This document shows, one piece after another, positions 1-64,000 of a DNA stretch of 64,000 nt (the stretch's first letter is position 1; each line of letters begins with the position of its first letter). Source of the stretch: Microbacterium paraoxydans (GTDB lineage Bacteria; Actinomycetota; Actinomycetes; Actinomycetales; Microbacteriaceae); the NCBI RefSeq assembly GCF_019056515.1, contig NZ_CP064873.1, forward strand, positions 1,612,001 through 1,676,000, given 5' to 3'. Position numbers and translations under genes: made by a program. Under the pieces are notes generated by a model. It searched no databases and was not told where the DNA came from. It worked only from the letters and a program-made list of their open reading frames with translations.

Positions 1-14
1 GAGGTGTAGCTCGT

Positions 15-1160
15 ATGTCCGATGAATCGCGCGGCGCCGAGGAGGGCACTCCGGTGACCCGCCGGGAGGCACAGCCGGACCGGGTCTCCGATGGGGGTGC
101 CCCGCTCGGCGATGCGTCGTTCCCGGGATTCGACGCCGGGAGCGTGCCGCCGCGTCCACCTCTCCCCGTCACGCCTCCCGCTCCTTCCGTCACGGCGGAG
201 CGGCTGGACACCGCGGATCACAACGCGATCCGCGAGCAGTGGCGCCAGGCGCGGGATGAGTTCGGGACGCACGTGTCGCACGCCCGCGACCAGCTCGATC
301 AGGCCAACGAACGCATCAAACAGCGCACCGGCCGCGACCTCGTGCTCGCGATCGTGATCGGGCTCGCTTTCGGCGCCGCCCTCCTCGGATCGCTGCTGTT
401 CATCAAGGCGCTGTTCGTCCCGTTCGCGCTGGCCGCCGCCCTCCTCGGCGTCTACGAGCTGTCCCGGGCGCTGCGGGCGGCCGGGCGCCGCGTGGATGTG
501 ATCCCGCAGCTGGTCGCGGCCACCTTCCTGGTGCTGTCCGCGTACTTCGCCGAGCCGTGGCTGAGCTGGGTCATGCTGTTCGTCGCCGTGGCCTTCGTCA
601 TCGTGTGGCGGCTGCTCGCCCAGATGGTCGCGAAGGACGGTCGCACCTACGGTGACGTGCTCACCGACGCCGTGATCGGCGGTTTCATCCAGGTGTACGT
701 GCCGTTCCTCGCCGGCGTGGCCCTCATCCTGCTCGAGCAGGAGGGCGGCCAGTGGTGGGTGCTGAGCTTCATCGCGATCGCGGTGGCGGCCGACACCGGG
801 GCGTACGCCGCGGGTCTGGCGTTCGGCCGGCATCCGATGGCGCCCCGGATCAGCCCGAAGAAGACCTGGGAGGGCTTCGGCGGCGCCGTGGTCGCCTCCT
901 TGGCGGCGGGCGTGCTCCTGGCCCTGTTCCTCCTCGATCTGCCCTGGTGGGGCGGCGTGATCTTCGGGGCGGCGATCCTGCTGTCCGCGACGCTCGGCGA
1001 CCTCGGCGAGTCCATGCTGAAGCGCGACCTGGGCATCAAGGACATGAGCTCCTGGCTCCCCGGCCACGGCGGTCTCCTGGATCGCCTGGACAGCATCCTG
1101 CTGTCGACCATCCCCGCCCTGTGCCTGTACTTCCTCCTCTCTCCCTGGTTGGTGCTCTGA
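15..1160 (+). CDS. cdsA: phosphatidate cytidylyltransferase
   Basis: Makes CDP-diacylglycerol from phosphatidic acid and CTP at the membrane, the branch point of phospholipid synthesis. The 381-residue protein has a proline-rich, cytosolic-looking N-terminal extension of about 105 residues, then a run of membrane segments. Near residues 333-360 it carries the family signature: KRDLGIKD, then PGHGGLLDRLD. The ATG has a GAGGTG ribosome site just upstream. The stop overlaps the next gene's start (ATGA), so the two are coupled. The N-terminal extension is longer than in E. coli CdsA. In related actinobacteria this gene usually follows pyrH-frr, which would lie outside the window. Confidence 0.96.
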   Translation: MSDESRGAEEGTPVTRREAQPDRVSDGGAPLGDASFPGFDAGSVPPRPPLPVTPPAPSVTAERLDTADHNAIREQWRQARDEFGTHVSHARDQLDQANERIKQRTGRDLVLAIVIGLAFGAALLGSLLFIKALFVPFALAAALLGVYELSRALRAAGRRVDVIPQLVAATFLVLSAYFAEPWLSWVMLFVAVAFVIVWRLLAQMVAKDGRTYGDVLTDAVIGGFIQVYVPFLAGVALILLEQEGGQWWVLSFIAIAVAADTGAYAAGLAFGRHPMAPRISPKKTWEGFGGAVVASLAAGVLLALFLLDLPWWGGVIFGAAILLSATLGDLGESMLKRDLGIKDMSSWLPGHGGLLDRLDSILLSTIPALCLYFLLSPWLVL

Positions 1161-1762
1161 TGAACGACAGCGGTGCTGTGATCAACGACGACGGGGTCGA
1201 CACCTCTGCGCGCAGCATGGCGAAGCCTGCGTTCGCGCTCACGAGCGGTCGCACCAAGGGCTACCACCGTGCGGCCGTCGACACCTTCCTCGCCTCGGCG
1301 CGTCAGGCGTTCGAGGGCGGAGGAGACGATCTCACCGCCGAGGACGTGCGCACCGCCTCGTTCCCCCTCGTGAAGGAGGGGTATGCGGTGGCGGAGGTCG
1401 ATGCCGCGCTCGGCCGGGTCGAGGATGCTTTCGCGGCCCGAGAGCGCGAGCGCGCCGTGCGCGCCCGCGGAGCGGGAGCCTGGGTGGAACAGGCCAGGGC
1501 CGATGCACAGGTGATCCTCGACCACCTCGCGCGTCCGCGGCGTCATCGGTTCGCCCGCACCGGAATCCTCACCTTCGGGTACCGCGTCGACGAGGTCGAT
1601 CACGTCACCTCCCGCATCGTCCGGTACCTCCGCGACGGCGACGCGCTGACCGCCGAACAGCTGCGGTCCGCGGCGTTCCGCATGCAGCGCGGCGGCTACC
1701 GCGAGGAGCAGGTCGATGCGCTGCTCGACGCCACGATCGACGTCATCCTGGCGGTCCGCTGA
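1160..1762 (+). CDS. DivIVA-domain repeat protein
   Basis: A 200-residue soluble protein with two copies of the short DivIVA-type N-terminal motif. One is near residues 35-95 (GYHRAAVDTFL, then a helix rich in charged residues). The second is near 135-200 (GYRVDEVDHVT, then LRSAAFRMQRGGY). In DivIVA/Wag31 this motif contacts curved membrane and nucleates polar scaffolds. Here the long coiled-coil tail is missing, so it is not the main polar-growth scaffold. Its ATG overlaps the cdsA stop by one base, placing it in the cdsA operon. Role in envelope growth is inferred from context only. Confidence 0.8.
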   Translation: MNDSGAVINDDGVDTSARSMAKPAFALTSGRTKGYHRAAVDTFLASARQAFEGGGDDLTAEDVRTASFPLVKEGYAVAEVDAALGRVEDAFAARERERAVRARGAGAWVEQARADAQVILDHLARPRRHRFARTGILTFGYRVDEVDHVTSRIVRYLRDGDALTAEQLRSAAFRMQRGGYREEQVDALLDATIDVILAVR

Positions 1763-1763
1763 G

Positions 1764-1789
1764 CCTGCCTGATGGCCTGTTCAGGCAGG
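1764..1789 (+). terminator. hairpin after the cdsA operon
   Basis: A perfect 9-base inverted repeat (CCTGCCTGA / TCAGGCAGG) with an 8-base loop sits 1 base after the DivIVA-protein stop. There is no T-tract, as is common in high-GC genomes. Confidence 0.5.
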
Positions 1790-1795
1790 TATGCG

Positions 1796-1801
1796 TAGAC
1801 T
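1796..1801 (+). promoter_or_regulatory. -10 element TAGACT for the secreted lysozyme-fold gene
   Basis: TAGACT lies directly after the upstream hairpin and 10 bases before GTG 1812. It overlaps the first codons of the longest possible frame, which argues that the real start is downstream of 1791. Confidence 0.5.
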
Positions 1802-1811
1802 GTCCACCATC

Positions 1812-2513
1812 GTGAACTCCCGAAACGACATGATTCCCGAACGAAGCGACGCCGCGCTGGTACCCGCAGCGACGGCTACGTCCGCCTCCCGAGGCACGCG
1901 ACGCTGGTCGCGTCGCCGGGGTGTCGCCGGTGTCTTCAGCTCTCTCGCGGTCGTCGGATTCGCCGCCGCGATGGTCGCTCCGACCGGCGTCGCCCTCGCG
2001 CAGCCGGTCGCCACGGAAGCTCCGGACTCCGTGTACGCGGCGGCTCTCGCGGACACGCAGAACCTCACCGTCACCGTGGAAGGCGCAGCGATCACGCCGG
2101 TCGAGCGCGGGTCCTTCGAGGTGTACGTCAAGCCGAAGCCCAAGCCCAAGCCGAAGCCGGCGGCTCCCGCGAGCACGCCGTCGTCCGGTTCGCAGGGCGG
2201 GTCCTCCGGCGGGGGTCTCCCGCCGTACAGCGGCGGCGGTGCGCCGGCGGAGTGGATGGCCGCGGCCGGCATCGCTCAGGGCGACTGGCAGTACGTCGAC
2301 TACATCGTGTCGCGGGAGAGCGGGTGGAACCCGAACGCCACCAACTCCTCCTCCGGTGCCTGCGGGCTCGTCCAGGCTCTTCCCTGCAGCAAGGTGCCCG
2401 GCAACGGCTACAACCCGGTGGACAACCTGCGCTGGGCCACCGGCTACGCCACCGGTCGGTACGGCAGCTGGGCCGGCGCGTACAACTTCTGGGTCACCAA
2501 CCACTGGTGGTGA
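1812..2513 (+). CDS. secreted lytic transglycosylase-like protein
   Basis: An exported protein expected to act on peptidoglycan. An N-terminal twin-arginine-like/basic stretch and hydrophobic segment end near ALAQPVA (signal peptide). A lysine-proline repeat (KPKPKPKPKP) and a Gly/Ser linker follow. The C-terminal 90 residues look like the lysozyme/SLT fold, with the likely catalytic Glu in SRESGWNPNA, then GACGLVQALP and YNFWVTNHWW at the end. The frame is open from ATG 1791, but that ATG overlaps a TAGACT promoter element. GTG 1812 or ATG 1830 is therefore the more likely start. Related Microbacteriaceae carry several such proteins; the substrate bond is not provable from sequence. Confidence 0.8.
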   Translation: MNSRNDMIPERSDAALVPAATATSASRGTRRWSRRRGVAGVFSSLAVVGFAAAMVAPTGVALAQPVATEAPDSVYAAALADTQNLTVTVEGAAITPVERGSFEVYVKPKPKPKPKPAAPASTPSSGSQGGSSGGGLPPYSGGGAPAEWMAAAGIAQGDWQYVDYIVSRESGWNPNATNSSSGACGLVQALPCSKVPGNGYNPVDNLRWATGYATGRYGSWAGAYNFWVTNHWW

Positions 2514-2522
2514 GCCGGCACC

Positions 2523-2810
2523 ATGCCCCGCTCACGTCGTCGTCCTTCCGCGCGCCCTGAGGGCGAGGATTCGTTCGATCGCCTCCTCGCCGGGTGGAAG
2601 CGCACCGAGGTGCGTCGTGGCGTGGAGTGGACGGTCCAGCCGGTCTCCGCCGTCCAGGCGCAGAAGGCCTACGTCTGCCCAGGCTGCGGCCGGTCCGTCG
2701 ACCCCGGGACGGCGCATCTCGTCGCCTGGCGGGCGGATGGCATCCTCGGCGAGGCGGCGGCGCTGGCCGACCGCAGACACTGGCACACCCCCTGTTGGAG
2801 GATCGCATGA
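2523..2810 (+). CDS. small CxxC protein, unknown function
   Basis: A 95-residue basic protein with one CPGCGRSVDPGTAHLVAW block near residues 53-70 and a second HWHTPCWR block at the end. This pattern looks like a small zinc-binding domain with Cys/His ligands. No catalytic motif is visible. Homologues in related genomes are often labelled ATP/GTP-binding, but I see no P-loop to justify that. It overlaps the following hydrolase start by 4 bases (ATGA), so the two are probably made together. Confidence 0.75.
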   Translation: MPRSRRRPSARPEGEDSFDRLLAGWKRTEVRRGVEWTVQPVSAVQAQKAYVCPGCGRSVDPGTAHLVAWRADGILGEAAALADRRHWHTPCWRIA

Positions 2811-3529
2811 CCATGGAGATCCGCGGACCGCTCGAGCTCCCCGCGACGCGTGAGGACATCGAGCTGCACACCGCAGACGGGCTCACGCTGGTGGGCGAGC
2901 TGGCGGTGCCCGAGACGGCCGCCCCGGTGGCCACGCTGGTGACGCTGCATCCGCTGCCGACGGCGGGCGGCTTCATGGACTCGCACATCATCCGCAAGGC
3001 GTCCGCACGCCTGCCTGCCCTGGCCGATCTCGCCGTCCTGCGGTTCAACACGCGCGGCACGACGTCGCCGCGCGGCACGAGCGAGGGCGCATTCGACGGT
3101 GGGGCTGCGGAGCAGTTCGACGTCGCCGCCGCCATGGACTTCGTGCGTGACCGCGGATTGCCTCGCCCCTGGCTCGTCGGCTGGTCGTTCGGAACGGAAC
3201 TCGCGCTGAAGTACGGCGCCGACCACGACATCGAGGGCATCATCCTGCTCTCGCCGCCACTGCACCGCGCGACGGCGGAGGAGGTCGCCGCTTGGGGGAC
3301 GACCGACCACCGCGTCGTCATCCTCGTCCCCGAGCTGGACGACTACCTGCGCCCCGCCGAGGCCCGGGAGCGGTTCGCGAGCATCCCGCACGCGCAGCTG
3401 ATCGCCGTCGACGGCGGGAAGCATTTGTGGGTGGGGGAGACGCAGACGAGGCGCGTGCTCACCGAGATCGTCGCCGCGGTCAACCCGTCGGCCCTGCCGC
3501 TGCCGACGCACTGGCCCGTCGAGGGCTGA
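2807..3529 (+). CDS. alpha/beta hydrolase
   Basis: A 240-residue cytosolic alpha/beta-hydrolase. The nucleophile elbow GWSFG is near residue 125, with an HPLPTAGG oxyanion-region motif near residue 47. The acid (VPELDDYLRP) and the catalytic His (GGKHLWVG) are in the expected order. The closest general type is the COG2945-like family of small serine hydrolases. Start ATG 2807 overlaps the upstream stop by 4 bases; a longer frame reading upstream has no support. Substrate unknown. Confidence 0.85.
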   Translation: MTMEIRGPLELPATREDIELHTADGLTLVGELAVPETAAPVATLVTLHPLPTAGGFMDSHIIRKASARLPALADLAVLRFNTRGTTSPRGTSEGAFDGGAAEQFDVAAAMDFVRDRGLPRPWLVGWSFGTELALKYGADHDIEGIILLSPPLHRATAEEVAAWGTTDHRVVILVPELDDYLRPAEARERFASIPHAQLIAVDGGKHLWVGETQTRRVLTEIVAAVNPSALPLPTHWPVEG

Positions 3530-3547
3530 CGCGGAGCGACGGTCCGG

Positions 3548-4609
3548 TCACCGCTCGTTCATGCGGGGGATCAGCACCTGCCGGTAGATGATGAGGATGC
3601 TGGCCGCCACGGGGATCGCGATGAGCGCGCCGAGCAAACCGAGCAGGCTTCCTCCGGCGAGGGCGGCCACGACCACCACGGCGCCGGGCACCGACACGGC
3701 GCGGCTCATGATCCGCGGCGAGATCACGTACGCCTCGATCTGCATGTAGATGAGGTAGTAGATCGCCGCGGCGAGAGCCGTGCCGGGGGAGCCGAGACCG
3801 GGGATCAGGCAGACGAGGACGATGATCGTCGAACCCGTCAGGGTGCCGACGAGGGGGATGAGCGAGAAGAAGAAGGCGACGACGGCGAGGACGGCGGGGA
3901 ACGGCGCGTCGATGATCGTGAGGTAGATGGCGCTGAGGATGCCGTTGATGACCCCCTGGCTGACCTGCCCCATGACGTAGTAGCCCACGGAGTCGGTGAT
4001 CTGCTCGGAGAGGTCGATGAAGCGGTCCCGCTTGGACGCCGGCACGAGCTGGTACACCGCGCGCTTGAGCGAGGGGGTGGAGGCCGTGAGGTAGATGGTC
4101 AGGATGAGCACGATGAAGGCGCCGAACACCCCGCTCAGCACGGCCCCGCTGGCGACGAGCACGCCTTGACCGATCGATCCGCCGATCTCGGCGAGGTTCG
4201 TCGCCAGCCAGTCCTCGACGTAGGCGAACACGTCGTCGACGCGGAGGTTGGGGAAGGTCTCCTGGATCCACGTGCGCAGGTCCTCGATGGCGGTTCCCCG
4301 CTGCACGATCGCCGTGATCTGCGCGATGAGCTGGGAGATCTGGTCGACCAGCACCGGGAGGACGATGAGCACGATCCCGCTGAAGACCGCCAGCACGGCG
4401 ACGATCGTGACCAGGACCGCGAGCCAGCGGGGCAGGCGCCGTCGCTCGAGGAACGTGACGAGCGGATCGAGCCCGAGGCTGAGGAAGAGAGCGGTGCCGA
4501 TGTAGAGCAGCACCGTGGAAAGCGTCTGCACGCTGCTGATCAGCACGATGCCGAGGCCCACGCCGAGTGTCGCCACGAGGGCGGTGCGGAACGGGTTGTG
4601 GATCTTCAT
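3548..4609 (-). CDS. AI-2E family transporter (PerM-like)
   Basis: A 353-residue polytopic membrane protein of the AI-2E/PerM family. It has an N-terminal pair of membrane helices, a third helix, an amphipathic middle region (residues ~90-200) and a cluster of C-terminal helices, including the IPLVGTLTGS region typical of the family. Members export small signals or ions; the substrate here is unknown. The start ATG 4607-4609 is chosen for its strong GAGGAG ribosome site 5 bases upstream. The frame stays open to 4903 but the extra residues look non-coding. A TAGCCT element at 4636-4641 gives a short leader. Monocistronic and convergent with the hydrolase. Confidence 0.9.
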   Translation of the reverse strand: MKIHNPFRTALVATLGVGLGIVLISSVQTLSTVLLYIGTALFLSLGLDPLVTFLERRRLPRWLAVLVTIVAVLAVFSGIVLIVLPVLVDQISQLIAQITAIVQRGTAIEDLRTWIQETFPNLRVDDVFAYVEDWLATNLAEIGGSIGQGVLVASGAVLSGVFGAFIVLILTIYLTASTPSLKRAVYQLVPASKRDRFIDLSEQITDSVGYYVMGQVSQGVINGILSAIYLTIIDAPFPAVLAVVAFFFSLIPLVGTLTGSTIIVLVCLIPGLGSPGTALAAAIYYLIYMQIEAYVISPRIMSRAVSVPGAVVVVAALAGGSLLGLLGALIAIPVAASILIIYRQVLIPRMNER

Positions 4610-4635
4610 GCAGACTCCTCGGAACGGCTGCAGCA

Positions 4636-4641
4636 AGGCTA
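4636..4641 (-). promoter_or_regulatory. -10 element TAGCCT for AI-2E transporter
   Basis: TAGCCT on the minus strand lies 26 bases before the ATG. It would give a leader of about 20 bases that includes the GAGGAG ribosome site. Confidence 0.4.
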
Positions 4642-4701
4642 CCCATGACCGGCCACGACGCGTCGCCGACGTGCCGCAGCGTCGCCAGGGGAGGGGCCTC
4701 G

Positions 4702-4731
4702 TGGTCAACACACAGGTGACTTCGCTAGTCT
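4702..4731 (+). promoter_or_regulatory. promoter for the membrane/lipoprotein frame
   Basis: A possible -35 TGGTCA (4702-4707) and -10 TAGTCT (4726-4731) are separated by 18 bases. Transcription would start near 4738 and give a leader of about 50 bases with GAGGAG at 4775-4780. Confidence 0.45.
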
Positions 4732-4787
4732 GAAATGTCGAGTGTGGCGTCACGGGCGGGAAGCCGTGGTGCGTGAGGAGACTATTC

Positions 4788-6734
4788 GTGCGTTTCGTAT
4801 GGGCCGTCGTGGCCTTCGTGCTGGCTGCCGTGCTGATCGGTGCGGGGATCGCCCAACGCACCGTCTTCGTCGGTCCTTCGTCCCAGGAGGCCCGCGTCGA
4901 CATCGAGGAGCCCGCTCCGTACGTGCTGATGGACGGCGATGTGCTCCGGATGAACCCGGGCGCGCAGAAGGTGCTGATCCGCGGCGAGGGCGAGATCTTC
5001 GCGAGCTACGGCCGTACGGCCGACATGGAGGCGTGGCTCTCTGACGCGGAGTACAACCACGTCTCGGTCGGCGACGACGACGAGCTCCTCGTCGAGCACG
5101 TCGCGGCCCCGGACCCGGAGGAGTCGGACGAGACCCCCGCGCCGGACGACTCCGAGACCCCCGCGCCGGAGGACGAGGAGTCCGCCGAGCCCGCCGGCCG
5201 CAATCCGGCCGGGTCGGACCTGTGGCTCGACTCCTTCAGCGAGAAGAACTTCCTCTCCACCGACACCATGCAGCTCCCCGAGGGGACGAGCGTGCTGATC
5301 GCCTACGACGGCACCGAGGACGCGCCGGACGACATCGTCGTCTCCTGGCCGCTGGACACGCGGACCCCGCTCGCCGGTCCGCTCATGGTCGCGGGCGGAG
5401 TCGTGCTGCTGGTGGGGCTCGTGCTCTACGTGCTCGCGATCCGCCACCAGCGCCGTGGCCGCGGCCCGCGCCGGAAGGGGCCGGGGCCGCTGCCCACGAC
5501 CCAGCCGATCGACGTGGCGGCGCTCCCGCCGTCCGAGCGGGAGGCGCTGGAGGCCGCGGACGGCACGGAGCCGAAGACTCCGGCGCGGAAGGACGACGCG
5601 GAGGACGCGGAGGTCGTCGACGAGAAGCCCACGGAGGGGAAGAACGCCATGCAGAGTGTGCGCCCGCGCCGTCGTCGGCGTCTGCTCGTCGTGCCCGCGC
5701 TCGGTCTGACCGCGGTGCTGGCCGCCGGCTGCAGCGCCGAGTCCTGGCCGGAGTTCGGGGATGCCTCTGCGTCGCCGTCGCCGAGCCCCACCGTCATCGC
5801 GCCCGACAACCAGAAACCCCCGGCGGTCACCGAGACGCAGGCCGACCGCATCCTCGGGGAGATCTCCGAGACGCTGGTGAAGGCCGACGAGGAGAAGGAC
5901 CTCGATCTCGCGGCGACCCGCCTGGACGGGACCGCTTTGGCGACCCGCACCACCGACTACGCCCTGCGGGAGAAGCTGCCCGACCGCCCCGCACCGGCGG
6001 CGATCCCGACCGACGACGTCGAGGTCGTGCTTCCGGAGGCGACCGACCGCTGGCCGCGCACCGTCCTCATGCTCTCGAAGAGCACCGGCGACGACACCGT
6101 GCCGCCCGTGGTCCTCACCATGACGCAGGCGGACCCCTGGTCCAACTACAAGGTGACGAACATGGCCGAGATGTCCGCCGACGCGGCCTTCCCCGAGGTG
6201 GCGGCGAGCTGGCTCGGCACCTCCCTCGTCCCCGCGGACTCCGCGTTCCTGTCGGTGCCCCCGGACGAGGTCGCCGCCGCCTTCGCGGACGTCGTCGACA
6301 ACGGGGAGAAGAGCGAGTCGTACGGGCAGTTCGACGAGCTGGCACTCAACCTCGCGAAGTCGATCACCGACAGCCGCCAGAGCCTGGTGCAGGGGCTGGC
6401 CGACGCCGGTGCCGCGGAGACCTCGACGGCGGCCTTCGACATGACGCCGACGGAGGAGGACCCGGTCTCCCTGACGACCCTGGACAGCGGTGCCATCGTC
6501 GCCGTCTCCGTGCTGGACGTCGAGACGATCACTCCCACCTCGTCCGATGTGGTGATCCGCTTCGGCGACAACGAGGAGGCCAAGGCCCTCACCGGTGCCA
6601 ACGAGTCCGCCAAGGGCGCCGAGACGACCTATGCATTCCAGCTGTTCTTCGCCGTCCCCTCGCAGGGATCGAGCGACCCGATCCGGCTCCTGGCGTCGCG
6701 CCAGGACCTCGTGTCCGTGAAGGTGATCAAGTGA
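4788..6734 (+). CDS. membrane protein fused in frame to a lipoprotein (DUF8094-like)
   Basis: A 648-codon frame with two recognisable halves. Residues 1-287 form a bitopic envelope protein: an N-terminal membrane helix (VWAVVAFVLAAVLIGAG), an extracytoplasmic domain with an acidic Glu/Asp/Pro stretch, a second helix near 195-218 and a charged cytosolic tail. From residue 288 there is a complete lipoprotein precursor: MQSVRPRRRRR, a hydrophobic run, lipobox LAAGC with Cys at 315, a Ser/Pro linker, then a ~330-residue domain I do not recognise. GTG 4788 is chosen because GAGGAG lies 7 bases upstream. The internal ATG 5649 also has a strong ribosome site, so the second half may be translated separately. 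Confidence 0.75.
   Translation: MRFVWAVVAFVLAAVLIGAGIAQRTVFVGPSSQEARVDIEEPAPYVLMDGDVLRMNPGAQKVLIRGEGEIFASYGRTADMEAWLSDAEYNHVSVGDDDELLVEHVAAPDPEESDETPAPDDSETPAPEDEESAEPAGRNPAGSDLWLDSFSEKNFLSTDTMQLPEGTSVLIAYDGTEDAPDDIVVSWPLDTRTPLAGPLMVAGGVVLLVGLVLYVLAIRHQRRGRGPRRKGPGPLPTTQPIDVAALPPSEREALEAADGTEPKTPARKDDAEDAEVVDEKPTEGKNAMQSVRPRRRRRLLVVPALGLTAVLAAGCSAESWPEFGDASASPSPSPTVIAPDNQKPPAVTETQADRILGEISETLVKADEEKDLDLAATRLDGTALATRTTDYALREKLPDRPAPAAIPTDDVEVVLPEATDRWPRTVLMLSKSTGDDTVPPVVLTMTQADPWSNYKVTNMAEMSADAAFPEVAASWLGTSLVPADSAFLSVPPDEVAAAFADVVDNGEKSESYGQFDELALNLAKSITDSRQSLVQGLADAGAAETSTAAFDMTPTEEDPVSLTTLDSGAIVAVSVLDVETITPTSSDVVIRFGDNEEAKALTGANESAKGAETTYAFQLFFAVPSQGSSDPIRLLASRQDLVSVKVIK
5649..6734 (+). CDS. 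putative internally initiated lipoprotein (nested, same frame)
   Basis: ATG 5649 is preceded by GGAGGGGA at 5633-5640, an ideal ribosome site 8 bases away. It starts a 361-residue protein with a textbook type II signal: five arginines, a hydrophobic core LLVVPALGLTAVL, and lipobox LAAGC with Cys28. The mature part begins with a Ser/Pro-rich spacer, followed by a mixed alpha/beta domain of unknown function (possibly DUF8094). No stop codon separates it from the upstream membrane-protein codons. It may therefore be an independent product of a nested start, or the C-terminal half of one polypeptide. Its stop overlaps the next gene's GTG by 4 bases. Confidence 0.55.
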   Translation: MQSVRPRRRRRLLVVPALGLTAVLAAGCSAESWPEFGDASASPSPSPTVIAPDNQKPPAVTETQADRILGEISETLVKADEEKDLDLAATRLDGTALATRTTDYALREKLPDRPAPAAIPTDDVEVVLPEATDRWPRTVLMLSKSTGDDTVPPVVLTMTQADPWSNYKVTNMAEMSADAAFPEVAASWLGTSLVPADSAFLSVPPDEVAAAFADVVDNGEKSESYGQFDELALNLAKSITDSRQSLVQGLADAGAAETSTAAFDMTPTEEDPVSLTTLDSGAIVAVSVLDVETITPTSSDVVIRFGDNEEAKALTGANESAKGAETTYAFQLFFAVPSQGSSDPIRLLASRQDLVSVKVIK

Positions 6735-7669
6735 GCGAGATCTCTCCCGCCGCCCTGCGCGGTGCCGTCGACCTGTCCAGCCTGCGCCATCGCCCCTCCG
6801 CCCCGGCAGGCGGCTCGGCGACCGCTCCCGCCGGATCTCCGGTCACGGATGTCGTCGTCGACGCGACCGATGAGAACTTCGGCCAGGTGCTCGAGCTCTC
6901 CCGCACGGTGCCGGTCGTCGTCGACCTCTGGGCCGAGTGGTGCGGGCCGTGCAAGCAGCTGAGCCCGATCATCGAGAAGGTCACCCGTGAGCTGGGCGGA
7001 CGCGTCCTCCTCGCCAAGGTCGACGTCGACGCCAACCCGCAGCTCGCGCAGAGCTTCCGCGCGCAGTCGATCCCGATGGTCGTCGCCCTCATCGCCGGTC
7101 AGCCGGTCCCCATGTTCACGGGCGCGGTTCCGGAGCAGCAGGTCCGCGAGGTGTTCGCGCAGCTGCTGCAGGTGGCGGCGCAGAACGGGGTGTCCGGGTC
7201 GCTGCCCGTCGGAGAGGGCGAGGCGGCCGAGGCCGCCGCCCCGGCCGAGCCCGAGCTGCCGCCGCTGCACGCGGAGGCCTTCGCCGCGATCGAGCGCGGG
7301 GACTACCGTGCCGCCATCACCGCCTACGAGAAGGCCCTCGCCGAGAACCCGCGCGACGAGGACGCCATCGCCGGTCTCGGTCAGGTCCGCCTGCTCGACC
7401 GCGTGCAGGGGCTCGACCTCCAGGCCGCGCGCGCAGCAGCCGCCGCCGCACCGCAGGATGTGCAGGCGCAGTTCGACGTCGCCGATCTGGACCTCGCCGG
7501 CGGACACGTCGACGACGCGTTCGGCCGTCTGCTCGACCTGTTCGCGCAGCTGCCGTCGGATCAGCGGACGCCCGTGCGCGAGCGCCTCGTCGAGCTCTTC
7601 GGTCTCATCGGAGCCGGAGACCCGCGCGTGATCGCGGCCCGCAACCGGCTCTCCTCGCTGCTCTTCTGA
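6731..7669 (+). CDS. thioredoxin-TPR protein (YbbN/CnoX-like)
   Basis: A 312-residue cytosolic protein. A thioredoxin domain spans about residues 35-145, with the active-site motif WCGPCK near 67-72 and the cis-proline loop SIPMVVALI. It is followed by an Ala/Glu-rich linker and a C-terminal TPR-like helical region (AFAAIERGDYRAAITAYEKA). In the YbbN/CnoX family the protein acts as a redox-linked holdase. Unlike E. coli CnoX, both active-site cysteines are present, so oxidoreductase activity is possible. The GTG start overlaps the upstream stop (GTGA), so it is translated with the lipoprotein frame. Confidence 0.9.
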   Translation: MSEISPAALRGAVDLSSLRHRPSAPAGGSATAPAGSPVTDVVVDATDENFGQVLELSRTVPVVVDLWAEWCGPCKQLSPIIEKVTRELGGRVLLAKVDVDANPQLAQSFRAQSIPMVVALIAGQPVPMFTGAVPEQQVREVFAQLLQVAAQNGVSGSLPVGEGEAAEAAAPAEPELPPLHAEAFAAIERGDYRAAITAYEKALAENPRDEDAIAGLGQVRLLDRVQGLDLQAARAAAAAAPQDVQAQFDVADLDLAGGHVDDAFGRLLDLFAQLPSDQRTPVRERLVELFGLIGAGDPRVIAARNRLSSLLF

Positions 7670-7671
7670 GC

Positions 7672-7704
7672 GGTCTGCGCGGGGGGAACGCCCCCGCGCA
7701 GACC
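7672..7704. terminator. bidirectional terminator between trx-TPR and glgB
   Basis: A perfect 14-base stem (GGTCTGCGCGGGGG and its complement) with a 5-base loop sits between two convergent genes. Confidence 0.85.
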
Positions 7705-7708
7705 CCCG

Positions 7709-9910
7709 TCAGCCGTTGTTCACGGTGGGGACGTGCGGCTCCGGCTGATAGCGGAGCCACAGCGTGGACAGGGCCGGCAGCGTGATCGAGGCCGTCGCCG
7801 TGCCCCCGTCTCCGGATTCGGCGACCACCATCCCGAGGTTGCCGGAACCGCGCCCGCCGTAGACGTCGGCATCGGAGTTCAGGATCTCCTGCCAGACGCC
7901 GGGGCGCGGCAATCCCAGGCGGTACCCGGTGCGCTCCACGCCGGCGAAGTTGCTGACCACGACCAGACGGCCGCCGTGCGCGTCCCGCCGTTCGAAGGCG
8001 ATCACGGACGGATCCCAGCTCGGTGCCCCGAGCCGCGTGAACCCCGAGCCGTCGCTGTCGCGCTCCCAGAGCGGTGCCTGCGCCCGGTACACCCCGTTCA
8101 TCGCGGCGACGAAGTCCTGGAGCTGGGCGTGCGAGGGCTGGTCGCGGAGCCACCAGTCCAGCTCGCGCCCCTCCGACCACTCGGCGAGCTGTCCGAACTC
8201 CTGACCCATGAACAGCAGCTTCTTGCCCGGATGCCCCCACATGTACGCGAGGTAGGCGCGGACGTTCGCGAGCTTGTGCCAGTGGTCGCCGGGCATCTTC
8301 GACAGCAGGCTGCCCTTGCCGTGCACGACCTCGTCGTGACTGATCGGCAGCACGTAGTTCTCGCCGAACGCGTAGACGAATGAGAAGGTCATCTCGCCCT
8401 CGTGGTGCGCCCGGTACATCGGGTCTCTGCCGATGTACTGCAGCGAGTCGTTCATCCACCCCATGTTCCACTTGAACCCGAACCCGAGGCCGGCGTGATC
8501 CGTCGGCGCGGTGACACCCGGGAAGCTCGTGGACTCCTCGGCGATCATGAGGATCCCGGGGTGCAGCCGGTAGGCCGTGGCGTTGACCTCCTGGAGGAAG
8601 CGGATCGCCTCCAGGTTCTCGCGTCCGCCGTGGATGTTCGGCTCCCACTCACCCTCGCGACGCGAGTAGTCGAGGTAGAGCATCGAGGCGACGGCGTCGA
8701 CGCGCAGACCGTCGACGTGGAACTCCTCGAGCCAGTACAGCGCGTTCGCGACGAGGAAGCCGCGGACCTCGGGACGACCGTAGTCGAAGATGAGCGTGCC
8801 CCAGTCCTGGTGCTCTCCGCGCCGGGGGTCGGGGTGCTCGTACAGGGGCTGACCGTCGAAGCGGGCCAGCGCGAAGTCGTCCTTGGGGAAGTGTCCCGGC
8901 ACCCAATCCATGATCACGCCGATGCCGGCCTGGTGCAGGCGGTCGATGAGGTAGCGCAGGTCGTCGGGGGAGCCGTACCGGCTCGTCGGCGCGTAGTAGC
9001 CGCTGACCTGGTATCCCCAGGATCCGCCGAACGGATGCTCGGCGAGCGGCATGAACTCGACGTGAGTGAACCCCGTCTCCTGTACGTGCGCGATCAGTGG
9101 ATCCGCCATGTCGCGGTAGCCCAGGCCGCCCCGCCAGGAGCCGACGTGCACCTCGTACACCGCCAGCGGCTGCGCGACGGCATGCGTGGCGGCACGACGG
9201 GTCATCCACGCGCCGTCCTCCCAGACGTAGGACGACGCCGTCACGACGGAGGCGGTCTCCGGCGGCACCTGCGCCGCCAACGCCATCGGGTCGGCCTTGA
9301 GGATCCAGCTGCCGCTCCGCGTCCGGATCTCGAACTTGTAGCGGGTGCCGACGGGGAGGTCGGGGATGAAGAGCTCCCAGACGCCGCTCGCGCCGAGCGA
9401 GCGCATGGCGTGACTCTCACCGTTCCAGCCGTTGTGATCGCCCACCACACGGACGGCCGTGGCATCGGGCGCCCAGACGGCGAAGGACACGCCCTGCTCG
9501 TCGCCCTGCGTGCGGGGATGGGCTCCCAGCGCTTCCCACAGCCGCTCGTGCCGGCCTTCGGCGATCAGATGAAGGTCCAGGTCGCCGAGGGTCGGCGCGT
9601 GACGGTACGGGTCGCCCGCGACGCTCTCCTCCTCGCCGCGGTAGCGCGTCGCGAGGCGGTAGGGGAGCGGCGGTCCCGGATGCGTGCCCTCCCACACCCC
9701 GTGCGCGACGTGGGTGAGCGTCAGGCGGCTGCCGTCGTCGAAGACGGCCTCCACCGTCTCGGCGAGCGGACGGCGAGCCCGGATCACGGTGACAGTGCGA
9801 TCCGCCGCATCCTTCGCGGGGTGGGCGCCGAGCACGGCGTGCGGCGCGTGGTGCCGCCCTTCCGCCACGGCCTCCCAGTCGGCGTTCGCGGTGTCGTCGA
9901 TGCCGCTCAT
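7709..9910 (-). CDS. glgB: 1,4-alpha-glucan branching enzyme
   Basis: Introduces alpha-1,6 branches into glycogen. It is 733 residues, a normal length, with an N-terminal beta-sandwich region (HAVLGAHP), a central CBM48 and a GH13 barrel. Visible GH13 motifs include DWVPGHFPKDDFAL, the nucleophile in DGLRVDAVASM, the acid in MIAEEST and ISHDEVVHGKGSLL. The start ATG overlaps the glgE stop by 4 bases, so glgE and glgB are coupled. The gene is last in the glgX-glgE-glgB run. Confidence 0.97.
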   Translation of the reverse strand: MSGIDDTANADWEAVAEGRHHAPHAVLGAHPAKDAADRTVTVIRARRPLAETVEAVFDDGSRLTLTHVAHGVWEGTHPGPPLPYRLATRYRGEEESVAGDPYRHAPTLGDLDLHLIAEGRHERLWEALGAHPRTQGDEQGVSFAVWAPDATAVRVVGDHNGWNGESHAMRSLGASGVWELFIPDLPVGTRYKFEIRTRSGSWILKADPMALAAQVPPETASVVTASSYVWEDGAWMTRRAATHAVAQPLAVYEVHVGSWRGGLGYRDMADPLIAHVQETGFTHVEFMPLAEHPFGGSWGYQVSGYYAPTSRYGSPDDLRYLIDRLHQAGIGVIMDWVPGHFPKDDFALARFDGQPLYEHPDPRRGEHQDWGTLIFDYGRPEVRGFLVANALYWLEEFHVDGLRVDAVASMLYLDYSRREGEWEPNIHGGRENLEAIRFLQEVNATAYRLHPGILMIAEESTSFPGVTAPTDHAGLGFGFKWNMGWMNDSLQYIGRDPMYRAHHEGEMTFSFVYAFGENYVLPISHDEVVHGKGSLLSKMPGDHWHKLANVRAYLAYMWGHPGKKLLFMGQEFGQLAEWSEGRELDWWLRDQPSHAQLQDFVAAMNGVYRAQAPLWERDSDGSGFTRLGAPSWDPSVIAFERRDAHGGRLVVVSNFAGVERTGYRLGLPRPGVWQEILNSDADVYGGRGSGNLGMVVAESGDGGTATASITLPALSTLWLRYQPEPHVPTVNNG

Positions 9911-11976
9911 GCGCGCTCCCTCACCTTCAGGATGTGGACCGGCTCGGCAAAGGCGTCGAGCCGGACGTAGTTGTGATCGGTCCAGGTCCAGACGCTGCCC
10001 GTGAGCAGGTCCTCCACCTCGTAGCTCTCACCCAGGGGGACGCCCCAGCGTGTGGTGTCGAGATGGACGGTGGTCTCGCGCACCGAGTGCGGGTCGACGT
10101 TCGCGACGACGATGAGCGTGTCCGGCCGCCCGGTTCCGGTGAAGGCGGCGTCGAGATGCTTGCTGAACACGAGGATGGCGTCATCGTCGCTCCAGTGCAT
10201 CTCGAGGTTGCGCAGCTGCCGCAGGGCCGGATGCGCCGCGCGGATCTCGTTCAGCCGCCGCAGGAGCGGAGCCAGCGATTCCCCGCGTTCCTCGGCCCCC
10301 GCCCAGTCGCGGAACTTGTACTCGTACTTCTCGTTGTCGATGTTCTCCTCGGAACCCGGGCGGGCCACGTTCTCGATGAGTTCGTATCCCGCATACACGC
10401 CGTACACGGGGCCCGCGGTGGCAGCGATGCAGGCGCGGATCCGGTAGGCCGCGCGTCCGCCGAACTGGAGGTATTCGGTGAGGATGTCGTGCGTGTTGAC
10501 GAAGAGGTTCGGGCGCATGTAGTCGGCCGTCTCGTGGGAGATCGTCGTGAGGAACTCCTCCAGCTCCGCTTTGGTGTTGCGCCACGTGAAGTAGCTGTAG
10601 CTCTGTTGGAAGCCCACCGCGGCGAGCGCGCGCATCACCGCCGGTCGGGTGAACGCCTCGGCCAGGAAGATCACGTCGGGATCCGTCTCGTTCACCGTCG
10701 CGATCAGCCACTCCCAGAACTGCAGCGGCTTGGTGTGCGGGTTGTCCACGCGGAAGATCCGAACCCCCTCCGCCACCCAGTGCCGGACGATCCGGAGCAT
10801 CTCGGCGGCGATCCCCTCCGGGTCGTTGTCGAAGTTCAGCGGGTAGATGTCCTGGTACTTCTTCGGCGGGTTCTCGGCGTACGCGATCGTGCCGTCGGGG
10901 AGGGTGGTGAACCACTCCGGGTGGTCGCGCACCCAGGGGTGGTCGGGAGAGGCCTGCAGCGCGAGGTCGAGGGCGACCTCCAGTCCCTCCTTCCGCGCGG
11001 CCCGCACGAAGGCGCGGAAGTCCTGCGGGGTGCCGAGGTCAGGGTGGATCGCATCGTGCCCGCCCTCCGCCGCTCCGATGGCGTACGGCGAGCCCGGGTC
11101 CCCGGCCTCGGCGACGAGGGTGTTGTTGCGACCCTTGCGGTTGGTCGTGCCGATGGGATGCACGGGGACGAGGTAGATCACGTCGAAGCCCATCCTGGCG
11201 ACCTCGGGCAGGCGCTTCGCTGCAGTACGGAACGTGCCGCTGCGGACCGTTCCGTCCTTGAGGCGGCGGGCTCCCTCCGACCGCGGGAAGAACTCGTACC
11301 AGGCGCCGACTCCGGCGCGGGTGCGCTCCACGCGGAGGAGCTGCTCCGCGGAGGCGGAACGGAGCGTCGTGACGGGGCGATCGCGGAAGATCGCCGCGAG
11401 GTCGGGGTCCACGGCACGTTCGGCGGCGACGACGGGGTCGCCGGCCCGGAGTTCCTCCGCCCAGGTCCTGAGGCGCGTGCGCTGCGCTGCGGGGCGGTCC
11501 TTCTCGGCAGCCGCCCGTCGCAGGAGCTCGGCTCCGAGGGCGGCCATCACGGGGGCGTCCACCCCGGCGGCGATCTTCACGTGCGCGGCGTGTGCCCAGG
11601 TGGCGAAGTCGTCGGAGAACGCCTCGAAGCGATACCGCCAGAGGCCCTCCGCATCGAGGGCGATCTCCGCCTCCCAGCGATCGGTGCCGTCGGCGAGCGC
11701 CGTGAGCCGGTGCAGGCTCTCTTCGCCGGCCGGTGAGGTCAGTCGCACGTGCACGCCGATGAGGTCGTGCCCTTCGCGGAACGCCACGACGCGGAAGGGG
11801 ACGACCTCGCCTGCGAACGCCTTGGCGGGGAAGCCTCCCGGAACCACCGGCGTGCCGTCCAGCAGCGGGATCCGGGTGGTCCGCAGGGTTCCGGGCTGGT
11901 CGGCGTCGACGGCGCGCGTCGGGATCTGAACGGGGCTCCGCAGAGCCGTGGGTCGGGTTCCAGCACGAGCAGTCAC
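9907..11976 (-). CDS. glgE: alpha-1,4-glucan:maltose-1-phosphate maltosyltransferase
   Basis: Extends alpha-1,4-glucan using maltose-1-phosphate as donor. It is 689 residues. The N-terminal domain (VVPGGFPAKAFAGEVVPF) is typical of GlgE, and the GH13_3 barrel shows the nucleophile in FRVDNPHTKPLQFW and the acid in VIFLAEAFTRP. GTG 11974-11976 is the start: a TAGATT element lies exactly 6 bases upstream, predicting leaderless translation. TreS and Pep2, which usually supply maltose-1-phosphate, are not in this window, so the donor must come from elsewhere (TreS-Pep2 or GlgM). Confidence 0.95.
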   Translation of the reverse strand: MTARAGTRPTALRSPVQIPTRAVDADQPGTLRTTRIPLLDGTPVVPGGFPAKAFAGEVVPFRVVAFREGHDLIGVHVRLTSPAGEESLHRLTALADGTDRWEAEIALDAEGLWRYRFEAFSDDFATWAHAAHVKIAAGVDAPVMAALGAELLRRAAAEKDRPAAQRTRLRTWAEELRAGDPVVAAERAVDPDLAAIFRDRPVTTLRSASAEQLLRVERTRAGVGAWYEFFPRSEGARRLKDGTVRSGTFRTAAKRLPEVARMGFDVIYLVPVHPIGTTNRKGRNNTLVAEAGDPGSPYAIGAAEGGHDAIHPDLGTPQDFRAFVRAARKEGLEVALDLALQASPDHPWVRDHPEWFTTLPDGTIAYAENPPKKYQDIYPLNFDNDPEGIAAEMLRIVRHWVAEGVRIFRVDNPHTKPLQFWEWLIATVNETDPDVIFLAEAFTRPAVMRALAAVGFQQSYSYFTWRNTKAELEEFLTTISHETADYMRPNLFVNTHDILTEYLQFGGRAAYRIRACIAATAGPVYGVYAGYELIENVARPGSEENIDNEKYEYKFRDWAGAEERGESLAPLLRRLNEIRAAHPALRQLRNLEMHWSDDDAILVFSKHLDAAFTGTGRPDTLIVVANVDPHSVRETTVHLDTTRWGVPLGESYEVEDLLTGSVWTWTDHNYVRLDAFAEPVHILKVRERA

Positions 11977-11982
11977 ATGCCG

Positions 11983-11988
11983 AATCTA
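11983..11988 (-). promoter_or_regulatory. leaderless -10 element TAGATT for glgE
   Basis: TAGATT, then 6 bases, then GTG. This gives glgE-glgB a promoter separate from glgX, in the 64-base gap between glgX and glgE. Confidence 0.5.
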
Positions 11989-12040
11989 CCGCTCGGCCCT
12001 GTCGGAACCTACCGCTCGACCCCGGCGCCGAACCGTGCTA

Positions 12041-14113
12041 TCACTCCACCCGGAACAGGCGCATGGATGTGCCGGGGATCGGCAGCACGTCACCCGGAGC
12101 GTACGTCTCCTCGGCCTCCGACGGGCGCTCGTCGGCGCTCGACCAGAGGGAGACGAATCGGCTGGCACCCTCGATCTCCTCCGGGAGCCGCACGTCGATC
12201 GGCGCCTCCGTCCCGTGCACGATCAGGAGGATGCGGTTGGCAGGTTCCTTGTCCGGTGTGGAGGCGGCGACGTACTGCAGCGTGCGATTGCCGGGATCGG
12301 TCCACTGCCCCGGTTCCATGGTCGCACCGTCCTGGTCGTACCAGTCCATGACCGAGGCGTTCGGGATGTGCTCGCCGAGGCGCGCATACCGACTCGGCCG
12401 CAGCGCCGGATTCTCCTCGCGCAACCGGGCGAGGCGCGCGACGTGGGCCCGGAGGTCGTCCTGCCAAGGCTCGAACTCCCAGGAGAGCCAGGACAGCGGC
12501 GAGTCCTGCGCGTAGGCGTTGTTGTTGCCGCGCTGGCTCCGCCCCACCTCGTCCCCGGCGGTGAGCATCGGGATGCCGGCCGAGAGGAGGAGGGTGCCGA
12601 GCAGGTTGCGCATGGCCTTGCGCCGGGCGGTGAGGATCGCGGGATCGTCGGTCGGCCCCTCGACGCCGTGGTTGAACGAGCGGTTCAGGTCGGCGCCGTC
12701 GCGGTTGTGCTCGCCATTGGCCTCGTTGTGCTTGACGTCGTACGACACGAGGTCGTGCAGCGTGAACCCGTCGTGCGCCGTGACGAAGTTGATGCTCGCG
12801 AGGGGTCCGCGGTCCTCGCTGAAGGTGTTGGACGATCCGGCGAGCCGGGTGGCGAAGCCGCCGATGCCGACCGGCGCCGAGGCCCGTCGTGCGTAGTCGA
12901 TGTCGCTCAGCCAGAAGTTGCGCACGCGGTCTCGGTACCGGTCGTTCCACTCGTGCCACCCCGCAGGGAAGTTGCCCGTCTGCCAGCCGCCCAGTCCGAC
13001 GTCCCAGGGCTCCGCGATGAGCTTGGTGTCCGCGAGGACGGGGTCGGCGGCGATCGCCTGCAGCAGCGGATGATCCGGAGTGTAGGCGTGAGCGCCGTCG
13101 CGCGCGATCGCCGTCGCCAGGTCGAAGCGGAAGCCGTCGATCTGCATCTCCTCGGCCCAGTACCGGAGCGAGTCCAGCACCAGTCGTGCGCCCGCGTCGG
13201 TGGCCGTGTTGAGCGTGTTGCCGCATCCCGTGGTGTCGATGTAGACGCCCGCGTCGTCCTGTCGGTAGTACCGCGCGTTGTCGATACCGCGGAGACTGGA
13301 GCGCGGCCCGCCGATGCCTTCTTCCGACGTGTGGTTGTACACGACGTCGAGGATCACCTCGAGGCCGGCCTCATGCAGCAGACGCACCATGCCCTTGAAC
13401 TCGGCGATGATCGCCTCGGGGCCCCGTTTCCTGGCGTCTTCCGTCGCGTAGGCGGCGTGGGGCGTGAAGAAGTTCAGGGTGTTGTACCCCCAGTAGTTCG
13501 TCAGCCCCCGCTCCAGCAGCCGCGGCTCCGGGACGAAGGCGTGGACGGGGAGCAGCTCCACCGACGTCACCCCGAGCGTGCGGAGGTACGCGATCATGGC
13601 CGGATGCGCGAGGCCCGCGTAGGTGCCGTGCAGCGCGGGCGGGATGTCGGGGTGCCGCTTGGTCAGTCCCTTCAGGTGGCCCTCGTAGATCAGCGTCCGG
13701 TCGACGGGGATCCGCGGCTTCGTGGAGCCGCCCCAGTCGAAGCCGTCCTCGATGACCACGGCTCGCCATTCCTGGTAGCCGTGTCCCTGGGCGAGGCCTC
13801 GCGCATACGGGTCGAGGAGCAGCGTCTCCGGGTTGAACGTGTTGCCGGGCCCGTGCGGACCCTCGACGCGGAGCGCGTAGCGGACTCCGGGCTGCAGCAA
13901 CGGCGTCGTGACCTCCCAGACGCCTCCGGGCCGCCGTTCGAGCGGAGCCTGGTCGACGACCCAGTCGAGGTCCGTCGCGTCGAAGACGACGAGCTCGACG
14001 GCGGAGGCGTTCTGCGACCAGACCCGCAGTGTGCCGACACCGTCGTGCAGCCGGACGCCGAGGTTGTCGAGGATCGCCCCACCGGGCACGACGGAGTCGG
14101 GGGACGAAGACAT
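12041..14113 (-). CDS. glgX: glycogen debranching enzyme
   Basis: Isoamylase-type GH13_11 enzyme that trims alpha-1,6 branches of glycogen limit dextrins. It is 690 residues, with an N-terminal CBM48 (residues ~10-110) and a GH13 barrel. Motifs seen are DVVYNHTSEEG, the nucleophile in DGFRFDLATAIARDG, the acid in LIAEPWDVG and FVTAHDGFTLHDL. The ATG has a TAGGGT element 6 bases upstream. First gene of the alpha-glucan cluster, divergent from the cysteine desulfurase. Confidence 0.96.
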   Translation of the reverse strand: MSSSPDSVVPGGAILDNLGVRLHDGVGTLRVWSQNASAVELVVFDATDLDWVVDQAPLERRPGGVWEVTTPLLQPGVRYALRVEGPHGPGNTFNPETLLLDPYARGLAQGHGYQEWRAVVIEDGFDWGGSTKPRIPVDRTLIYEGHLKGLTKRHPDIPPALHGTYAGLAHPAMIAYLRTLGVTSVELLPVHAFVPEPRLLERGLTNYWGYNTLNFFTPHAAYATEDARKRGPEAIIAEFKGMVRLLHEAGLEVILDVVYNHTSEEGIGGPRSSLRGIDNARYYRQDDAGVYIDTTGCGNTLNTATDAGARLVLDSLRYWAEEMQIDGFRFDLATAIARDGAHAYTPDHPLLQAIAADPVLADTKLIAEPWDVGLGGWQTGNFPAGWHEWNDRYRDRVRNFWLSDIDYARRASAPVGIGGFATRLAGSSNTFSEDRGPLASINFVTAHDGFTLHDLVSYDVKHNEANGEHNRDGADLNRSFNHGVEGPTDDPAILTARRKAMRNLLGTLLLSAGIPMLTAGDEVGRSQRGNNNAYAQDSPLSWLSWEFEPWQDDLRAHVARLARLREENPALRPSRYARLGEHIPNASVMDWYDQDGATMEPGQWTDPGNRTLQYVAASTPDKEPANRILLIVHGTEAPIDVRLPEEIEGASRFVSLWSSADERPSEAEETYAPGDVLPIPGTSMRLFRVE

Positions 14114-14119
14114 GGATAC

Positions 14120-14125
14120 ACCCTA
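14120..14125 (-). promoter_or_regulatory. leaderless -10 element TAGGGT for glgX
   Basis: TAGGGT, then the 6 bases GTATCC, then the ATG on the minus strand. This is the spacing expected of a leaderless transcript. Confidence 0.5.
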
Positions 14126-14202
14126 AACGTGTTGCATTTCAGTCTCATGACAGGACGCACCCGGTCTCACGCGCAGACGGTCGGTCCGGGTCGCGGATCG
14201 GG

Positions 14203-14208
14203 GAGAAT
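14203..14208 (+). promoter_or_regulatory. leaderless -10 element GAGAAT for cysteine desulfurase
   Basis: GAGAAT (A at position 2, T at 6), then 6 bases, then ATG 14215. It is weaker than the other sites because the first T is missing. Confidence 0.35.
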
Positions 14209-14214
14209 CGAAGC

Positions 14215-15390
14215 ATGCGGCACTATCTCGACCACGCGGCGACGACCCCGTTGCGCCCGGAGGCCAGGGACGCGTGGCTGGAGGCGTCGGTCATCATCGG
14301 CAACGCGTCGTCGACGCATGGAGCCGGGCAGGACGCGCGCCGGGTGCTGGAGGAGTCACGGGAGCGGATCGCCGCGGTCCTCGGGTCCGATCCGATCGAG
14401 GTCGTGCTCACCTCCGGTGGGACGGAATCCATCAACCTCGCCCTCCAGGGACTGTGGCACTCGCGTCGTCCGGAGACGACCGCTGTCGTGGTGCCGGACG
14501 GCGAGCATCACGCGACGATGGACACGGTCGCAGCCCTGGTGGCCGACGGTGCCGCGGTGCGGGCCGTGCCCGTGTCGGCCCACGCGCGCATCGACGAGGA
14601 CCGCTTCGCCGCGGCCCTGCCGGGGGCCGCGCTCGCGACCGCGCTCGTCGCGAACAACGAGACCGGGACGATCAACGGTGCGCCCGCGCTGGCGGCGGCC
14701 ACGGCCGACGCCGGTGTACCCCTGCACCTCGACGCCGTCGCCGCTCTCGGGCATCTGCCGCTGTCCTTCCGGGACCTCCGCGGCCGCGCGGACGACGGCG
14801 TGGGCCTCGTGGCGCTCAGCGTCGCCGGACACAAGGTCGGCGCACCGGTCGGCGTCGGCGCGCTGGTGGTGGCCCGGTCCGCCCGGCTGACCCCGCTCCT
14901 GCGGGGCGGGGGCCAGCAGCGGGGTCTGCGTGCGGGCACGCAGGACGTGCCGGGAGCGGCGGCGCTGGCGACGGCGCTCGAACTCGCCGAACGGGAGCGG
15001 GCCGCCGAGAGCGTCCGGGTGGGCGGTCTGCGCGACCGCCTGGTCGAGGGCATCCGTGCGCGGGTGCCGGCGGCCGAGCTCCTGGGCGATCCCGATCACC
15101 GTCTTCCGGGTACCGCCCATCTGCTCTTCCCCGGTGCGGTGGGAGAGAGCCTGCTGTTCCTGCTGGACGTGGCCGGCGTCTCGGCCTCCACGGGCTCCGC
15201 GTGTCAGGCGGGGGTCGCCGAGCCTTCGCACGTCGTGATGGCGATGGGGCGCAGTGAGGCGGACGCCCGGAGCGTGCTGCGCTTCTCCCTCGGGCGCACG
15301 TCGACCGATGCCGATGTGGATGCGGTGCTGGCGGTGATCGGAGATGCCTACGCACGGGCATCCGGGGCCCGTGCAGCCGAGCGCTCGTAG
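14215..15390 (+). CDS. cysteine desulfurase (NifS/IscS-like)
   Basis: PLP enzyme that releases sulfur from cysteine as an enzyme persulfide. It is 391 residues. The N-terminus YLDHAATTPLRPEA is characteristic, the PLP-lysine is in LSVAGHKVGAPVGV near residue 205, and the active cysteine is in STGSACQAGVAEPSH. Placed 9 bases before mnmA, it is the natural sulfur donor for tRNA 2-thiouridine formation; that pairing is widespread in actinobacteria. ATG 14215 is chosen from the MRHYLDHA start; a longer upstream frame is antisense to glgX. Confidence 0.95.
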   Translation: MRHYLDHAATTPLRPEARDAWLEASVIIGNASSTHGAGQDARRVLEESRERIAAVLGSDPIEVVLTSGGTESINLALQGLWHSRRPETTAVVVPDGEHHATMDTVAALVADGAAVRAVPVSAHARIDEDRFAAALPGAALATALVANNETGTINGAPALAAATADAGVPLHLDAVAALGHLPLSFRDLRGRADDGVGLVALSVAGHKVGAPVGVGALVVARSARLTPLLRGGGQQRGLRAGTQDVPGAAALATALELAERERAAESVRVGGLRDRLVEGIRARVPAAELLGDPDHRLPGTAHLLFPGAVGESLLFLLDVAGVSASTGSACQAGVAEPSHVVMAMGRSEADARSVLRFSLGRTSTDADVDAVLAVIGDAYARASGARAAERS

Positions 15391-15393
15391 ACT
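15388..15393 (+). promoter_or_regulatory. leaderless -10 element TAGACT for mnmA
   Basis: TAGACT overlaps the stop codon of the desulfurase gene and lies 6 bases before the mnmA ATG. It suggests mnmA can also be transcribed alone. Confidence 0.55.
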
Positions 15394-15399
15394 GGACCC

Positions 15400-16497
15400 A
15401 TGCGAATCCTTGCGGCCATGAGCGGTGGTGTGGACTCCGCCGTCGCGGCCGCCCGGGCCGTCGAGGCGGGGCACGATGTGGTCGGCGTGCACCTCGCGCT
15501 CTCCCGTGCCGGCGGGACCCTGCGCACCGGCAGTCGCGGCTGCTGCACGATCGAGGACGCCCTCGACGCGCGTCGCGCCGCCGACCTCCTCGGCATCCCC
15601 TTCTATGTGTGGGACTTCTCGGAGCGGTTCCGCGACGACGTGATCGACGACTTCGTCGCCGAGTACCGTGCGGGTCGGACGCCGAACCCGTGCATGCGGT
15701 GCAACGAGAAGATCAAGTTCGCTGCCCTGCTGGAGCGCGCCCTGGAGCTCGGTTTCGACGCCGTGTGCACCGGGCACTACGCGACCCTCGTCGACGGCCC
15801 GGCGGGACTCGAGCTGCACCGCGCCTCGGACAACGCGAAGGACCAGTCCTACGTGCTCGGCGTCCTCACGGCCGACCAGCTCGCCCACACCTATTTCCCC
15901 CTGGGTACCACGCCGTCGAAGGCGCTCGTGCGGGCGGAGGCGGAACAGCGCGGTCTCAGCGTCGCCCAGAAGCCGGACAGCCACGACATCTGCTTCATCC
16001 CGGATGGGGACACCCGGGGCTGGCTGGCCGAGAAGGTCGGCACGGCCACCGGTGAGATCGTCGACCGCACCGGTGCCGTCGTCGGCGCGCACGAGGGCGC
16101 CCACGCCTTCACGGTCGGCCAGCGGCGCGGACTCAAGCTCGGCGTCCCGGCGGCGGACGGCAAGCCGCGCTTCGTGCTCGAGGTGCGCCCCGTATCGAAT
16201 ACGGTGGTCGTCGGCCCGAAGGAGGCGCTGGCGATCGCCGAGATCGCGGGGGAGCGGTTCAGCTGGGCCGGCGCCGCGCCGACCTCGTCGTCGTTCGCGT
16301 GCGACGTCCAGATCCGCGCGCATGCCGAGCCGGTGCCCGCCACGGCCACGGTGACGGCCGAGGGCGTCCGCGTCGTCCCGGACACGCCCCTGGACGGCGT
16401 CGCCCCGGGGCAGACCGCCGTGCTCTACATCGGCACGCGCGTGCTCGGGCAGTTCACGATCGATGCGACCGTCTCCGCGGTCCCGGTCGGCGTCTGA
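15400..16497 (+). CDS. mnmA: tRNA-specific 2-thiouridylase
   Basis: Thiolates U34 of the tRNAs for Lys, Glu and Gln using ATP and persulfide sulfur. It is 365 residues. The N-terminal PP-loop [13 protein letters not shown] binds ATP. The first catalytic Cys is in [12 protein letters not shown] and the second in [11 protein letters not shown], followed by the beta-barrel C-terminal domain ([12 protein letters not shown]). All catalytic residues are present. It lies directly after the cysteine desulfurase. Confidence 0.97.
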
Positions 16498-16523
16498 TCC
16501 GGGCGGATGTCGGTCGCCGCTCC

Positions 16524-18851
<2,328 letters not shown>

Positions 18852-18854
18852 GGG

Positions 18855-19334
18855 TCAGGCGCTCTCCGGCGCTGCCGTGGTGGGAGCCAGGAACTGCCGC
18901 AGCCGTGGGGAGTCCGCGAACCCCAGCTCCTGATAGAGCCCGACGGCTGCCTCGCTCGAATGCACGGTGATCCGTTCGGCGCCGACGGACACCGCGTGGG
19001 CGCAGGCCGCGGCGACGAGACCGCGGCCCGCTCCTCGTCCCCGATGCTCGGGAAGGACGAAGACGCTCTGGATGTCCGCGGAGAGGCGGTGCGGAGCGCC
19101 CGGCCGCGGCACGCGGGGCACGAGGGCGACCCACGCTGCGCCGACGATGCGGTCGTCGTCATCGCGCCGCGCGACGAAGGCCACGTGGGTGCGGTCGTGG
19201 GCCCGCCACCAGTCGCCCAGCTCGGCGGTGAAGGCGTCGAGCGATCGACCGGCCGTCAGGTCCGCGGGCACGTCCTCCCACTTGAGCTGGGCGAGTGCGG
19301 CGAGATCGTCCCTGCCGGCGCGGTCGATGCGCAT
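18855..19334 (-). CDS. GNAT-family N-acetyltransferase
   Basis: A 159-residue acetyltransferase with the acetyl-CoA pyrophosphate loop EHRGRGAGRGLVAAAC near residues 98-113 and the preceding SVFVLP strand. Motif B is the GLYQELGF segment near the C-terminus. The substrate cannot be told. It follows the helicase gene with an 11-base gap on the same strand and has no obvious promoter of its own, so it is probably co-transcribed. It is convergent with ligA, with only 3 bases between the stops. Confidence 0.88.
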   Translation of the reverse strand: MRIDRAGRDDLAALAQLKWEDVPADLTAGRSLDAFTAELGDWWRAHDRTHVAFVARRDDDDRIVGAAWVALVPRVPRPGAPHRLSADIQSVFVLPEHRGRGAGRGLVAAACAHAVSVGAERITVHSSEAAVGLYQELGFADSPRLRQFLAPTTAAPESA

Positions 19335-19345
19335 CGTCGGTCCGC

Positions 19346-21187
19346 TCAGGCCTTGTGGCGGGGCTTCCGGAAGGGCTTCTCCTCGCGGTCGCGGTGCGGC
19401 GGGCGCTCGTCACGGTCGCGGCGGTCGGTCCGGTCGTAGCGGGCCGGCCGGCCGCGGCCGTCGCGCGAGGACGAGCCCCGCCGTGCGCCGGGACCGCGGT
19501 CAGGAGCGATCTCGATCAGCCGTCCGGAGATGCGCGTATCGCGGAGCTTGTCGAGGACGGCGGGGTCGAGGTTCGCCGGGAGCTCGACGATCGAGAAGTC
19601 GGGACGGATGTTGATCGCGCCGAAGTCGTCGCGGCCCAGACCGCCCTCGTTCGCGAGCGCGCCCACGATCTGCCGCGGCTCGACGCGGTGCCGCCGACCC
19701 ACCTCGATGCGGTACGGGGTGTAGTCGCCCCGGCTGCGACGCTCCCGGGGTTCCCGGGGCTCCCGCGTCTGCCGCTCGCGCTGCGGGCGGTTGTCGGCGG
19801 CGACCGCCTGCGACAGGGCGTCGTCTGCGGGGTCGAGGAGCAGCGGCGTGGAGCCCTGGGCGACCACGGCGAGAGCGGCCGCGACGTCGCCCTCCGGCAC
19901 GTCATGATGCCGGACGTAGTGGGCGATGATGTCGCGGAACGCGTCGATGCGCGACGTCTCCGACAGTGCGGTCGTGATGGCGTCGTCGAAGCGGGCGAGC
20001 CGCGTCATGTTCACGTCCTCGGTGCTCGGCAGCTGCATCTGCGTGGGCTGCTGCCGCGTCGCCTTCTCGATGTGCTTGAGCAGGTAGCGCTCGCGCGGGG
20101 TGATGAAGCTGATCGCGTCGCCCGTCCGCCCGGCCCGCCCGGTCCGTCCGATGCGGTGCACGTACGACTCGGTGTCGGTGGGGATGTCGAAGTTGACGAC
20201 GTGACTGATGCGCTCGACGTCGAGTCCGCGGGCGGCGACGTCCGTCGCGACGAGGATGTCGAGCTTCCCGTCCTTGAGCTGATTGACGCTGCGCTCGCGC
20301 TGCACCTGCGGCACGTCGCCGTTGATCGCGGCGGCGGAGTACCCGCGGGCGCGGAGCTTCTCGGCCAGGGTCTCGGTCTCGTTCTTCGTGCGGACGAAGA
20401 CGATCATCCCGTCGAAGTTCTCCACCTCGAGGATGCGGGTCAGGGCATCCACCTTCTGGGCGTAGGAGACGACGAGGTAGCGCTGGGTGATGTTCGTGTT
20501 GGTCGCGGTCTTGGACTTGACCGTGATCTCCTCCGGGTCGCGGAGGTACTGCTGCGCGAGGCGGCGGATCTGCGCGGGCATCGTGGCGGAGAACAGGGCG
20601 ACCTGCTTCTCCTCGGGGGTCTGAGCGAGGATCTGCTCGACGTCCTCCGCGAAGCCCATCTTCAGCATCTCGTCCGCCTCGTCCAGCACGAGGTACTGGA
20701 GCTCGGAGAGGTCGAGGGTGCCCTTGGCCAGGTGGTCCATGATGCGGCCGGGGGTGCCGACCACGACGTGCACGCCGCGGCGGAGGGCGGACAGCTGCAC
20801 ACCGTATCCCTGACCGCCGTAGACGGGCAGCACGTGCACGCCCTTCATGCGGGAGGCGTAGGACTCGAACGCCTCGCAGACCTGCAGCGCGAGCTCACGG
20901 GTCGGGGCGAGGACGAGGGCCTGCGGCGTCTTCTGCGCGACGTCGAGCCGCTCCAGCACGGGCAGGGCGAAGGCGGCGGTCTTGCCGGTTCCGGTCTGCG
21001 CCATGCCGACGACATCGCGGCCGGCGAGGAGGGTGGGGATGGTCGCGGCCTGGATGGGCGACGGGGTCTCGTAGCCGAGATCCTTGATGGCCTTGAGGAC
21101 CGGCCCGGTGATGCCGAGGTCCTCGAATCCGGGGGTGGCAGGGGACTCGTCGGGGGCGTCGGCGGGGGTCACTTCTTCAGGGGTCAC
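19346..21187 (-). CDS. DEAD-box ATP-dependent RNA helicase (DeaD/CsdA-like)
   Basis: Unwinds structured RNA in ribosome assembly or mRNA decay. It is 613 residues. The set of motifs is complete: Q motif GYETPSPIQ, Walker A AQTGTGKT, PTRELALQV, GTPGRIMDH, DEAD in VLDEADEM, SAT, then ARGLDVERISHVVNFD and HRIGRTGRAGR. A DbpA/CsdA-type RNA-binding domain spans about residues 480-560. A highly basic Arg/Gly/Asp tail follows, ending FRKPRHKA. GTG 21185-21187 is chosen because TACCCT lies exactly 6 bases upstream. A second GTG six codons in is an alternative. Confidence 0.95.
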   Translation of the reverse strand: MTPEEVTPADAPDESPATPGFEDLGITGPVLKAIKDLGYETPSPIQAATIPTLLAGRDVVGMAQTGTGKTAAFALPVLERLDVAQKTPQALVLAPTRELALQVCEAFESYASRMKGVHVLPVYGGQGYGVQLSALRRGVHVVVGTPGRIMDHLAKGTLDLSELQYLVLDEADEMLKMGFAEDVEQILAQTPEEKQVALFSATMPAQIRRLAQQYLRDPEEITVKSKTATNTNITQRYLVVSYAQKVDALTRILEVENFDGMIVFVRTKNETETLAEKLRARGYSAAAINGDVPQVQRERSVNQLKDGKLDILVATDVAARGLDVERISHVVNFDIPTDTESYVHRIGRTGRAGRTGDAISFITPRERYLLKHIEKATRQQPTQMQLPSTEDVNMTRLARFDDAITTALSETSRIDAFRDIIAHYVRHHDVPEGDVAAALAVVAQGSTPLLLDPADDALSQAVAADNRPQRERQTREPREPRERRSRGDYTPYRIEVGRRHRVEPRQIVGALANEGGLGRDDFGAINIRPDFSIVELPANLDPAVLDKLRDTRISGRLIEIAPDRGPGARRGSSSRDGRGRPARYDRTDRRDRDERPPHRDREEKPFRKPRHKA

Positions 21188-21193
21188 TTCCCA

Positions 21194-21199
21194 AGGGTA
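21194..21199 (-). promoter_or_regulatory. leaderless -10 element TACCCT for the DEAD-box helicase
   Basis: TACCCT, then TGGGAA (6 bases), then the GTG start on the minus strand. Confidence 0.5.
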
Positions 21200-21205
21200 G
21201 CGCGC

Positions 21206-21232
21206 CCGGCCCCCCGCTTCCTGTGGGGCCGG
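21206..21232 (-). terminator. hairpin between the acyl-CoA ligase and helicase genes
   Basis: A perfect 8-base G+C-only stem (CCGGCCCC / GGGGCCGG) with an 11-base loop lies 1 base after the acyl-CoA ligase stop. Confidence 0.5.
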
Positions 21233-21233
21233 C

Positions 21234-22934
21234 TCAGACCCCCGACGTGAGGGCGAGCAGCTTCTCCTTCACCTGCCGGCGGAGCACCTTCCCGATCAGC
21301 GACTTCGGCAGCTCGTCGACGACGAAGACGCGGCGCGGCACCTTGTACGGGGTGAGGATGCTCCGCGCGTACTCACGGATCGCCTCCACGTCGACATCGG
21401 CTCCGGGGTCGACGACGATCGCCGCGACGACCTCCTCGCCCGAGTGGTCGCTGGGGAGTCCGACGACCGCGGCGTCCGCCACCGACGGATGCTGGCGCAG
21501 CGCGTTCTCCACCTCGGTCGGGGCGACGTTGAAGCCGCCGGTGATGATGAGCTCCTTGATGCGGTCGACGATGCGGACGAAGCCGGCGTCATCGATCGTG
21601 ACGATGTCGCCGGTCCGGTACCAGCCGTCGACGAACACGGCCTCGGTCTCCTCGGGCTTGCCGTAGTAGCCGGAGAAGACCTGAGGACCCCGCACGATGA
21701 GCTCCCCGGCGGAGCCCTCCGGCACATCCTCGGTGGGATTCTCCGGATCGACGACGCGGCACTCCGTGCCCGGGAGAGGGAGTCCCACGGTGCCGGGAAC
21801 CCGGTTGTCGGCGACCGGGTTCGCCATGAGGACGGGCGAGCACTCGCTCAGCCCGTAGCCCTCGACGAGGTAGCCGTGCGTTGCGGCCTCGAACGGGACG
21901 ACGAGCTCGTGCGGGAGGGCCATGGCCCCGGAGATCGCGACCTCGATGCCCTCGAGGGAGACGCCCTTGGCGTTGGCGGCCGCGAGCAGCCGGTCGGCGA
22001 TGGGCGGCACGAGCGGGAGGAACGTCGCCGGATGCTTCTTGACGACGTCGAGCACGAGGTCCGGGTCGAACTTCGGGAACAGCACCAGACGCGCGCCCAT
22101 CGACATGGCGAAGGTGAGGCAGAGTGTCAGCCCGTACGCATGGAACATCGGCAGCACGGCGTACACGACGCAGCCCTTGCCGCGCTGGATCGACGGCACC
22201 CAGGCTTGGGACTGGGCGGCATTGGCGAGGAGGTTGCGGTGAGTGAGGGCGGCGCCCTTCGGTGTGCCGGTCGTGCCGGACGTGTACTGGATGATCGCCA
22301 GGTCGTCGGTGTCGGGCTGAGGATGCGAGGCGGGGATCGGGGTGCTGGCCACCACCGACTCCCACAGCACGGTGCCGCGGACGCGCTCGGTCAGCGCCGC
22401 CCTCGACTCTCTCGCCTTCGCGACCGGCAGCCGGAGGGCGAAGCGGGTGAGGGCCGGCATCGCTCGCGTCACGTCGACCGAGATGAGAGTCGAGACGGCG
22501 AGGTCACTCGGGAACTCCTGCACCGTCGCGACGACCTTGTTCCAGACGATCGCGTGCTTGGCGCCGTGGTCCTCGAACTGCTTGCGCAGCTCGCGAGGGG
22601 TGTAGAGCGGGTTGTGCTCGACCACGACCGCACCGAGACGCAGCACGGCGTAGAACGCGACGATGTGCTGCGGGCAGTTCGGCAGGACGATCGCGACCGG
22701 GTCGCCCGCACGGACGCCGAGATCCCGGAGCCCCGCGGCGGCGCGATCGATCGCCTCCTGCAGCTGCGCGTAGGTGGTCTCCCTGCCGAAGAACTGCAGG
22801 GCGGGGGCATCGGGATAGTCCCGCGCCGACGCGGCGACGATGTCCACGAGGGAGCCGCTGACGGGGGCGAGGTCCTCCGGAACGCCGTCGGCGTAGCTGG
22901 CGATCCACGGGCGAGGGGGCTGGAACGTGCTCAC
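21234..22934 (-). CDS. long-chain fatty acid-CoA ligase
   Basis: Activates fatty acids to acyl-CoA through an acyl-AMP intermediate. It is 566 residues. The P-loop YTSGTTGTPKGAAL is near residue 215, the A5 motif EGYGLSEC near 360, GWYRTGDIV near 438, and the C-terminal catalytic lysine region LPKSLIGKVLRRQ ends the protein. Class FadD. GTG start with TAAGCT 6 bases upstream. It is divergent from gatC, with a shared 64-base promoter region. Confidence 0.94.
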   Translation of the reverse strand: MSTFQPPRPWIASYADGVPEDLAPVSGSLVDIVAASARDYPDAPALQFFGRETTYAQLQEAIDRAAAGLRDLGVRAGDPVAIVLPNCPQHIVAFYAVLRLGAVVVEHNPLYTPRELRKQFEDHGAKHAIVWNKVVATVQEFPSDLAVSTLISVDVTRAMPALTRFALRLPVAKARESRAALTERVRGTVLWESVVASTPIPASHPQPDTDDLAIIQYTSGTTGTPKGAALTHRNLLANAAQSQAWVPSIQRGKGCVVYAVLPMFHAYGLTLCLTFAMSMGARLVLFPKFDPDLVLDVVKKHPATFLPLVPPIADRLLAAANAKGVSLEGIEVAISGAMALPHELVVPFEAATHGYLVEGYGLSECSPVLMANPVADNRVPGTVGLPLPGTECRVVDPENPTEDVPEGSAGELIVRGPQVFSGYYGKPEETEAVFVDGWYRTGDIVTIDDAGFVRIVDRIKELIITGGFNVAPTEVENALRQHPSVADAAVVGLPSDHSGEEVVAAIVVDPGADVDVEAIREYARSILTPYKVPRRVFVVDELPKSLIGKVLRRQVKEKLLALTSGV

Positions 22935-22940
22935 GCGCCC

Positions 22941-22946
22941 AGCTTA
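22941..22946 (-). promoter_or_regulatory. leaderless -10 element TAAGCT for acyl-CoA ligase
   Basis: TAAGCT, then GGGCGC (6 bases), then the GTG start on the minus strand. Confidence 0.5.
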
Positions 22947-22986
22947 GGCGGGCCGCGCCGCGCCGAGCGGCGGGCGGCTCGCCAAC

Positions 22987-22992
22987 TAGACT
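22987..22992 (+). promoter_or_regulatory. leaderless -10 element TAGACT for gatCAB
   Basis: TAGACT, then GGGGGT (6 bases), then GTG 22999 of gatC. It faces away from the acyl-CoA ligase element 40 bases to the left. Confidence 0.55.
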
Positions 22993-22998
22993 GGGGGT

Positions 22999-23298
22999 GT
23001 GTCTGAAATCACCCCTGATCTTGTGCGCCATCTCGGCGTGCTCGCGCGCATCCAGCTGAACGACGACGAGGTGACGCGGCTCACGGGCCAGCTCGACGCC
23101 ATCGTCGACAACATCGCCAAGGTGTCCGAGGTCGCGACCGCCGATGTCGCCGCGACGAGCCACCCGATCCCGCTGAGCAATGTGTTCCGTCCCGACGTGG
23201 TCGGCGAGACGCTCACGCACGAGCAGGTGCTGCAGAACGCCCCGGATCAGGCCGACGGCCGGTTCCGCGTCACCGCGATCCTGGGAGAAGAGCAGTGA
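22999..23298 (+). CDS. gatC: Asp/Glu-tRNA amidotransferase subunit C
   Basis: A 99-residue small subunit that clamps GatA and GatB together in the enzyme converting Glu-tRNA(Gln) and Asp-tRNA(Asn) to the amidated forms. Family features are the N-terminal [20 protein letters not shown] and the C-terminal VFRPDVVGE, then [14 protein letters not shown]. First gene of gatCAB. Its stop overlaps the gatA start by 4 bases. Confidence 0.96.
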
Positions 23299-24812
23299 GC
23301 GACATCATCCGGCTGACCGCGGCGGAGCTCGCCGACAAGCTCGCGACGCGGGAGGTCTCCAGCGTCGAGGCCACGCAGGCGCACCTCGACCGCATCGCCC
23401 AGGTCGACGGCGACGTCCATGCGTTCCTGCACGTCAACGAGCACGCGCTCGACGCGGCGGCCGAAATCGACGCCCGCCGCGCCGCGGGGGAGGACCTCGG
23501 GCCGATCGCCGGTGTCCCGCTCGCGATCAAGGACGTGCTCGTCACGACGGATCAGCCGACCACGAGCGGCTCGCGGATCCTCGAGGGGTACCGCTCGCCG
23601 TACGACGCGACGGTCGTGGCCCGATCCCGTGCCGCCGGACTCATCCCGCTCGGCAAGACGAACATGGACGAGTTCGCGATGGGCTCCTCGACGGAGCACT
23701 CCGCCTACGGCCCGACCCGCAACCCCTGGGACCTCGACCGGATCCCCGGCGGCTCGGGTGGGGGCTCCGCCGCGGCCGTCGCCGCCTTCGAGGCCCCGCT
23801 CGCCCTCGGCTCCGACACCGGCGGATCGATCCGTCAGCCGGCGCACGTGACCGGCACGGTCGGCGTGAAGCCGACCTACGGCGGCGTCAGCCGCTACGGC
23901 GCGATCGCACTGGCGTCGAGCCTCGACCAGGTCGGCCCGGTCACCCGCACGGTGCTCGATGCCGGTCTGCTGCACGACGCGATCGGCGGGCACGACCCGA
24001 AGGACTCCACGTCGCTCGACGAGCAGTGGCCGTCCTTCGCCGCGGCCGCACGCGAGGGTGCGCGCGGGGACGGCCTCAAGGGCCTCCGTGTCGGCGTCAT
24101 CCGCGAGCTTCCCGACAGCGGCTTCCAGCCGGGGGTTGCGGCCTCCTTCCGCAGCGCCCTGGCCCTGCTGGAAGCGCAGGGTGCGGAGATCGTCGAGATC
24201 GGTGCACCGCACTTCGAGTACGGCGTCGCCGCCTACTACCTGATCCTCCCGGCCGAGGCCTCGAGCAACCTGGCCAAGTTCGACTCGGTCCGCTTCGGTC
24301 TCCGGGTCACCCCGGCGGGCAACCCCACGGTGGAGGACGTGATGTCCGCCACGCGCGACGCCGGTTTCGGCGACGAGGTCAAGCGCCGCATCATCCTCGG
24401 CACCTACGCGCTGTCGGCGGGATACTACGACGCGTACTACGGCAGCGCGCAGAAGGTCCGCACGCTGATCCAGCAGGACTTCGCCGCGGCCTTCGCCGAT
24501 GTCGACGTCATCGCCACGCCGTCGGCCCCGACCACGGCCTTCAAGCTCGGCGAGAAGATCGACGACCCGCTGCAGATGTACCTGAACGACATCACGACGA
24601 TCCCGGCGAACCTCGCCGGCGTCCCCGGCATCTCGATCCCCAGCGGTCTCTCGGACGACGACGGGCTGCCCGTCGGCATCCAGTTCCTCGCGCCGGCGCG
24701 GGAGGACGCCCGCCTCTACCGGGTGGGTGCCGCCCTCGAGACGCTGCTCGTGGATTCCTGGGGCGCGCCGCTGCTGTCCCGTGCCCCCCAGCTGGAAGGA
24801 GGCGCGCGCTGA
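23295..24812 (+). CDS. gatA: Asp/Glu-tRNA amidotransferase subunit A
   Basis: The glutaminase subunit, of the amidase-signature family, 505 residues. The Ser-cisSer-Lys triad is visible. The Lys lies in [12 protein letters not shown] near residue 80, and the serines lie in [14 protein letters not shown] and [13 protein letters not shown] near residues 152-181. The protein releases ammonia from glutamine for GatB. It overlaps gatC by 4 bases and gatB by 1 base. Confidence 0.97.
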
Positions 24813-26326
24813 TGGCCGCCGCCACGCTCATGGACTTCGACAAGGCGCTCGAGCTGTTCGAGCCCGTCCTCGGTTTCGAGGTGCACGTCGAGCTCAACAC
24901 GAACACGAAGATGTTCTCCGACGCTCCCAACCCCGCGAACGAGGCGTACCACGCGGCGGAGCCGAACACGCTGATCGCCCCGGTCGACCTGGGACTGCCC
25001 GGTGCCCTGCCGGTCGTCAACGAGACGGCCATCCGCTCGTCGATCAGCCTCGGCCTCGCGCTCGGCTGCTCAATCGCGGAGTCCAGCCGGTTCGCCCGGA
25101 AGAACTACTTCTACCCGGACCTGGGCAAGAACTACCAGATCTCCCAGTACGACGAGCCGATCGCCTTCGAGGGGTCGGTCGAGGTGGAGCTCGAGGACGG
25201 CACCATGGTGACGATCCCGATCGAGCGCGCACACATGGAGGAGGACGCCGGCAAGCTCACGCACATGGGCGGCTCGACCGGCCGGATCCAGGGCGCCGAG
25301 TACTCGCTCGTCGACTACAACCGCGCCGGCGTCCCGCTCGTCGAGATCGTGACGAAGACGATATTCGGCACCGATCACCGGGCTCCCGAGGTCGCCAAGG
25401 CGTACGTCGCCGCGATCCGCGACATCGTCCGCGGACTCGGCATCTCCGAGGCTCGGCTGGAGCGCGGCAACCTGCGGTGCGACGCCAACGTCTCGCTCCG
25501 TCGTCGGGGTGAGGAGAAGCTCGGCACGCGCACCGAGACGAAGAACGTCAACTCCATGCGATCGGTGGAGCGCGCGGTGCGGTACGAGATCCAGCGTCAG
25601 GCGCAGATCCTCGCCGACGGCGGCACCATCATCCAGGAGACCCGGCACTGGCACGAGGACACCGGGACGACCTCTCCCGGACGTCCGAAGTCGGACGCCG
25701 ACGACTACCGGTACTTCCCCGAGCCGGATCTGCTTCCGGTGCAGCCGCCGCGCGAGCTGATCGAGGAGCTGCGCGCCGCCCTGCCCGAGCAGCCCGTCGC
25801 CCGTCGGCGCCGGCTCATGGACGAGTGGGGCTTCACCCCGCTGGAGTTCCAGGACGTGCGCAACGGCGGTCTGCTCGACGTCGTCGAGGCCACGATCGCC
25901 GCCGGGGCCACGCCGGCCGCGGCACGGAAGTGGTGGACGGGGGAGATCACCCGCCTCGCCAATGCGCAGGAGAAGGACGCGGTCGACCTCGTCAGCCCGG
26001 AGAACGTCGCGGCGCTGCAGCAGCTCGTCGACGCCGGGACGCTGACCGACAAGCTCGCACGCCAGGTGCTGGAGGGCGTGATCGCCGGGGAGGGCACGCC
26101 GCAGGAGGTCGTCGACGCGCGCGGTCTGGCCGTGGTCTCGGACGACGGTGCGCTCATCGCGGCGATCGATGAGGCCCTCGCGGCGCAGCCCGATGTGATG
26201 GCCAAGATCCAGGACGGCAAGGTCCAGGCCGCGGGTGCCATCATCGGGGCGGTCATGAAGGCCATGAAGGGCCAGGCCGACGCCGCCCGCGTCCGCGAAC
26301 TCATCCTCGAGCGCGCCGCGCAGTGA
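24812..26326 (+). CDS. gatB: Asp/Glu-tRNA amidotransferase subunit B
   Basis: Phosphorylates and amidates the misacylated tRNA. It is 504 residues, with the catalytic cradle at the N-terminus ([19 protein letters not shown]), the characteristic [32 protein letters not shown], and a C-terminal YqeY-like helical domain ([16 protein letters not shown]). ATG 24812 is chosen for AAGGAGG at 24797-24803 and the TGATG overlap with gatA. A much longer frame reading through gatA is out of frame with that gene and spurious. Confidence 0.97.
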
Positions 26327-26333
26327 TTCGTTT

Positions 26334-26362
26334 CCCTGGGCCTCGATGTCGGAGGCCCAGGG
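26334..26362 (+). terminator. terminator after gatB
   Basis: A perfect 11-base stem (CCCTGGGCCTC and its complement) with a 7-base loop lies 7 bases after the gatB stop and just before the dinB -10 element. Confidence 0.75.
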
Positions 26363-26368
26363 GACAAT
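26363..26368 (+). promoter_or_regulatory. leaderless -10 element GACAAT for dinB
   Basis: GACAAT, then GGGCTC (6 bases), then ATG 26375. No SOS box was recognised around it. Confidence 0.4.
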
Positions 26369-26374
26369 GGGCTC

Positions 26375-27631
26375 ATGGGACACGGTGATGGCAGAGGCCG
26401 CATGGTGTCCTCGGCCGATGCCGACGACTCCGGGACGCGCATCCTCCACGTCGACATGGACGCGTTCTATGCGGCCGTCGAAGTGCTGGACGATCCGAGT
26501 CTGCGCGGGCTGCCGCTGATCATCGGGGCTCCGGATGGCCGCTCCGTGGTCTCCAGCGCCTCCTACGAGGCACGGCGCTACGGCGTGCGCTCCGCGATGC
26601 CCGTTTCGCAGGCCGTGCGGCTGTGCCCGACGGCACGTATCGTCCCGCCGCACTTCCACCGGTACCAAGAGGTCTCGCGGCAGGTGATGGCGATCTTCGA
26701 GTCGTTCACGCCGCTCGTGGAGCCGCTGTCGGTGGACGAGGCGTTCCTCGACGTACAGGGTGTGCGCCGGCTCTGGGGGAGCCCCGCCCGGATCGCGACC
26801 CAGATCCGTGAGCGCGTCCTCGCCGAGGTCGGCATCACGTGCAGCGTCGGAGTGGCCGCGACCAAGCATGTGGCGAAGATGGCGTCGACCATGGCCAAGC
26901 CGGACGGGATGCTCGTGGTCGCGGAACACGACACTCTCGCCTTCCTCGCGCCGCGCCCCGTGCGAGCGCTGTGGGGCGTGGGGCCGAAGGCGGCGGAGGC
27001 CCTGGAGGCCCGCGGCCTCCGCACGATCGGCGACCTCCGCACCGCATCGCCCGAGATGCTGGACCGCGCCGTGGGGCCGGCGCTGAGCGCGAGGCTCGCG
27101 CAGCTGGCGCGGGGGGAGGACGCGCGTGCGGTCGACACGGAGCGCGTGGAGAAGAGCATCGGACACGAGGAGACCTTCGACCACGACGTCGCGGATCGTG
27201 CCTTCCTCCGCGCGGAGCTGCTGCGGCTGGCCGATCGCGTGGGCGCGCGCCTGCGCCGGGCCGGGTGGGAGACCTCCACGGTCGCGATCAAGATCCGCTT
27301 CGACGACTTCCGGACCGTCACCCGCTCCCAGACGCTGCCGGAGCCGACCGCGGTCGGCCAGCGCATCGGCGAGGCGGCCCAGAGCCTGTTCGCGCTCGTC
27401 GAGCGTCGAGATCCGGTCCGCCTCGTGGGCGTCCGGGCGGAGAACCTCCGGCCGGCGGGAGGTGGCGCGCTGGCGCTGTGGGACGAGGACGAGGACTGGC
27501 GCAAGGTCGAAGGGGCCGTCGACGAGGCCATGGCGCGCTTCGGTTCGGCGACGATCAGCAGGGCGCGCCACATCGGACGCGGTGAAGGACGGGGCGCCGC
27601 GCGGCATCCGAAGGACCACGGCGTCGATTGA
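26375..27631 (+). CDS. dinB: DNA polymerase IV (Y family)
   Basis: Error-prone translesion polymerase, 418 residues. The catalytic acidic residues lie in HVDMDAFYAAVEV and SVDEAFLDVQGV. The steric gate region YEARRYGVRSAMP is present, with an HhH segment (LWGVGPKAAEALEARG) and a little-finger domain beyond about residue 240. Near the C-terminus GALALWDEDED resembles a sliding-clamp-binding peptide (QLxLW type). Start ATG 26375 is supported by the GACAAT spacing; ATG 26402 is possible. Confidence 0.94.
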   Translation: MGHGDGRGRMVSSADADDSGTRILHVDMDAFYAAVEVLDDPSLRGLPLIIGAPDGRSVVSSASYEARRYGVRSAMPVSQAVRLCPTARIVPPHFHRYQEVSRQVMAIFESFTPLVEPLSVDEAFLDVQGVRRLWGSPARIATQIRERVLAEVGITCSVGVAATKHVAKMASTMAKPDGMLVVAEHDTLAFLAPRPVRALWGVGPKAAEALEARGLRTIGDLRTASPEMLDRAVGPALSARLAQLARGEDARAVDTERVEKSIGHEETFDHDVADRAFLRAELLRLADRVGARLRRAGWETSTVAIKIRFDDFRTVTRSQTLPEPTAVGQRIGEAAQSLFALVERRDPVRLVGVRAENLRPAGGGALALWDEDEDWRKVEGAVDEAMARFGSATISRARHIGRGEGRGAARHPKDHGVD

Positions 27632-27656
27632 CCGCGCGCCGCAGGCCGCCGTCGGC

Positions 27657-27662
27657 TACCGT
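27657..27662 (+). promoter_or_regulatory. leaderless -10 element TACCGT for the GerW-like gene
   Basis: TACCGT, then GGGAAC (6 bases), then ATG 27669. Confidence 0.45.
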
Positions 27663-27668
27663 GGGAAC

Positions 27669-27986
27669 ATGCCGAACATTGCACTGGAACTCGGGAATCA
27701 GGTCGCGTCCTTCGGCGTGAAGAGCGCGTACGGAGAACCGCAGGAGATCGATGGCGTCACCGTCACTCCGGTGGCGTTCACCTACGCGGGCTTCGGCGGA
27801 GCCAGCGGGGACGGCGGAGAAGGCGGCGGAGGTGGCGGCGTCTCGGTGCCGGTGGGCGTCTACGTCCAGCGCGAGGAGGGCCTGCGCTTCGAGCCGAACA
27901 TCGTGACGCTCCTCGTCGTGGCCGTGCCCTTCGTCTGGGTCACCGGTCGGGCCCTCACGCGCATCATCCGTGCCCTCAAGAAGTGA
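27669..27986 (+). CDS. GerW/YtfJ-like small membrane protein
   Basis: A 105-residue protein. The N-terminus (VASFGVKSAYGEP) is followed by VTVTPVAFTYAGFGGASG, a glycine-rich loop (GGEGGGGGGVSVPVGVYV) and then a C-terminal membrane helix and basic end (RALTRIIRALKK). The order of an IPV-type strand, Gly-rich loop and V-P-V strand matches the Spore_YtfJ/GerW family, which in Bacillus belongs to sporulation. Non-sporulating actinobacteria also encode relatives whose role is not known to me. The 3' end overlaps the following kinase-like gene by 17 bases. Function unassigned. Confidence 0.75.
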   Translation: MPNIALELGNQVASFGVKSAYGEPQEIDGVTVTPVAFTYAGFGGASGDGGEGGGGGGVSVPVGVYVQREEGLRFEPNIVTLLVVAVPFVWVTGRALTRIIRALKK

Positions 27987-28551
27987 CGACGCGGTCGCAG
28001 CGGCGCTCTCGCACGCGGCGACGCTGATCGCGGAAGACGTCCGCGCACTCGCGGCCTCCAACCCCGTCGTGCTGATCGACGGGGGGAGCGGCGCAGGCAA
28101 GACCTCTCTGGCCGCGCGCGTAGCGCGAGCCTGGCCGGTCACCGGACGCGTGCAGGTCATCGCCTTGGACTCCCTCTATCCCGGCTGGGACGGCCTCGAC
28201 GACGGGGCGGAGCGCGCGCTCGATGGCATCCTCCGTCCCCATGGACGCGGGCTTCTCGGGGCGTGGCGTCGCTGGGACTGGGAGCACGGCGAGGAGGCGG
28301 AGACCCACGCCGTCGATCCGGCCCTCGGCGTCATCGTCGAGGGCAGCGGGATCCTGCAACCCTCGACGGCACGCCTGGCCGACATTCGGATCTGGGTGGA
28401 GTCCGGCGAGTCATCGCGGAAGGCCCGTGCGCTGGCGCGGGATGGCGACACCTACCGCCCGCACTGGGACCGGTGGGCGGCGCAGGAGCGCCGTCACCTC
28501 GAGCGAGACCGTCCGAGGGAACTCGCCACCCGCGTGATCGAGGTCCCCTGA
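27970..28551 (+). CDS. P-loop nucleotide kinase-like ATPase
   Basis: A 193-residue P-loop protein. The Walker A motif GGSGAGKTSLAARVA is near residues 38-52. VIALDSLYPGWDGL resembles the uridine-kinase/PRK acceptor segment, and GVIVEGSGILQP takes the Walker B position. The acceptor may be a nucleoside or other small molecule; it cannot be named. GTG 27970 is used, which overlaps the upstream gene by 17 bases. A start further in would still leave the P-loop intact. Confidence 0.78.
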   Translation: MPSRSDDAVAAALSHAATLIAEDVRALAASNPVVLIDGGSGAGKTSLAARVARAWPVTGRVQVIALDSLYPGWDGLDDGAERALDGILRPHGRGLLGAWRRWDWEHGEEAETHAVDPALGVIVEGSGILQPSTARLADIRIWVESGESSRKARALARDGDTYRPHWDRWAAQERRHLERDRPRELATRVIEVP

Positions 28552-28557
28552 TTCCGC

Positions 28558-29055
28558 TCAGCGGAGGGCGTCGGCGTCGCTCTCGTCGACGGCCTCGATG
28601 AGCAGCTCGAGACGGTATCCCAGCCAGTCGTACACGGCCTGGCCGTCACCGCCGACGTCGGGTTCGTCGTCAGTGATGCCGAGCCGCGTGGCGATGACGA
28701 GCCGGATGGCGGTGAGGGTGCGGAGCCACGCGTCCACGTCCTCGCGCCGTACGAGGACGTCGCGGGGAACGCGGGCGCCCTCATCGGTCACCTCGGCGTC
28801 GGGGTTGAACACCTGCAGCGCCGTGCGCATGACCCGCGCATCGTGCAGCCGTCGGTCCAGGAGGTCCGCGCGGGTTGCCGAGGCGAACGCCGCCGCGGCG
28901 TCGTCGTCGTCCGGATAGGCGTTCGGCGTCAACCGGGCCACGCCCGGGTCGTCGCCTTCGGAATCCCGGAGCAGGTCCATGAAGTCATCGACGAGCCGGG
29001 CCAGGTGCATGCCCTCGATCGTGGCGACCGAGACGGTGATCGGTGGGGTGTTCAT
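28558..29055 (-). CDS. DUF2017 family protein
   Basis: A 165-residue acidic protein of the actinobacterial DUF2017 family, usually found next to clpS. It has two helical halves: LARLVDDFMDLLRD near the start and AVYDWLGYRLELLIEAVDE near the end. ATG 29053-29055 has AGGAAGG upstream and overlaps the clpS stop by 4 bases. Linkage to ClpS suggests a role in regulated proteolysis, but no motif proves it. Confidence 0.85.
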   Translation of the reverse strand: MNTPPITVSVATIEGMHLARLVDDFMDLLRDSEGDDPGVARLTPNAYPDDDDAAAAFASATRADLLDRRLHDARVMRTALQVFNPDAEVTDEGARVPRDVLVRREDVDAWLRTLTAIRLVIATRLGITDDEPDVGGDGQAVYDWLGYRLELLIEAVDESDADALR

Positions 29056-29351
29056 GCGGCCTTCCTGACGGTGGCCCAGAGCCCGTAGTCGTGCATCGCC
29101 TGTGCGTGCACCTCCATGGTCTCGCGGGGTCCGGTGGCGACGATCGCGTGTCCGTCGTGGTGGACGGCGAGCATGAGGCGGGTGGCATGCTCGCGGGTGT
29201 AGCCGAAGTAGGTGCGGAAGACACGGACGACGTAGCTCATCAGATTCACCGGATCGTTCCACACGACGACCTCCCAGGGCTCCAGGGGCGCAGCGGAGAG
29301 ATCGGTGGCTTCATCGATCTCGGGAAGAGCAGTCGACACGGTCAGGCCCAT
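29052..29351 (-). CDS. clpS: ATP-dependent Clp protease adaptor
   Basis: A 99-residue adaptor that hands N-degron substrates to the ClpC/ClpA unfoldase. The substrate-pocket signature WEVVVWNDPVNLMSYVV is near residues 26-42, followed by HATRLMLAVHHDGHAIVATG and the helix of HAQAMHDYGLWATV. ATG 29351 overlaps the metallopeptidase gene by 10 bases; GTG 29339 is an alternative start just after that gene's stop. Middle gene of the metallopeptidase-clpS-DUF2017 run. Confidence 0.95.
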   Translation of the reverse strand: MGLTVSTALPEIDEATDLSAAPLEPWEVVVWNDPVNLMSYVVRVFRTYFGYTREHATRLMLAVHHDGHAIVATGPRETMEVHAQAMHDYGLWATVRKAA

Positions 29352-29689
29352 CCGAGCTCGTGCAGGTGGGCGTCGTCGATGCCATGGAAGTGCGCGATCT
29401 CGTGGACGAGGGTGGTGTGGATCTCGTCGCGGAGTTCGTCGATGTCCTCACACTGCGCGAGATGCGGTTCCCGGTAGACGATGATGCGATCGGGCAGCTC
29501 ACCCATCCCGTACTGCGTGCGCTCCGGCAACGCGAGGCCGTCGTACAGGCCGAGCAGATCGAGGCTGCCGTCCTCGGGACGATCCTCCACCACGAAGACG
29601 ACGTTCTCGAGCTGCTCGACCATCTCGTCGGGCAGCTGGTCGAGTTCGTCGATCACGAGGGCCTCGAAGGCCGCGGCGTCCATGTCCAT
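29342..29689 (-). CDS. zincin-like metallopeptidase
   Basis: A 115-residue protein of the small zinc-metallopeptidase (zincin) family. The HExxH-type motif with its third ligand is TTLVHEIAHFHGIDD near residues 93-107, close to the C-terminus. The upstream ELPDRIIVYREPHL strand is typical of the family. Substrate unknown. Start ATG 29689 follows TAGGCT and 7 bases (GGAGGGG), so it may be leaderless; a second ATG two codons in is possible. First gene of the run with clpS. Confidence 0.88.
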   Translation of the reverse strand: MDMDAAAFEALVIDELDQLPDEMVEQLENVVFVVEDRPEDGSLDLLGLYDGLALPERTQYGMGELPDRIIVYREPHLAQCEDIDELRDEIHTTLVHEIAHFHGIDDAHLHELGWA

Positions 29690-29696
29690 CCCCTCC

Positions 29697-29702
29697 AGCC
29701 TA
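29697..29702 (-). promoter_or_regulatory. -10 element TAGGCT for metallopeptidase-clpS operon
   Basis: TAGGCT on the minus strand, 7 bases before the ATG. Confidence 0.45.
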
Positions 29703-29722
29703 CGGGGACGGCGACGGGTTCC

Positions 29723-30352
29723 TCAGTGCAGGAGGACGAGCAGCGCCGCGACGCCGATGAAGAGGGTTCCGAACACGGTGTTGAGGATCCGCTGGCCGTG
29801 CGGAGAGCGGGTGAGGCGGCGGAAGGGGCGTGCGGCCGTGGCGAAGAATCCCCACATGACGAGCACGTCGACGACCACGACGGTCGCGACGAGGGCCAGG
29901 TACTGGGGGAGCGGAGGCTGGTCCAGCCGGATGAACTGCGGGATGAACGCGAGGAAGAAGACGATCGCCTTGGGATTCAGCAGGTTGACCCAGAAGCCTC
30001 GGCGCATCATCGACCAGTGGCTCTCCCGAGCATCCACGGGATCCGGCGCGTCATCGAGCGCCGGAGCGGGGCGGGTCAGGATCAAACGGATGCCGAGGTA
30101 CACCAGGTAGGCGGCGCCGGCGTATCGGATGAGGTTGAACAGGACGTCCGAGCGCGAGACGAGGAGCCCGACGCCGGCAGCCACGATCACGACATGCACG
30201 ATGAGCGCGATCTGCTGGCCGATGATTCCCCAGATCGAGCGCTTCCAGCCCTGCGTGAGGGAGTTGGACATCGTGTTGATCGCGCCGGCCCCCGGCGTGA
30301 AGCTGATCACCACGGATGCGGTGAGAAGAGAGAACCAGACCGCCAGTGACAC
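29723..30352 (-). CDS. LysE family exporter
   Basis: A 209-residue inner-membrane protein with about six membrane helices, of the LysE/RhtB amino-acid exporter family. The N-terminal signature SFTPGAGAINTMSNSLTQG is followed by the GIIGQQIALIVHV region and a conserved central helix (AYLVYLGIRLIL). Substrate not determinable. The GTG start has TAGACT 6 bases upstream, just after the tRNA-His terminator. Confidence 0.92.
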   Translation of the reverse strand: MSLAVWFSLLTASVVISFTPGAGAINTMSNSLTQGWKRSIWGIIGQQIALIVHVVIVAAGVGLLVSRSDVLFNLIRYAGAAYLVYLGIRLILTRPAPALDDAPDPVDARESHWSMMRRGFWVNLLNPKAIVFFLAFIPQFIRLDQPPLPQYLALVATVVVVDVLVMWGFFATAARPFRRLTRSPHGQRILNTVFGTLFIGVAALLVLLH

Positions 30353-30358
30353 CAGGAC

Positions 30359-30364
30359 AGTCTA
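30359..30364 (-). promoter_or_regulatory. leaderless -10 element TAGACT for the LysE exporter
   Basis: TAGACT, then GTCCTG (6 bases), then GTG, on the minus strand. Confidence 0.5.
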
Positions 30365-30380
30365 GGGCCCGCGTGAGAGG

Positions 30381-30417
30381 CGAAGAGGCTCGGACCGAAC
30401 CGGTCCGAGCCTCTTCG
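30381..30417 (-). terminator. terminator of tRNA-His
   Basis: A perfect 17-base stem (CGAAGAGGCTCGGACCG and its complement) with a 3-base loop lies 3 bases beyond the 3' end of tRNA-His. Confidence 0.85.
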
Positions 30418-30420
30418 AGC

Positions 30421-30496
30421 TGGGGTGAGTAACGGGGCTTGAACCCGCGACCTCCTGGACCACAACCAGGCGCTCTACCAACTGAGCTATACCCAC
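30421..30496 (-). tRNA. tRNA-His (anticodon GTG)
   Basis: Cloverleaf with acceptor stem GTGGGTA/TACTCAC (one G-T pair), anticodon GTG in the loop TTGTGGT, discriminator C and an encoded CCA. The base before the acceptor stem is G, the extra G-1 that marks histidine tRNA. Confidence 0.95.
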
Positions 30497-30532
30497 CATG
30501 CGCCCGTCGAAACAGGCAACCCCACGAGTCTA

Positions 30533-31159
30533 TTACATGTTCGGGGCGAACTCCGACACCGTGCGCGCGGCGATCTCCTTGGCGTCGTCGCTGGAAGGGC
30601 CCGGCTCGTCCACGAAGACGGCCTCCCGGTAGTAGCGGAGCTCGCGGATCGACTCCAGGATGTCGGCCAGCGCGCGGTGGCCCCCGTCCTTCGCCGGAGC
30701 CTGGAAGAACACGCGGGGGTACCAGCGACGGGAGAGCTCCTTGATGCTGGAGACATCGACGTTGCGGTAGTGGAGCCACTGGTCGACCTGAGGCATGTAC
30801 TTCGCGAGGAACATCCGGTCGGTGCCGATCGTGTTGCCGGCGAGAGGGGCGCGGCGCTCGAGGGGGACGAAGCGGCGGATGTACGCCAGCGTCTGCTCCT
30901 CCGCCTCCTCGAGGGTGACTCCGTGCGGGATCTCGTCGATGAGCCCCGAGGTCTCGTGCATGGCGGTGACGAAGTCGTTCATGTTCGCGAGCGCGTCCGC
31001 GCTCGGACGGATGACGACCTGGAATCCGGGGTCGAGCGGACGGAGCTCGAAGTCGGTGACCACCACCGCGATCTCGACGAGCTCGTCGACGGCGAGATCG
31101 AGCCCCGTCATCTCGCAGTCGATCCAGACGAGGCGGTCGTTCTCCGAAGCAGTCACCAT
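30533..31159 (-). CDS. orn: oligoribonuclease
   Basis: A 3'-5' exonuclease that finishes RNA decay by hydrolysing di- and short oligoribonucleotides, including pGpG. It is 208 residues. The DEDDh residues are visible: D and E in WIDCEMTGLD, D in LAGNTIGTDRMFLAKYMP, and H/D in GGHRALADILESI. Leaderless ATG with TAGGAT 6 bases upstream. Downstream lies tRNA-His, on the same strand. Confidence 0.97.
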   Translation of the reverse strand: MVTASENDRLVWIDCEMTGLDLAVDELVEIAVVVTDFELRPLDPGFQVVIRPSADALANMNDFVTAMHETSGLIDEIPHGVTLEEAEEQTLAYIRRFVPLERRAPLAGNTIGTDRMFLAKYMPQVDQWLHYRNVDVSSIKELSRRWYPRVFFQAPAKDGGHRALADILESIRELRYYREAVFVDEPGPSSDDAKEIAARTVSEFAPNM

Positions 31160-31165
31160 GTCGCC

Positions 31166-31171
31166 ATCCTA
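31166..31171 (-). promoter_or_regulatory. leaderless -10 element TAGGAT for orn
   Basis: TAGGAT, then GGCGAC (6 bases), then ATG, on the minus strand. Confidence 0.55.
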
Positions 31172-31204
31172 TCGACGGCCCCGACATCGACCCGCGGGGC
31201 GCGG

Positions 31205-31210
31205 TACGGT
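31205..31210 (+). promoter_or_regulatory. -10 element TACGGT for tRNA-Arg
   Basis: TACGGT ends 10 bases before the mature tRNA 5' end, the usual distance for a short 5' leader removed by RNase P. Confidence 0.4.
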
Positions 31211-31220
31211 AGAGACGTCC

Positions 31221-31296
31221 GCCTCCGTAGCTCAGGGGATAGAGCAGGAGCCTTCTAATCTCTTGGTCGCAGGTTCGAATCCTGCCGGGGGCGCCA
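31221..31296 (+). tRNA. tRNA-Arg (anticodon TCT)
   Basis: 76-base cloverleaf. The acceptor GCCTCCG pairs with CGGGGGC (one T-G pair), the anticodon loop CTTCTAA gives TCT, T-arm GCAGG/CCTGC, and CCA is encoded. The anticodon stem GGAGC/TCTCT has a C-T mismatch next to the loop and a G-T pair at its top. Confidence 0.93.
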
Positions 31297-31303
31297 CTGA
31301 TCG

Positions 31304-31320
31304 CCCGTCAGATCGACGGG
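31304..31320 (+). terminator. weak hairpin after tRNA-Arg
   Basis: A 6-base stem CCCGTC/GACGGG with a 5-base loop, 7 bases beyond the tRNA. It may end the tRNA transcript or only be chance. Confidence 0.3.
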
Positions 31321-31322
31321 TC

Positions 31323-31595
31323 TCAGCAGTGCCGCAGCGCGTCGACCGCGTCGTCTGCGCGCCAGAACTCGCCGATCAGCCGGAAGCCGCCCGTCGCCAG
31401 ATGGAGCCGCTCCGCGCGGTAGCGGACGCCGAGGGGATCGGCCACCGCGCGGAGGTGACCGAGGACATGCTCGCGGCTGTCCTGGACACGCCACAGGTGA
31501 TCGGCGGCACGGACGAGGTGCTCTCGACGGGACGCGAGCGGCGGGGCTGCAAGCGGGACTCCGGGAGCGGGGGTCGAGGTGGTGGTGGCGGTCAT
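31323..31595 (-). CDS. small hypothetical protein
   Basis: A 90-residue protein with a Thr/Pro/Ala-rich N-terminus and a C-terminal half containing REHLVRAADHLWRVQ and GGFRLIGEFWRADDAVDAL, probably a small alpha/beta fold. No known motif is visible. The start is placed at ATG 31593-31595 because GGAGAG lies just upstream; an in-frame ATG five codons earlier would put that ribosome site inside the gene. It is divergent from ssb, sharing a 206-base intergenic region in which I see no clear further feature. Confidence 0.6.
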   Translation of the reverse strand: MTATTTSTPAPGVPLAAPPLASRREHLVRAADHLWRVQDSREHVLGHLRAVADPLGVRYRAERLHLATGGFRLIGEFWRADDAVDALRHC

Positions 31596-31801
31596 GGTCT
31601 CTCCTTCCATGGTTCGAACATACGACCGGCCACCGACATTCGTCCGGGTGTCGATATCCGGCGGTGACCGGGCCTCTTCTGCACGGATCCTCTCCGCTGT
31701 CGACCTTCCACAGAACGCGCGATCGCGCCCTCGCGCACCCGTCGGCGCGGTGCACGCTGGAGGTCATCCGGCCGCCGAGCCGGCACCGAGAGGACGAACA
31801 C

Positions 31802-32257
31802 ATGATCGACACCGTGACCATCGTGGGCAGAGTCGCGACGGACCCCACCCCCGGGCGGACGAGCGCCGGAGTGCCCGTCACGAACTTCCGGCTGGCGAGC
31901 ACGCACCGGCGCTTCGACCCGGCGAGCGGGACCTGGGTGGATGCGGGGACCAACTGGTTCTCGATCGCCGCCTTCCGACGGCTGGCGGAGCACGCGCGGG
32001 CATCGCTGCGAGTGGGCGACAGCGTCATCGTCTCCGGGCGACTCCGGGTGCGTCCGTGGGAGAGCAACGGCAAGCAGGGGACGAGCGTCGACATCGACGC
32101 GGACACCATCGGACACGATCTGCGGTGGGGGACCACGGCATATCGGCCGAGCTCCCGGCCGTCATCCGGGGAGGCGGGGGAGAGCGCTGATCTCTCGACG
32201 GTGGATGACGAGGCGCACGACGCGTGGGATCAGCCTGCAGAGACCGAGGCGGCCTAG
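31802..32257 (+). CDS. ssb: single-stranded DNA-binding protein, paralogue lacking the acidic tip
   Basis: A 151-residue OB-fold SSB starting MIDTVTIVGRVATDPTPG, with NFRLASTHRRFD, WFSIAAFRRLAEHA and VIVSGRLRVRPWE strands. Typical bacterial SSB ends with DDDIPF-like acidic residues that recruit partners. Here the tail is short, acidic but different (ending DQPAETEAA). It is therefore more like the actinobacterial second SSB (SsbB type) than the replication SSB. It stands alone, 9 bases before a lipoprotein gene that has its own promoter. Confidence 0.9.
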   Translation: MIDTVTIVGRVATDPTPGRTSAGVPVTNFRLASTHRRFDPASGTWVDAGTNWFSIAAFRRLAEHARASLRVGDSVIVSGRLRVRPWESNGKQGTSVDIDADTIGHDLRWGTTAYRPSSRPSSGEAGESADLSTVDDEAHDAWDQPAETEAA

Positions 32258-32260
32258 ACT
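32255..32260 (+). promoter_or_regulatory. leaderless -10 element TAGACT for the lipoprotein gene
   Basis: TAGACT overlaps the stop of ssb, then CTGCTC (6 bases), then GTG 32267. Confidence 0.55.
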
Positions 32261-32266
32261 CTGCTC

Positions 32267-32752
32267 GTGCTCCGATCGGTCCTCCCGTCCCGCGCTGCGG
32301 CGCTCGTGCTCGTCGCCGGTGTCTCGGCCGCCGTCCTCGCCGGATGCGCGCCGGAGCCCACGGCGACGCCGACTCCCACGGCGACAGCCACCGCTGATCC
32401 GACGCCGTCCGCCGCTCCTGCTCTGGTGCCGGACGGGAGCGCCGAGGACAACCTCCCCGTCTTCACGGCGGTGGCGGAGCAGGTCTGGGGGACGGAGCAA
32501 CGCGGGGAGGGGCGCGCGTACGTCGACGGTCTCGTCGCGGCGGGATTCGATCGGGACGCCATGCAGCTCACGCCGGACCAGTCCACGGTCGGGAACCCGG
32601 CGGAGAGCATCCAGTTCTCGGTCCGCTGGGGCGAGGAGGAGTGCCTGATCGGACAGGTCGGTCCGTCCACCGGTGCCGTCGTGACCACGGTCATGCCCCA
32701 GCTCGCCGGCGGGCGGTGCCTGGTGGGCGCGACGCGGCCGATCGACTGGTGA
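32267..32752 (+). CDS. lipoprotein, DUF6993-like
   Basis: A 161-residue exported lipoprotein. The signal ends in lipobox VLAGC with the lipidated Cys at about 27, then a Thr/Pro/Ala spacer (PTATPTPTATATADPTPS). The ~110-residue mature domain has two cysteines (EEECLIGQV and GRCLVGAT) that may form a disulfide. The mature domain resembles the actinobacterial DUF6993 group by length and pattern; function unknown. GTG start, leaderless. Confidence 0.78.
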   Translation: MLRSVLPSRAAALVLVAGVSAAVLAGCAPEPTATPTPTATATADPTPSAAPALVPDGSAEDNLPVFTAVAEQVWGTEQRGEGRAYVDGLVAAGFDRDAMQLTPDQSTVGNPAESIQFSVRWGEEECLIGQVGPSTGAVVTTVMPQLAGGRCLVGATRPIDW

Positions 32753-32785
32753 CTCGCGTACACAGATAAGCCCACTCGCGGCCGG

Positions 32786-32791
32786 TAGGCT
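32786..32791 (+). promoter_or_regulatory. -10 element TAGGCT for the EttA-like gene
   Basis: TAGGCT gives a predicted leader of about 35 bases that includes AGAAGGAG at 32816-32823. Confidence 0.45.
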
Positions 32792-32832
32792 GGAGTGTCG
32801 ATCTTCGACGCCAACAGAAGGAGCGGTTTTCG

Positions 32833-34512
32833 GTGGCTGAGTACATCTACTCCATGGTTCGTGCCCGCAAGGCGGTGGGTGAGAAGCTCATCCTGGACGA
32901 CGTCACGATGGCGTTCCTGCCGGGCGCGAAGATCGGCATGGTCGGCCCCAACGGCGCCGGAAAGTCGACGATCCTCAAGATCATGGCCGGGCTCGACACC
33001 CCGTCCAACGGTGAGGCCAAGCTCTCGCCGGGGTACTCCGTCGGCATCCTCATGCAGGAGCCGGAGCTCGACGAGTCGAAGACGGTCCTCGAGAACATCC
33101 AGGACGGCATCGCCATCAAGGCCAAGGTCGACCGGTTCAACGAGATCTCCGCGCTGATGGCCGATCCGGACGCCGACTTCGACGCGCTCCTCGCGGAGAT
33201 GGGGACGCTGCAGGAGGAGATCGACGCGGCGGACGGCTGGGATCTCGATTCCCAGCTCGAGCAGGCGATGGACGCCCTCCGCACCCCGCCCGGCGACGCG
33301 GCCATCGCTCCGCTCTCCGGTGGTGAGAAGCGCCGTGTGGCGCTGGCCAAGCTGCTGCTGCAGAAGCCCGACCTGCTGCTCCTCGACGAGCCCACCAACC
33401 ACCTCGACGCGGAGAGCGTGCTCTGGCTCGAGCAGCACCTCCAGTCGTACAAGGGCGCCGTGATCGCCATCACCCACGACCGGTACTTCCTCGACCACGT
33501 GGCCGAGTGGATCGCCGAGGTCGACCGCGGACGCCTCATCGGCTACGAGGGCAACTACTCGACGTACTTGGAGAAGAAGGCGGAGCGCCTCGACATCCAG
33601 GGCAAGAAGGATGCCAAGCTCGCCAAGCGCCTGAAGGACGAGCTCGACTGGGTCCGCTCCAGCGCGAAGGGCCGTCAGACGAAGTCGAAGGCGCGTCTGG
33701 CACGGTACGAGGAGATGGCGGCCGAGGCGGAGCGCACCAGGAAGCTGGACTTCGAGGAGATCCAGATCCCCGCCGGTCCTCGACTCGGCAACGTCGTCAT
33801 CGAGGCCAAGAACCTCAAGAAGGGCTTCGACGGCCGCTCGCTCATCGACGGCCTGAGCTTCAGCCTCCCGCCGAACGGCATCGTCGGCGTCATCGGCCCG
33901 AACGGCGTCGGAAAGACGACCCTGTTCAAGACCATCGTCGGGCTGGAGCCGCTGGACGGCGGCGACCTCAAGATCGGCGAGACCGTCAAGATCAGCTACG
34001 TCGACCAGTCGCGGTCGTCGATCGACCCGAACAAGACCCTGTGGGAGGTCGTCTCCGACGGCCTGGACTTCATCACGGTGGGCAAGACCGAGATCCCGTC
34101 CCGTGCCTACGTTTCGAAGTTCGGGTTCAAGGGCCCGGACCAGCAGAAGAAGGCCGGCGTGCTCTCCGGTGGTGAGCGCAACCGTCTGAACCTCGCGCTC
34201 ACCCTCAAGGAGGGTGGCAACCTGCTCCTCCTCGACGAGCCGACCAACGACCTCGACGTCGAGACGCTGAGCTCCCTGGAGAACGCGCTGCTCGAGTTCC
34301 CCGGCTGTGCGGTGGTCATCACCCACGACCGGTGGTTCCTCGACCGGATCGCGACGCACATCCTCGCCTACGAGGGCACGGACGAGAAGCCCGACCAGTG
34401 GTACTGGTTCGAGGGCAACTTCGAGGCCTACGAGCAGAACAAGATCGAGCGTCTCGGCCCGGATGCGGCGAAGCCCCACCGGTCGACGCACCGCAAGCTC
34501 ACCCGCGACTGA
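32833..34512 (+). CDS. ettA: ABC-F ATPase, energy-dependent translational throttle
   Basis: A soluble ABC-F protein that binds the ribosomal E site. It is 559 residues, the EttA length. Two nucleotide-binding domains are present: Walker A GPNGAGKST with signature LSGGEKRRVAL, and GPNGVGKTT with LSGGERNRLNL. The EttA-type arm lies in domain 1 (PDADFDALLAEMGTLQEEID), and a charged linker between domains includes WVRSSAKGRQTKSKARL. No membrane segments. GTG start with AGAAGGAG 9 bases upstream. The downstream thioesterase gene is 7 bases away. Confidence 0.96.
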   Translation: MAEYIYSMVRARKAVGEKLILDDVTMAFLPGAKIGMVGPNGAGKSTILKIMAGLDTPSNGEAKLSPGYSVGILMQEPELDESKTVLENIQDGIAIKAKVDRFNEISALMADPDADFDALLAEMGTLQEEIDAADGWDLDSQLEQAMDALRTPPGDAAIAPLSGGEKRRVALAKLLLQKPDLLLLDEPTNHLDAESVLWLEQHLQSYKGAVIAITHDRYFLDHVAEWIAEVDRGRLIGYEGNYSTYLEKKAERLDIQGKKDAKLAKRLKDELDWVRSSAKGRQTKSKARLARYEEMAAEAERTRKLDFEEIQIPAGPRLGNVVIEAKNLKKGFDGRSLIDGLSFSLPPNGIVGVIGPNGVGKTTLFKTIVGLEPLDGGDLKIGETVKISYVDQSRSSIDPNKTLWEVVSDGLDFITVGKTEIPSRAYVSKFGFKGPDQQKKAGVLSGGERNRLNLALTLKEGGNLLLLDEPTNDLDVETLSSLENALLEFPGCAVVITHDRWFLDRIATHILAYEGTDEKPDQWYWFEGNFEAYEQNKIERLGPDAAKPHRSTHRKLTRD

Positions 34513-34519
34513 GGCGGCC

Positions 34520-35008
34520 ATGAGCACCGACTCGCCGGGTTCCCGCCTGCACATCCCGATCCACCTCCGTTGGGGCGATCTGGATGCGTTCAACCACGTC
34601 AACAACACCTCGATGCTCAAGCTGCTCGAGGAGGCGCGCGTCCGCGCGTTCTGGCGTGCGGGACCCGGCGAGGAGGCGCCGTCCACCGCCGTCCTCGACT
34701 CCGGGATCGAGGAGGGCATCCTGACGCTCATCGCGCGGCAGGAGATCGAGTACCTCGCTCCGGTTCCGTACCAGCGGCGCCCGCTCGAGGTGCAGATGTG
34801 GTTCGGGAAGCTCGGCGGGTCCAGCGTCGAGGTCTGCTACGAGGTGCACAACGACCCGGCCGCCGAGCCGCGTGAGCTCTACGCGCGATCCACGGCCATC
34901 ATCGTGCTCGTCGACGCGGGCACGGGACGGCCGACACGCCTGACAGCGGAGATGCGCGAGGCGTGGGAGCCGTACGTCGGTCCCTCCATCGAGTACGCAC
35001 ACCGCTGA
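34520..35008 (+). CDS. hotdog-fold acyl-CoA thioesterase
   Basis: A 162-residue single-hotdog protein of the 4HBT/FcbC-YbgC type. The signature RWGDLDAFNHVNNTSMLKLL near residues 18-37 includes the Asp of the active site, and IEYLAPVPYQRRPLEVQMW follows. ATG 34520, with GAGGCGG 3 bases before, is only 7 bases after the ettA-like gene, so it is likely co-transcribed with it. Convergent with tesB. Substrate unknown. Confidence 0.88.
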   Translation: MSTDSPGSRLHIPIHLRWGDLDAFNHVNNTSMLKLLEEARVRAFWRAGPGEEAPSTAVLDSGIEEGILTLIARQEIEYLAPVPYQRRPLEVQMWFGKLGGSSVEVCYEVHNDPAAEPRELYARSTAIIVLVDAGTGRPTRLTAEMREAWEPYVGPSIEYAHR

Positions 35009-35016
35009 GCGCAGCG

Positions 35017-35904
35017 TCAGCGATCCTCGGGAACCCGGATCATGATCTCCTGAGCGACGCTCGCCACGAGCGTGCCCTCTCGGGTGTACACGCGCCCCGT
35101 GGCCAGACCGCGACCGCCGCGGGCGCTCGGCGACTCCTGCACATAGAGGAGCCACTCGTCCACGCGCGCCGGGCGGTGCCACCACATCGCGTGGTCCAGG
35201 CTCGCGACCTTCAGGCCGGGAAGTGACCAGGAGACCCCGTGAGCGCGCAGGATCGACTCCTGGATCGTCATGTCGCTGAGGTAGGCCAGGGCGGCCCGGT
35301 GCAGCCGCTGGTCGTCGGGGAGCGGGGCGCGCAGTCGCATCCACACCGCCTGCCGGGGGACCCGTTCGTCATCGTTCGGAAGGTAGAGGGGGGAGTCGAC
35401 GTGCCGGATGTCCGCCGCACGCTCGCTCAGCATGCGTCGCGCACCTCCGGCGAGTCCGGGCACACGGTCCTCATCGGGGGCGAGGTCTTCCGGGACGGGC
35501 ACACCGGCGGGCATGGGCTCCGCGTGCTCTACCCCGGGGTCGGCATCCTGGAACGAGGCGATCATCGAGAAGATCGGCACGCCGTTCTGGTACGCCTGGG
35601 TGCGGCGAGTGGAGAATGAACGTCCGTCGTGGATCCGGTCGACGGCGATGGTGATCCCCTGGCTCGCATCGCCGGGACGGAGGAAGTAGCCGTGCATCGA
35701 GTGGACGGCGCGGTCCTCCGGCAGCGTGCGCTCGGCGGCCACGAGGGTCTGCGCGAGCACCTGTCCGCCGTAGATGCGGCCGCTCGGCATCGGGTGCGAC
35801 GAGCCCGTGAAGATGTCCTCGGTGGTCCGCGCCTGGGTGGCGTCAAGGTCGAGGACGTCGAGAAGACGCTCCACGGTCTGGATGGCGTGCTCGTCGGCGC
35901 TCAT
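35017..35904 (-). CDS. tesB: acyl-CoA thioesterase II
   Basis: A 295-residue double-hotdog thioesterase that hydrolyses acyl-CoA. The first hotdog shows GRIYGGQVLAQTLVAAERT and HSMHGYFLRPGD near residues 40-75. The second contains ASLDHAMWWHRPARVDEWLL and the catalytic-type Asp/Thr region near 225-250. GGAGGGG lies upstream of the ATG. Divergent from the 35955 gene; it faces the single-domain thioesterase tail-to-tail. Confidence 0.95.
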   Translation of the reverse strand: MSADEHAIQTVERLLDVLDLDATQARTTEDIFTGSSHPMPSGRIYGGQVLAQTLVAAERTLPEDRAVHSMHGYFLRPGDASQGITIAVDRIHDGRSFSTRRTQAYQNGVPIFSMIASFQDADPGVEHAEPMPAGVPVPEDLAPDEDRVPGLAGGARRMLSERAADIRHVDSPLYLPNDDERVPRQAVWMRLRAPLPDDQRLHRAALAYLSDMTIQESILRAHGVSWSLPGLKVASLDHAMWWHRPARVDEWLLYVQESPSARGGRGLATGRVYTREGTLVASVAQEIMIRVPEDR

Positions 35905-35941
35905 GTGTTCCCCTCCGCGGCCCGGGGTCGCCGCTCGTTGG

Positions 35942-35947
35942 TAGTTT
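35942..35947 (+). promoter_or_regulatory. leaderless -10 element TAGTTT for the 35955 gene
   Basis: TAGTTT, then 7 bases, then GTG 35955. Confidence 0.45.
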
Positions 35948-35954
35948 AGAACGC

Positions 35955-36620
35955 GTGACCCCTCAGCTCCTGCTCGCCGATCCGGACACGGCGAAGGATG
36001 TCCTCACGTTCACGGGCCGCGCGGCCCGGGTGTCCGACGAGGGTGTGCGTCTCCAGGCTCATCAGGGCGTCCTGGCGCTCACCACGGCGGTCCTCGCGCC
36101 TCAGGGGCTCTTCGATCAGACGCCGACGATCCTTGCCATGCGCATCGTCCGTGCCGACCCGGAACTCGAGTGCGACCTCGTGATCGACGCCCTGAGGTCG
36201 ACGGACGACCCGCAGCGCCTCGCTCTGCCGGAGACCGCTCTCTCGCCCGCGTGGGCCGGTGTCGCGCCCCCACGACAGGGGTGGGCGCTGGAGTCGACCC
36301 TTCCCGCCTCCGTCATCGCGCAGCGCGCGCAGTGGGGCATCTCCGCGGTCGCGCACGGCGCGGGACCGGGATCCGGCGAAGAGGCAGTGCGTGCGCTCCG
36401 CGCGGCGATCTGGGGCGAGCCGGACGACGACCTCGGCGGCCTGCCGCGCGGCGTCGCTTTCGCGGCAGACGCGCTCGGCTTCATCTCCGGCGAAGAGGAC
36501 GTGCCCGTGACGCGTTCCGGTCGTTGGACGCGGCTCGCGTTCCGCCGCGGCCACGTGCTCGCCCGCGGTCCCGTGGCCTCCGGGCTGACCAGCGTGCGAG
36601 CCACCGGCACCCGGGCCTGA
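35955..36620 (+). CDS. conserved-looking hypothetical protein
   Basis: A 221-residue soluble protein I do not recognise. It opens TPQLLLADPDTAKDVLTFTGRAARV and contains GWALESTLPASVIAQRAQWG, then a GPGSGEEAVRALRAAIWG helix near residue 140. There are no cysteines, membrane helices or catalytic motifs. Codon use matches its neighbours and the GTG has a leaderless-type promoter, so it is very probably real. Convergent with the FAD dehydrogenase gene. Confidence 0.8.
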   Translation: MTPQLLLADPDTAKDVLTFTGRAARVSDEGVRLQAHQGVLALTTAVLAPQGLFDQTPTILAMRIVRADPELECDLVIDALRSTDDPQRLALPETALSPAWAGVAPPRQGWALESTLPASVIAQRAQWGISAVAHGAGPGSGEEAVRALRAAIWGEPDDDLGGLPRGVAFAADALGFISGEEDVPVTRSGRWTRLAFRRGHVLARGPVASGLTSVRATGTRA

Positions 36621-36651
36621 CGGGACCACGGGACCGGCGGGCAGCTCCGGA

Positions 36652-38316
36652 TCAGCCGAGGGCAGCCGCTGCGAGTCCGGCCTGACGGCCGGAGAACAGG
36701 CACCCGCCGAGGAACGTGCCCTCCAGGGCTCGGTAGCCGTGCGCGCCTCCGCCGCCGAAGCCGCTGGCCTCGCCCGCGGCGAAGAGACCGGGAATCGGCG
36801 CGCCGCTTCCATCCAGGGCGCGACCGTCGAGATCCGTGTTGATCCCCCCGAGGGACTTCCTGGTGAGCACGTGCAGCTTGACGGCGATCAGCGGCCCGGC
36901 GGCGGGGTCCTGGAGCCGATGCGGGGCCGCGGTGCGGATGAGCTTGTCCCCGCGATAGGCCCGCATCGAGCGCAGCATGCCGATCTGCGGGTCCTTGCTG
37001 AAGTCGTTGGCCATCTCCCGGTCGCGGGCGACCACCTCGCGGCGCACGGCCTCGATGTCCAGGAGCTCGCCCCCGGGGTGGGCCGCCATCTGCTCCAGCA
37101 AGGACTCCAGGTCGTTCTCGACGATGAAGTCCTCGCCCTCGTCGAGGAACGACTGCACGGGTCCGGTCGGCCCTTTCGCGAGGCGGGACTTGAGGAGCAG
37201 CGCCACGTCCTTGCCGGTGAGATCCGGGTTCTGCTCGCTGCCGGACAGCGCGAACTCCTTCTCCACGATCTGCCGCGAGGTCACGAACCAGGAGTGGTCG
37301 TGGCCCGTCCGCCGCAGGTACTCGAGCGTGCCGAGGGTGTCGAAGCCGGGGAAGAGCGGAACGGGGAGCCGGTGTCCGGTCGCGTCGAGCCACAGCGACG
37401 AGGGGCCGGGCAGGATGCGGATGCCGTGCTGCGGCCACACCGGGTCCCAGTTGGTGATGCCTTCCACGTAGTGCCACATCCGGTCGCCGTTGATGAGGCG
37501 GGCTCCGGCGGCGGCGCTCACGCTCTGCATCGAGCCGTCGACATAGGCGGGCACGCCGGAGAGCATGTGCGCCGGGGGAGTGCCGAGGCGCGAGGGCCAG
37601 GCCGCGCGGACGAGGTCATGGTTTCCGCCGATGCCCCCGGAGGCCACGATCGTCGCCGTCGCGTCGATCTCGAACGCGCCGATCACGTCTCGGGACGAGG
37701 GGACGCCCCGGGCGGCACCGTCCGACGCCAGCACGCTCCCGCGGGCACCGGTCACGCGCCCGCCGGTGAGGACGAGTTCCTCGACGCGGTGTCGGGCGAG
37801 GACGGTGAGCCGTCCCTCGCGCTCTCCCTGCTCGACGGCGGCCGCGAACGGGGCGACGATCCCCGGCCCGGTGCCCCAGGTGATGTGGAAGCGAGGGACC
37901 GAGTTCCCCGGACCGAGGGCGCCGTAGCCGCCCCGCTCGGCCCAGCCGACAACCGGGAAGAAGCCGACGCCGCGGGCGCGGAGCCACGAGCGCTTCTCGC
38001 CGGCCGCGAACTGCAGATAGGCCTCTGCCCAGCGCCGGGGCCACTCGTCCTCGGGGCGGTCGAATCCGGCGGTGCCGAACCAGTCCTGGGTCGCGAGCTC
38101 GAGCGAGTCGGTGATGCCGAGGCGGCGCTGTTCCGGAGAATCCACGAGGAACAGCCCGCCGAAGGACCACCACGCCTGCCCGCCCAGGTTCGTCCGCGGT
38201 TCCTGGTCCACGATGACGACCCGACGTCCGGCCTCGAGGGCTTCCGCGGCGGCGACGAGACCGGCCAACCCCCAACCGATCACCAGGACGTCTGCGGTCG
38301 GGGGTGTGGTCGTCAT
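36652..38316 (-). CDS. FAD-binding dehydrogenase (fumarate reductase/KstD-like)
   Basis: A 554-residue flavoprotein of the COG3573 type. The dinucleotide-binding motif [19 protein letters not shown] is at residues 12-30. It has a substrate-cap domain in the middle and a C-terminal FAD-contacting segment [17 protein letters not shown]. It probably oxidises or reduces a C-C bond next to a carbonyl; the substrate is not evident. ATG 38314-38316 has GGAGACC just upstream and overlaps the globin stop by 4 bases. Third gene of the MscS-globin-dehydrogenase run. Confidence 0.9.
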
Positions 38317-38762
38317 GGGGTCTCCGTTGATTCCTGACGGGAGCGGGTCTCCAGGGTCGTGCGCCCCTGGGGTGCCGTGCCGATGCCGGACGGCTCGAAT
38401 GTGTTCACCATGGCATAGGCGGCGCGCTCCAGGTAGTCCCAGAGAGTGGTTTCGTGCAACGGGGACAATTGCGCCTCGTCCACGGCCGTGCGCATATGAC
38501 GAAGCCAACGATCCCGGGCGTCGGGGTCGACCCGGAAGGGCATGTGACGCATCCGCAGGCGGGGATGGCCGCGGGTCTCGCCGTAGGTGCTCGGGCCGCC
38601 CCAGTACTGCTCGAGGAACAGGAGCAGGCGCTCCTCGGCCGGACCGAGGTCCTCCTCCGGATACATCGGCTTGAGCACGGGGTCGAGGGCCACCTCGCGA
38701 TAGAACACCGAGACGATCTTCGCGAACGTCTCGCGCCCACCGACCTCGTCGTAGAACGTCAC
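38313..38762 (-). CDS. truncated hemoglobin, group II (trHbO-like)
   Basis: A 149-residue 2-on-2 globin. The proximal histidine region is [12 protein letters not shown] near residues 69-80, the distal [13 protein letters not shown] region precedes it, and the G-helix Trp is in DRWLRHM, all typical of group II. Such proteins bind oxygen or nitric oxide and support redox protection. The GTG start overlaps the mscS stop by 4 bases. Translational coupling to a channel and a flavin dehydrogenase may mean a shared redox role (inference). Confidence 0.93.
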
Positions 38763-39835
38763 TTGTCTGCACTCCCGTCGCCGCCGGTGTTCTTCTTGCG
38801 CCGCCAGATGCCGCGATCCGGGATGACGGGCACCCCGGTGACGGCGTTGGGGCGCGTCTTCGGCGGGTTGGCGCCCCGGACGCGGCGCGCACCCTCCAAT
38901 CCGGTGGGCACGACGTCCGCGAGACGCGGCACGTCGATCTCCTTCTCCAGCAGAGCGGCTCGGAGACGGCGTCGGAGCTCCTGCGCCACGTCGTCGCGCG
39001 CGTTCGCCCTGGTCTTGATGACGGCGCGCACCACGAGGGCGTCGCCGTCCACCGACTCCAGGCCCCACAGCTCCGGCTTCTCCACGATGCGGGTGCGCCA
39101 CTTCGGGTCTTTCGCCAGGCCCTGCGCCGTCTCCAGCAGGATGTGCTCGACCTGTTCGAGGTCGGAATCCGGCGCCACACCGATGTCGACGATCGCGCGC
39201 GCCCAGCCCTGCGACATGTTCCCGATCCGGGTCACTTCGCCGTTGCGCACGTACCAGAGGGTCCCGTTCACGTCCCGCACCTGGGTCACGCGCACACTGA
39301 CGTACTCGACGACGCCGCTCGCCAGCCCGAGGTCGACGACGTCGCCGATGCCGATCTGGTCCTCGGCGACGAGGAAGATGCCGTTCAGCACGTCTTTGAC
39401 GATGTTCTGGGCACCGAAACCGAGGCCGGCACCGACCGCCGCCGTGAGAAGGGTGAGCGATCCGAGGAGAGCATTGTCGATCGCGTTGACGATGAGGATG
39501 ATCGCGATGATCACGAGCATCACGTTGACGATGTTCTGCAGGATGGTGCCGAGTGTGCGTGTGCGCTGGACCAGTCGCATGTCGGCCAGCGGGGAGCGTT
39601 CGAGTGCCTGGGTGTCGTCGACGGCGGCCTTGTTCTTGGCGGTGTCGACGATGCGGTGCACGACCCGCCTGATCACCCGGCGCAGTACGAGCGCGATGAG
39701 GACGCAGGCGCCGATGATCAGGGCGATCTGCAGGAGCTTGCCGCCGACCGTGGTCAGCAGCGTGAGCATGTCCTCCACCCATGGGGGGAGCTCGGTCGGC
39801 GTCGGCGTGGGGGTCGTCTCAGCGGAAATCAGCAT
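38759..39835 (-). CDS. MscS-family mechanosensitive channel
   Basis: A 358-residue inner-membrane channel that opens under membrane tension. It has an acidic, Pro-rich N-terminus, helices near residues 25-55 and 85-145, the pore helix ([20 protein letters not shown]) near 130-150, and the cytosolic beta domain ([17 protein letters not shown]). The C-terminal tail is basic. The ATG has TACCAT 7 bases upstream. First gene of the run with the truncated globin and FAD dehydrogenase. Confidence 0.94.
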
Positions 39836-39842
39836 CGTCTCG

Positions 39843-39848
39843 ATGGTA
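39843..39848 (-). promoter_or_regulatory. leaderless -10 element TACCAT for the MscS operon
   Basis: TACCAT, then CGAGACG (7 bases), then ATG, on the minus strand. Confidence 0.45.
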
Positions 39849-39854
39849 CCGAGA

Positions 39855-39893
39855 GGGCCTCTGCGCCGGCTGGAAGAGCGGCGGCAGAGGCCC
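39855..39893 (-). terminator. terminator after pepN
   Basis: A perfect 10-base stem GGGCCTCTGC/GCAGAGGCCC with a 19-base loop lies 23 bases beyond the pepN stop. Confidence 0.55.
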
Positions 39894-39916
39894 GTGTCGG
39901 TGTCAGCGGTGGAGGG

Positions 39917-42469
39917 TCAGTCCTCGGCGTCGCGGGACTGCGCGGCGAGGGCGCGCTCCACGTCCGCGAGGTTCTCCAGCACGAGACGGCGCAGAGCGGG
40001 CGGCGCGTCCTGGTGCTCGGAGAGCCAGCCCCGCGTCGCGTCGCGCAGCGCGACGTCGGCGAGAGCGGTGGGAAAGAGCCCGACGATCAGGTACTGCGCG
40101 ATCTGGTAGGTCCGCGACTCCCACACCGGCAGGAGCATGTCGAAGTACTGCGGCACGAAGGCGCCCAGCACCTCCGCACCCGCCGGGTGGACGAAGCCGA
40201 GCGCCGCCGAGCGGACAATCGTGTTCGGGGCGTCGTCGCGCGCGATCAGCGCATCCCAGGCCTCCTGCTTCGCGGCCGCGTCCGGAAGAGCGGCGCGCGC
40301 CTGCGCGGCGAACTCCGCACCCTTCGCGGTGTTATCGGCGGCGAGCGCGGCGTCGATGGCCCCGGCGTCGGTCGCACCGATCGTCGCGAGGCCGACGAGC
40401 AGCTGCCAGCCCAGGTCGGCGTCCACGTCGAGCCCGGGGAGCGTCTCCTCACCCGAGCGCAGACGCCCGACGATGCCGGCGTGCTCCGGTGTCACCAGGT
40501 TGTTCGCGAAGGCGGTGACGAACTGGAGCTGGCTGTCGCTGCCGGCCTCCGCCGACTCGGCGAGTGCCCAGAGGCCATCCGCCACCTTCAGCCGTGCGGC
40601 TTCGCGCTCCGCCGGGGCGACATACAGGGTCGCGGCCGTGCGCAGCTGCGCGAGGGTGGTGCGGACCGTGGTGGACTCGGTCTCCCGGCCGATGTTGCCG
40701 AGAACGAGGTCGATGTAGTCGGACGCCGCCGTCTCCGCGTCGCGGGTCTGGTCCCAGGCTGCTCCCCAGACGAGCGAGCGGGCGAGGGGATCGTGGATGT
40801 CGGCGAGGTGGGCGATCGCGGTCGCGAGCGACTTCTCGTCGAGACGGATCTTCGCGTACGCGAGGTCGTCGTCGTTGAGGAGGATGAGGTCGGGACGGTC
40901 GAGGCCCTGGAGCTCGGGGACCTCGGTGCGGTCGCCGTCCACGTCGACCTCGATGTGATGGGTGCGCGTGAGCGCGCCGTCCTGCAGCGAGTAGAAGCCG
41001 ATGCCGAGACGGTGCGGACGGATGGTCGGGTAGTCGGCCGGAGCCGTCTGGGTGATGGCGAAGCGCGAGATCCTGCCGTTGTCGTCCTCGGCCACGACGG
41101 GCTCGAGGGTGTTCACCCCGGCCGTCTCCAGCCACTTCTTCGACCAGGTGCCGAGATCGCGGCCGCTCGTGGCCTCCAGCTCCGTCAGGAGGTCGCTGAG
41201 CTCGGTGTTGCCCCAGGAGTGCTTCTGGAAGTACTGCGAGACACCGGCGAAGAACGCCTCGATGCCGACCCACGCGGCGAGCTGCTTGAGGACCGAGCCG
41301 CCCTTGGCGTAGGTGATGCCGTCGAAGTTGACCTGCACGTCCTCGAGGTCGTTGATCTCGGCGACGATCGGGTGCGTGGAGGGGAGCTGGTCCTGGCGGT
41401 AGGCCCAGGTCTTCTCCATCGCGTTGAAGGTGGTCCAGGCCTCGGTCCACTCGGTCGCCTCGGCCGTCGCGATGGTGGACGCCCACTCCGCGAACGACTC
41501 GTTGAGCCAGAGGTCGTTCCACCACTTCATGGTGACGAGATCGCCGAACCACATGTGGGCGAGCTCGTGCAGGATCGTCACGACGCGACGCTCCTTGACG
41601 GCGTCGGTGACCTTGCTGCGGAAGACATACGTCTCGGTGAACGTCACCGCTCCCGCGTTCTCCATCGCGCCGGCGTTGAACTCGGGCACGAAGAGCTGGT
41701 CGTACTTGGCGAACGGGTACGGCACGCCGAACTTCGACTCGAAGTAGGCGAAGCCCTCACGGGTCTTGTCGAAGATGTAGTCGGCGTCCAGGTGCTGCCA
41801 GAGGCTCTTGCGTCCGTAGACGCCGAGCGGGATCACGCGGCCCGAGGCGCTGGTGAGCTCCGAGAAGGTGGCCTCGTACGGTCCGGCGACGAGGGCCGTG
41901 ATGTAGGAGGAGATCCGGGGCGTGGGCTCGAAGCCCCAGGTGGCCGAGACCCCGTCGTCGTGGACGATGGGCTCCGGGGTGGGGGAGTTGGAGACGACCT
42001 TCCACTCCGCAGGGGCGGTCACCGTGAACTGGAAGGTGGCCTTGAGGTCGGGCTGCTCGAAGACGGCGAACACGCGACGGGAGTCGGGCACCTCGAACTG
42101 CGAGTAGAGGTACACCTCGCCGTCCACCGGGTCGACGAAGCGGTGCAGACCCTCGCCGGTGTTGGTGTACAGGCAGTCGGCGTCGACGACGAGGACGTTC
42201 TCCTCCTGCAGCCCGGCGAGTGCGATCCGGGAGTCGGCGAAGACCTCGCGCGGGTCGAGCTGCTCTCCGTTGAGCGAGATCTCGCGCACGTCGCGGGCGA
42301 TGAGGTCGATGAAGGTGAAGCTGTCGGGGGACGCGGAGAAGCGCACGACGCTCCGGGAGCCGAAGACCTCGGCGCCCTTGGTCAGATCGAGGGCGACCTC
42401 ATAGGAGTGCGTGTCGACGACGTCGCGGCGCTCCTGCGCTTCGATTCGGGTGAGGTTCTCTCCAGGCAA
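39917..42469 (-). CDS. pepN: aminopeptidase N
   Basis: A M1 zinc aminopeptidase, 850 residues. The exopeptidase motif GAMENAGAVTF is near residue 265, and the zinc site HELAHMWFGDL with the downstream Glu of LWLNESFAEW is near 300-330. The ERAP1-like C-terminal half is present. TTG 42467-42469 is chosen as start: GGGAG lies 7 bases upstream and the protein then begins PGENLTRIEAQERR, the usual N-terminus in relatives. The frame stays open to 42535 with no support. The 170 bases upstream, shared with hemH, hold only the hemH -10 element that I can see. Confidence 0.95.
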   Translation of the reverse strand: MPGENLTRIEAQERRDVVDTHSYEVALDLTKGAEVFGSRSVVRFSASPDSFTFIDLIARDVREISLNGEQLDPREVFADSRIALAGLQEENVLVVDADCLYTNTGEGLHRFVDPVDGEVYLYSQFEVPDSRRVFAVFEQPDLKATFQFTVTAPAEWKVVSNSPTPEPIVHDDGVSATWGFEPTPRISSYITALVAGPYEATFSELTSASGRVIPLGVYGRKSLWQHLDADYIFDKTREGFAYFESKFGVPYPFAKYDQLFVPEFNAGAMENAGAVTFTETYVFRSKVTDAVKERRVVTILHELAHMWFGDLVTMKWWNDLWLNESFAEWASTIATAEATEWTEAWTTFNAMEKTWAYRQDQLPSTHPIVAEINDLEDVQVNFDGITYAKGGSVLKQLAAWVGIEAFFAGVSQYFQKHSWGNTELSDLLTELEATSGRDLGTWSKKWLETAGVNTLEPVVAEDDNGRISRFAITQTAPADYPTIRPHRLGIGFYSLQDGALTRTHHIEVDVDGDRTEVPELQGLDRPDLILLNDDDLAYAKIRLDEKSLATAIAHLADIHDPLARSLVWGAAWDQTRDAETAASDYIDLVLGNIGRETESTTVRTTLAQLRTAATLYVAPAEREAARLKVADGLWALAESAEAGSDSQLQFVTAFANNLVTPEHAGIVGRLRSGEETLPGLDVDADLGWQLLVGLATIGATDAGAIDAALAADNTAKGAEFAAQARAALPDAAAKQEAWDALIARDDAPNTIVRSAALGFVHPAGAEVLGAFVPQYFDMLLPVWESRTYQIAQYLIVGLFPTALADVALRDATRGWLSEHQDAPPALRRLVLENLADVERALAAQSRDAED

Positions 42470-42627
42470 AGCTGTACTCCCAGGGGTGAGGGGATGTAAC
42501 CGGGGGTCGGCGCAGTTGGCGCCGACGGCAACCATGACAGCCTACGCCAGAGCGACGCGCGCGCCGTCGATCCTCACGAACCGGGGATAGTCACGGTCGT
42601 GCGGACGCTCGTCGTCCGCGGAGATGG

Positions 42628-42633
42628 GAAGAT
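42628..42633 (+). promoter_or_regulatory. leaderless -10 element GAAGAT for ferrochelatase
   Basis: GAAGAT, then 6 bases, then GTG 42640. The GGAGGGG between them is too close to the start to work as a ribosome site, which favours a leaderless message. Confidence 0.35.
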
Positions 42634-42639
42634 GGAGGG

Positions 42640-43824
42640 GTGACCGCGATCGAGCCGAATGTCGTTCCCTTTGCCTCGCCCGCCGCTGCCGGCGGCGACC
42701 CCTATGTGACCACGCCCGTCGCCTACGACGCCATCCTCTTGGCGAGCTTCGGCGGCCCGGAGGGCCAGGAGGACGTGATCCCCTTCCTCCGGAACGTGAC
42801 GCGTGGTCGGGGCATCCCGGACGAGCGGCTGGAGGAGGTCGCGCACCACTACCGTCACTTCGGCGGCGTGAGCCCGATCAACGGCCAGAACCGCGTGCTC
42901 AAGGAGGCGCTGGAGAAGGCGCTCGTGGCCCGGGGGATCGACCTCCCGGTGTACTGGGGCAACCGCAACTGGGGTCCGTACCTCGAGGACGTGCTCCCCG
43001 AGGCGTCGGCCAACGGCCACACCACCCTCCTCGCCTTCGCAACGAGCGCCTACAGTTCGTTCTCCAGTTGCCGCCAGTACCGCGAGGACTTCGCCCGCGT
43101 GCTGACCGACACCGGCCTCGGCGAGACGGTCACCATCGACAAGATCCGTCCCTTCTACGACCACCCCGGCTTCGTCGAGGCCTTCGAGGCGGGCGTGCGG
43201 GAGTCGGTGCAGGGCTACCTCGACCAGGGGTTCGCGCCGACCGAGATCCAGGTCCTCTTCTCCACGCACAGCATCCCGACCGCCGACGCCGAGCGCTCCG
43301 GCGCCCGCGACATCGACTGGGGCGAGGGCGGGGCCTACGCCGCCCAGCACCTCGCCGTGTCGGAATGGACGATGGAGCAGGTGCGGGCCGCCGTCCCGGG
43401 AGCCGCCGACGTGCCCTGGGAGCTGGTCTACCAGTCGCGTTCCGGCCCCGCGTCGCAGCCCTGGCTGGAGCCCGACGTCTGCGACGTGATCGCGGAGCTC
43501 CCGGCGCGCGGTCGCAAGGCGGTCATCGTGGTCCCCGTCGGCTTCATGAGCGACCACATGGAGGTCCTCTGGGATCTCGACACCGAGGCCGCCGAGGCCG
43601 CGGAGGAGGCGGGCCTCGCCTTCGTCCGCACGCCGACGCCCGGTGTCCGCGAGGCTTTCGTTGAGGGCATCGTCGACCTCATCGAGGAGCGCCTGCAGGG
43701 TCGCCCGAACGCGGAGCGTCCGCACGTCACTGATCTGCCCGGTGCGTTCGACGTCTGCCGTCCCGGGTGCTGCGAGAACGTGCGCGCGGGGTTCAAGCCC
43801 GCGGCTGCCGGCATCGCCCCCTGA
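42640..43824 (+). CDS. hemH: coproporphyrin/proto-ferrochelatase
   Basis: Inserts ferrous iron in heme synthesis; actinobacterial enzymes of this type (CpfC) use coproporphyrin III. It is 394 residues. The metal-site His is in FSTHSIPTADAER and the Glu in VGFMSDHMEVLWDLDTE. Cysteines at residues 144 (SSCRQYRED), 373, 377 and 378 (VCRPGCCEN) match in number and region the four [2Fe-2S] ligands known in M. tuberculosis ferrochelatase. GTG start. The N-terminal ~25 residues are extra and variable. Confidence 0.95.
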   Translation: MTAIEPNVVPFASPAAAGGDPYVTTPVAYDAILLASFGGPEGQEDVIPFLRNVTRGRGIPDERLEEVAHHYRHFGGVSPINGQNRVLKEALEKALVARGIDLPVYWGNRNWGPYLEDVLPEASANGHTTLLAFATSAYSSFSSCRQYREDFARVLTDTGLGETVTIDKIRPFYDHPGFVEAFEAGVRESVQGYLDQGFAPTEIQVLFSTHSIPTADAERSGARDIDWGEGGAYAAQHLAVSEWTMEQVRAAVPGAADVPWELVYQSRSGPASQPWLEPDVCDVIAELPARGRKAVIVVPVGFMSDHMEVLWDLDTEAAEAAEEAGLAFVRTPTPGVREAFVEGIVDLIEERLQGRPNAERPHVTDLPGAFDVCRPGCCENVRAGFKPAAAGIAP

Positions 43825-43844
43825 GTCGCGGACGGAGCGGATCC

Positions 43845-43850
43845 TAGGAT
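43845..43850 (+). promoter_or_regulatory. leaderless -10 element TAGGAT for rpiB
   Basis: TAGGAT, then 7 bases, then ATG 43858. An earlier ATG at 43849 overlaps this element, so it is unlikely to be the start. Confidence 0.55.
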
Positions 43851-43857
43851 GGAGAAC

Positions 43858-44343
43858 ATGCGCATCCACATCGCCACCGATCACGCCGGACTCGAGTTCT
43901 CGACCCAGCTGCAGGAGCATCTCCGCGCCGCGGGGCACGAGGTGATCGACCACGGTCCGGTGGAGTACGACGCGCTCGACGACTACCCGGCCTTCTGCAT
44001 CCGGGCGGCGCAGGCCGTCGTCGTCGATCAGGCGACAGGGGTGCCGGCGCTCGGGGTCGTCTTCGGGGGCTCGGGCAACGGCGAGCAGATCGCCGCGAAC
44101 AAGGTCGCCGGGGTCCGCGCAGCGCTCGTCTGGAACCTCTCCACGGCCGAGCTCGCGCGGGAGCACAACGACGCGAACGTCATCTCCATCGGAGCTCGTC
44201 AGCACACCTACGACGAGGTCACGGCGTTCATCGACCGGTTCATCGCCACGCCGTTCTCCGGCGACGAGCGGCACGTCCGGCGCATCGGACAGATCGCCGA
44301 CTTCGAGCGCGACGGCTCGCTCCTCCCGGACCCCCGAGCCTGA
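43858..44343 (+). CDS. rpiB: ribose-5-phosphate isomerase B
   Basis: Interconverts ribose-5-phosphate and ribulose-5-phosphate. It is 161 residues. N-terminal MRIHIATDHAGLEF, the central GGSGNGEQIAANKVAGVRAA loop and REHNDANVISIG are the family signatures. The catalytic base is the Glu of SGNGEQ, as in mycobacterial RpiB, rather than the E. coli Cys. Start ATG 43858 is chosen over ATG 43849 because of the promoter spacing and alignment with relatives. The glycosylase gene starts 1 base after its stop. Confidence 0.93.
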   Translation: MRIHIATDHAGLEFSTQLQEHLRAAGHEVIDHGPVEYDALDDYPAFCIRAAQAVVVDQATGVPALGVVFGGSGNGEQIAANKVAGVRAALVWNLSTAELAREHNDANVISIGARQHTYDEVTAFIDRFIATPFSGDERHVRRIGQIADFERDGSLLPDPRA

Positions 44344-44344
44344 C

Positions 44345-45343
44345 ATGCCCGAGGGACATTCCGTCCACCGCATCGCGCGGCAGTTCGATCGCAACTTCGT
44401 CGGCAAGACGATGAGCGCCTCCAGCCCGCAGGGACGCTTCGCCGAGGGCGCCGCGGTGCTCGACGGACGCCAGGCCGTGAGCGTGCAGGCCGTGGGCAAG
44501 CAGATGTTCCTCGAGGCGGAGGGTGACCTCTGGCTGCGCGTGCATCTCGGTCTCTACGGTGCCTGGGATTTCGCGGGGGAGATCCTCGTCGACCCCACCA
44601 TCGCGTCGGCCAACGGCAGGATGGGCCAGACCAATCAGCGCGGCACCACTCTCGACGAGGCGATCCTCGACGACGCGGGGGAGAACTCCCTCGCCTCGAT
44701 CGGGGCGCCGCGGCGCGCCAGGGTCCACGTGCGGATGTCCGAGCAGACCAAGGGGCTGACCGACGAGGTCGACGAATGGCCGCCGCCCGTGGTGGGTCAG
44801 GTGCGGCTGCGCCTCATGACCGACATCACGGTGGCCGACCTGCGCGGTCCCACCGCCTGCGTGTTGCAGACTCCCGAGGAGATGCTGGCGACGGTGGCCA
44901 AGCTCGGTCCCGATCCGCTCGTCGGCGATCCGGCGGAGAACGAGGAGCGGTTCGTCCGCGCCGTGCGGAAGAAGCCGACCCCGATCGCGCTGCTGCTGAT
45001 GGACCAGGCGGTCGTCAGCGGCATCGGCAACGTGTACCGCGCCGAGATGCTCTACCGGCAGCGGCTGAACCCGCACACGCCCGGCCGCGACGTCCCGGAG
45101 GATGTCGTCAGGGCGCTCTGGCATGACTGGGTGCGACTGCTGGCCATCGGCGTGGAGACGGGTCAGATGATGACCATGGACGGGCTGTCTCCCGAGCAGT
45201 ACCGCGCCGCGATGGCGAGCCGCGACGATCGTCACTGGGTCTACCACCGGGCCGGCCTGCCGTGCCGGGTCTGCGGGACCGAGATCGCGCTGGAGGAGAT
45301 CGGCGCCCGCAAGCTGTACTGGTGCCCGCGCTGTCAGGCCTGA
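44345..45343 (+). CDS. Fpg/Nei family DNA glycosylase
   Basis: A base-excision repair glycosylase/AP lyase, 332 residues. N-terminal MPEGHSVHRIARQF supplies the Pro2 nucleophile and Glu3 after Met removal, and the MPEGHSVHR start is closest to the Nei type. The beta-domain Lys is in AVGKQMFL. The H2TH segment is QAVVSGIGNVYRAEMLY near residues 220-236. The C-terminal zinc finger CRVCGTEIALEEIG..CPRC is complete. It starts 1 base after the rpiB stop, so it is co-transcribed. Whether it prefers oxidised purines or pyrimidines is not resolved. Confidence 0.93.
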   Translation: MPEGHSVHRIARQFDRNFVGKTMSASSPQGRFAEGAAVLDGRQAVSVQAVGKQMFLEAEGDLWLRVHLGLYGAWDFAGEILVDPTIASANGRMGQTNQRGTTLDEAILDDAGENSLASIGAPRRARVHVRMSEQTKGLTDEVDEWPPPVVGQVRLRLMTDITVADLRGPTACVLQTPEEMLATVAKLGPDPLVGDPAENEERFVRAVRKKPTPIALLLMDQAVVSGIGNVYRAEMLYRQRLNPHTPGRDVPEDVVRALWHDWVRLLAIGVETGQMMTMDGLSPEQYRAAMASRDDRHWVYHRAGLPCRVCGTEIALEEIGARKLYWCPRCQA

Positions 45344-45372
45344 GGGCGGGATCCCCGGGGCTCCCGCCGCTC

Positions 45373-45378
45373 TAGGCT
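45373..45378 (+). promoter_or_regulatory. leaderless -10 element TAGGCT for the PaiB-like gene
   Basis: TAGGCT, then 7 bases, then ATG 45386. Confidence 0.5.
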
Positions 45379-45385
45379 GGGATCC

Positions 45386-46027
45386 ATGCGACAGAATCCG
45401 AGCTTCACGCTCGCCGATGTGGCCGAGATCCGCCGCGTCATCGACGCCAACCCGTGGGCGACGGTGGTGAGTGCGCCTGAGGACGGTCTGGTCGCCTCGC
45501 ACTATGCCGTCCTCCTCGACGACGACCGCGATGATCTGACGGTCGTGGGGCACGTGGGCCGCCCGGACGACGCCATCCACGGCCTGGGGGAGCGGGAGAT
45601 CCTGCTCGCCTTCCAGGGGCCGCACGGGTACGTCTCCCCGGGCTGGTACGGCGACGTTCCCGCGGTCCCGACCTGGAACTACACCGCGGTGCACCTGTCG
45701 GGCGTTCCCGAGATCCTCAGCACCGCGGAGAACCTCCGTGTGCTCGATGCCCTGGTCGCGCGGTTCGAGTCGCGGCTGCCCGACCCGCGCCTGATGTGGG
45801 AGCGTCCGAACGACGCGGCCTTCATCGAAAGACTCGAATCCGGAACGGTCGGCTTCCGCCTCACCCCGACGAAGGTCGTCGCCAAGCGGAAGCTGAGCCA
45901 GAACAAGCCCGCGGAGACCATCGAGGCGGTGATCGCGGCGCTGCATGCCGAAGGGCCGTATGCGAACGCCGCCCTCGCCGCGGAGATGCGTCGTGCACAG
46001 GACGCACGGACGGGTGGAAGGGCGTGA
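45386..46027 (+). CDS. PaiB-type FMN-binding protein
   Basis: A 213-residue split-barrel protein of the PaiB family, annotated elsewhere as FMN-binding negative regulators. Signatures are VSAPEDGLVASHYAVLLDD near the N-terminus, the central FQGPHGYVSPGWYG and PTWNYTAVHLSG, and the C-terminal KLSQNKPAETIEAVIAAL. It has no DNA-binding motif that I can see, so a regulator role is uncertain. The next gene's GTG overlaps its stop by 4 bases. Confidence 0.9.
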   Translation: MRQNPSFTLADVAEIRRVIDANPWATVVSAPEDGLVASHYAVLLDDDRDDLTVVGHVGRPDDAIHGLGEREILLAFQGPHGYVSPGWYGDVPAVPTWNYTAVHLSGVPEILSTAENLRVLDALVARFESRLPDPRLMWERPNDAAFIERLESGTVGFRLTPTKVVAKRKLSQNKPAETIEAVIAALHAEGPYANAALAAEMRRAQDARTGGRA

Positions 46028-47520
46028 GCGCCCTCGGAGTCGAGGTCGGAACGGTCCGTGCCGTCCGCCCCGTCGGTCCGGGGCGGGAGTTCCTGCTGGA
46101 TGATGAGCCGGTCGACCTCCACCTCGCCGACGGACGCATCGTCGACATCGCGCCGACCGGGGCCCTGCCGGCGCGCGGCGAGGTCATCGAGGCCGACGGT
46201 GCCTGGGCGGTGCCGGGGCTCTGGGACAACCATGTGCACACTGTGCAGTGGGCCCTCGCCGCGGAGCGCGTGCCGCTCGGCGCGGCGGACTCGGCCGCCG
46301 GGGCCGCGAGGTTGATGCGCGACGCGCCCGTGCTGCCGGACGGCCGACGGATCGGCACGGGGTTCCGGGACGCGCTGTGGCCGGATCGGCCATCCGTGGC
46401 CGCGCTCGATGCCGAGACGGGCGTCGTGCCCACCTACCTGATCAATGCGGACGTGCACAGCGTCTGGCTGAACTCGGCGGCCCTGGCGCGCGAAGGCTTC
46501 CGCGGAGACGACGGTCTGCTCCGCGAGGAGGACGCGTTCGAGATCTCCCGGCGGCTCAATGCCGTCGATCCTGCCCACAGCGATGAGGCGGTCATCCGCG
46601 CGGGGGCGGCCGCCGCGGCACGGGGCGTGACCGGTCTGGTCGACTTCGACATGGCGTGGAACGCCGATGCCTGGCCGCGACGGATCCTCGCGGGCTTCGC
46701 CGCGCACCGTGTCGAGTTCGCGTTCTACCCGGCGGATCTCGATCGGGCGATCGCCGCGGGCCTCCGCACGGGGGAGCGCCTTGCGGTGACGGATCCGACC
46801 GGGCTTGTCGGGTCCCTCGTGCGGGTCGGGTCGTTGAAGGTGATCAGCGACGGCTCGCTCGGCACCCGTACGGCGGCGTGCTCACACTCCTACCCCGGCG
46901 ACCCCGCGAACTTCGGGGTGCTGACGGTGCCTCCGGACGAGCTCACGGCGCTGCTGACCACTGCGGCGGGAGCGGGGATCGAGGTCGCCGTGCACGCGAT
47001 CGGCGATCGCGCCGTGACGGCGGCCCTCGACGCGTTCGGCGCTTCCGGTGCCACGGGGTCGATGGAGCACGCGCAACTGGTGCGGCACGCCGACCTCGCC
47101 CGATTCGGCCGGCTCGGGGTGCGCGCGAGCGTCCAACCCCAGCATGCGGTGGACGACCGCGACCTCGTCGAGCACCACTGGGCGGAGCAGACCGCGATCG
47201 GCTACCCGCTCGCCTCGCTGCTGTCGGCGGGTGCGGAGGTGCGCTTCGGCTCCGATGCGCCGGTCGCGCCGCTCGACCCCTGGCATTCGATCGCCGCGGC
47301 GGTCTGGCGGACCGACGACGACAGGGCCGCCTGGCATCCGGAGGAGCGGGTGACGCTGGATCAGGCCCTCGAAGCGAGTGTCCGCACGTCGCTCCGTCCC
47401 GGTCAGAGCGCAGACATCGTGCTCCTCGGGAGTGATCCTCGCACCGCTGACGCGGCGGGGCTCCGGACGATGCCCGTCACCACCACGCTGCTCGGCGGTC
47501 GCCTCACGCACCTCGCCTGA
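46024..47520 (+). CDS. amidohydrolase (YtcJ-like)
   Basis: A 498-residue metal-dependent hydrolase of the amidohydrolase-3 (YtcJ) family. The metal-binding HxH is in WDNHVHTVQWA near residue 70, with DGSLGTRTAACSHSYPG and VHAIGDRAVTAAL further on and the final Asp in FGSDAPVAPLDPW. The start GTG 46024 overlaps the PaiB-like stop. A longer in-frame stretch runs back to 45796, inside the upstream gene, and is unlikely. Substrate unknown; context adds little. Confidence 0.9.
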   Translation: MSALGVEVGTVRAVRPVGPGREFLLDDEPVDLHLADGRIVDIAPTGALPARGEVIEADGAWAVPGLWDNHVHTVQWALAAERVPLGAADSAAGAARLMRDAPVLPDGRRIGTGFRDALWPDRPSVAALDAETGVVPTYLINADVHSVWLNSAALAREGFRGDDGLLREEDAFEISRRLNAVDPAHSDEAVIRAGAAAAARGVTGLVDFDMAWNADAWPRRILAGFAAHRVEFAFYPADLDRAIAAGLRTGERLAVTDPTGLVGSLVRVGSLKVISDGSLGTRTAACSHSYPGDPANFGVLTVPPDELTALLTTAAGAGIEVAVHAIGDRAVTAALDAFGASGATGSMEHAQLVRHADLARFGRLGVRASVQPQHAVDDRDLVEHHWAEQTAIGYPLASLLSAGAEVRFGSDAPVAPLDPWHSIAAAVWRTDDDRAAWHPEERVTLDQALEASVRTSLRPGQSADIVLLGSDPRTADAAGLRTMPVTTTLLGGRLTHLA

Positions 47521-47530
47521 GGCAGCGCGC

Positions 47531-47574
47531 ACACGACGAAGGGCGGCCCCGTAGGGAGCCGCCCTTCGTCGTGT
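47531..47574. terminator. bidirectional terminator between amidohydrolase and dps
   Basis: A perfect 17-base stem (ACACGACGAAGGGCGGC and its complement) with a 10-base loop sits between convergent genes. Confidence 0.9.
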
Positions 47575-47582
47575 ACGTGGTG

Positions 47583-48068
47583 TCAGGCCGCGATGTGCGA
47601 CACGAGGAACCAGCGGTCCTTCTCCAGCCCGCGCTGGATCTCGATCGCCACGTCCTGACTCGTGAGGTCGACCTCGTCGAGGCCCTCCACGGCCGCCTTC
47701 ACATCGACGAGGATCGCGTCGATGTCGGCGATCACGGCGCGGATCAGCTCGTCCGACTGCGCGAAGCCGGCCGGAACGCCGGTGGCGCCTGCCTTCTCGG
47801 CGACGGCGTTCACGCGCGCGTCGATCGGAAGGCCCAGAGCGACGATGCGCTCGGCGGCAGTGTCGGCGAAGTCTCCGGCGTGGGCGACGATCGTGTCGAG
47901 CAGCTCGTGCACGCCGACGAAGTTGGCGCCGCGGACGTGCCAGTGCGCCTGCTTGCCGTTGACGGTCAGCGCCTGGAGGCCGAGGACGACGGGGGAGAGG
48001 AACTGCGCCGCACCGGCGGCCACAGTCGGGTCGATGGCGGTGGTGGAAACGGTCTGGGCCTTGCTCAT
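47583..48068 (-). CDS. dps: DNA starvation/stationary phase protein
   Basis: A 161-residue ferritin-like Dps that oxidises and stores iron and shields DNA. The inter-subunit ferroxidase residues are visible: KQAHWHVRGANFVGVHELLD and HAGDFADTAAERIVALG near residues 37-75. The N-terminal tail is short and not strongly basic, so strong DNA binding is not obvious. ATG 48068 has GGAGGAG 8 bases upstream. A small inverted repeat (48104-48119) lies in the promoter region shared with the divergent carbonic anhydrase gene. Confidence 0.95.
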   Translation of the reverse strand: MSKAQTVSTTAIDPTVAAGAAQFLSPVVLGLQALTVNGKQAHWHVRGANFVGVHELLDTIVAHAGDFADTAAERIVALGLPIDARVNAVAEKAGATGVPAGFAQSDELIRAVIADIDAILVDVKAAVEGLDEVDLTSQDVAIEIQRGLEKDRWFLVSHIAA

Positions 48069-48103
48069 CTTCTTGCTCCTCCGAATGAAGTTCTCTGTCT
48101 GAC

Positions 48104-48119
48104 GAGTACAACGTTACTC
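48104..48119. promoter_or_regulatory. possible operator upstream of dps
   Basis: Inverted repeat GAGTA-N6-TACTC, 36 bases before the dps ATG, in the 130-base divergent region. The arms are short and no known regulator is assigned. Confidence 0.3.
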
Positions 48120-48186
48120 AGGCTCAGGCATTCCGCAAGGAAGCTGAGGCTCCACTCACTTCCGCGTGATTCCGGGGGAGTGAGGG

Positions 48187-48192
48187 TAGTCT
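48187..48192 (+). promoter_or_regulatory. leaderless -10 element TAGTCT for the carbonic anhydrase gene
   Basis: TAGTCT, then CGCCTC (6 bases), then ATG 48199. Confidence 0.5.
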
Positions 48193-48198
48193 CGCCTC

Positions 48199-48735
48199 AT
48201 GAGCATCGCTGCCGGAGCCTCCGTCCTCGCCCTCCCGGATCGCACCCCCGAGCTCGACGACACCGCCTTCGTCGCTGATGGCGCGCGCATCGTCGGCGCG
48301 GTGTCTCTCGGAGCCGGTGCCAGCATCTGGTACAACGCGGTGCTCCGCGGTGACTCCTCGCCGATCGTCATCGGACCGGGCAGCAACGTGCAGGACAACG
48401 TGTCGATCCACGTCGACGCCGGGCATCCCGTCCTCGTCGGGTCACGGGTGTCGATCGGGCACAACGCTGTCGTGCACGGCTGCACGATCGGTGACGGCTC
48501 TCTCATCGGGATGGGGGCCGTCGTCCTCAGCGGCGCCGTGATCGGAGAGGGCTGCCTGATCGCCGGCGGTGCCGTCGTGCTGGGTGGGACCGAGGTGCCG
48601 CCGGGTTCCCTCGTGGCAGGCGTGCCGGCGAAGGTGCGCAGGGCGCTCTCCGACGACGAACGCGCCGCGCTGCTGGCGAATGCCGCGATCTACCTGGAAC
48701 ACGTGGCCACGCACACGCAGGCGAGCGAGGCGTGA
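48199..48735 (+). CDS. gamma-class carbonic anhydrase-like protein
   Basis: A 178-residue left-handed beta-helix built from hexapeptide repeats (for example ARIVGAVSLGAGASIWYNAVLRG). Candidate zinc histidines lie in QDNVSIHVDAGHP and IGHNAVVHGC near residues 74-97. The RGDSSPIVIG and VQDN motifs are typical of the YrdA/PaaY/gamma-CA group. Activity as carbonic anhydrase versus acyltransferase is not certain. Leaderless ATG. A CAU tRNA gene follows in the same direction with its own -10 element. Confidence 0.9.
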   Translation: MSIAAGASVLALPDRTPELDDTAFVADGARIVGAVSLGAGASIWYNAVLRGDSSPIVIGPGSNVQDNVSIHVDAGHPVLVGSRVSIGHNAVVHGCTIGDGSLIGMGAVVLSGAVIGEGCLIAGGAVVLGGTEVPPGSLVAGVPAKVRRALSDDERAALLANAAIYLEHVATHTQASEA

Positions 48736-48748
48736 GACCTCCCCCCGC

Positions 48749-48754
48749 TAGGCT
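48749..48754 (+). promoter_or_regulatory. -10 element TAGGCT for the CAU tRNA
   Basis: TAGGCT ends 9 bases before the mature tRNA 5' end. Confidence 0.5.
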
Positions 48755-48763
48755 GGGCGGTAC

Positions 48764-48837
48764 GGGGCGGTGGCCAAGCTGGTTAAGGCAGTGGGCTCAT
48801 AACCCAACGATCGTCGGTTCAAGTCCGACCCGCCCTA
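48764..48837 (+). tRNA. tRNA with CAT anticodon (tRNA-Met; initiator-like stem)
   Basis: Acceptor GGGGCGG pairs with CCGCCCT (G-T at the first pair) and the D-arm is GCC...GGC. The anticodon stem has GGG/CCC next to the loop CTCATAA, and the T-arm is GTCGG/CCGAC. CCA is not encoded. Three G-C pairs next to the anticodon loop and a weak 1:72 pair are initiator hallmarks, but an elongator Met or Ile2 (lysidine) tRNA cannot be excluded. Confidence 0.85.
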
Positions 48838-48932
48838 CTCCCTGGCCTCGTCTGTCGTAATCGTCGCGGCGCTCTCCTGTCTCTTCTCTGGAGGTCTCGA
48901 CGCCCGTCAGCCTCCGGATCGGAGCAGGAGCC

Positions 48933-49445
48933 ATGTCGACCACGAGTGTGCCGAACGCGGGGACGCGTCGTCGGATCGAGGATGTGGGGCAGTTCGCGTT
49001 GCGTCTCGCGATCGCGGCGAGTTTCGCCCTCGCCGTCGCCGACCGTTTCGGCGTCCTCGGCGGCCCGGGGGCAGATGGTGTGTCGTGGGGCTCGTGGACG
49101 ATCTTCCGTGCGTACACCGCGCAGCTCGTCCCTGTCCCCGTCGACGTGGTGGTGGACACGGCGGCCGTGCTGGCGACGGCTCTGGAGACCATCCTCGCCC
49201 TGCTTCTGGCCGTCGGGCTGTGGACCCGGATCGCGGCGGGAGTCGCTGCGCTGCTCACGGCGACGTTCGGGGTGACGATGCTCGTCTTCCTCGGACCGCT
49301 TGCGTCGTTCCGGTACCCGGTCTTCGTCTTCACAGCCGCCGCGATCCTGCTCGCGGGGCTGAAGCGCTACCGGTGGAGCATCGATGCGCTGCGAAAGGAG
49401 GTGCCGGGAGCGGGGAGAGACAACGATGCCCCCGGCACCAGGTAG
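48933..49445 (+). CDS. DoxX-like membrane protein
   Basis: A 170-residue protein with four predicted membrane helices: FALRLAIAASFALAVADRF, the VVVDTAAVLATALETILALLL segment, WTRIAAGVAALLTATFGVTM and FVFTAAAILLAGLKRY. It has the layout of the DoxX/MauE superfamily. ATG 48933 is preceded by AGGAG. It stands alone between the tRNA gene and the adhesin gene. Function not assigned; DoxX-type proteins are often linked to redox or quinone metabolism. Confidence 0.75.
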   Translation: MSTTSVPNAGTRRRIEDVGQFALRLAIAASFALAVADRFGVLGGPGADGVSWGSWTIFRAYTAQLVPVPVDVVVDTAAVLATALETILALLLAVGLWTRIAAGVAALLTATFGVTMLVFLGPLASFRYPVFVFTAAAILLAGLKRYRWSIDALRKEVPGAGRDNDAPGTR

Positions 49446-49691
49446 ACGGCGAATGCCTCTACAGACGGACGGACGCGTCGGAAGGGGAAGCGATCCGTCA
49501 CGGGAGAGATGACGAGGTGACCGTTTCATGACGCCGTTTTCCGCAGGATCACGGCATATTGCGTGTGCCGCGAGAAACCCGTTCGGCCGAACCGCGTAAC
49601 AGAACGCGCCGTTCTGCATCCCTTCCTGGGGACATCACTCGCGCGGAAGAAGCCAAATGCGCGAGTTCATCGATCATCTGGGGAGTCGAAA
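49446..49691 (+). other. 246-base intergenic region before the adhesin gene
   Basis: The longest gap in the window, and more A+T-rich than its surroundings. It has no convincing gene. The frame of the next gene is open back to 49563, but those codons lack signal-peptide character. It probably holds the adhesin promoter and a long leader ending with GGGAG at 49681-49685. Confidence 0.5.
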
Positions 49692-51518
49692 GTGCCAGTC
49701 ATTAAGCATGCAATCAGATCGGGCGCGCGGGGAACGCGCCTGACGACGTTCGTGGGTGCTCTGCTCGCGATCTGTCTGGCGGCCCTGGCGGCCGTCATCG
49801 CGACGCCGGCCACGGCCCGCGCTGCGGAGGTGGCGGGGATCACCTCGTTGACCATCACCGAACCCACCGACCAGATCAAGGTCTGGGACCGGATCGCGTT
49901 CGAAGCGACCTGGGCAGTGCCGGACACGGCGACCGCGGGGGACACGTTCCGCCTCGCCTTTCCGACGAGCCCGAGCCTGACCGGGGTGCGGGATTCCTTC
50001 GCCCTGACGGCTCCGGATGGCCAGACCATCGGAATGTGCGAGGTGTCGACCGGTGAGCTCGTGTGCACGCTCACGGACTACGTCGACAGCCACACCGACG
50101 TCAGCGGCACACTGCACTTCCGTGCCAGGGCCGACGAGGAGACCACACTGACGGAGATCCCGTTCACCACGGGCGGCGGAACCGTCGTCCCGGTCGACGT
50201 CCCGGGCGGGATCGGACCGGTCCCGGAGTTCCCGGCGCCGACGACCCCGACCAAGTGGGGCGACGTGACGCTCGACGGTCGGAACATCGCGTGGGGCGTG
50301 AACATCCCGTCCTCCGCGCTGGCCGGGGAGGCTCCGACGCTCACCGACACGTTCACGGCCGGCCTCGTGCTCGATCCCGCGTCCGTCACCGTGGCGTACG
50401 TGCTCGCGAAGGACTGGGCGGGAGGCAAGTACACCGTGTCGACGGGGCTACAGTCGGGCAGCGATTTCACCGTCACGGAGGTCAGCTCCGAGTCGTTCAC
50501 GGTGACAGTGAACGCGCCGATCGTCGCCGACGCGATCTACGTGCTCCGCTACAAGACGGCTCTGCCCACCGACGTCCGTCCCGGTGATGCGTTCCACAAC
50601 ACCGTGACCGGTTCCCGCTGGGTCACCGAGAGCACACCGGTCATCTACTCCCAGGGCGGGGGCGATGGCGAAGGGGTGCTCCCGGTCGGCGGATTCACCG
50701 TGACCAAGGAGGTCAGCGGTGCCGGCGCGGCTCTGGTGCCCGACGACCGCGAGTTCCGGGTGGCCTACTCCTATCAGCGTGCCGGACAGACGGTGGAGGG
50801 CGAGCTCGCCCTGCGGTCCGGCCAGACCGATGGCCTGAAGGATCTGCCGGTGGGCACGGTCGTCACCCTATCTGAGGTCACGCCGGCGGACGTCGACGGC
50901 GTGACCTGGCAGGCGCCGGTCTTCTCCGGCACCGGTGTGGCGATCACCGATGGCGGCGCGACCGTCACCATCGCACGGGGGGCGACGGTCGCGGTGACGC
51001 TCACCAACCCGACGACGGTCACGCCGCCGCCGGTCGGGGGCTTCACGGTGACCAAGAACGTCACGGGCCCGGGGACGTCGCTGGTCCCTGCGGACCAGAC
51101 GTTCACGGTGGAGTACTCGTACGAGCTCGCGGGACAGCCCGTCACCGGTGAACTCGCGCTCCGCGCTGGGAAGAGCGACGGACTCGCGGATCTGCCGGCG
51201 GGAACGGTCGTCACGCTCCGCGAGAAGGCGCCGAGCTCCGTGGAGGGCGTCACGTGGAAGAGCCCGCGCTTCACCGGCGCGGGAGTCGACGTCGGCGACG
51301 GCGGTGCCACGCTCACGATCTCCGAAGACGCGACGGTCGCGGTCGTGCTCACCAACGGGACCGCGGTCACTCCTCCGCCCACGCCGGGCGGTGAGCTCGC
51401 CCTGACCGGGGCCGAGGGGCCGACCGGCCCGATCCTCCTGGGAGCGCTGCTGCTGCTCGCCGGAGTCGTGGCGCTCGGCGTCCGTCACCGGGTCTCGGGT
51501 TCGCGCACCGGCGACTGA
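49692..51518 (+). CDS. cell-wall-anchored MSCRAMM-like adhesin with DUF5979 repeats
   Basis: A 608-residue surface protein. A signal peptide ends near ATARAAEVAG. Two Ig-like domains resemble the N2/N3 pair of staphylococcal fibrinogen-binding adhesins: residues ~38-170 (VWDRIAFEATWAVPD, FRLAFPTSPSL) and ~175-300 (KWGDVTLDGRNIAWGV). Two ~115-residue DUF5979 repeats follow (about 333-446 and 448-560). The C-terminus is a sorting signal: LALTG at 569-573, a hydrophobic helix, then RHRVSGSRTGD. LAxTG is the motif used by actinobacterial class E sortases. GTG 49692 has GGGAG 6 bases upstream. No sortase is in the window. Confidence 0.85.
   Translation: MPVIKHAIRSGARGTRLTTFVGALLAICLAALAAVIATPATARAAEVAGITSLTITEPTDQIKVWDRIAFEATWAVPDTATAGDTFRLAFPTSPSLTGVRDSFALTAPDGQTIGMCEVSTGELVCTLTDYVDSHTDVSGTLHFRARADEETTLTEIPFTTGGGTVVPVDVPGGIGPVPEFPAPTTPTKWGDVTLDGRNIAWGVNIPSSALAGEAPTLTDTFTAGLVLDPASVTVAYVLAKDWAGGKYTVSTGLQSGSDFTVTEVSSESFTVTVNAPIVADAIYVLRYKTALPTDVRPGDAFHNTVTGSRWVTESTPVIYSQGGGDGEGVLPVGGFTVTKEVSGAGAALVPDDREFRVAYSYQRAGQTVEGELALRSGQTDGLKDLPVGTVVTLSEVTPADVDGVTWQAPVFSGTGVAITDGGATVTIARGATVAVTLTNPTTVTPPPVGGFTVTKNVTGPGTSLVPADQTFTVEYSYELAGQPVTGELALRAGKSDGLADLPAGTVVTLREKAPSSVEGVTWKSPRFTGAGVDVGDGGATLTISEDATVAVVLTNGTAVTPPPTPGGELALTGAEGPTGPILLGALLLLAGVVALGVRHRVSGSRTGD
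50689..51380 (+). repeat. tandem DUF5979 repeats within the adhesin gene
   Basis: Two adjacent coding repeats of about 345 bases (50689-51033 and 51034-51380). Each starts GGFTVTK and includes GELALR, DLP.GTVVTL and GVTW, and they end NPTTVTPPP and NGTAVTPPP. They are recognisable at protein level with many substitutions, so the duplication is not recent. Confidence 0.8.
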
Positions 51519-51537
51519 GGGCCGGGAGGGGCCACGC

Positions 51538-51581
51538 CGATCGATCACGCAACGACTTCACCGTCGTCGCGTGATCGATCG
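51538..51581. terminator. long hairpin after the adhesin gene
   Basis: A 19-base inverted repeat with a single mismatch (starting CGATCGATCACGC) and a 6-base loop, 20 bases after the adhesin stop. It has no T-tract. It may terminate transcription, or protect or attenuate a longer transcript. Confidence 0.6.
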
Positions 51582-51597
51582 CGCCGTTCAGCGTCCT

Positions 51598-51630
51598 GTC
51601 GTCGTCGAGGGGCTCTCCCTCGACGACGAC
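51598..51630. repeat. second perfect hairpin before the DUF11-like gene
   Basis: A perfect 14-base stem (GTCGTCGTCGAGGG and its complement) with a 5-base loop, 17 bases beyond the first hairpin and 37 bases before the next start codon. It would fold in the 5' leader of the downstream gene. Confidence 0.6.
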
Positions 51631-51666
51631 GTCGACGCCGCAGCGCGTCGGAGAAAGGCACCTCTC

Positions 51667-52173
51667 ATGACCAAGACGCTCCTCGCCCGTACCTCGGCCA
51701 CCCTCGGCGTGGCCGCCGCTCTCTCGCTCGGCAGGGCGGTGCTCGCTTCCGCCGCTCACGCCGAGTCGACGCCCGCGGATCCGACGGCGTCGAGTACGCA
51801 TAGCACGGGCGTTCTCACGCAGCGCGTCGGGGCGGCGTGTCTCTTCTTCCAGTACACGTTCAACATGAGTCCGACCGATCCCCAGGTGGGGGACACCGTG
51901 ACGTACACCATGCAGTTCCTCAACAACGGCGAGGTCGACTCGACGAAGAGCGCGCTCACGTTCCGCCTGGACGGCCTCCTCGACGACTCGACCTGGGCAG
52001 CGTCGGCCCTGGAGGCGACCTCCGGTCGCGCTTCCGTCGCGGGGAATGCCGTCACGTGGAACGGGCCGCTCGATGCCGGAGACAGCGTCGTGCTGCGCTT
52101 CACCGGCGTGTGGACCGGCGACGGCGATGGGCTCGCGTTCCCGCGGGTCGAGTCGTACGGCTACGTGAGGTGA
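51667..52173 (+). CDS. small secreted DUF11-like protein
   Basis: A 168-residue exported protein. The signal peptide (LLARTSATLGVAAALSLG) is probably cleaved after SAAHA. A single beta-sandwich domain with SPTDPQVGDTVTYTMQFLNNG and GDSVVLRFTGVWTG resembles the DUF11/Ig-like repeats of bacterial surface proteins. There is one cysteine (GAACLFF). No sorting motif or membrane anchor is visible, so it is either secreted or held by another surface protein. ATG 51667 has GGAGAAAGG 8 bases before. The frame open to 51571 spans the hairpin region and is not credible as coding. Confidence 0.7.
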   Translation: MTKTLLARTSATLGVAAALSLGRAVLASAAHAESTPADPTASSTHSTGVLTQRVGAACLFFQYTFNMSPTDPQVGDTVTYTMQFLNNGEVDSTKSALTFRLDGLLDDSTWAASALEATSGRASVAGNAVTWNGPLDAGDSVVLRFTGVWTGDGDGLAFPRVESYGYVR

Positions 52174-52272
52174 AGGGCGGCCGCGCGCCGCGGCCTCGTT
52201 TTCCACGGTATCCGCGGCGGCGTGGCGCGCTCGTCGTCGAGAGGCTGAACGGACACCGACCGAAAGGCAGTC

Positions 52273-53484
52273 ATGCAGCTCTCCACGGACTCCGAAGTCA
52301 TCGTCCGCGCCACCGCCGGCGTCGTCGCCGCACACGCCGACGAGATCACCGCCCTGTTCTACCGGCGGATGTTCGAGGCCCATCCTGAGCTGTTGAACGT
52401 CTTCAACCGCGCGCATCAGGTCCAAGGCGATCAACCCAAGGCGCTGGCGGCGTCCGTCGTGGCGTTCGCGGTGCACCTCATCGATCCGGACGCGCCGGAC
52501 TTCTCCCCGGTGATGCGACGCATCGCCCACCGCCACGTCTCCTTGGGTATCTCGGCGCGCCAGTACACGATCGTGGGCCGCTATCTCCTGGCCGCGGTCG
52601 ATGACGTACTCGGCGACGCGATCACGCCGGCAGTGCATGCGGCGTGGGACGAGGTGTACTGGCTCTTCGGCTGCTCCCTCATCGCCGAGGAGGCGCGGCT
52701 CTACGCGGACGCCGGCACGGACCCGGACAACCCGTGGCGACCGCACCGGGTCGTCGACCGCGTGGAGGAGGCTCGCGACGTCATCTCCCTCAGCCTGGAG
52801 CCGGTGGACGGTCGCCGAGCGCCCCATCGCATCGGGCAGTACGTGGCCGTCGCCGTCGACCTCCCTGACGGCACGCGCCAGCCCCGGCAGTACACGATCT
52901 CCTCGTCGACGCCCGAGGCCTCACTGCGCGTCACCGTGAAGCGCGTGCGCGGCGCGGACGGCGCACCAGACGGGCAGGTGTCGACCTGGCTGCACGAGAA
53001 CGCCCACGTCGGAACGGTGCTCGACGTCTCCCAGCCTGCCGGGGACCTGCTCCTCGATGACTCCGATGATGCGCTGGTCCTCATCTCGGCGGGAATCGGC
53101 ATCACGCCCGTCGCAGCGATGGTGGGCGACCTCGCGCGACGGCGTCCCGACCGGCCGGTGCACCTGTTCCACGTGGACCGCGAGCCGGAGACCCACGCCC
53201 TCGTCTCGGACGTGCGCGCCCACGCGCAGCGGTTGAACGACGTCCGCACCCTGACCTGGTACACCGAGGGCGCAGCGGAGTGGCCGGCGGTGCGTTCCGG
53301 CCGGATGGATCTCGCCGGCATCGACCTCCCGCCGACGGCGCGCGTGTTCCTGTGCGGGCCGCTGCCGTTCATGCAGGCGATCCGAAGCGCTCTGACGGCA
53401 CGCGGCATCGCGCCGGAGCGCATCGAGTACGAGGTCTTCGGTCCGGATCTCTGGGCTCGTCAGCCGAAGACCGCCGCGGCCTGA
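52273..53484 (+). CDS. hmp: flavohemoprotein (nitric oxide dioxygenase)
   Basis: A 403-residue NO-detoxifying enzyme that turns NO and O2 into nitrate with NAD(P)H. The N-terminal globin (1-140) has the proximal His in HRHVSLGISARQYTIVG. The FAD domain shows RQYTISS near residue 208, and the NAD domain has SAGIGITPVAAMVG and VFLCGPLPFMQAIR. The ATG has GAAAGG upstream. It sits alone, and no NsrR-type gene is adjacent. Confidence 0.96.
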   Translation: MQLSTDSEVIVRATAGVVAAHADEITALFYRRMFEAHPELLNVFNRAHQVQGDQPKALAASVVAFAVHLIDPDAPDFSPVMRRIAHRHVSLGISARQYTIVGRYLLAAVDDVLGDAITPAVHAAWDEVYWLFGCSLIAEEARLYADAGTDPDNPWRPHRVVDRVEEARDVISLSLEPVDGRRAPHRIGQYVAVAVDLPDGTRQPRQYTISSSTPEASLRVTVKRVRGADGAPDGQVSTWLHENAHVGTVLDVSQPAGDLLLDDSDDALVLISAGIGITPVAAMVGDLARRRPDRPVHLFHVDREPETHALVSDVRAHAQRLNDVRTLTWYTEGAAEWPAVRSGRMDLAGIDLPPTARVFLCGPLPFMQAIRSALTARGIAPERIEYEVFGPDLWARQPKTAAA

Positions 53485-53592
53485 CCCCACTGCGAAAGAC
53501 CTGCGTGCAGCCGTGTCAAGCCCCTCCTCGAGGCCGCCGCGAACTGACATGCTCCCCGAGAGCGGCACCGCGCCGCGAGAACGGGAGAGACT

Positions 53593-53853
53593 ATGAGCAT
53601 CGGCAGCGGAATCGCGCTCTTCGTCATCGGAGCGATCCTCGTGTTCGCGATCAACGTCGACGTGCCGTGGGTCGACCTGGACATGGTCGGCTACATCCTC
53701 ATGGGTGCCGGCGTGATCATCTTCCTCATCGGCATCGTGCTTCTCGCGCGTCGGCGTCGCACGGAGACGGTGTCGCGCACGTACGTCGACCCGGCGACGG
53801 GTGAGCCCACGACCCGGCGTTCCGTCAGCTCGAGCTCCGACGACGGGCTCTGA
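53593..53853 (+). CDS. DUF6458 family small membrane protein
   Basis: An 86-residue protein with two helices, IGSGIALFVIGAILVFAI and MVGYILMGAGVIIFLIGIVLL, then RRRR and a polar tail with RTYVDPATGEPTTRR. Matches the actinobacterial DUF6458 pattern (two helices, Arg cluster). Function unknown. The ATG is preceded by GGGAGAG. Confidence 0.85.
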   Translation: MSIGSGIALFVIGAILVFAINVDVPWVDLDMVGYILMGAGVIIFLIGIVLLARRRRTETVSRTYVDPATGEPTTRRSVSSSSDDGL

Positions 53854-53871
53854 GCGCACGCAGACGGAAAG

Positions 53872-53905
53872 GAGAAGGGCCGCGGGAGAACCCGCGGCCC
53901 TTCTC
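53872..53905. terminator. bidirectional terminator
   Basis: A perfect 15-base stem (GAGAAGGGCCGCGGG and its complement) with loop AGAA lies between convergent genes. Confidence 0.9.
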
Positions 53906-53906
53906 G

Positions 53907-54224
53907 TCAGGTGACGTCCGCGCCTTCGAGGTGCTCCTCGACGAGGGTGATGCCTCCGCTCGAGTTCGCGGAGTGCGCGAGTTCCTCGATCCAGCGCCGG
54001 CTCAGCTCGGGTGTCTCGGCCTCCTCGAAGACGAAACGGAGGGGGATGGAGGGGTGCAGCCAGAGTGTGGAGCGGCCGGGGGCATCGCCCTCGGGGTGGC
54101 GCCAGGAGAGCGTGAAGCTCTCGTTCCGGCGCAGCTTCGTGGCGATGACCACCTTGAGGTGAGCGAGCGCACGGTCTTCGATCTGGATCGGCGTCTGGGT
54201 GTCGCCGTAATACAGGCTGCCCAT
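53907..54224 (-). CDS. DUF7882 family protein
   Basis: A 105-residue protein beginning MGSLYYGDTQTPIQIEDRALAHLKVVIATKLRRNESF. It then has the conserved TLWLHPSIPLRFVF and RRWIEELAHSANSSGG. It is common and often multi-copy in Microbacteriaceae, where it is frequently labelled as a DNA ligase without cause; no ligase motif is present. Its start follows the stop of a 12-residue upstream reading frame by 2 bases, so its translation is probably coupled to it. Confidence 0.85.
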   Translation of the reverse strand: MGSLYYGDTQTPIQIEDRALAHLKVVIATKLRRNESFTLSWRHPEGDAPGRSTLWLHPSIPLRFVFEEAETPELSRRWIEELAHSANSSGGITLVEEHLEGADVT

Positions 54225-54226
54225 GG

Positions 54227-54265
54227 TCAGCCGACCTTCGCGGCGGGGGCTGCGGGAATGTTCAT
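54227..54265 (-). CDS. 12-residue upstream open reading frame (leader peptide?)
   Basis: ATG to TGA encoding MNIPAAPAAKVG, with AAGGAG 4 bases before the ATG. It ends 2 bases before the DUF7882 start, whose own ribosome site is weak. The layout suggests translational coupling or leader-peptide control. Too short to prove from one sequence. Confidence 0.45.
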   Translation of the reverse strand: MNIPAAPAAKVG

Positions 54266-54409
54266 GGCGCTCCTTGGGAACGTGGGGGGAAGACGGCAGA
54301 CCGCTCCCGGGGATACTTGGACTCTAGCCAATTTGCGCACGACATCGTGCGCATCAGGGCGACGCGCCGTCTGCTGCGAACAGAGTATGCGCGCGGTGTC
54401 AGTCTCCCG

Positions 54410-55324
54410 TCACATAGCGGTGAGAGCGGGCGGATTCCCGTACGTTTCGCGATAGGCCACGGCGAACCGGGAGACGTTGCTGAACCCCCACCGGCGCGCG
54501 ATCGCGGACACCGATGCGCCCTTGCCGTGTCGCAGATCGCGGTGCGCGCCGTCGAGCCGGGCGCGCCGCAGGGCCTCGTTCGGTGTCATGTCGAGCGCGC
54601 GGCGGAACGCGTACTGCAGGCCTCGGGTGGACATGAAAGCCGCCGCCGCGACGTCGTCCACCGTGATGGGCAGGTGTGCGTTGTCCTCGATGAACGCGAG
54701 GGCGCGACGCACCGAGGCCGGCGCCGCGGAGCGTTGGGCCGGACGGTGCAGCGACTCGCTGAAGGTGGTGGGGAACGCCGACATGGTCAGCAGCAGGGCG
54801 TGGCGCTCGAGCTCGGCGGCGATGAGGGGGTCGGCGCCATCCGGACCGAACGAGCCGTCGATGTAGGAGAACATCCGCTCCCACCGTGCCCCGTCCTCCC
54901 GCGTGTGCGGAGCGAGTCCGGTGGCGCGGAGCTCGAGGCGGTCGTCGCCGGTGATCTGCCTGATCGAGTCACGCGCCGCCGCGCGATCGAACACGAGAGC
55001 ACGGACGCGGGCGACCTGGTTCCACTTCGCCTCGACCCGGACGCCGTCCGTGAGCCACGGCTGACCGGCGTCGAGTCCTTGCCGGCCCGACCAGATCCGG
55101 GCGTCGGCGGCATCGACGCGACACACCAGCAGCTGATCCTCCGGTTCGGCGCGGGAGTGCACCTGGGCCGCGAGCTGGTAGCGGACGAGCGACATGGACG
55201 CCGCCTCCACCGAGCGCCAGTCGAAGCGGAACCGGCGGGGGTCCACGTCCTGGAGGGTCGCCGAGGGCACGAACTGCTGCCAGGTGGACTCCACCTGCTC
55301 GATGTCCGTGGATGTGAACTGCAC
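54410..55324 (-). CDS. AraC-family transcriptional regulator
   Basis: A 304-residue regulator. The C-terminal AraC/XylS domain is about residues 205-304: first helix-turn-helix ITVDDVAAAAFMSTRGLQYAF, second KGASVSAIARRWGFSNVSRFA, ending YRETYGNPPALT. The N-terminal ~195 residues resemble the AraC-binding-like domain with no assignable ligand. GTG 55324 is preferred because AAGGAG lies 5 bases upstream; the GTG two codons earlier overlaps that site. The neighbouring alpha/beta-hydrolase is divergent, 130 bases away, and could be a target. Confidence 0.88.
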   Translation of the reverse strand: MQFTSTDIEQVESTWQQFVPSATLQDVDPRRFRFDWRSVEAASMSLVRYQLAAQVHSRAEPEDQLLVCRVDAADARIWSGRQGLDAGQPWLTDGVRVEAKWNQVARVRALVFDRAAARDSIRQITGDDRLELRATGLAPHTREDGARWERMFSYIDGSFGPDGADPLIAAELERHALLLTMSAFPTTFSESLHRPAQRSAAPASVRRALAFIEDNAHLPITVDDVAAAAFMSTRGLQYAFRRALDMTPNEALRRARLDGAHRDLRHGKGASVSAIARRWGFSNVSRFAVAYRETYGNPPALTAM

Positions 55325-55448
55325 CGACACTCCTTGCTGCGCCTCGTCCGGGTGGCCGGGGCTTCTTGGACACTAACCCACGCCACTGACAAGACGGTGG
55401 GGACGCCCCGGGGGTATCCGTCGGGAAGGCGGGAGTGCAGAGGCCTCG

Positions 55449-55454
55449 TAGACT
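55449..55454 (+). promoter_or_regulatory. leaderless -10 element TAGACT for the 55461 hydrolase
   Basis: TAGACT, then CGGACC (6 bases), then ATG 55461. Confidence 0.55.
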
Positions 55455-55460
55455 CGGACC

Positions 55461-56360
55461 ATGAGTGTGCCTTCCCCGTATGCGGAGCGATTGAGCCGGA
55501 TTCCGGTGCAGCGCCAGGAGGTGGAGGTGCGCGGGGGAACGACGGCGTACTGGGTCTACGGTCCGGACGACGCCGAGACGACCGTCATCGCGGTTCACGG
55601 CTTCCGAGGCGAGCACCACGGCCTCGAGTCGGTCCTCGCCTTTCTTCCGGAGCTCCGCGTGCTCGCGCCTGATCTGCCCGGGTTCGGGGAGTCCGCACCG
55701 CTGCCCGGTCGTCGCCACGACCTTCAGGAGTACGCGGGGTGGTTGACCGACTTCGCCGCGGCCACAGCGCCGGGGGCGGTCATCCTCGGCCATTCCTTCG
55801 GCTCCATCGTGGCCGCCGCCGCTGTGGCCGGAGGGCTCGAGACGCCGCGGCTGATCCTCGTGAACCCCATCGGCGCACCGGCGCTGGAGGGTCCGAAGGG
55901 CGTCATGACCCGACTCGCAGTGCTGTACTACGCGCTCGGCGCCAAGCTCCCGCCGCGGATCGGGACCGCGCTGCTGCGGAATCGGGTGATCGTCCGCGTG
56001 ATGAGCATGACCATGGCGAAGACGCGGGACCCCGAGTTGCGGCGCTTCATCCACGACCAGCACGACACCTACTTCTCGCGGTTCTCCGATCGCGACGTGC
56101 TGCACGACGCCTTCGTCGCGAGCGTCTCGCACGACGTCAGGGAGTTCGCCCCCGCGATCGACGTGCCCACGCTCCTCATCGCCGCACAGCGCGACGACAT
56201 CACCCCGATCGAGGCGGAACGGAAGCTGGTGACGCTCTTCCCCGACGCGTCTCTCGTCGAGATCGCCCAGGTGGGTCACCTGATCCACTATGAGACGCCG
56301 GCGGAAGCGGCCGGCGCAATCCGTCGGTTCCTCAGGATTCCCGTCGCGCGAGGCCGATGA
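55461..56360 (+). CDS. alpha/beta hydrolase
   Basis: A 299-residue alpha/beta-hydrolase. HGFRGEHHGLESV forms the oxyanion-hole region near residue 50. The nucleophile is in ILGHSFGSIVAAA near residue 113, the acid region is LLIAAQRDDITPIEAE, and the catalytic His is in QVGHLIHYETP. Closest to the general esterase/lipase or epoxide-hydrolase-like groups. Its 3' end overlaps the convergent Lrp gene by 29 bases. Substrate unknown. Confidence 0.92.
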   Translation: MSVPSPYAERLSRIPVQRQEVEVRGGTTAYWVYGPDDAETTVIAVHGFRGEHHGLESVLAFLPELRVLAPDLPGFGESAPLPGRRHDLQEYAGWLTDFAAATAPGAVILGHSFGSIVAAAAVAGGLETPRLILVNPIGAPALEGPKGVMTRLAVLYYALGAKLPPRIGTALLRNRVIVRVMSMTMAKTRDPELRRFIHDQHDTYFSRFSDRDVLHDAFVASVSHDVREFAPAIDVPTLLIAAQRDDITPIEAERKLVTLFPDASLVEIAQVGHLIHYETPAEAAGAIRRFLRIPVARGR

Positions 56361-56805
56361 GCCCGGCCACTCGGAACGGGATCACCTCACCCATGGCGAG
56401 CGAGGTCTCGGTCCGCTCCACACCCTCGATCGAGAGGATCCGGGCGTCCGTGTCGAACAGATGACGGGCGTCGCGGCACGCCACGCGCGCCAGCAGGTCG
56501 ATGGAGCCGCTCAGACCGTGTGCCTGGACGACCTCCGGGATGCGCGCCAGCTCGTTGATGATGCGGGGGAGCTCGGTCTGGCGGACGCCGATGCTGACGA
56601 ACGCCTGCAGCGGGAACCCGAGGACGTCGGGGGAGAAGGCGCGCTCGTAGGAGAGGAAGACGCCGCTCTGCTCCAGCCGGGCCATCCGCGCCTGGATGGT
56701 GTTGCGCGACAGGCTCATGCGCTCGGCGAGAGCGACGATCGTCACGCGCGGGTCGTCGGCGAGGGCGGCGAGAAGCTCCAGGTCGATCCGGTCCAGTCCA
56801 GGCAT
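56332..56805 (-). CDS. Lrp/AsnC family transcriptional regulator
   Basis: A 157-residue regulator. The N-terminal winged helix-turn-helix VALAERMSLSRNTIQARMARL is followed by a RAM-type effector domain that binds amino acids. ATG 56805 starts MPGLDRIDLELLAALADD, typical of Lrp; a frame open to 56826 has no support. It is divergent from the 2-oxoacid dehydrogenase operon, the usual position of a Lrp-type activator of branched-chain keto acid dehydrogenase (BkdR type). Confidence 0.93.
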   Translation of the reverse strand: MPGLDRIDLELLAALADDPRVTIVALAERMSLSRNTIQARMARLEQSGVFLSYERAFSPDVLGFPLQAFVSIGVRQTELPRIINELARIPEVVQAHGLSGSIDLLARVACRDARHLFDTDARILSIEGVERTETSLAMGEVIPFRVAGLIGLARRES

Positions 56806-56813
56806 AGTGCCAA

Positions 56814-56819
56814 ACCCTA
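56814..56819 (-). promoter_or_regulatory. -10 element TAGGGT for the Lrp gene
   Basis: TAGGGT on the minus strand, 8 bases before the ATG, giving a near-leaderless message. Confidence 0.4.
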
Positions 56820-56976
56820 GCAGCACGGCATCGGAGAAAAATGAGCAACATGCTCAATCGGCGTTGAGTTGCTTGAGCGAGGTGTTGACCAGACGTACCC
56901 TCAGACCATGCCGGTGATGACGCCGGCTCCATTGTGCGTCGCCCCACGAGGGCCGCCAGGGACGAGGAGGACGATG

Positions 56977-58092
56977 ATGTCGCCGCAGACCACCCCCATC
57001 GCGGACACCGCCCAGGATCTCGAGCTGTCGGAGCGGATCCTCGCTCCGGACGGGACCCGCGTCGCGAACGCCCGCCTCGACCCATTCGTCGCCGATGTCG
57101 ACGCCGCGCAGCTGCGCGCCCTGCATCGCGACATGGTCATCCTCCGCCGGATCGACGCCGAAGGTGTCGCCCTGCAGCGCCAGGGGCAGCTCGGTCTCTG
57201 GGCGCCGTGCCAGGGGCAGGAGGCCACGCAGATCGGCACCGCCCGGGCCCTCGATCCGCAGGACTACGTCTTCCCGAGCTACCGTGAGACCGGCGTGATC
57301 TACGCCCGCGGCGCCCAGCCGGGGGACTACGTGCGCATGTGGCGCGGCGAGGAGGGTGCCGCCTACGATCCCGCGGTCCTGCGGGTCGCTCCGCTGCAGA
57401 TCATCATCGGCGCCCAGACCCTGCACGCGGTCGGGTACGCCCTCGGCATCCGGCACGAGAAGGCCCCGGAGGTCGCCGTGACCTACTTCGGAGACGGGGC
57501 CACCAGTCAGGGGGACGTGAACGAGGCGATGATCTTCGCCGCGTCCTACCAGGTGCCGGTCGTGTTCGTCTGCCAGAACAACCACTGGGCCATCTCCGAG
57601 CCGGTCGCGGTGCAGTCGCAGTACCCGATCGCGGGACGCGCCCCCGGATTCGGGATCCCGAGCCTCCGCGTGGACGGCAACGACGTCCTCGCGTGCCTGG
57701 CGGCGATGCGCTGGGCGCTGGAGCACGCACGCTCCGGGAAGGGGCCGGCCTACATCGAGGCGGTGACCTACCGGATGGGTCCGCACACCACCGCGGACGA
57801 CCCCACCAGGTACCGGGACGAGGCCGAGCTGGAGTCGTGGCGGCGCCGCGACCCCATCGCGCGCATCGAGGCGTACCTCCGCGCGACCGGCGACCTCACC
57901 GCGGAGCACGTCGCCGAGACGCAGGCGGCTGCGGACGCCATCGCCAAGGAGATGCGCGCGACCTGCCTGGGCATGGTCACCCGTCCGCCGCTGGCGGTCT
58001 TCGACGGCGTCTACGCCGAGCCGCACACGGGTCTGGAGCGGCAGCGCGACGAGTACGCCGCCTATCTGGCGTCGTTCGAGGGTGAGGCGTGA
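56977..58092 (+). CDS. 2-oxoacid dehydrogenase E1 component, alpha subunit
   Basis: TPP-dependent decarboxylase subunit of a branched-chain or pyruvate dehydrogenase complex, 371 residues. The TPP motif is GDGATSQGDVNEAMIFAASY to QNNHWAIS near residues 167-207. RYRDEAELESWRRRDPI near 285 is typical of E1-alpha. GAGGAGG at 56964-56970 favours ATG 56977 over ATG 56974; longer frames are possible but unsupported. It overlaps E1-beta by 4 bases. The Lrp regulator opposite and the leucine-type carboxylase nearby favour branched-chain keto acids over pyruvate. Confidence 0.93.
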   Translation: MSPQTTPIADTAQDLELSERILAPDGTRVANARLDPFVADVDAAQLRALHRDMVILRRIDAEGVALQRQGQLGLWAPCQGQEATQIGTARALDPQDYVFPSYRETGVIYARGAQPGDYVRMWRGEEGAAYDPAVLRVAPLQIIIGAQTLHAVGYALGIRHEKAPEVAVTYFGDGATSQGDVNEAMIFAASYQVPVVFVCQNNHWAISEPVAVQSQYPIAGRAPGFGIPSLRVDGNDVLACLAAMRWALEHARSGKGPAYIEAVTYRMGPHTTADDPTRYRDEAELESWRRRDPIARIEAYLRATGDLTAEHVAETQAAADAIAKEMRATCLGMVTRPPLAVFDGVYAEPHTGLERQRDEYAAYLASFEGEA

Positions 58093-59105
58093 CCATGACC
58101 GAGCTCACTCTCGGCAAGGCGCTCGGCGCCGGCCTGCGTCAGGCGATGCGCGACGACGAGAAGGTGGTGCTCCTGGGGGAGGACATCGGCAAGCTCGGCG
58201 GCGTCTTCCGGATCACGGACGGCCTCCTCGACGAGTTCGGGGCGGCCCGGGTCATCGACACCCCCCTCGCGGAGTCCGGGATCGTCGGCACGGCCGTCGG
58301 CCTCGCCTTCCGCGGATACCGCCCGGTCGTCGAGATCCAGTTCGACGGGTTCGTCTACCCGGCCTTCGACCAGATCGTCTCCCAGGTCGCGAAGCTCCAC
58401 TACCGCACCCAGGGGCGGGTGAAGATGCCGATCACCATCCGGATCCCCTGGGCCGGCGGCATCGGTGCCGCGGAGCATCATTCCGAGTCTCCGGAGGCGT
58501 ACTTCGCGCACACGGCCGGCCTTCGGGTGGTCGCCGTGTCGAACCCGGAGGACGCCTACCGGAGTCTTCGCCAGGCGATCGCCTCGGACGACCCCGTCGT
58601 GTTCTTCGAGCCCAAGCGCCTCTATCACCACAAGGGGGAGGTCGACCTGGAGGCCCCGCTCGCGGATGCCCCGCCGATGGGTGTCGCGCGGGTGGTGCGC
58701 CCGGGCACCGACGTCACCGTCCTCACCTACGGGGCCATGGTGAGCACCGCGCTGCAGGCGGCCGAAGCCGCGGAGGACGAGGGCATCGCCCTGGAGGTGA
58801 TCGACCTGCGGTCGCTCTCGCCGGTGGACTACGACTCCGTCGCCGCCTCGGTGCGCAAGACCGGGCGTGTGGTCGTGGCGCACGAGGCCTCCCGGGAAGC
58901 CGGACTCGCCGCAGAGGTCATCGCGAGCGTGACGGAGCGCTGCTTCGAGTACCTGGAGTCCGCTCCGCTGCGGGTCACCGGCCACGACGTGCCCTACCCG
59001 CCGGCCAAGCTCGAGAAGTACCACCTGCCGGACCTCGACCGGATCCTCGATGCGGTCGACCGCGTGATGGATCGCCCGCACAGCCTGACGGGAGCAGACG
59101 CATGA
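58089..59105 (+). CDS. 2-oxoacid dehydrogenase E1 component, beta subunit
   Basis: A 338-residue partner of the E1-alpha subunit in the alpha2-beta2 decarboxylase. Signatures are VLLGEDIGKLGGVFRITDGL near residue 27, DTPLAESGIVGTAVGLAFRG near 60, and IPWAGGIGAAEHHSESPEAY near 119. GTG 58089 overlaps the upstream stop; ATG 58095 two codons later has a better-placed GAGG and may be the true start. The E2 gene's ATG overlaps its stop by 4 bases. Confidence 0.94.
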   Translation: MTMTELTLGKALGAGLRQAMRDDEKVVLLGEDIGKLGGVFRITDGLLDEFGAARVIDTPLAESGIVGTAVGLAFRGYRPVVEIQFDGFVYPAFDQIVSQVAKLHYRTQGRVKMPITIRIPWAGGIGAAEHHSESPEAYFAHTAGLRVVAVSNPEDAYRSLRQAIASDDPVVFFEPKRLYHHKGEVDLEAPLADAPPMGVARVVRPGTDVTVLTYGAMVSTALQAAEAAEDEGIALEVIDLRSLSPVDYDSVAASVRKTGRVVVAHEASREAGLAAEVIASVTERCFEYLESAPLRVTGHDVPYPPAKLEKYHLPDLDRILDAVDRVMDRPHSLTGADA

Positions 59106-60481
59106 TCGCCGAATTCCGTCTCCCCGACCTCGGCGAAGGACTCACCGAGGCCGAGGTGGTGCAGTGGCTCGTCGCGCCCGGCGACAGCGTCGCGCTGAAC
59201 CAGACCCTCGCGGAGGTCGAGACGGCCAAGGCCGTCGTCGAGCTGCCGTCGCCATACGAGGGCACGGTGTCGACCCTGCACGCGGACGCGGGAGAGACCG
59301 TCGCCGTGGGAGCGCCGCTGATCGCCTTCGACATCGAGGGGGACGACCCTCCGGCGGCGCCGTCCGGTGGCGAGCAGGAGTCCTCCGCGGAGAAGGCGCA
59401 GCCGAACCTCGTGGGCTACGGGGCCGCCCCGACCTCGAGCGGACGCCCCGCGCGCCGGGCGCGGCGCCGGAGTGCCGCCCCGGTGGCCTCGGCGGCCGAC
59501 ACGGCCGTTCTCGAGGCGGCTCCGCACGACGCGACGCCATCGGTCGCGGTCGAGCCCGTTCTGGAGCGACCACGGTCCACCCCTCCGGTGCGCGCCTACG
59601 CCAAACGACGGGGCGTCGACCTCGTCCTCGTCGCCGCGGAAGTCGGTGACCGCGTGATCACGAGGGCAGACGTGGATGCGTACGCGGAGCGCATCGGAGC
59701 GGAGCCGGCACGGCCCGCCGGGACGCCCGAGCGCGAGACCACCCCGATCTCCGGAACTCTCCCGCGCGCGGAGGAGAGGCCGCGGGAGACGCGCATCCCG
59801 ATCCGCGGGGTCCGCAAGCACACGGCGGCGGCGATGGTGCAGAGCGCCTTCACCGCCCCGCACGTCACGGTGTTCCACACGGTCGATGTGACCGCGACCA
59901 TGGAGATGCTGGCACGTCTCCGCGACGACCGAGCGCTCTCGGAGCATCGGATCGGCCCGCTCGCCGTCGTCGCGAAGGCGGTCTGCCTCGCCCTGCGCCG
60001 TGCTCCGGGCCTGAACGCGCGATGGGACGAGGAGTCCGGGGAGATCGTCGAGTACGGCTTCGTCGACCTGGGCATCGCCGCCGCGACCGAGCGTGGTCTC
60101 ATCGTGCCGATGATCCGGGACGCGGAGCGGATGAATCTGGTGGAGCTGTCCGCAGCGATCCGTGCCCTCGCGGAGACCGCGCGTGCGGGGAAGACCTCGC
60201 CGGCCGAACTCGCCGGAGGTACGTTCTCGCTGTCGAACATCGGGGTGTTCGGGGTGGACGCCGGAACACCGATCCTCCCGCCGGGGCAGTCCGGAATCCT
60301 CGCGGTCGGCGCCGTGCGTCGGCAGCCGTGGGAGTACCGCGGGGAGATCGCGCTGCGTCAGCTCATGACGCTGAGCCTGTCCTTCGACCACCGCCTCGTG
60401 GACGGGGCCGAGGGCGCGACGTTCCTCAAGGACGTGGCGGACATCCTCGAGGACCCGGGGCGGGCGATGCTGCTCAGCTAG
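59102..60481 (+). CDS. dihydrolipoamide acyltransferase (E2 component)
   Basis: The core E2 subunit that transfers the acyl group to CoA, 459 residues. A single lipoyl domain is at the N-terminus with the lipoyl-lysine in EVETAKAVVELPSPYEG near residue 43. A peripheral-subunit-binding domain (RAYAKRRGVDLVLVAAEVG) lies near 165-200. The CAT domain ends with the active His in LSLSFDHRLVDGAEGATFL. Pro/Ala-rich linkers separate them. The tail overlaps the convergent TetR gene by 8 bases. An E3 gene is not in the window. Confidence 0.95.
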   Translation: MIAEFRLPDLGEGLTEAEVVQWLVAPGDSVALNQTLAEVETAKAVVELPSPYEGTVSTLHADAGETVAVGAPLIAFDIEGDDPPAAPSGGEQESSAEKAQPNLVGYGAAPTSSGRPARRARRRSAAPVASAADTAVLEAAPHDATPSVAVEPVLERPRSTPPVRAYAKRRGVDLVLVAAEVGDRVITRADVDAYAERIGAEPARPAGTPERETTPISGTLPRAEERPRETRIPIRGVRKHTAAAMVQSAFTAPHVTVFHTVDVTATMEMLARLRDDRALSEHRIGPLAVVAKAVCLALRRAPGLNARWDEESGEIVEYGFVDLGIAAATERGLIVPMIRDAERMNLVELSAAIRALAETARAGKTSPAELAGGTFSLSNIGVFGVDAGTPILPPGQSGILAVGAVRRQPWEYRGEIALRQLMTLSLSFDHRLVDGAEGATFLKDVADILEDPGRAMLLS

Positions 60482-61076
60482 CGGCGCGCAGCGCGGCCTC
60501 GGCCATCGCGACCAGCACGGTCGCGGTGGCCGCGTGCCGTCTCGTCGCGGCGCGGGTGCTGTGCGGGGTGGAGTTGATGAGACCGAAGCACGCCTGCACG
60601 CGCAGCCGCAGCTCGTCGCGGTCCAGGGACTCCGGACGATCCAGGGCGGCGAGCGCATCCATCCAGAGCTCGATGTAGGCGCGCTGCAGGCGACGGACCT
60701 CGGCGCGGTCGTCGTCGTCGAGGAAGGCGAGGTCCCGGTCCTGCACCTGGATCACCTCGGCGTTGCCGAGCGCGAACTCGACGTGGAAGCGGATGAGTCC
60801 GCGCATCCGCTCGTCGGCTGCCGTCGTCTCCGCGGACACGCGTCGTCCGCCCGCGACGAGATCCTGGCTGACCTTGACCAGGACCGCGCCGAGAAGGGCC
60901 TGCTTCCCGGCGAAGTGGCGGTACACGGCAGGCCCGGACACGCCGACGGCGGCGCCGATGTCCTCCAGGCTCACGCCGCTGTACCCGCGCGCGGCGAAGA
61001 GCCGTGCCGCGGCATGCAGAAGCGCGTCGGAGCGTTCCGCCTTGGCGCGGTCGCGGGCGGTGGCGGGGCTTGTCAT
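60474..61076 (-). CDS. TetR family transcriptional regulator
   Basis: A 200-residue regulator. The DNA-binding domain is at the N-terminus: LFAARGYSGVSLEDIGAAVGVSGPAVYRHF near residues 28-57 is the TetR helix-turn-helix. An all-helical ligand domain follows. It is divergent from the carboxylase operon, with palindromic sites in the gap between them, and probably represses both that operon and itself. Confidence 0.92.
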   Translation of the reverse strand: MTSPATARDRAKAERSDALLHAAARLFAARGYSGVSLEDIGAAVGVSGPAVYRHFAGKQALLGAVLVKVSQDLVAGGRRVSAETTAADERMRGLIRFHVEFALGNAEVIQVQDRDLAFLDDDDRAEVRRLQRAYIELWMDALAALDRPESLDRDELRLRVQACFGLINSTPHSTRAATRRHAATATVLVAMAEAALRAAS

Positions 61077-61080
61077 CTCA

Positions 61081-61096
61081 GTTAATCCTCGCTAAC
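61081..61096. promoter_or_regulatory. second, degenerate TetR operator
   Basis: GTTA-N8-TAAC. Read on the minus strand (GTTAGCGAGGATTAAC) it matches much of the perfect site at 61109-61124. It lies 4 bases before the tetR ATG, so it would suit autoregulation. Confidence 0.4.
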
Positions 61097-61108
61097 CTGA
61101 ATCAACGG

Positions 61109-61124
61109 GTTAGTGAACACTAAC
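61109..61124. promoter_or_regulatory. TetR operator palindrome GTTAGTG-AA-CACTAAC
   Basis: A perfect 7-base inverted repeat with a 2-base spacer in the 111-base gap between tetR and the carboxylase gene. Probable binding site of the TetR regulator encoded next to it (inference from position). Confidence 0.65.
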
Positions 61125-61187
61125 CGAGAATGCATGCAGCGCGCCAGGCTCCCACCCGGCGCGACGTGGGTCGAGGAGGACGTCACG

Positions 61188-62741
61188 ATGCCGGCAACCC
61201 AGGAAGCGCTCGCCCAGCAGCTCCGCGACCGTCTCGCCGCGGCAGCGCAGGGCGGGCCGGCCGCCTCGCGTGAGCGACACGTGGCCCGCGGCAAACTGCT
61301 TCCTCGCGACAGGGTGGCGCGCCTCCTCGACGAGGACAGCCCGTTCCTCGAGGTCGCGCCGCTCGCGGCCGACGGCCTGTACGGCGGCGAGGCGCCCGGG
61401 GCCGGTGTCATCGCCGGCATCGGCCTGGTCCACGGCCGGCACGTCATGGTGGTCTGCAACGACGCCACCGTGAAGGGCGGGACCTACTATCCGCTCACCG
61501 TGAAGAAGCATCTGCGCGCGCAGGAGATCGCCCTCGAGAACCGCCTGCCCTGCCTCTACCTCGTCGACTCGGGCGGCGCCTTCCTTCCCCGCCAGGATGA
61601 GGTGTTCCCGGATCGGGAGCACTTCGGACGCATCTTCTTCAACCAGGCGCGGCTGTCCGCGCAGGGAATCCCGCAGCTCGCAGCGGTCCTCGGCTCGTGC
61701 ACAGCCGGGGGCGCCTACGTTCCGGCGATGAGCGACGAGACCGTCATCGTCCGGGGACAGGGCACGATCTTCCTGGGCGGGCCGCCGCTGGTGAAGGCGG
61801 CGATCGGCGAGGTGGTCACGGCGGAGGAGCTCGGGGGAGGGGAGCTGCACGCCCGTCGCAGCGGCGTCGTGGATCACCTGGCCGACGACGACGAGCACGC
61901 CCTGGAGATCCTCCGCGACATCGTCGCCACGCTGCCGCCGCCGCTCGCCCCGGCCTGGGACGTCGGCGACAGTCGACCGCCCGCGGAGGTCGGCTCCCTG
62001 TATGACGTCGTTCCGGTGGACGTCAACGCCTCCTACGACGTGCGCGAGGTCATCGCACGCCTCGTCGACGGCGACACCTTCCATGAGTTCAAGGCCGAGT
62101 ACGGCACCACACTGGTGACGGGTTTCGCGCGGCTGCACGGCCACCCCGTCGGCATCGTCGCGAACAACGGCGTGCTGTTCAGCGAGTCCGCGCTCAAGGG
62201 CGCGCACTTCATCGAGCTCTGCGATCAGCGGGGCATCCCCCTGCTCTTCCTGCAGAACATCACCGGGTTCATGGTCGGCTCCGATGCGGAGGCCGGTGGC
62301 ATCGCGAAAGACGGGGCGAAGATGGTCACGGCCGTCGCGACCACCCGCGTCCCGAAGCTCACCGTCATCATCGGGGGCTCCTTCGGAGCGGGCAACTACT
62401 CGATGTGCGGACGTGCCTACTCTCCGCGGTTCCTCTGGACCTGGCCCGCGAGCCGGATCTCGGTCATGGGCGGACCCCAGGCCGCCTCGGTGCTGGCCAC
62501 CGTGAAGGACGACCAGCTCTCGGCGCGAGGGGAGTCGTGGACCGCGGAGGAGCGTGCGGCGTTCGAGGAGCCGATCAGGGCGCAGTACGAAGAGCAGGGC
62601 GAGCCGTACTACGCCACCGCACGGCTCTGGGACGACGGCATCGTCGATCCGGAGCAGACCCGTGACCTCCTCGGACTCGCCCTGGACGTCGTCGCCCGCT
62701 GCCCTCTGCCCGAGCCGCGCTTCGGCGTCTTCCGGATGTGA
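61188..62741 (+). CDS. acyl-CoA carboxylase beta subunit (methylcrotonyl-CoA type)
   Basis: The carboxyltransferase half of a biotin-dependent acyl-CoA carboxylase, 517 residues. The acyl-CoA and carboxybiotin halves of the crotonase-like fold are visible: [38 protein letters not shown], then [22 protein letters not shown] and [20 protein letters not shown]. This pattern is typical of methylcrotonyl-CoA carboxylase, the leucine-pathway enzyme. ATG 61188 is chosen for GAGGAGG 8 bases upstream. An upstream GTG at 61113 lies inside the operator palindrome and is not a credible start. Confidence 0.93.
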
Positions 62742-62746
62742 GCCCC

Positions 62747-64000
62747 ATGTCGCCTTCACCCGAACTCTCGTTCTCCTCGGTCCTCGTCGCGAACCGCGGC
62801 GAGATCGCGCGCCGGATCATCCGGACCCTCCGCGAGCTCGGCATCCGCAGCATCGCGGTCTACAGCGACGCGGACGCGGACTCGCCGCACGTCCGCGAGG
62901 CGGATGCCGCCGTGCGGATCGGTCCGGCACCGGCCGCGGAGTCGTACCTCGACATCGATGCCGTCATCGCGGCGGCTCGTGCCTCCGGAGCGGAGGCCAT
63001 CCATCCCGGCTACGGATTCCTCTCCGAGAGCGTCGGGCTCGCGGAGGCGTGTGCGGAGAGCGGCATCGTCTTCATCGGTCCCACGGTCGAGGCGCTGCAG
63101 ATCATGGGGGACAAGGCGCGAGCCCGTGAGCACGTGAGCCGCAGCGGCGTGCCCGTGGTGCCGGGGTTCGACGCGCGCGGGCTGTCCGACGCGGAGATCC
63201 GCGAGGAGGCGGAGGCTGTCGGATTCCCGCTCCTCGTGAAGCCGAGCGCGGGCGGCGGGGGGAAGGGCATGGAGGTCGTCGCCGACAGCACGGGTCTGGC
63301 GAGCGCGCTCAGCTCCGCCCGACGGGTCGCGGCATCCGCCTTCGGCGACGACGCGCTCATCTTGGAACGTCTCATCCGTCGACCGCGACACATCGAGGTG
63401 CAGGTGTTCGGCGACGTCCACGGCACCGTCGTGGCGCTCGGCGAGCGGGAGTGCACGCTCCAGCGTCGTCATCAGAAGGTGATCGAGGAGGCGCCGTCCG
63501 CCGGGATCCCGTCCGCGACCCGCGACCGGCTGCTCGCGGCGGCGGTGCGGGCAGCGGAGAGCGTCGCCTACGTCGGGGCCGGCACCGTGGAGTTCCTCGT
63601 CGACGCTGACGCCCCGGAAGACGTCTTCTTCATCGAGATGAACACCCGGCTGCAGGTGGAGCATCCGGTGACCGAGGAGGTCACCGGACTCGACCTCGTC
63701 GCGCTGCAGCTCCGCATGGCCGATGGACAGAAGCTCGACGTCGAGCCCCGCACGACCGGCCATGCCGTGGAGGCGCGGGTGTACGCCGAGTCGCCGGAAC
63801 GGGGGTTCCTGCCCTCGACGGGGACCGTGCTGCTCTTCGAGGCGCCTCCGGGCGTCCGGGTGGATGCCGCCGTCGAGTCCGGGAGTGTGGTGAGCGGGTT
63901 CTACGACCCGATGATCGCGAAGGTCATCGCGTGGGCGGAGGACAGGGAGACGGCGCTGCAGCGCCTGGACGACGCCCTTGCCCGCACCGTGGTGTTGGGC
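62747..64000 (+). CDS. acyl-CoA carboxylase biotin carboxylase subunit (partial)
   Basis: The first 418 codons of the alpha subunit, cut by the window end. Biotin carboxylase domain: [17 protein letters not shown] at the N-terminus, [13 protein letters not shown]-grasp [18 protein letters not shown] near residue 165, [24 protein letters not shown] segment ([13 protein letters not shown]) near 300. A C-terminal biotin-carrier domain would be expected beyond the window. It starts 5 bases after the beta-subunit stop, in the same operon, and completes the carboxylase. Confidence 0.93.

Follow-up and report, generated by a model that had tools for sequence, protein, structure and literature searches.

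Among the closest described systems is FbcH of Bradyrhizobium, a polyprotein in which cytochrome b and cytochrome c1 are encoded by one open reading frame and parted by signal peptidase I into two respiratory cytochromes. The locus analysed here resembles FbcH in that two proteins share one translated frame, in which an exported protein with an internal signal comes after a membrane protein, and a cut between them is predicted. It differs in that most members carry a lipobox, in that the type of signal varies by lineage, and in that the products of FbcH are respiratory cytochromes. Ordinary lipoproteins offer a second comparison. Their signals, processed by Lgt and Lsp, are described as N-terminal (PMC8048626, PMC6952399), and the internal signal shares with them a basic n-region, a hydrophobic core and a lipobox with cysteine at +1, but unlike them it is preceded by about 290 residues of the chain and, once spent, would remain on another protein. 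As lipoprotein signals are described as N-terminal, lipoproteins inside polyproteins are easily missed, and in the titles and abstract openings that we searched we recognised no description of an internal lipobox or of a polyprotein cut by Lsp, a statement about those texts and not about everything in print. The third comparison is with sister families (e.g. Brachybacterium L181, the same locus as L154), which have a homologous N-half and lipoprotein, adjacent and in the same order, but as two frames, the stop of one overlapping the start of the other, which have a Shine-Dalgarno (SD) site and are probably translated in a coupled manner, with no fusion.

We analysed a window of 64,000 nucleotides of Microbacterium paraoxydans DNA, in which the frame that concerns us ends at a TGA at 6732-6734 (Table 1). 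The frame is open further upstream, as far as a GTG at 4773, but we favour the start at 4788 because GAGGAG lies at 4775-4780 and alignment A1 has the consensus start MRFxxAV. The sequence-only reading had described one frame with no stop between its halves, a codon 288 that is an ATG behind a ribosome-binding-like site, and a lipoprotein-type signal following a two-helix membrane protein. The sequence bears out each of these: the frame is uninterrupted from GTG to TGA, GGAGGGGA stands upstream of the ATG, and RRRRR (residues 294-298) precedes a stretch of 16 uncharged residues whose last four are LAAG, directly before Cys315 (codon 5730-5732), the sole cysteine among the 648 residues. Because of its overlap with the fused ORF, the downstream thioredoxin-TPR gene is probably on the same transcript. 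On the minus strand at 7709-14113 there are three long ORFs which, by eye from their translations, we take to be glycogen-metabolism-like (branching, GlgE-type and debranching).

Table 1. Features of the fused ORF and its surroundings, in window coordinates.
Feature	Coordinates	Strand	Basis or remark
Fused ORF, 648 aa, proposed polyprotein	4788..6734	+	GTG start, TGA stop; homologues with the same layout
Transmembrane helix 1, residues 2-25	4791..4862	+	AlphaFold model
N-half beta-rich domain, residues 26-195	4863..5372	+	AlphaFold model; presumed extracytoplasmic, membrane side inferred
Transmembrane helix 2, residues 196-224	5373..5459	+	AlphaFold model
Linker, residues 225-298, RRRRR at end	5460..5681	+	Low pLDDT, purifying selection in relatives, charge; presumed cytosolic
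GGAGGGGA, Shine-Dalgarno-like	5633..5640	+	L179, the closest named relative, has not kept it
Internal ATG, Met288	5649..5651	+	Only part of the closest clade has Met here
Internal signal peptide core, uncharged and hydrophobic, residues 299-314	5682..5729	+	
Lipobox AAGC, residues 312-315	5721..5732	+	Predicted cut Gly314/Cys315
C-domain, residues 316-648	5733..6731	+	Presumed extracytoplasmic; weak NCBIfam lipo_SCO2278 match
NTF2-like/ARC6-like subdomain, residues 345-465	5820..6182	+	
Thioredoxin-TPR gene, downstream	6731..7669	+	Its GTG overlaps the TGA of the fused ORF (GTGA)

The join is conserved. Of 299 genomes searched across the family, 296 gave a match, and in 181 fetched loci, the best-listed matches with one or few per genus and thus a non-random draw, both halves were checked by profiles. 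They lie in one stop-free frame at 147 loci, or 144 unique fused ORFs once three identical copies are removed. Where relatives might have carried a stop, near 5640, the same open frame runs through in 125/125 Microbacteriaceae loci (122 without identical copies), which include 19 named Microbacterium loci and 106 from further Microbacteriaceae genomes. The join is also found at all 14 loci of a Micrococcaceae-type family (f6, Arthrobacter) and at eight of nine loci of a Brevibacterium-type family (f7), the ninth being broken by a contig end; these two families are named after the closest database names, from one member each, and the fetched loci represent 14 of 27 (f6) and 9 of 34 (f7) matching genomes among the matches listed. 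Fused proteins of the same length are present among public database proteins.

The n-region, h-region and lipobox cysteine of a lipoprotein signal are present in 122 of the 144 unique fused ORFs, that of M. paraoxydans included. The exception to the lipoprotein pattern is position: the core starts at residue 299 of 648 and not at the N-terminus, and no internal start is conserved. In the 122, the cysteine lies 15-20 residues after the last charged residue (13-18 in 28 of 31 separate lipoproteins), and in 117 it is the only cysteine of the protein. The M. paraoxydans site misses the strict pattern [LV][ASTVI][GAS]C, as given in PMC8048626, because residue -3 is alanine. With [LVI][ASTVI][GAS]C, 71 of the 122 lipoboxes match and 51 miss, the M. 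paraoxydans ORF being among the misses. A looser, PROSITE-like pattern is matched by the Cys315 site and by all 122 lipobox-bearing proteins. With 125/125 Microbacteriaceae loci joined, 122/122 lipoboxes fitting this pattern and 117 proteins having no other cysteine, the combination of join and lipobox is more than chance. Above the Pfam cut-off the genome has four matches of signal peptidase II type, and it has one match to Lgt. These four are at G000:C1:2128735, 110719, 2863186 and 104813.

The other 22 fused ORFs have no cysteine at all. They comprise all 14 fetched f6 loci and eight in two neighbouring Microbacteriaceae groups and, as few lineages are involved, do not represent 22 independent events. 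A strict AxA, like that of signal peptidase I sites, is found in 18 of the 22 (absent from L123, L124, L127 and L132) and in 28 of the 122 lipobox forms. Among 1000 shuffles the mean was 11.5 and the highest count 17, so that none reached 18, although these shuffles ignore kinship and the window tested was picked after the sequences had been seen. The looser [AVSTG]xA is uninformative: it occurs in 22/22 cysteine-less and 61/122 lipobox forms, and 51 of 1000 shuffles reach 22 because the windows are rich in alanine. Database proteins scored in the same way, all of them close relatives, gave a lipobox in 120/120 of the best 120 from the Microbacterium search and in 74 of 76 from the Brevibacterium search, where the other two were too short for scoring. 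Among the best 120 from the Arthrobacter search, 119 had AxA and the remaining one had a cysteine and was scored as lipobox. The internal hydrophobic segment still ends in a predicted cleavage motif, the cysteine or else usually AxA.

Elsewhere in the order, 33 loci do not have the halves in one frame. Both genes could be located in 31 separate pairs from 10 family codes (the junction counts leave out L181, a copy of L154, L109, where the N-half was not found, and L140, at a contig end). In these pairs the stop of the first gene overlaps the start of the next, with ATGA in 25, GTGA in five and CTGATG in one, and every lipoprotein start has an SD match of four or more bases before it. These junctions and SD matches suggest that the ancestor was probably a translationally coupled gene pair. 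A change of frame probably fused this pair once or twice, according to a tree made by a quick method from the C-domain only of 150 of the 181 loci. The split and fused states need two changes on this tree because the outgroups are poorly resolved, and a single fusion event seems likely. Lipobox and AxA need at least three changes. The lipobox is probably the older state, since all 31 separate lipoproteins carry a lipobox-like match. A class-wide search with a stretch of the outgroup N-half matched in nine of 98 genomes, which says little on fusions outside the order. In the outgroup loci L152-L154 the N-terminus of the separate lipoprotein is longer, with an extra methionine ahead of the signal, unlike in the other outgroups.

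The linker is the least constrained part of the fused ORF, with a pooled dN/dS over 32 disjoint Microbacteriaceae pairs of 0.27, compared with 0.18 in both the N-half and the signal and 0.14 in the C-half. A value of 0.27 indicates that it is nonetheless selected as protein. Constraint is far weaker in the M. paraoxydans ORF's own pair, L001-L179, where pN/pS is 0.62 for the linker and 0.91 for the signal. Linker length ranges from 18 to 86 in Microbacteriaceae, in frame throughout. Over the 15 residues that lead up to the hydrophobic core the net charge averages +4.8 in Microbacteriaceae, +5.8 in f7 and +2.1 in f6, as expected of a cytosolic n-region, and some members have a linker that is negatively charged overall, with a minimum of -8. 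The mostly positive linker and the AlphaFold model fit a topology in which the two helices would place the N-half domain outside, the linker would be cytosolic and the third segment would export what follows. The linkers of several Microbacteriaceae (e.g. L043, L049 and L056) contain short recurrent stretches, NAIESG and KGVISS among them, possibly a contact site.

We propose that the primary product is a single polyprotein, encoded by two fused, formerly overlapping genes and cut at its internal signal by signal peptidase II, or by signal peptidase I in some lineages, and give this reading a probability of about 0.78. Helices 1 and 2 would enter the membrane while the linker stays cytosolic, and the third hydrophobic segment would then act as a lipoprotein signal peptide that exports the C-domain. 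Lgt would add diacylglyceryl to Cys315 and signal peptidase II would cleave before it. One product would be a membrane protein some 314 residues long that retains the spent signal as a third helix, the other a separate lipoprotein some 334 residues long. Signal peptidase I probably makes the cut in f6 and the two Microbacteriaceae groups, whose internal signals no longer have the cysteine.

The same data bear on three other explanations. If the lipoprotein were made by internal initiation at Met288, from its own ribosome-binding site, the fused product would be incidental or absent. Around M. paraoxydans the site looks suitable: GGAGGGGA is well spaced before the ATG with an SD score of 5, methionine occupies the same place in many close relatives, several of them Microbacterium (SD scores of 7 in L007 and 5 in L168), and in other families the separate genes have SD sites ahead of their starts. 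But L163 and L166 have asparagine for this methionine, and the score is only 3 in L179. Across the 144 unique fused ORFs such starts are at the background level of the C-halves of the same genes: an in-frame ATG occurs in the pre-signal window of 43 (30%, background 26%), an ATG with an SD score of at least 4 in the linker window of nine (6%, background 6%), and any ATG, GTG or TTG with such a score in 24 (17%, background 23%). Between helix 2 and the signal, 33 of the 144 have no ATG, GTG or TTG, all eight f7 genes included. As SD-led linker starts are no commoner than background, internal initiation was rejected as a general mechanism, and selection on the upstream linker as protein also argues against it; we regard it as improbable, though some additional internal-start product could be made in the M. 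paraoxydans clade. The sequence-only reading had left two choices, one polypeptide with a lipobox in its middle that might be cleaved, or two proteins through internal initiation. The join in three families and the selected linker favour the former, while the latter, as a general rule, did not hold.

An undivided protein, with the internal segment left uncut as a third transmembrane helix and its cysteine lipidated or not, would suit the orientation of the segment, and protein-level selection on the linker is what a real tether would show. We nevertheless think it just as doubtful as internal initiation. It does not account for a cysteine that is the sole one in nearly all lipobox forms and keeps its distance from the last charge, nor for cysteine-less lineages that are richer in AxA than the lipobox forms or the shuffles. 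AlphaFold confidence, which is high in the first two helices but drops to block means of 40-50 in segment 3, counts slightly against it. A sequencing or assembly fault that had removed a stop, or a wrongly extended frame, was rejected with near certainty, as 122 distinct Microbacteriaceae sequences and the database proteins of the same length have the same frame.

The C-domain scored 39.1 bits (E 4.1e-10) against NCBIfam lipo_SCO2278 (NF053531), below the curated cut-off of 210 bits, and the SCO2278-family lipoprotein is at most a distant relative. The NTF2-like fold matches structurally over most of its domain, which may point to binding more than catalysis. Foldseek gave no match at E <= 0.001, and a search of solved structures by sequence gave two matches at E of about 1. 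The N-half aligned with CDC50-type chains, in most cases with a low rmsd across 61-75 residues and, at an rmsd of 9, across as many as 149; we did not accept this as kinship. Because the two halves lie side by side throughout the order and later became one gene, it can be argued that they work together on the outer face of the membrane.

In public records PF26366 is annotated on all of the best 120 Microbacterium database matches, and on most matches in one and a minority in the other of the Arthrobacter and Brevibacterium searches; it gave no match in the Pfam copy that we searched. Many of the Microbacterium fused proteins are named 'glycosyl transferase' and some PF26366 proteins DUF8094, and from these names we infer that PF26366 is DUF8094. 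The M. paraoxydans protein is like the PF26366 proteins in being fused and of the same length, but unlike the name no glycosyltransferase domain was found in either half (Pfam E 0.1, NCBIfam E 1) or in the whole protein (Pfam E 1). We therefore reject this function and consider the proteins misnamed.

It seems fairly likely, if a little less so than the reading of the M. paraoxydans locus itself, that in three families of Actinobacteria a single chain comprises a membrane protein and its exported partner, with signal peptidases serving as maturation proteases, signal peptidase II at an internal lipobox in most, where the spent signal becomes a lasting helix, and signal peptidase I in at least two lineages. 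If so, Lgt and Lsp accept substrates preceded by some 300 extra residues and two helices. Through a peptidase that otherwise removes signals, one gene would yield two proteins at a fixed 1:1 ratio, where the sister families have overlapping genes. Lineages that have exchanged lipobox and AxA would then offer a natural experiment on the need for a lipid anchor.
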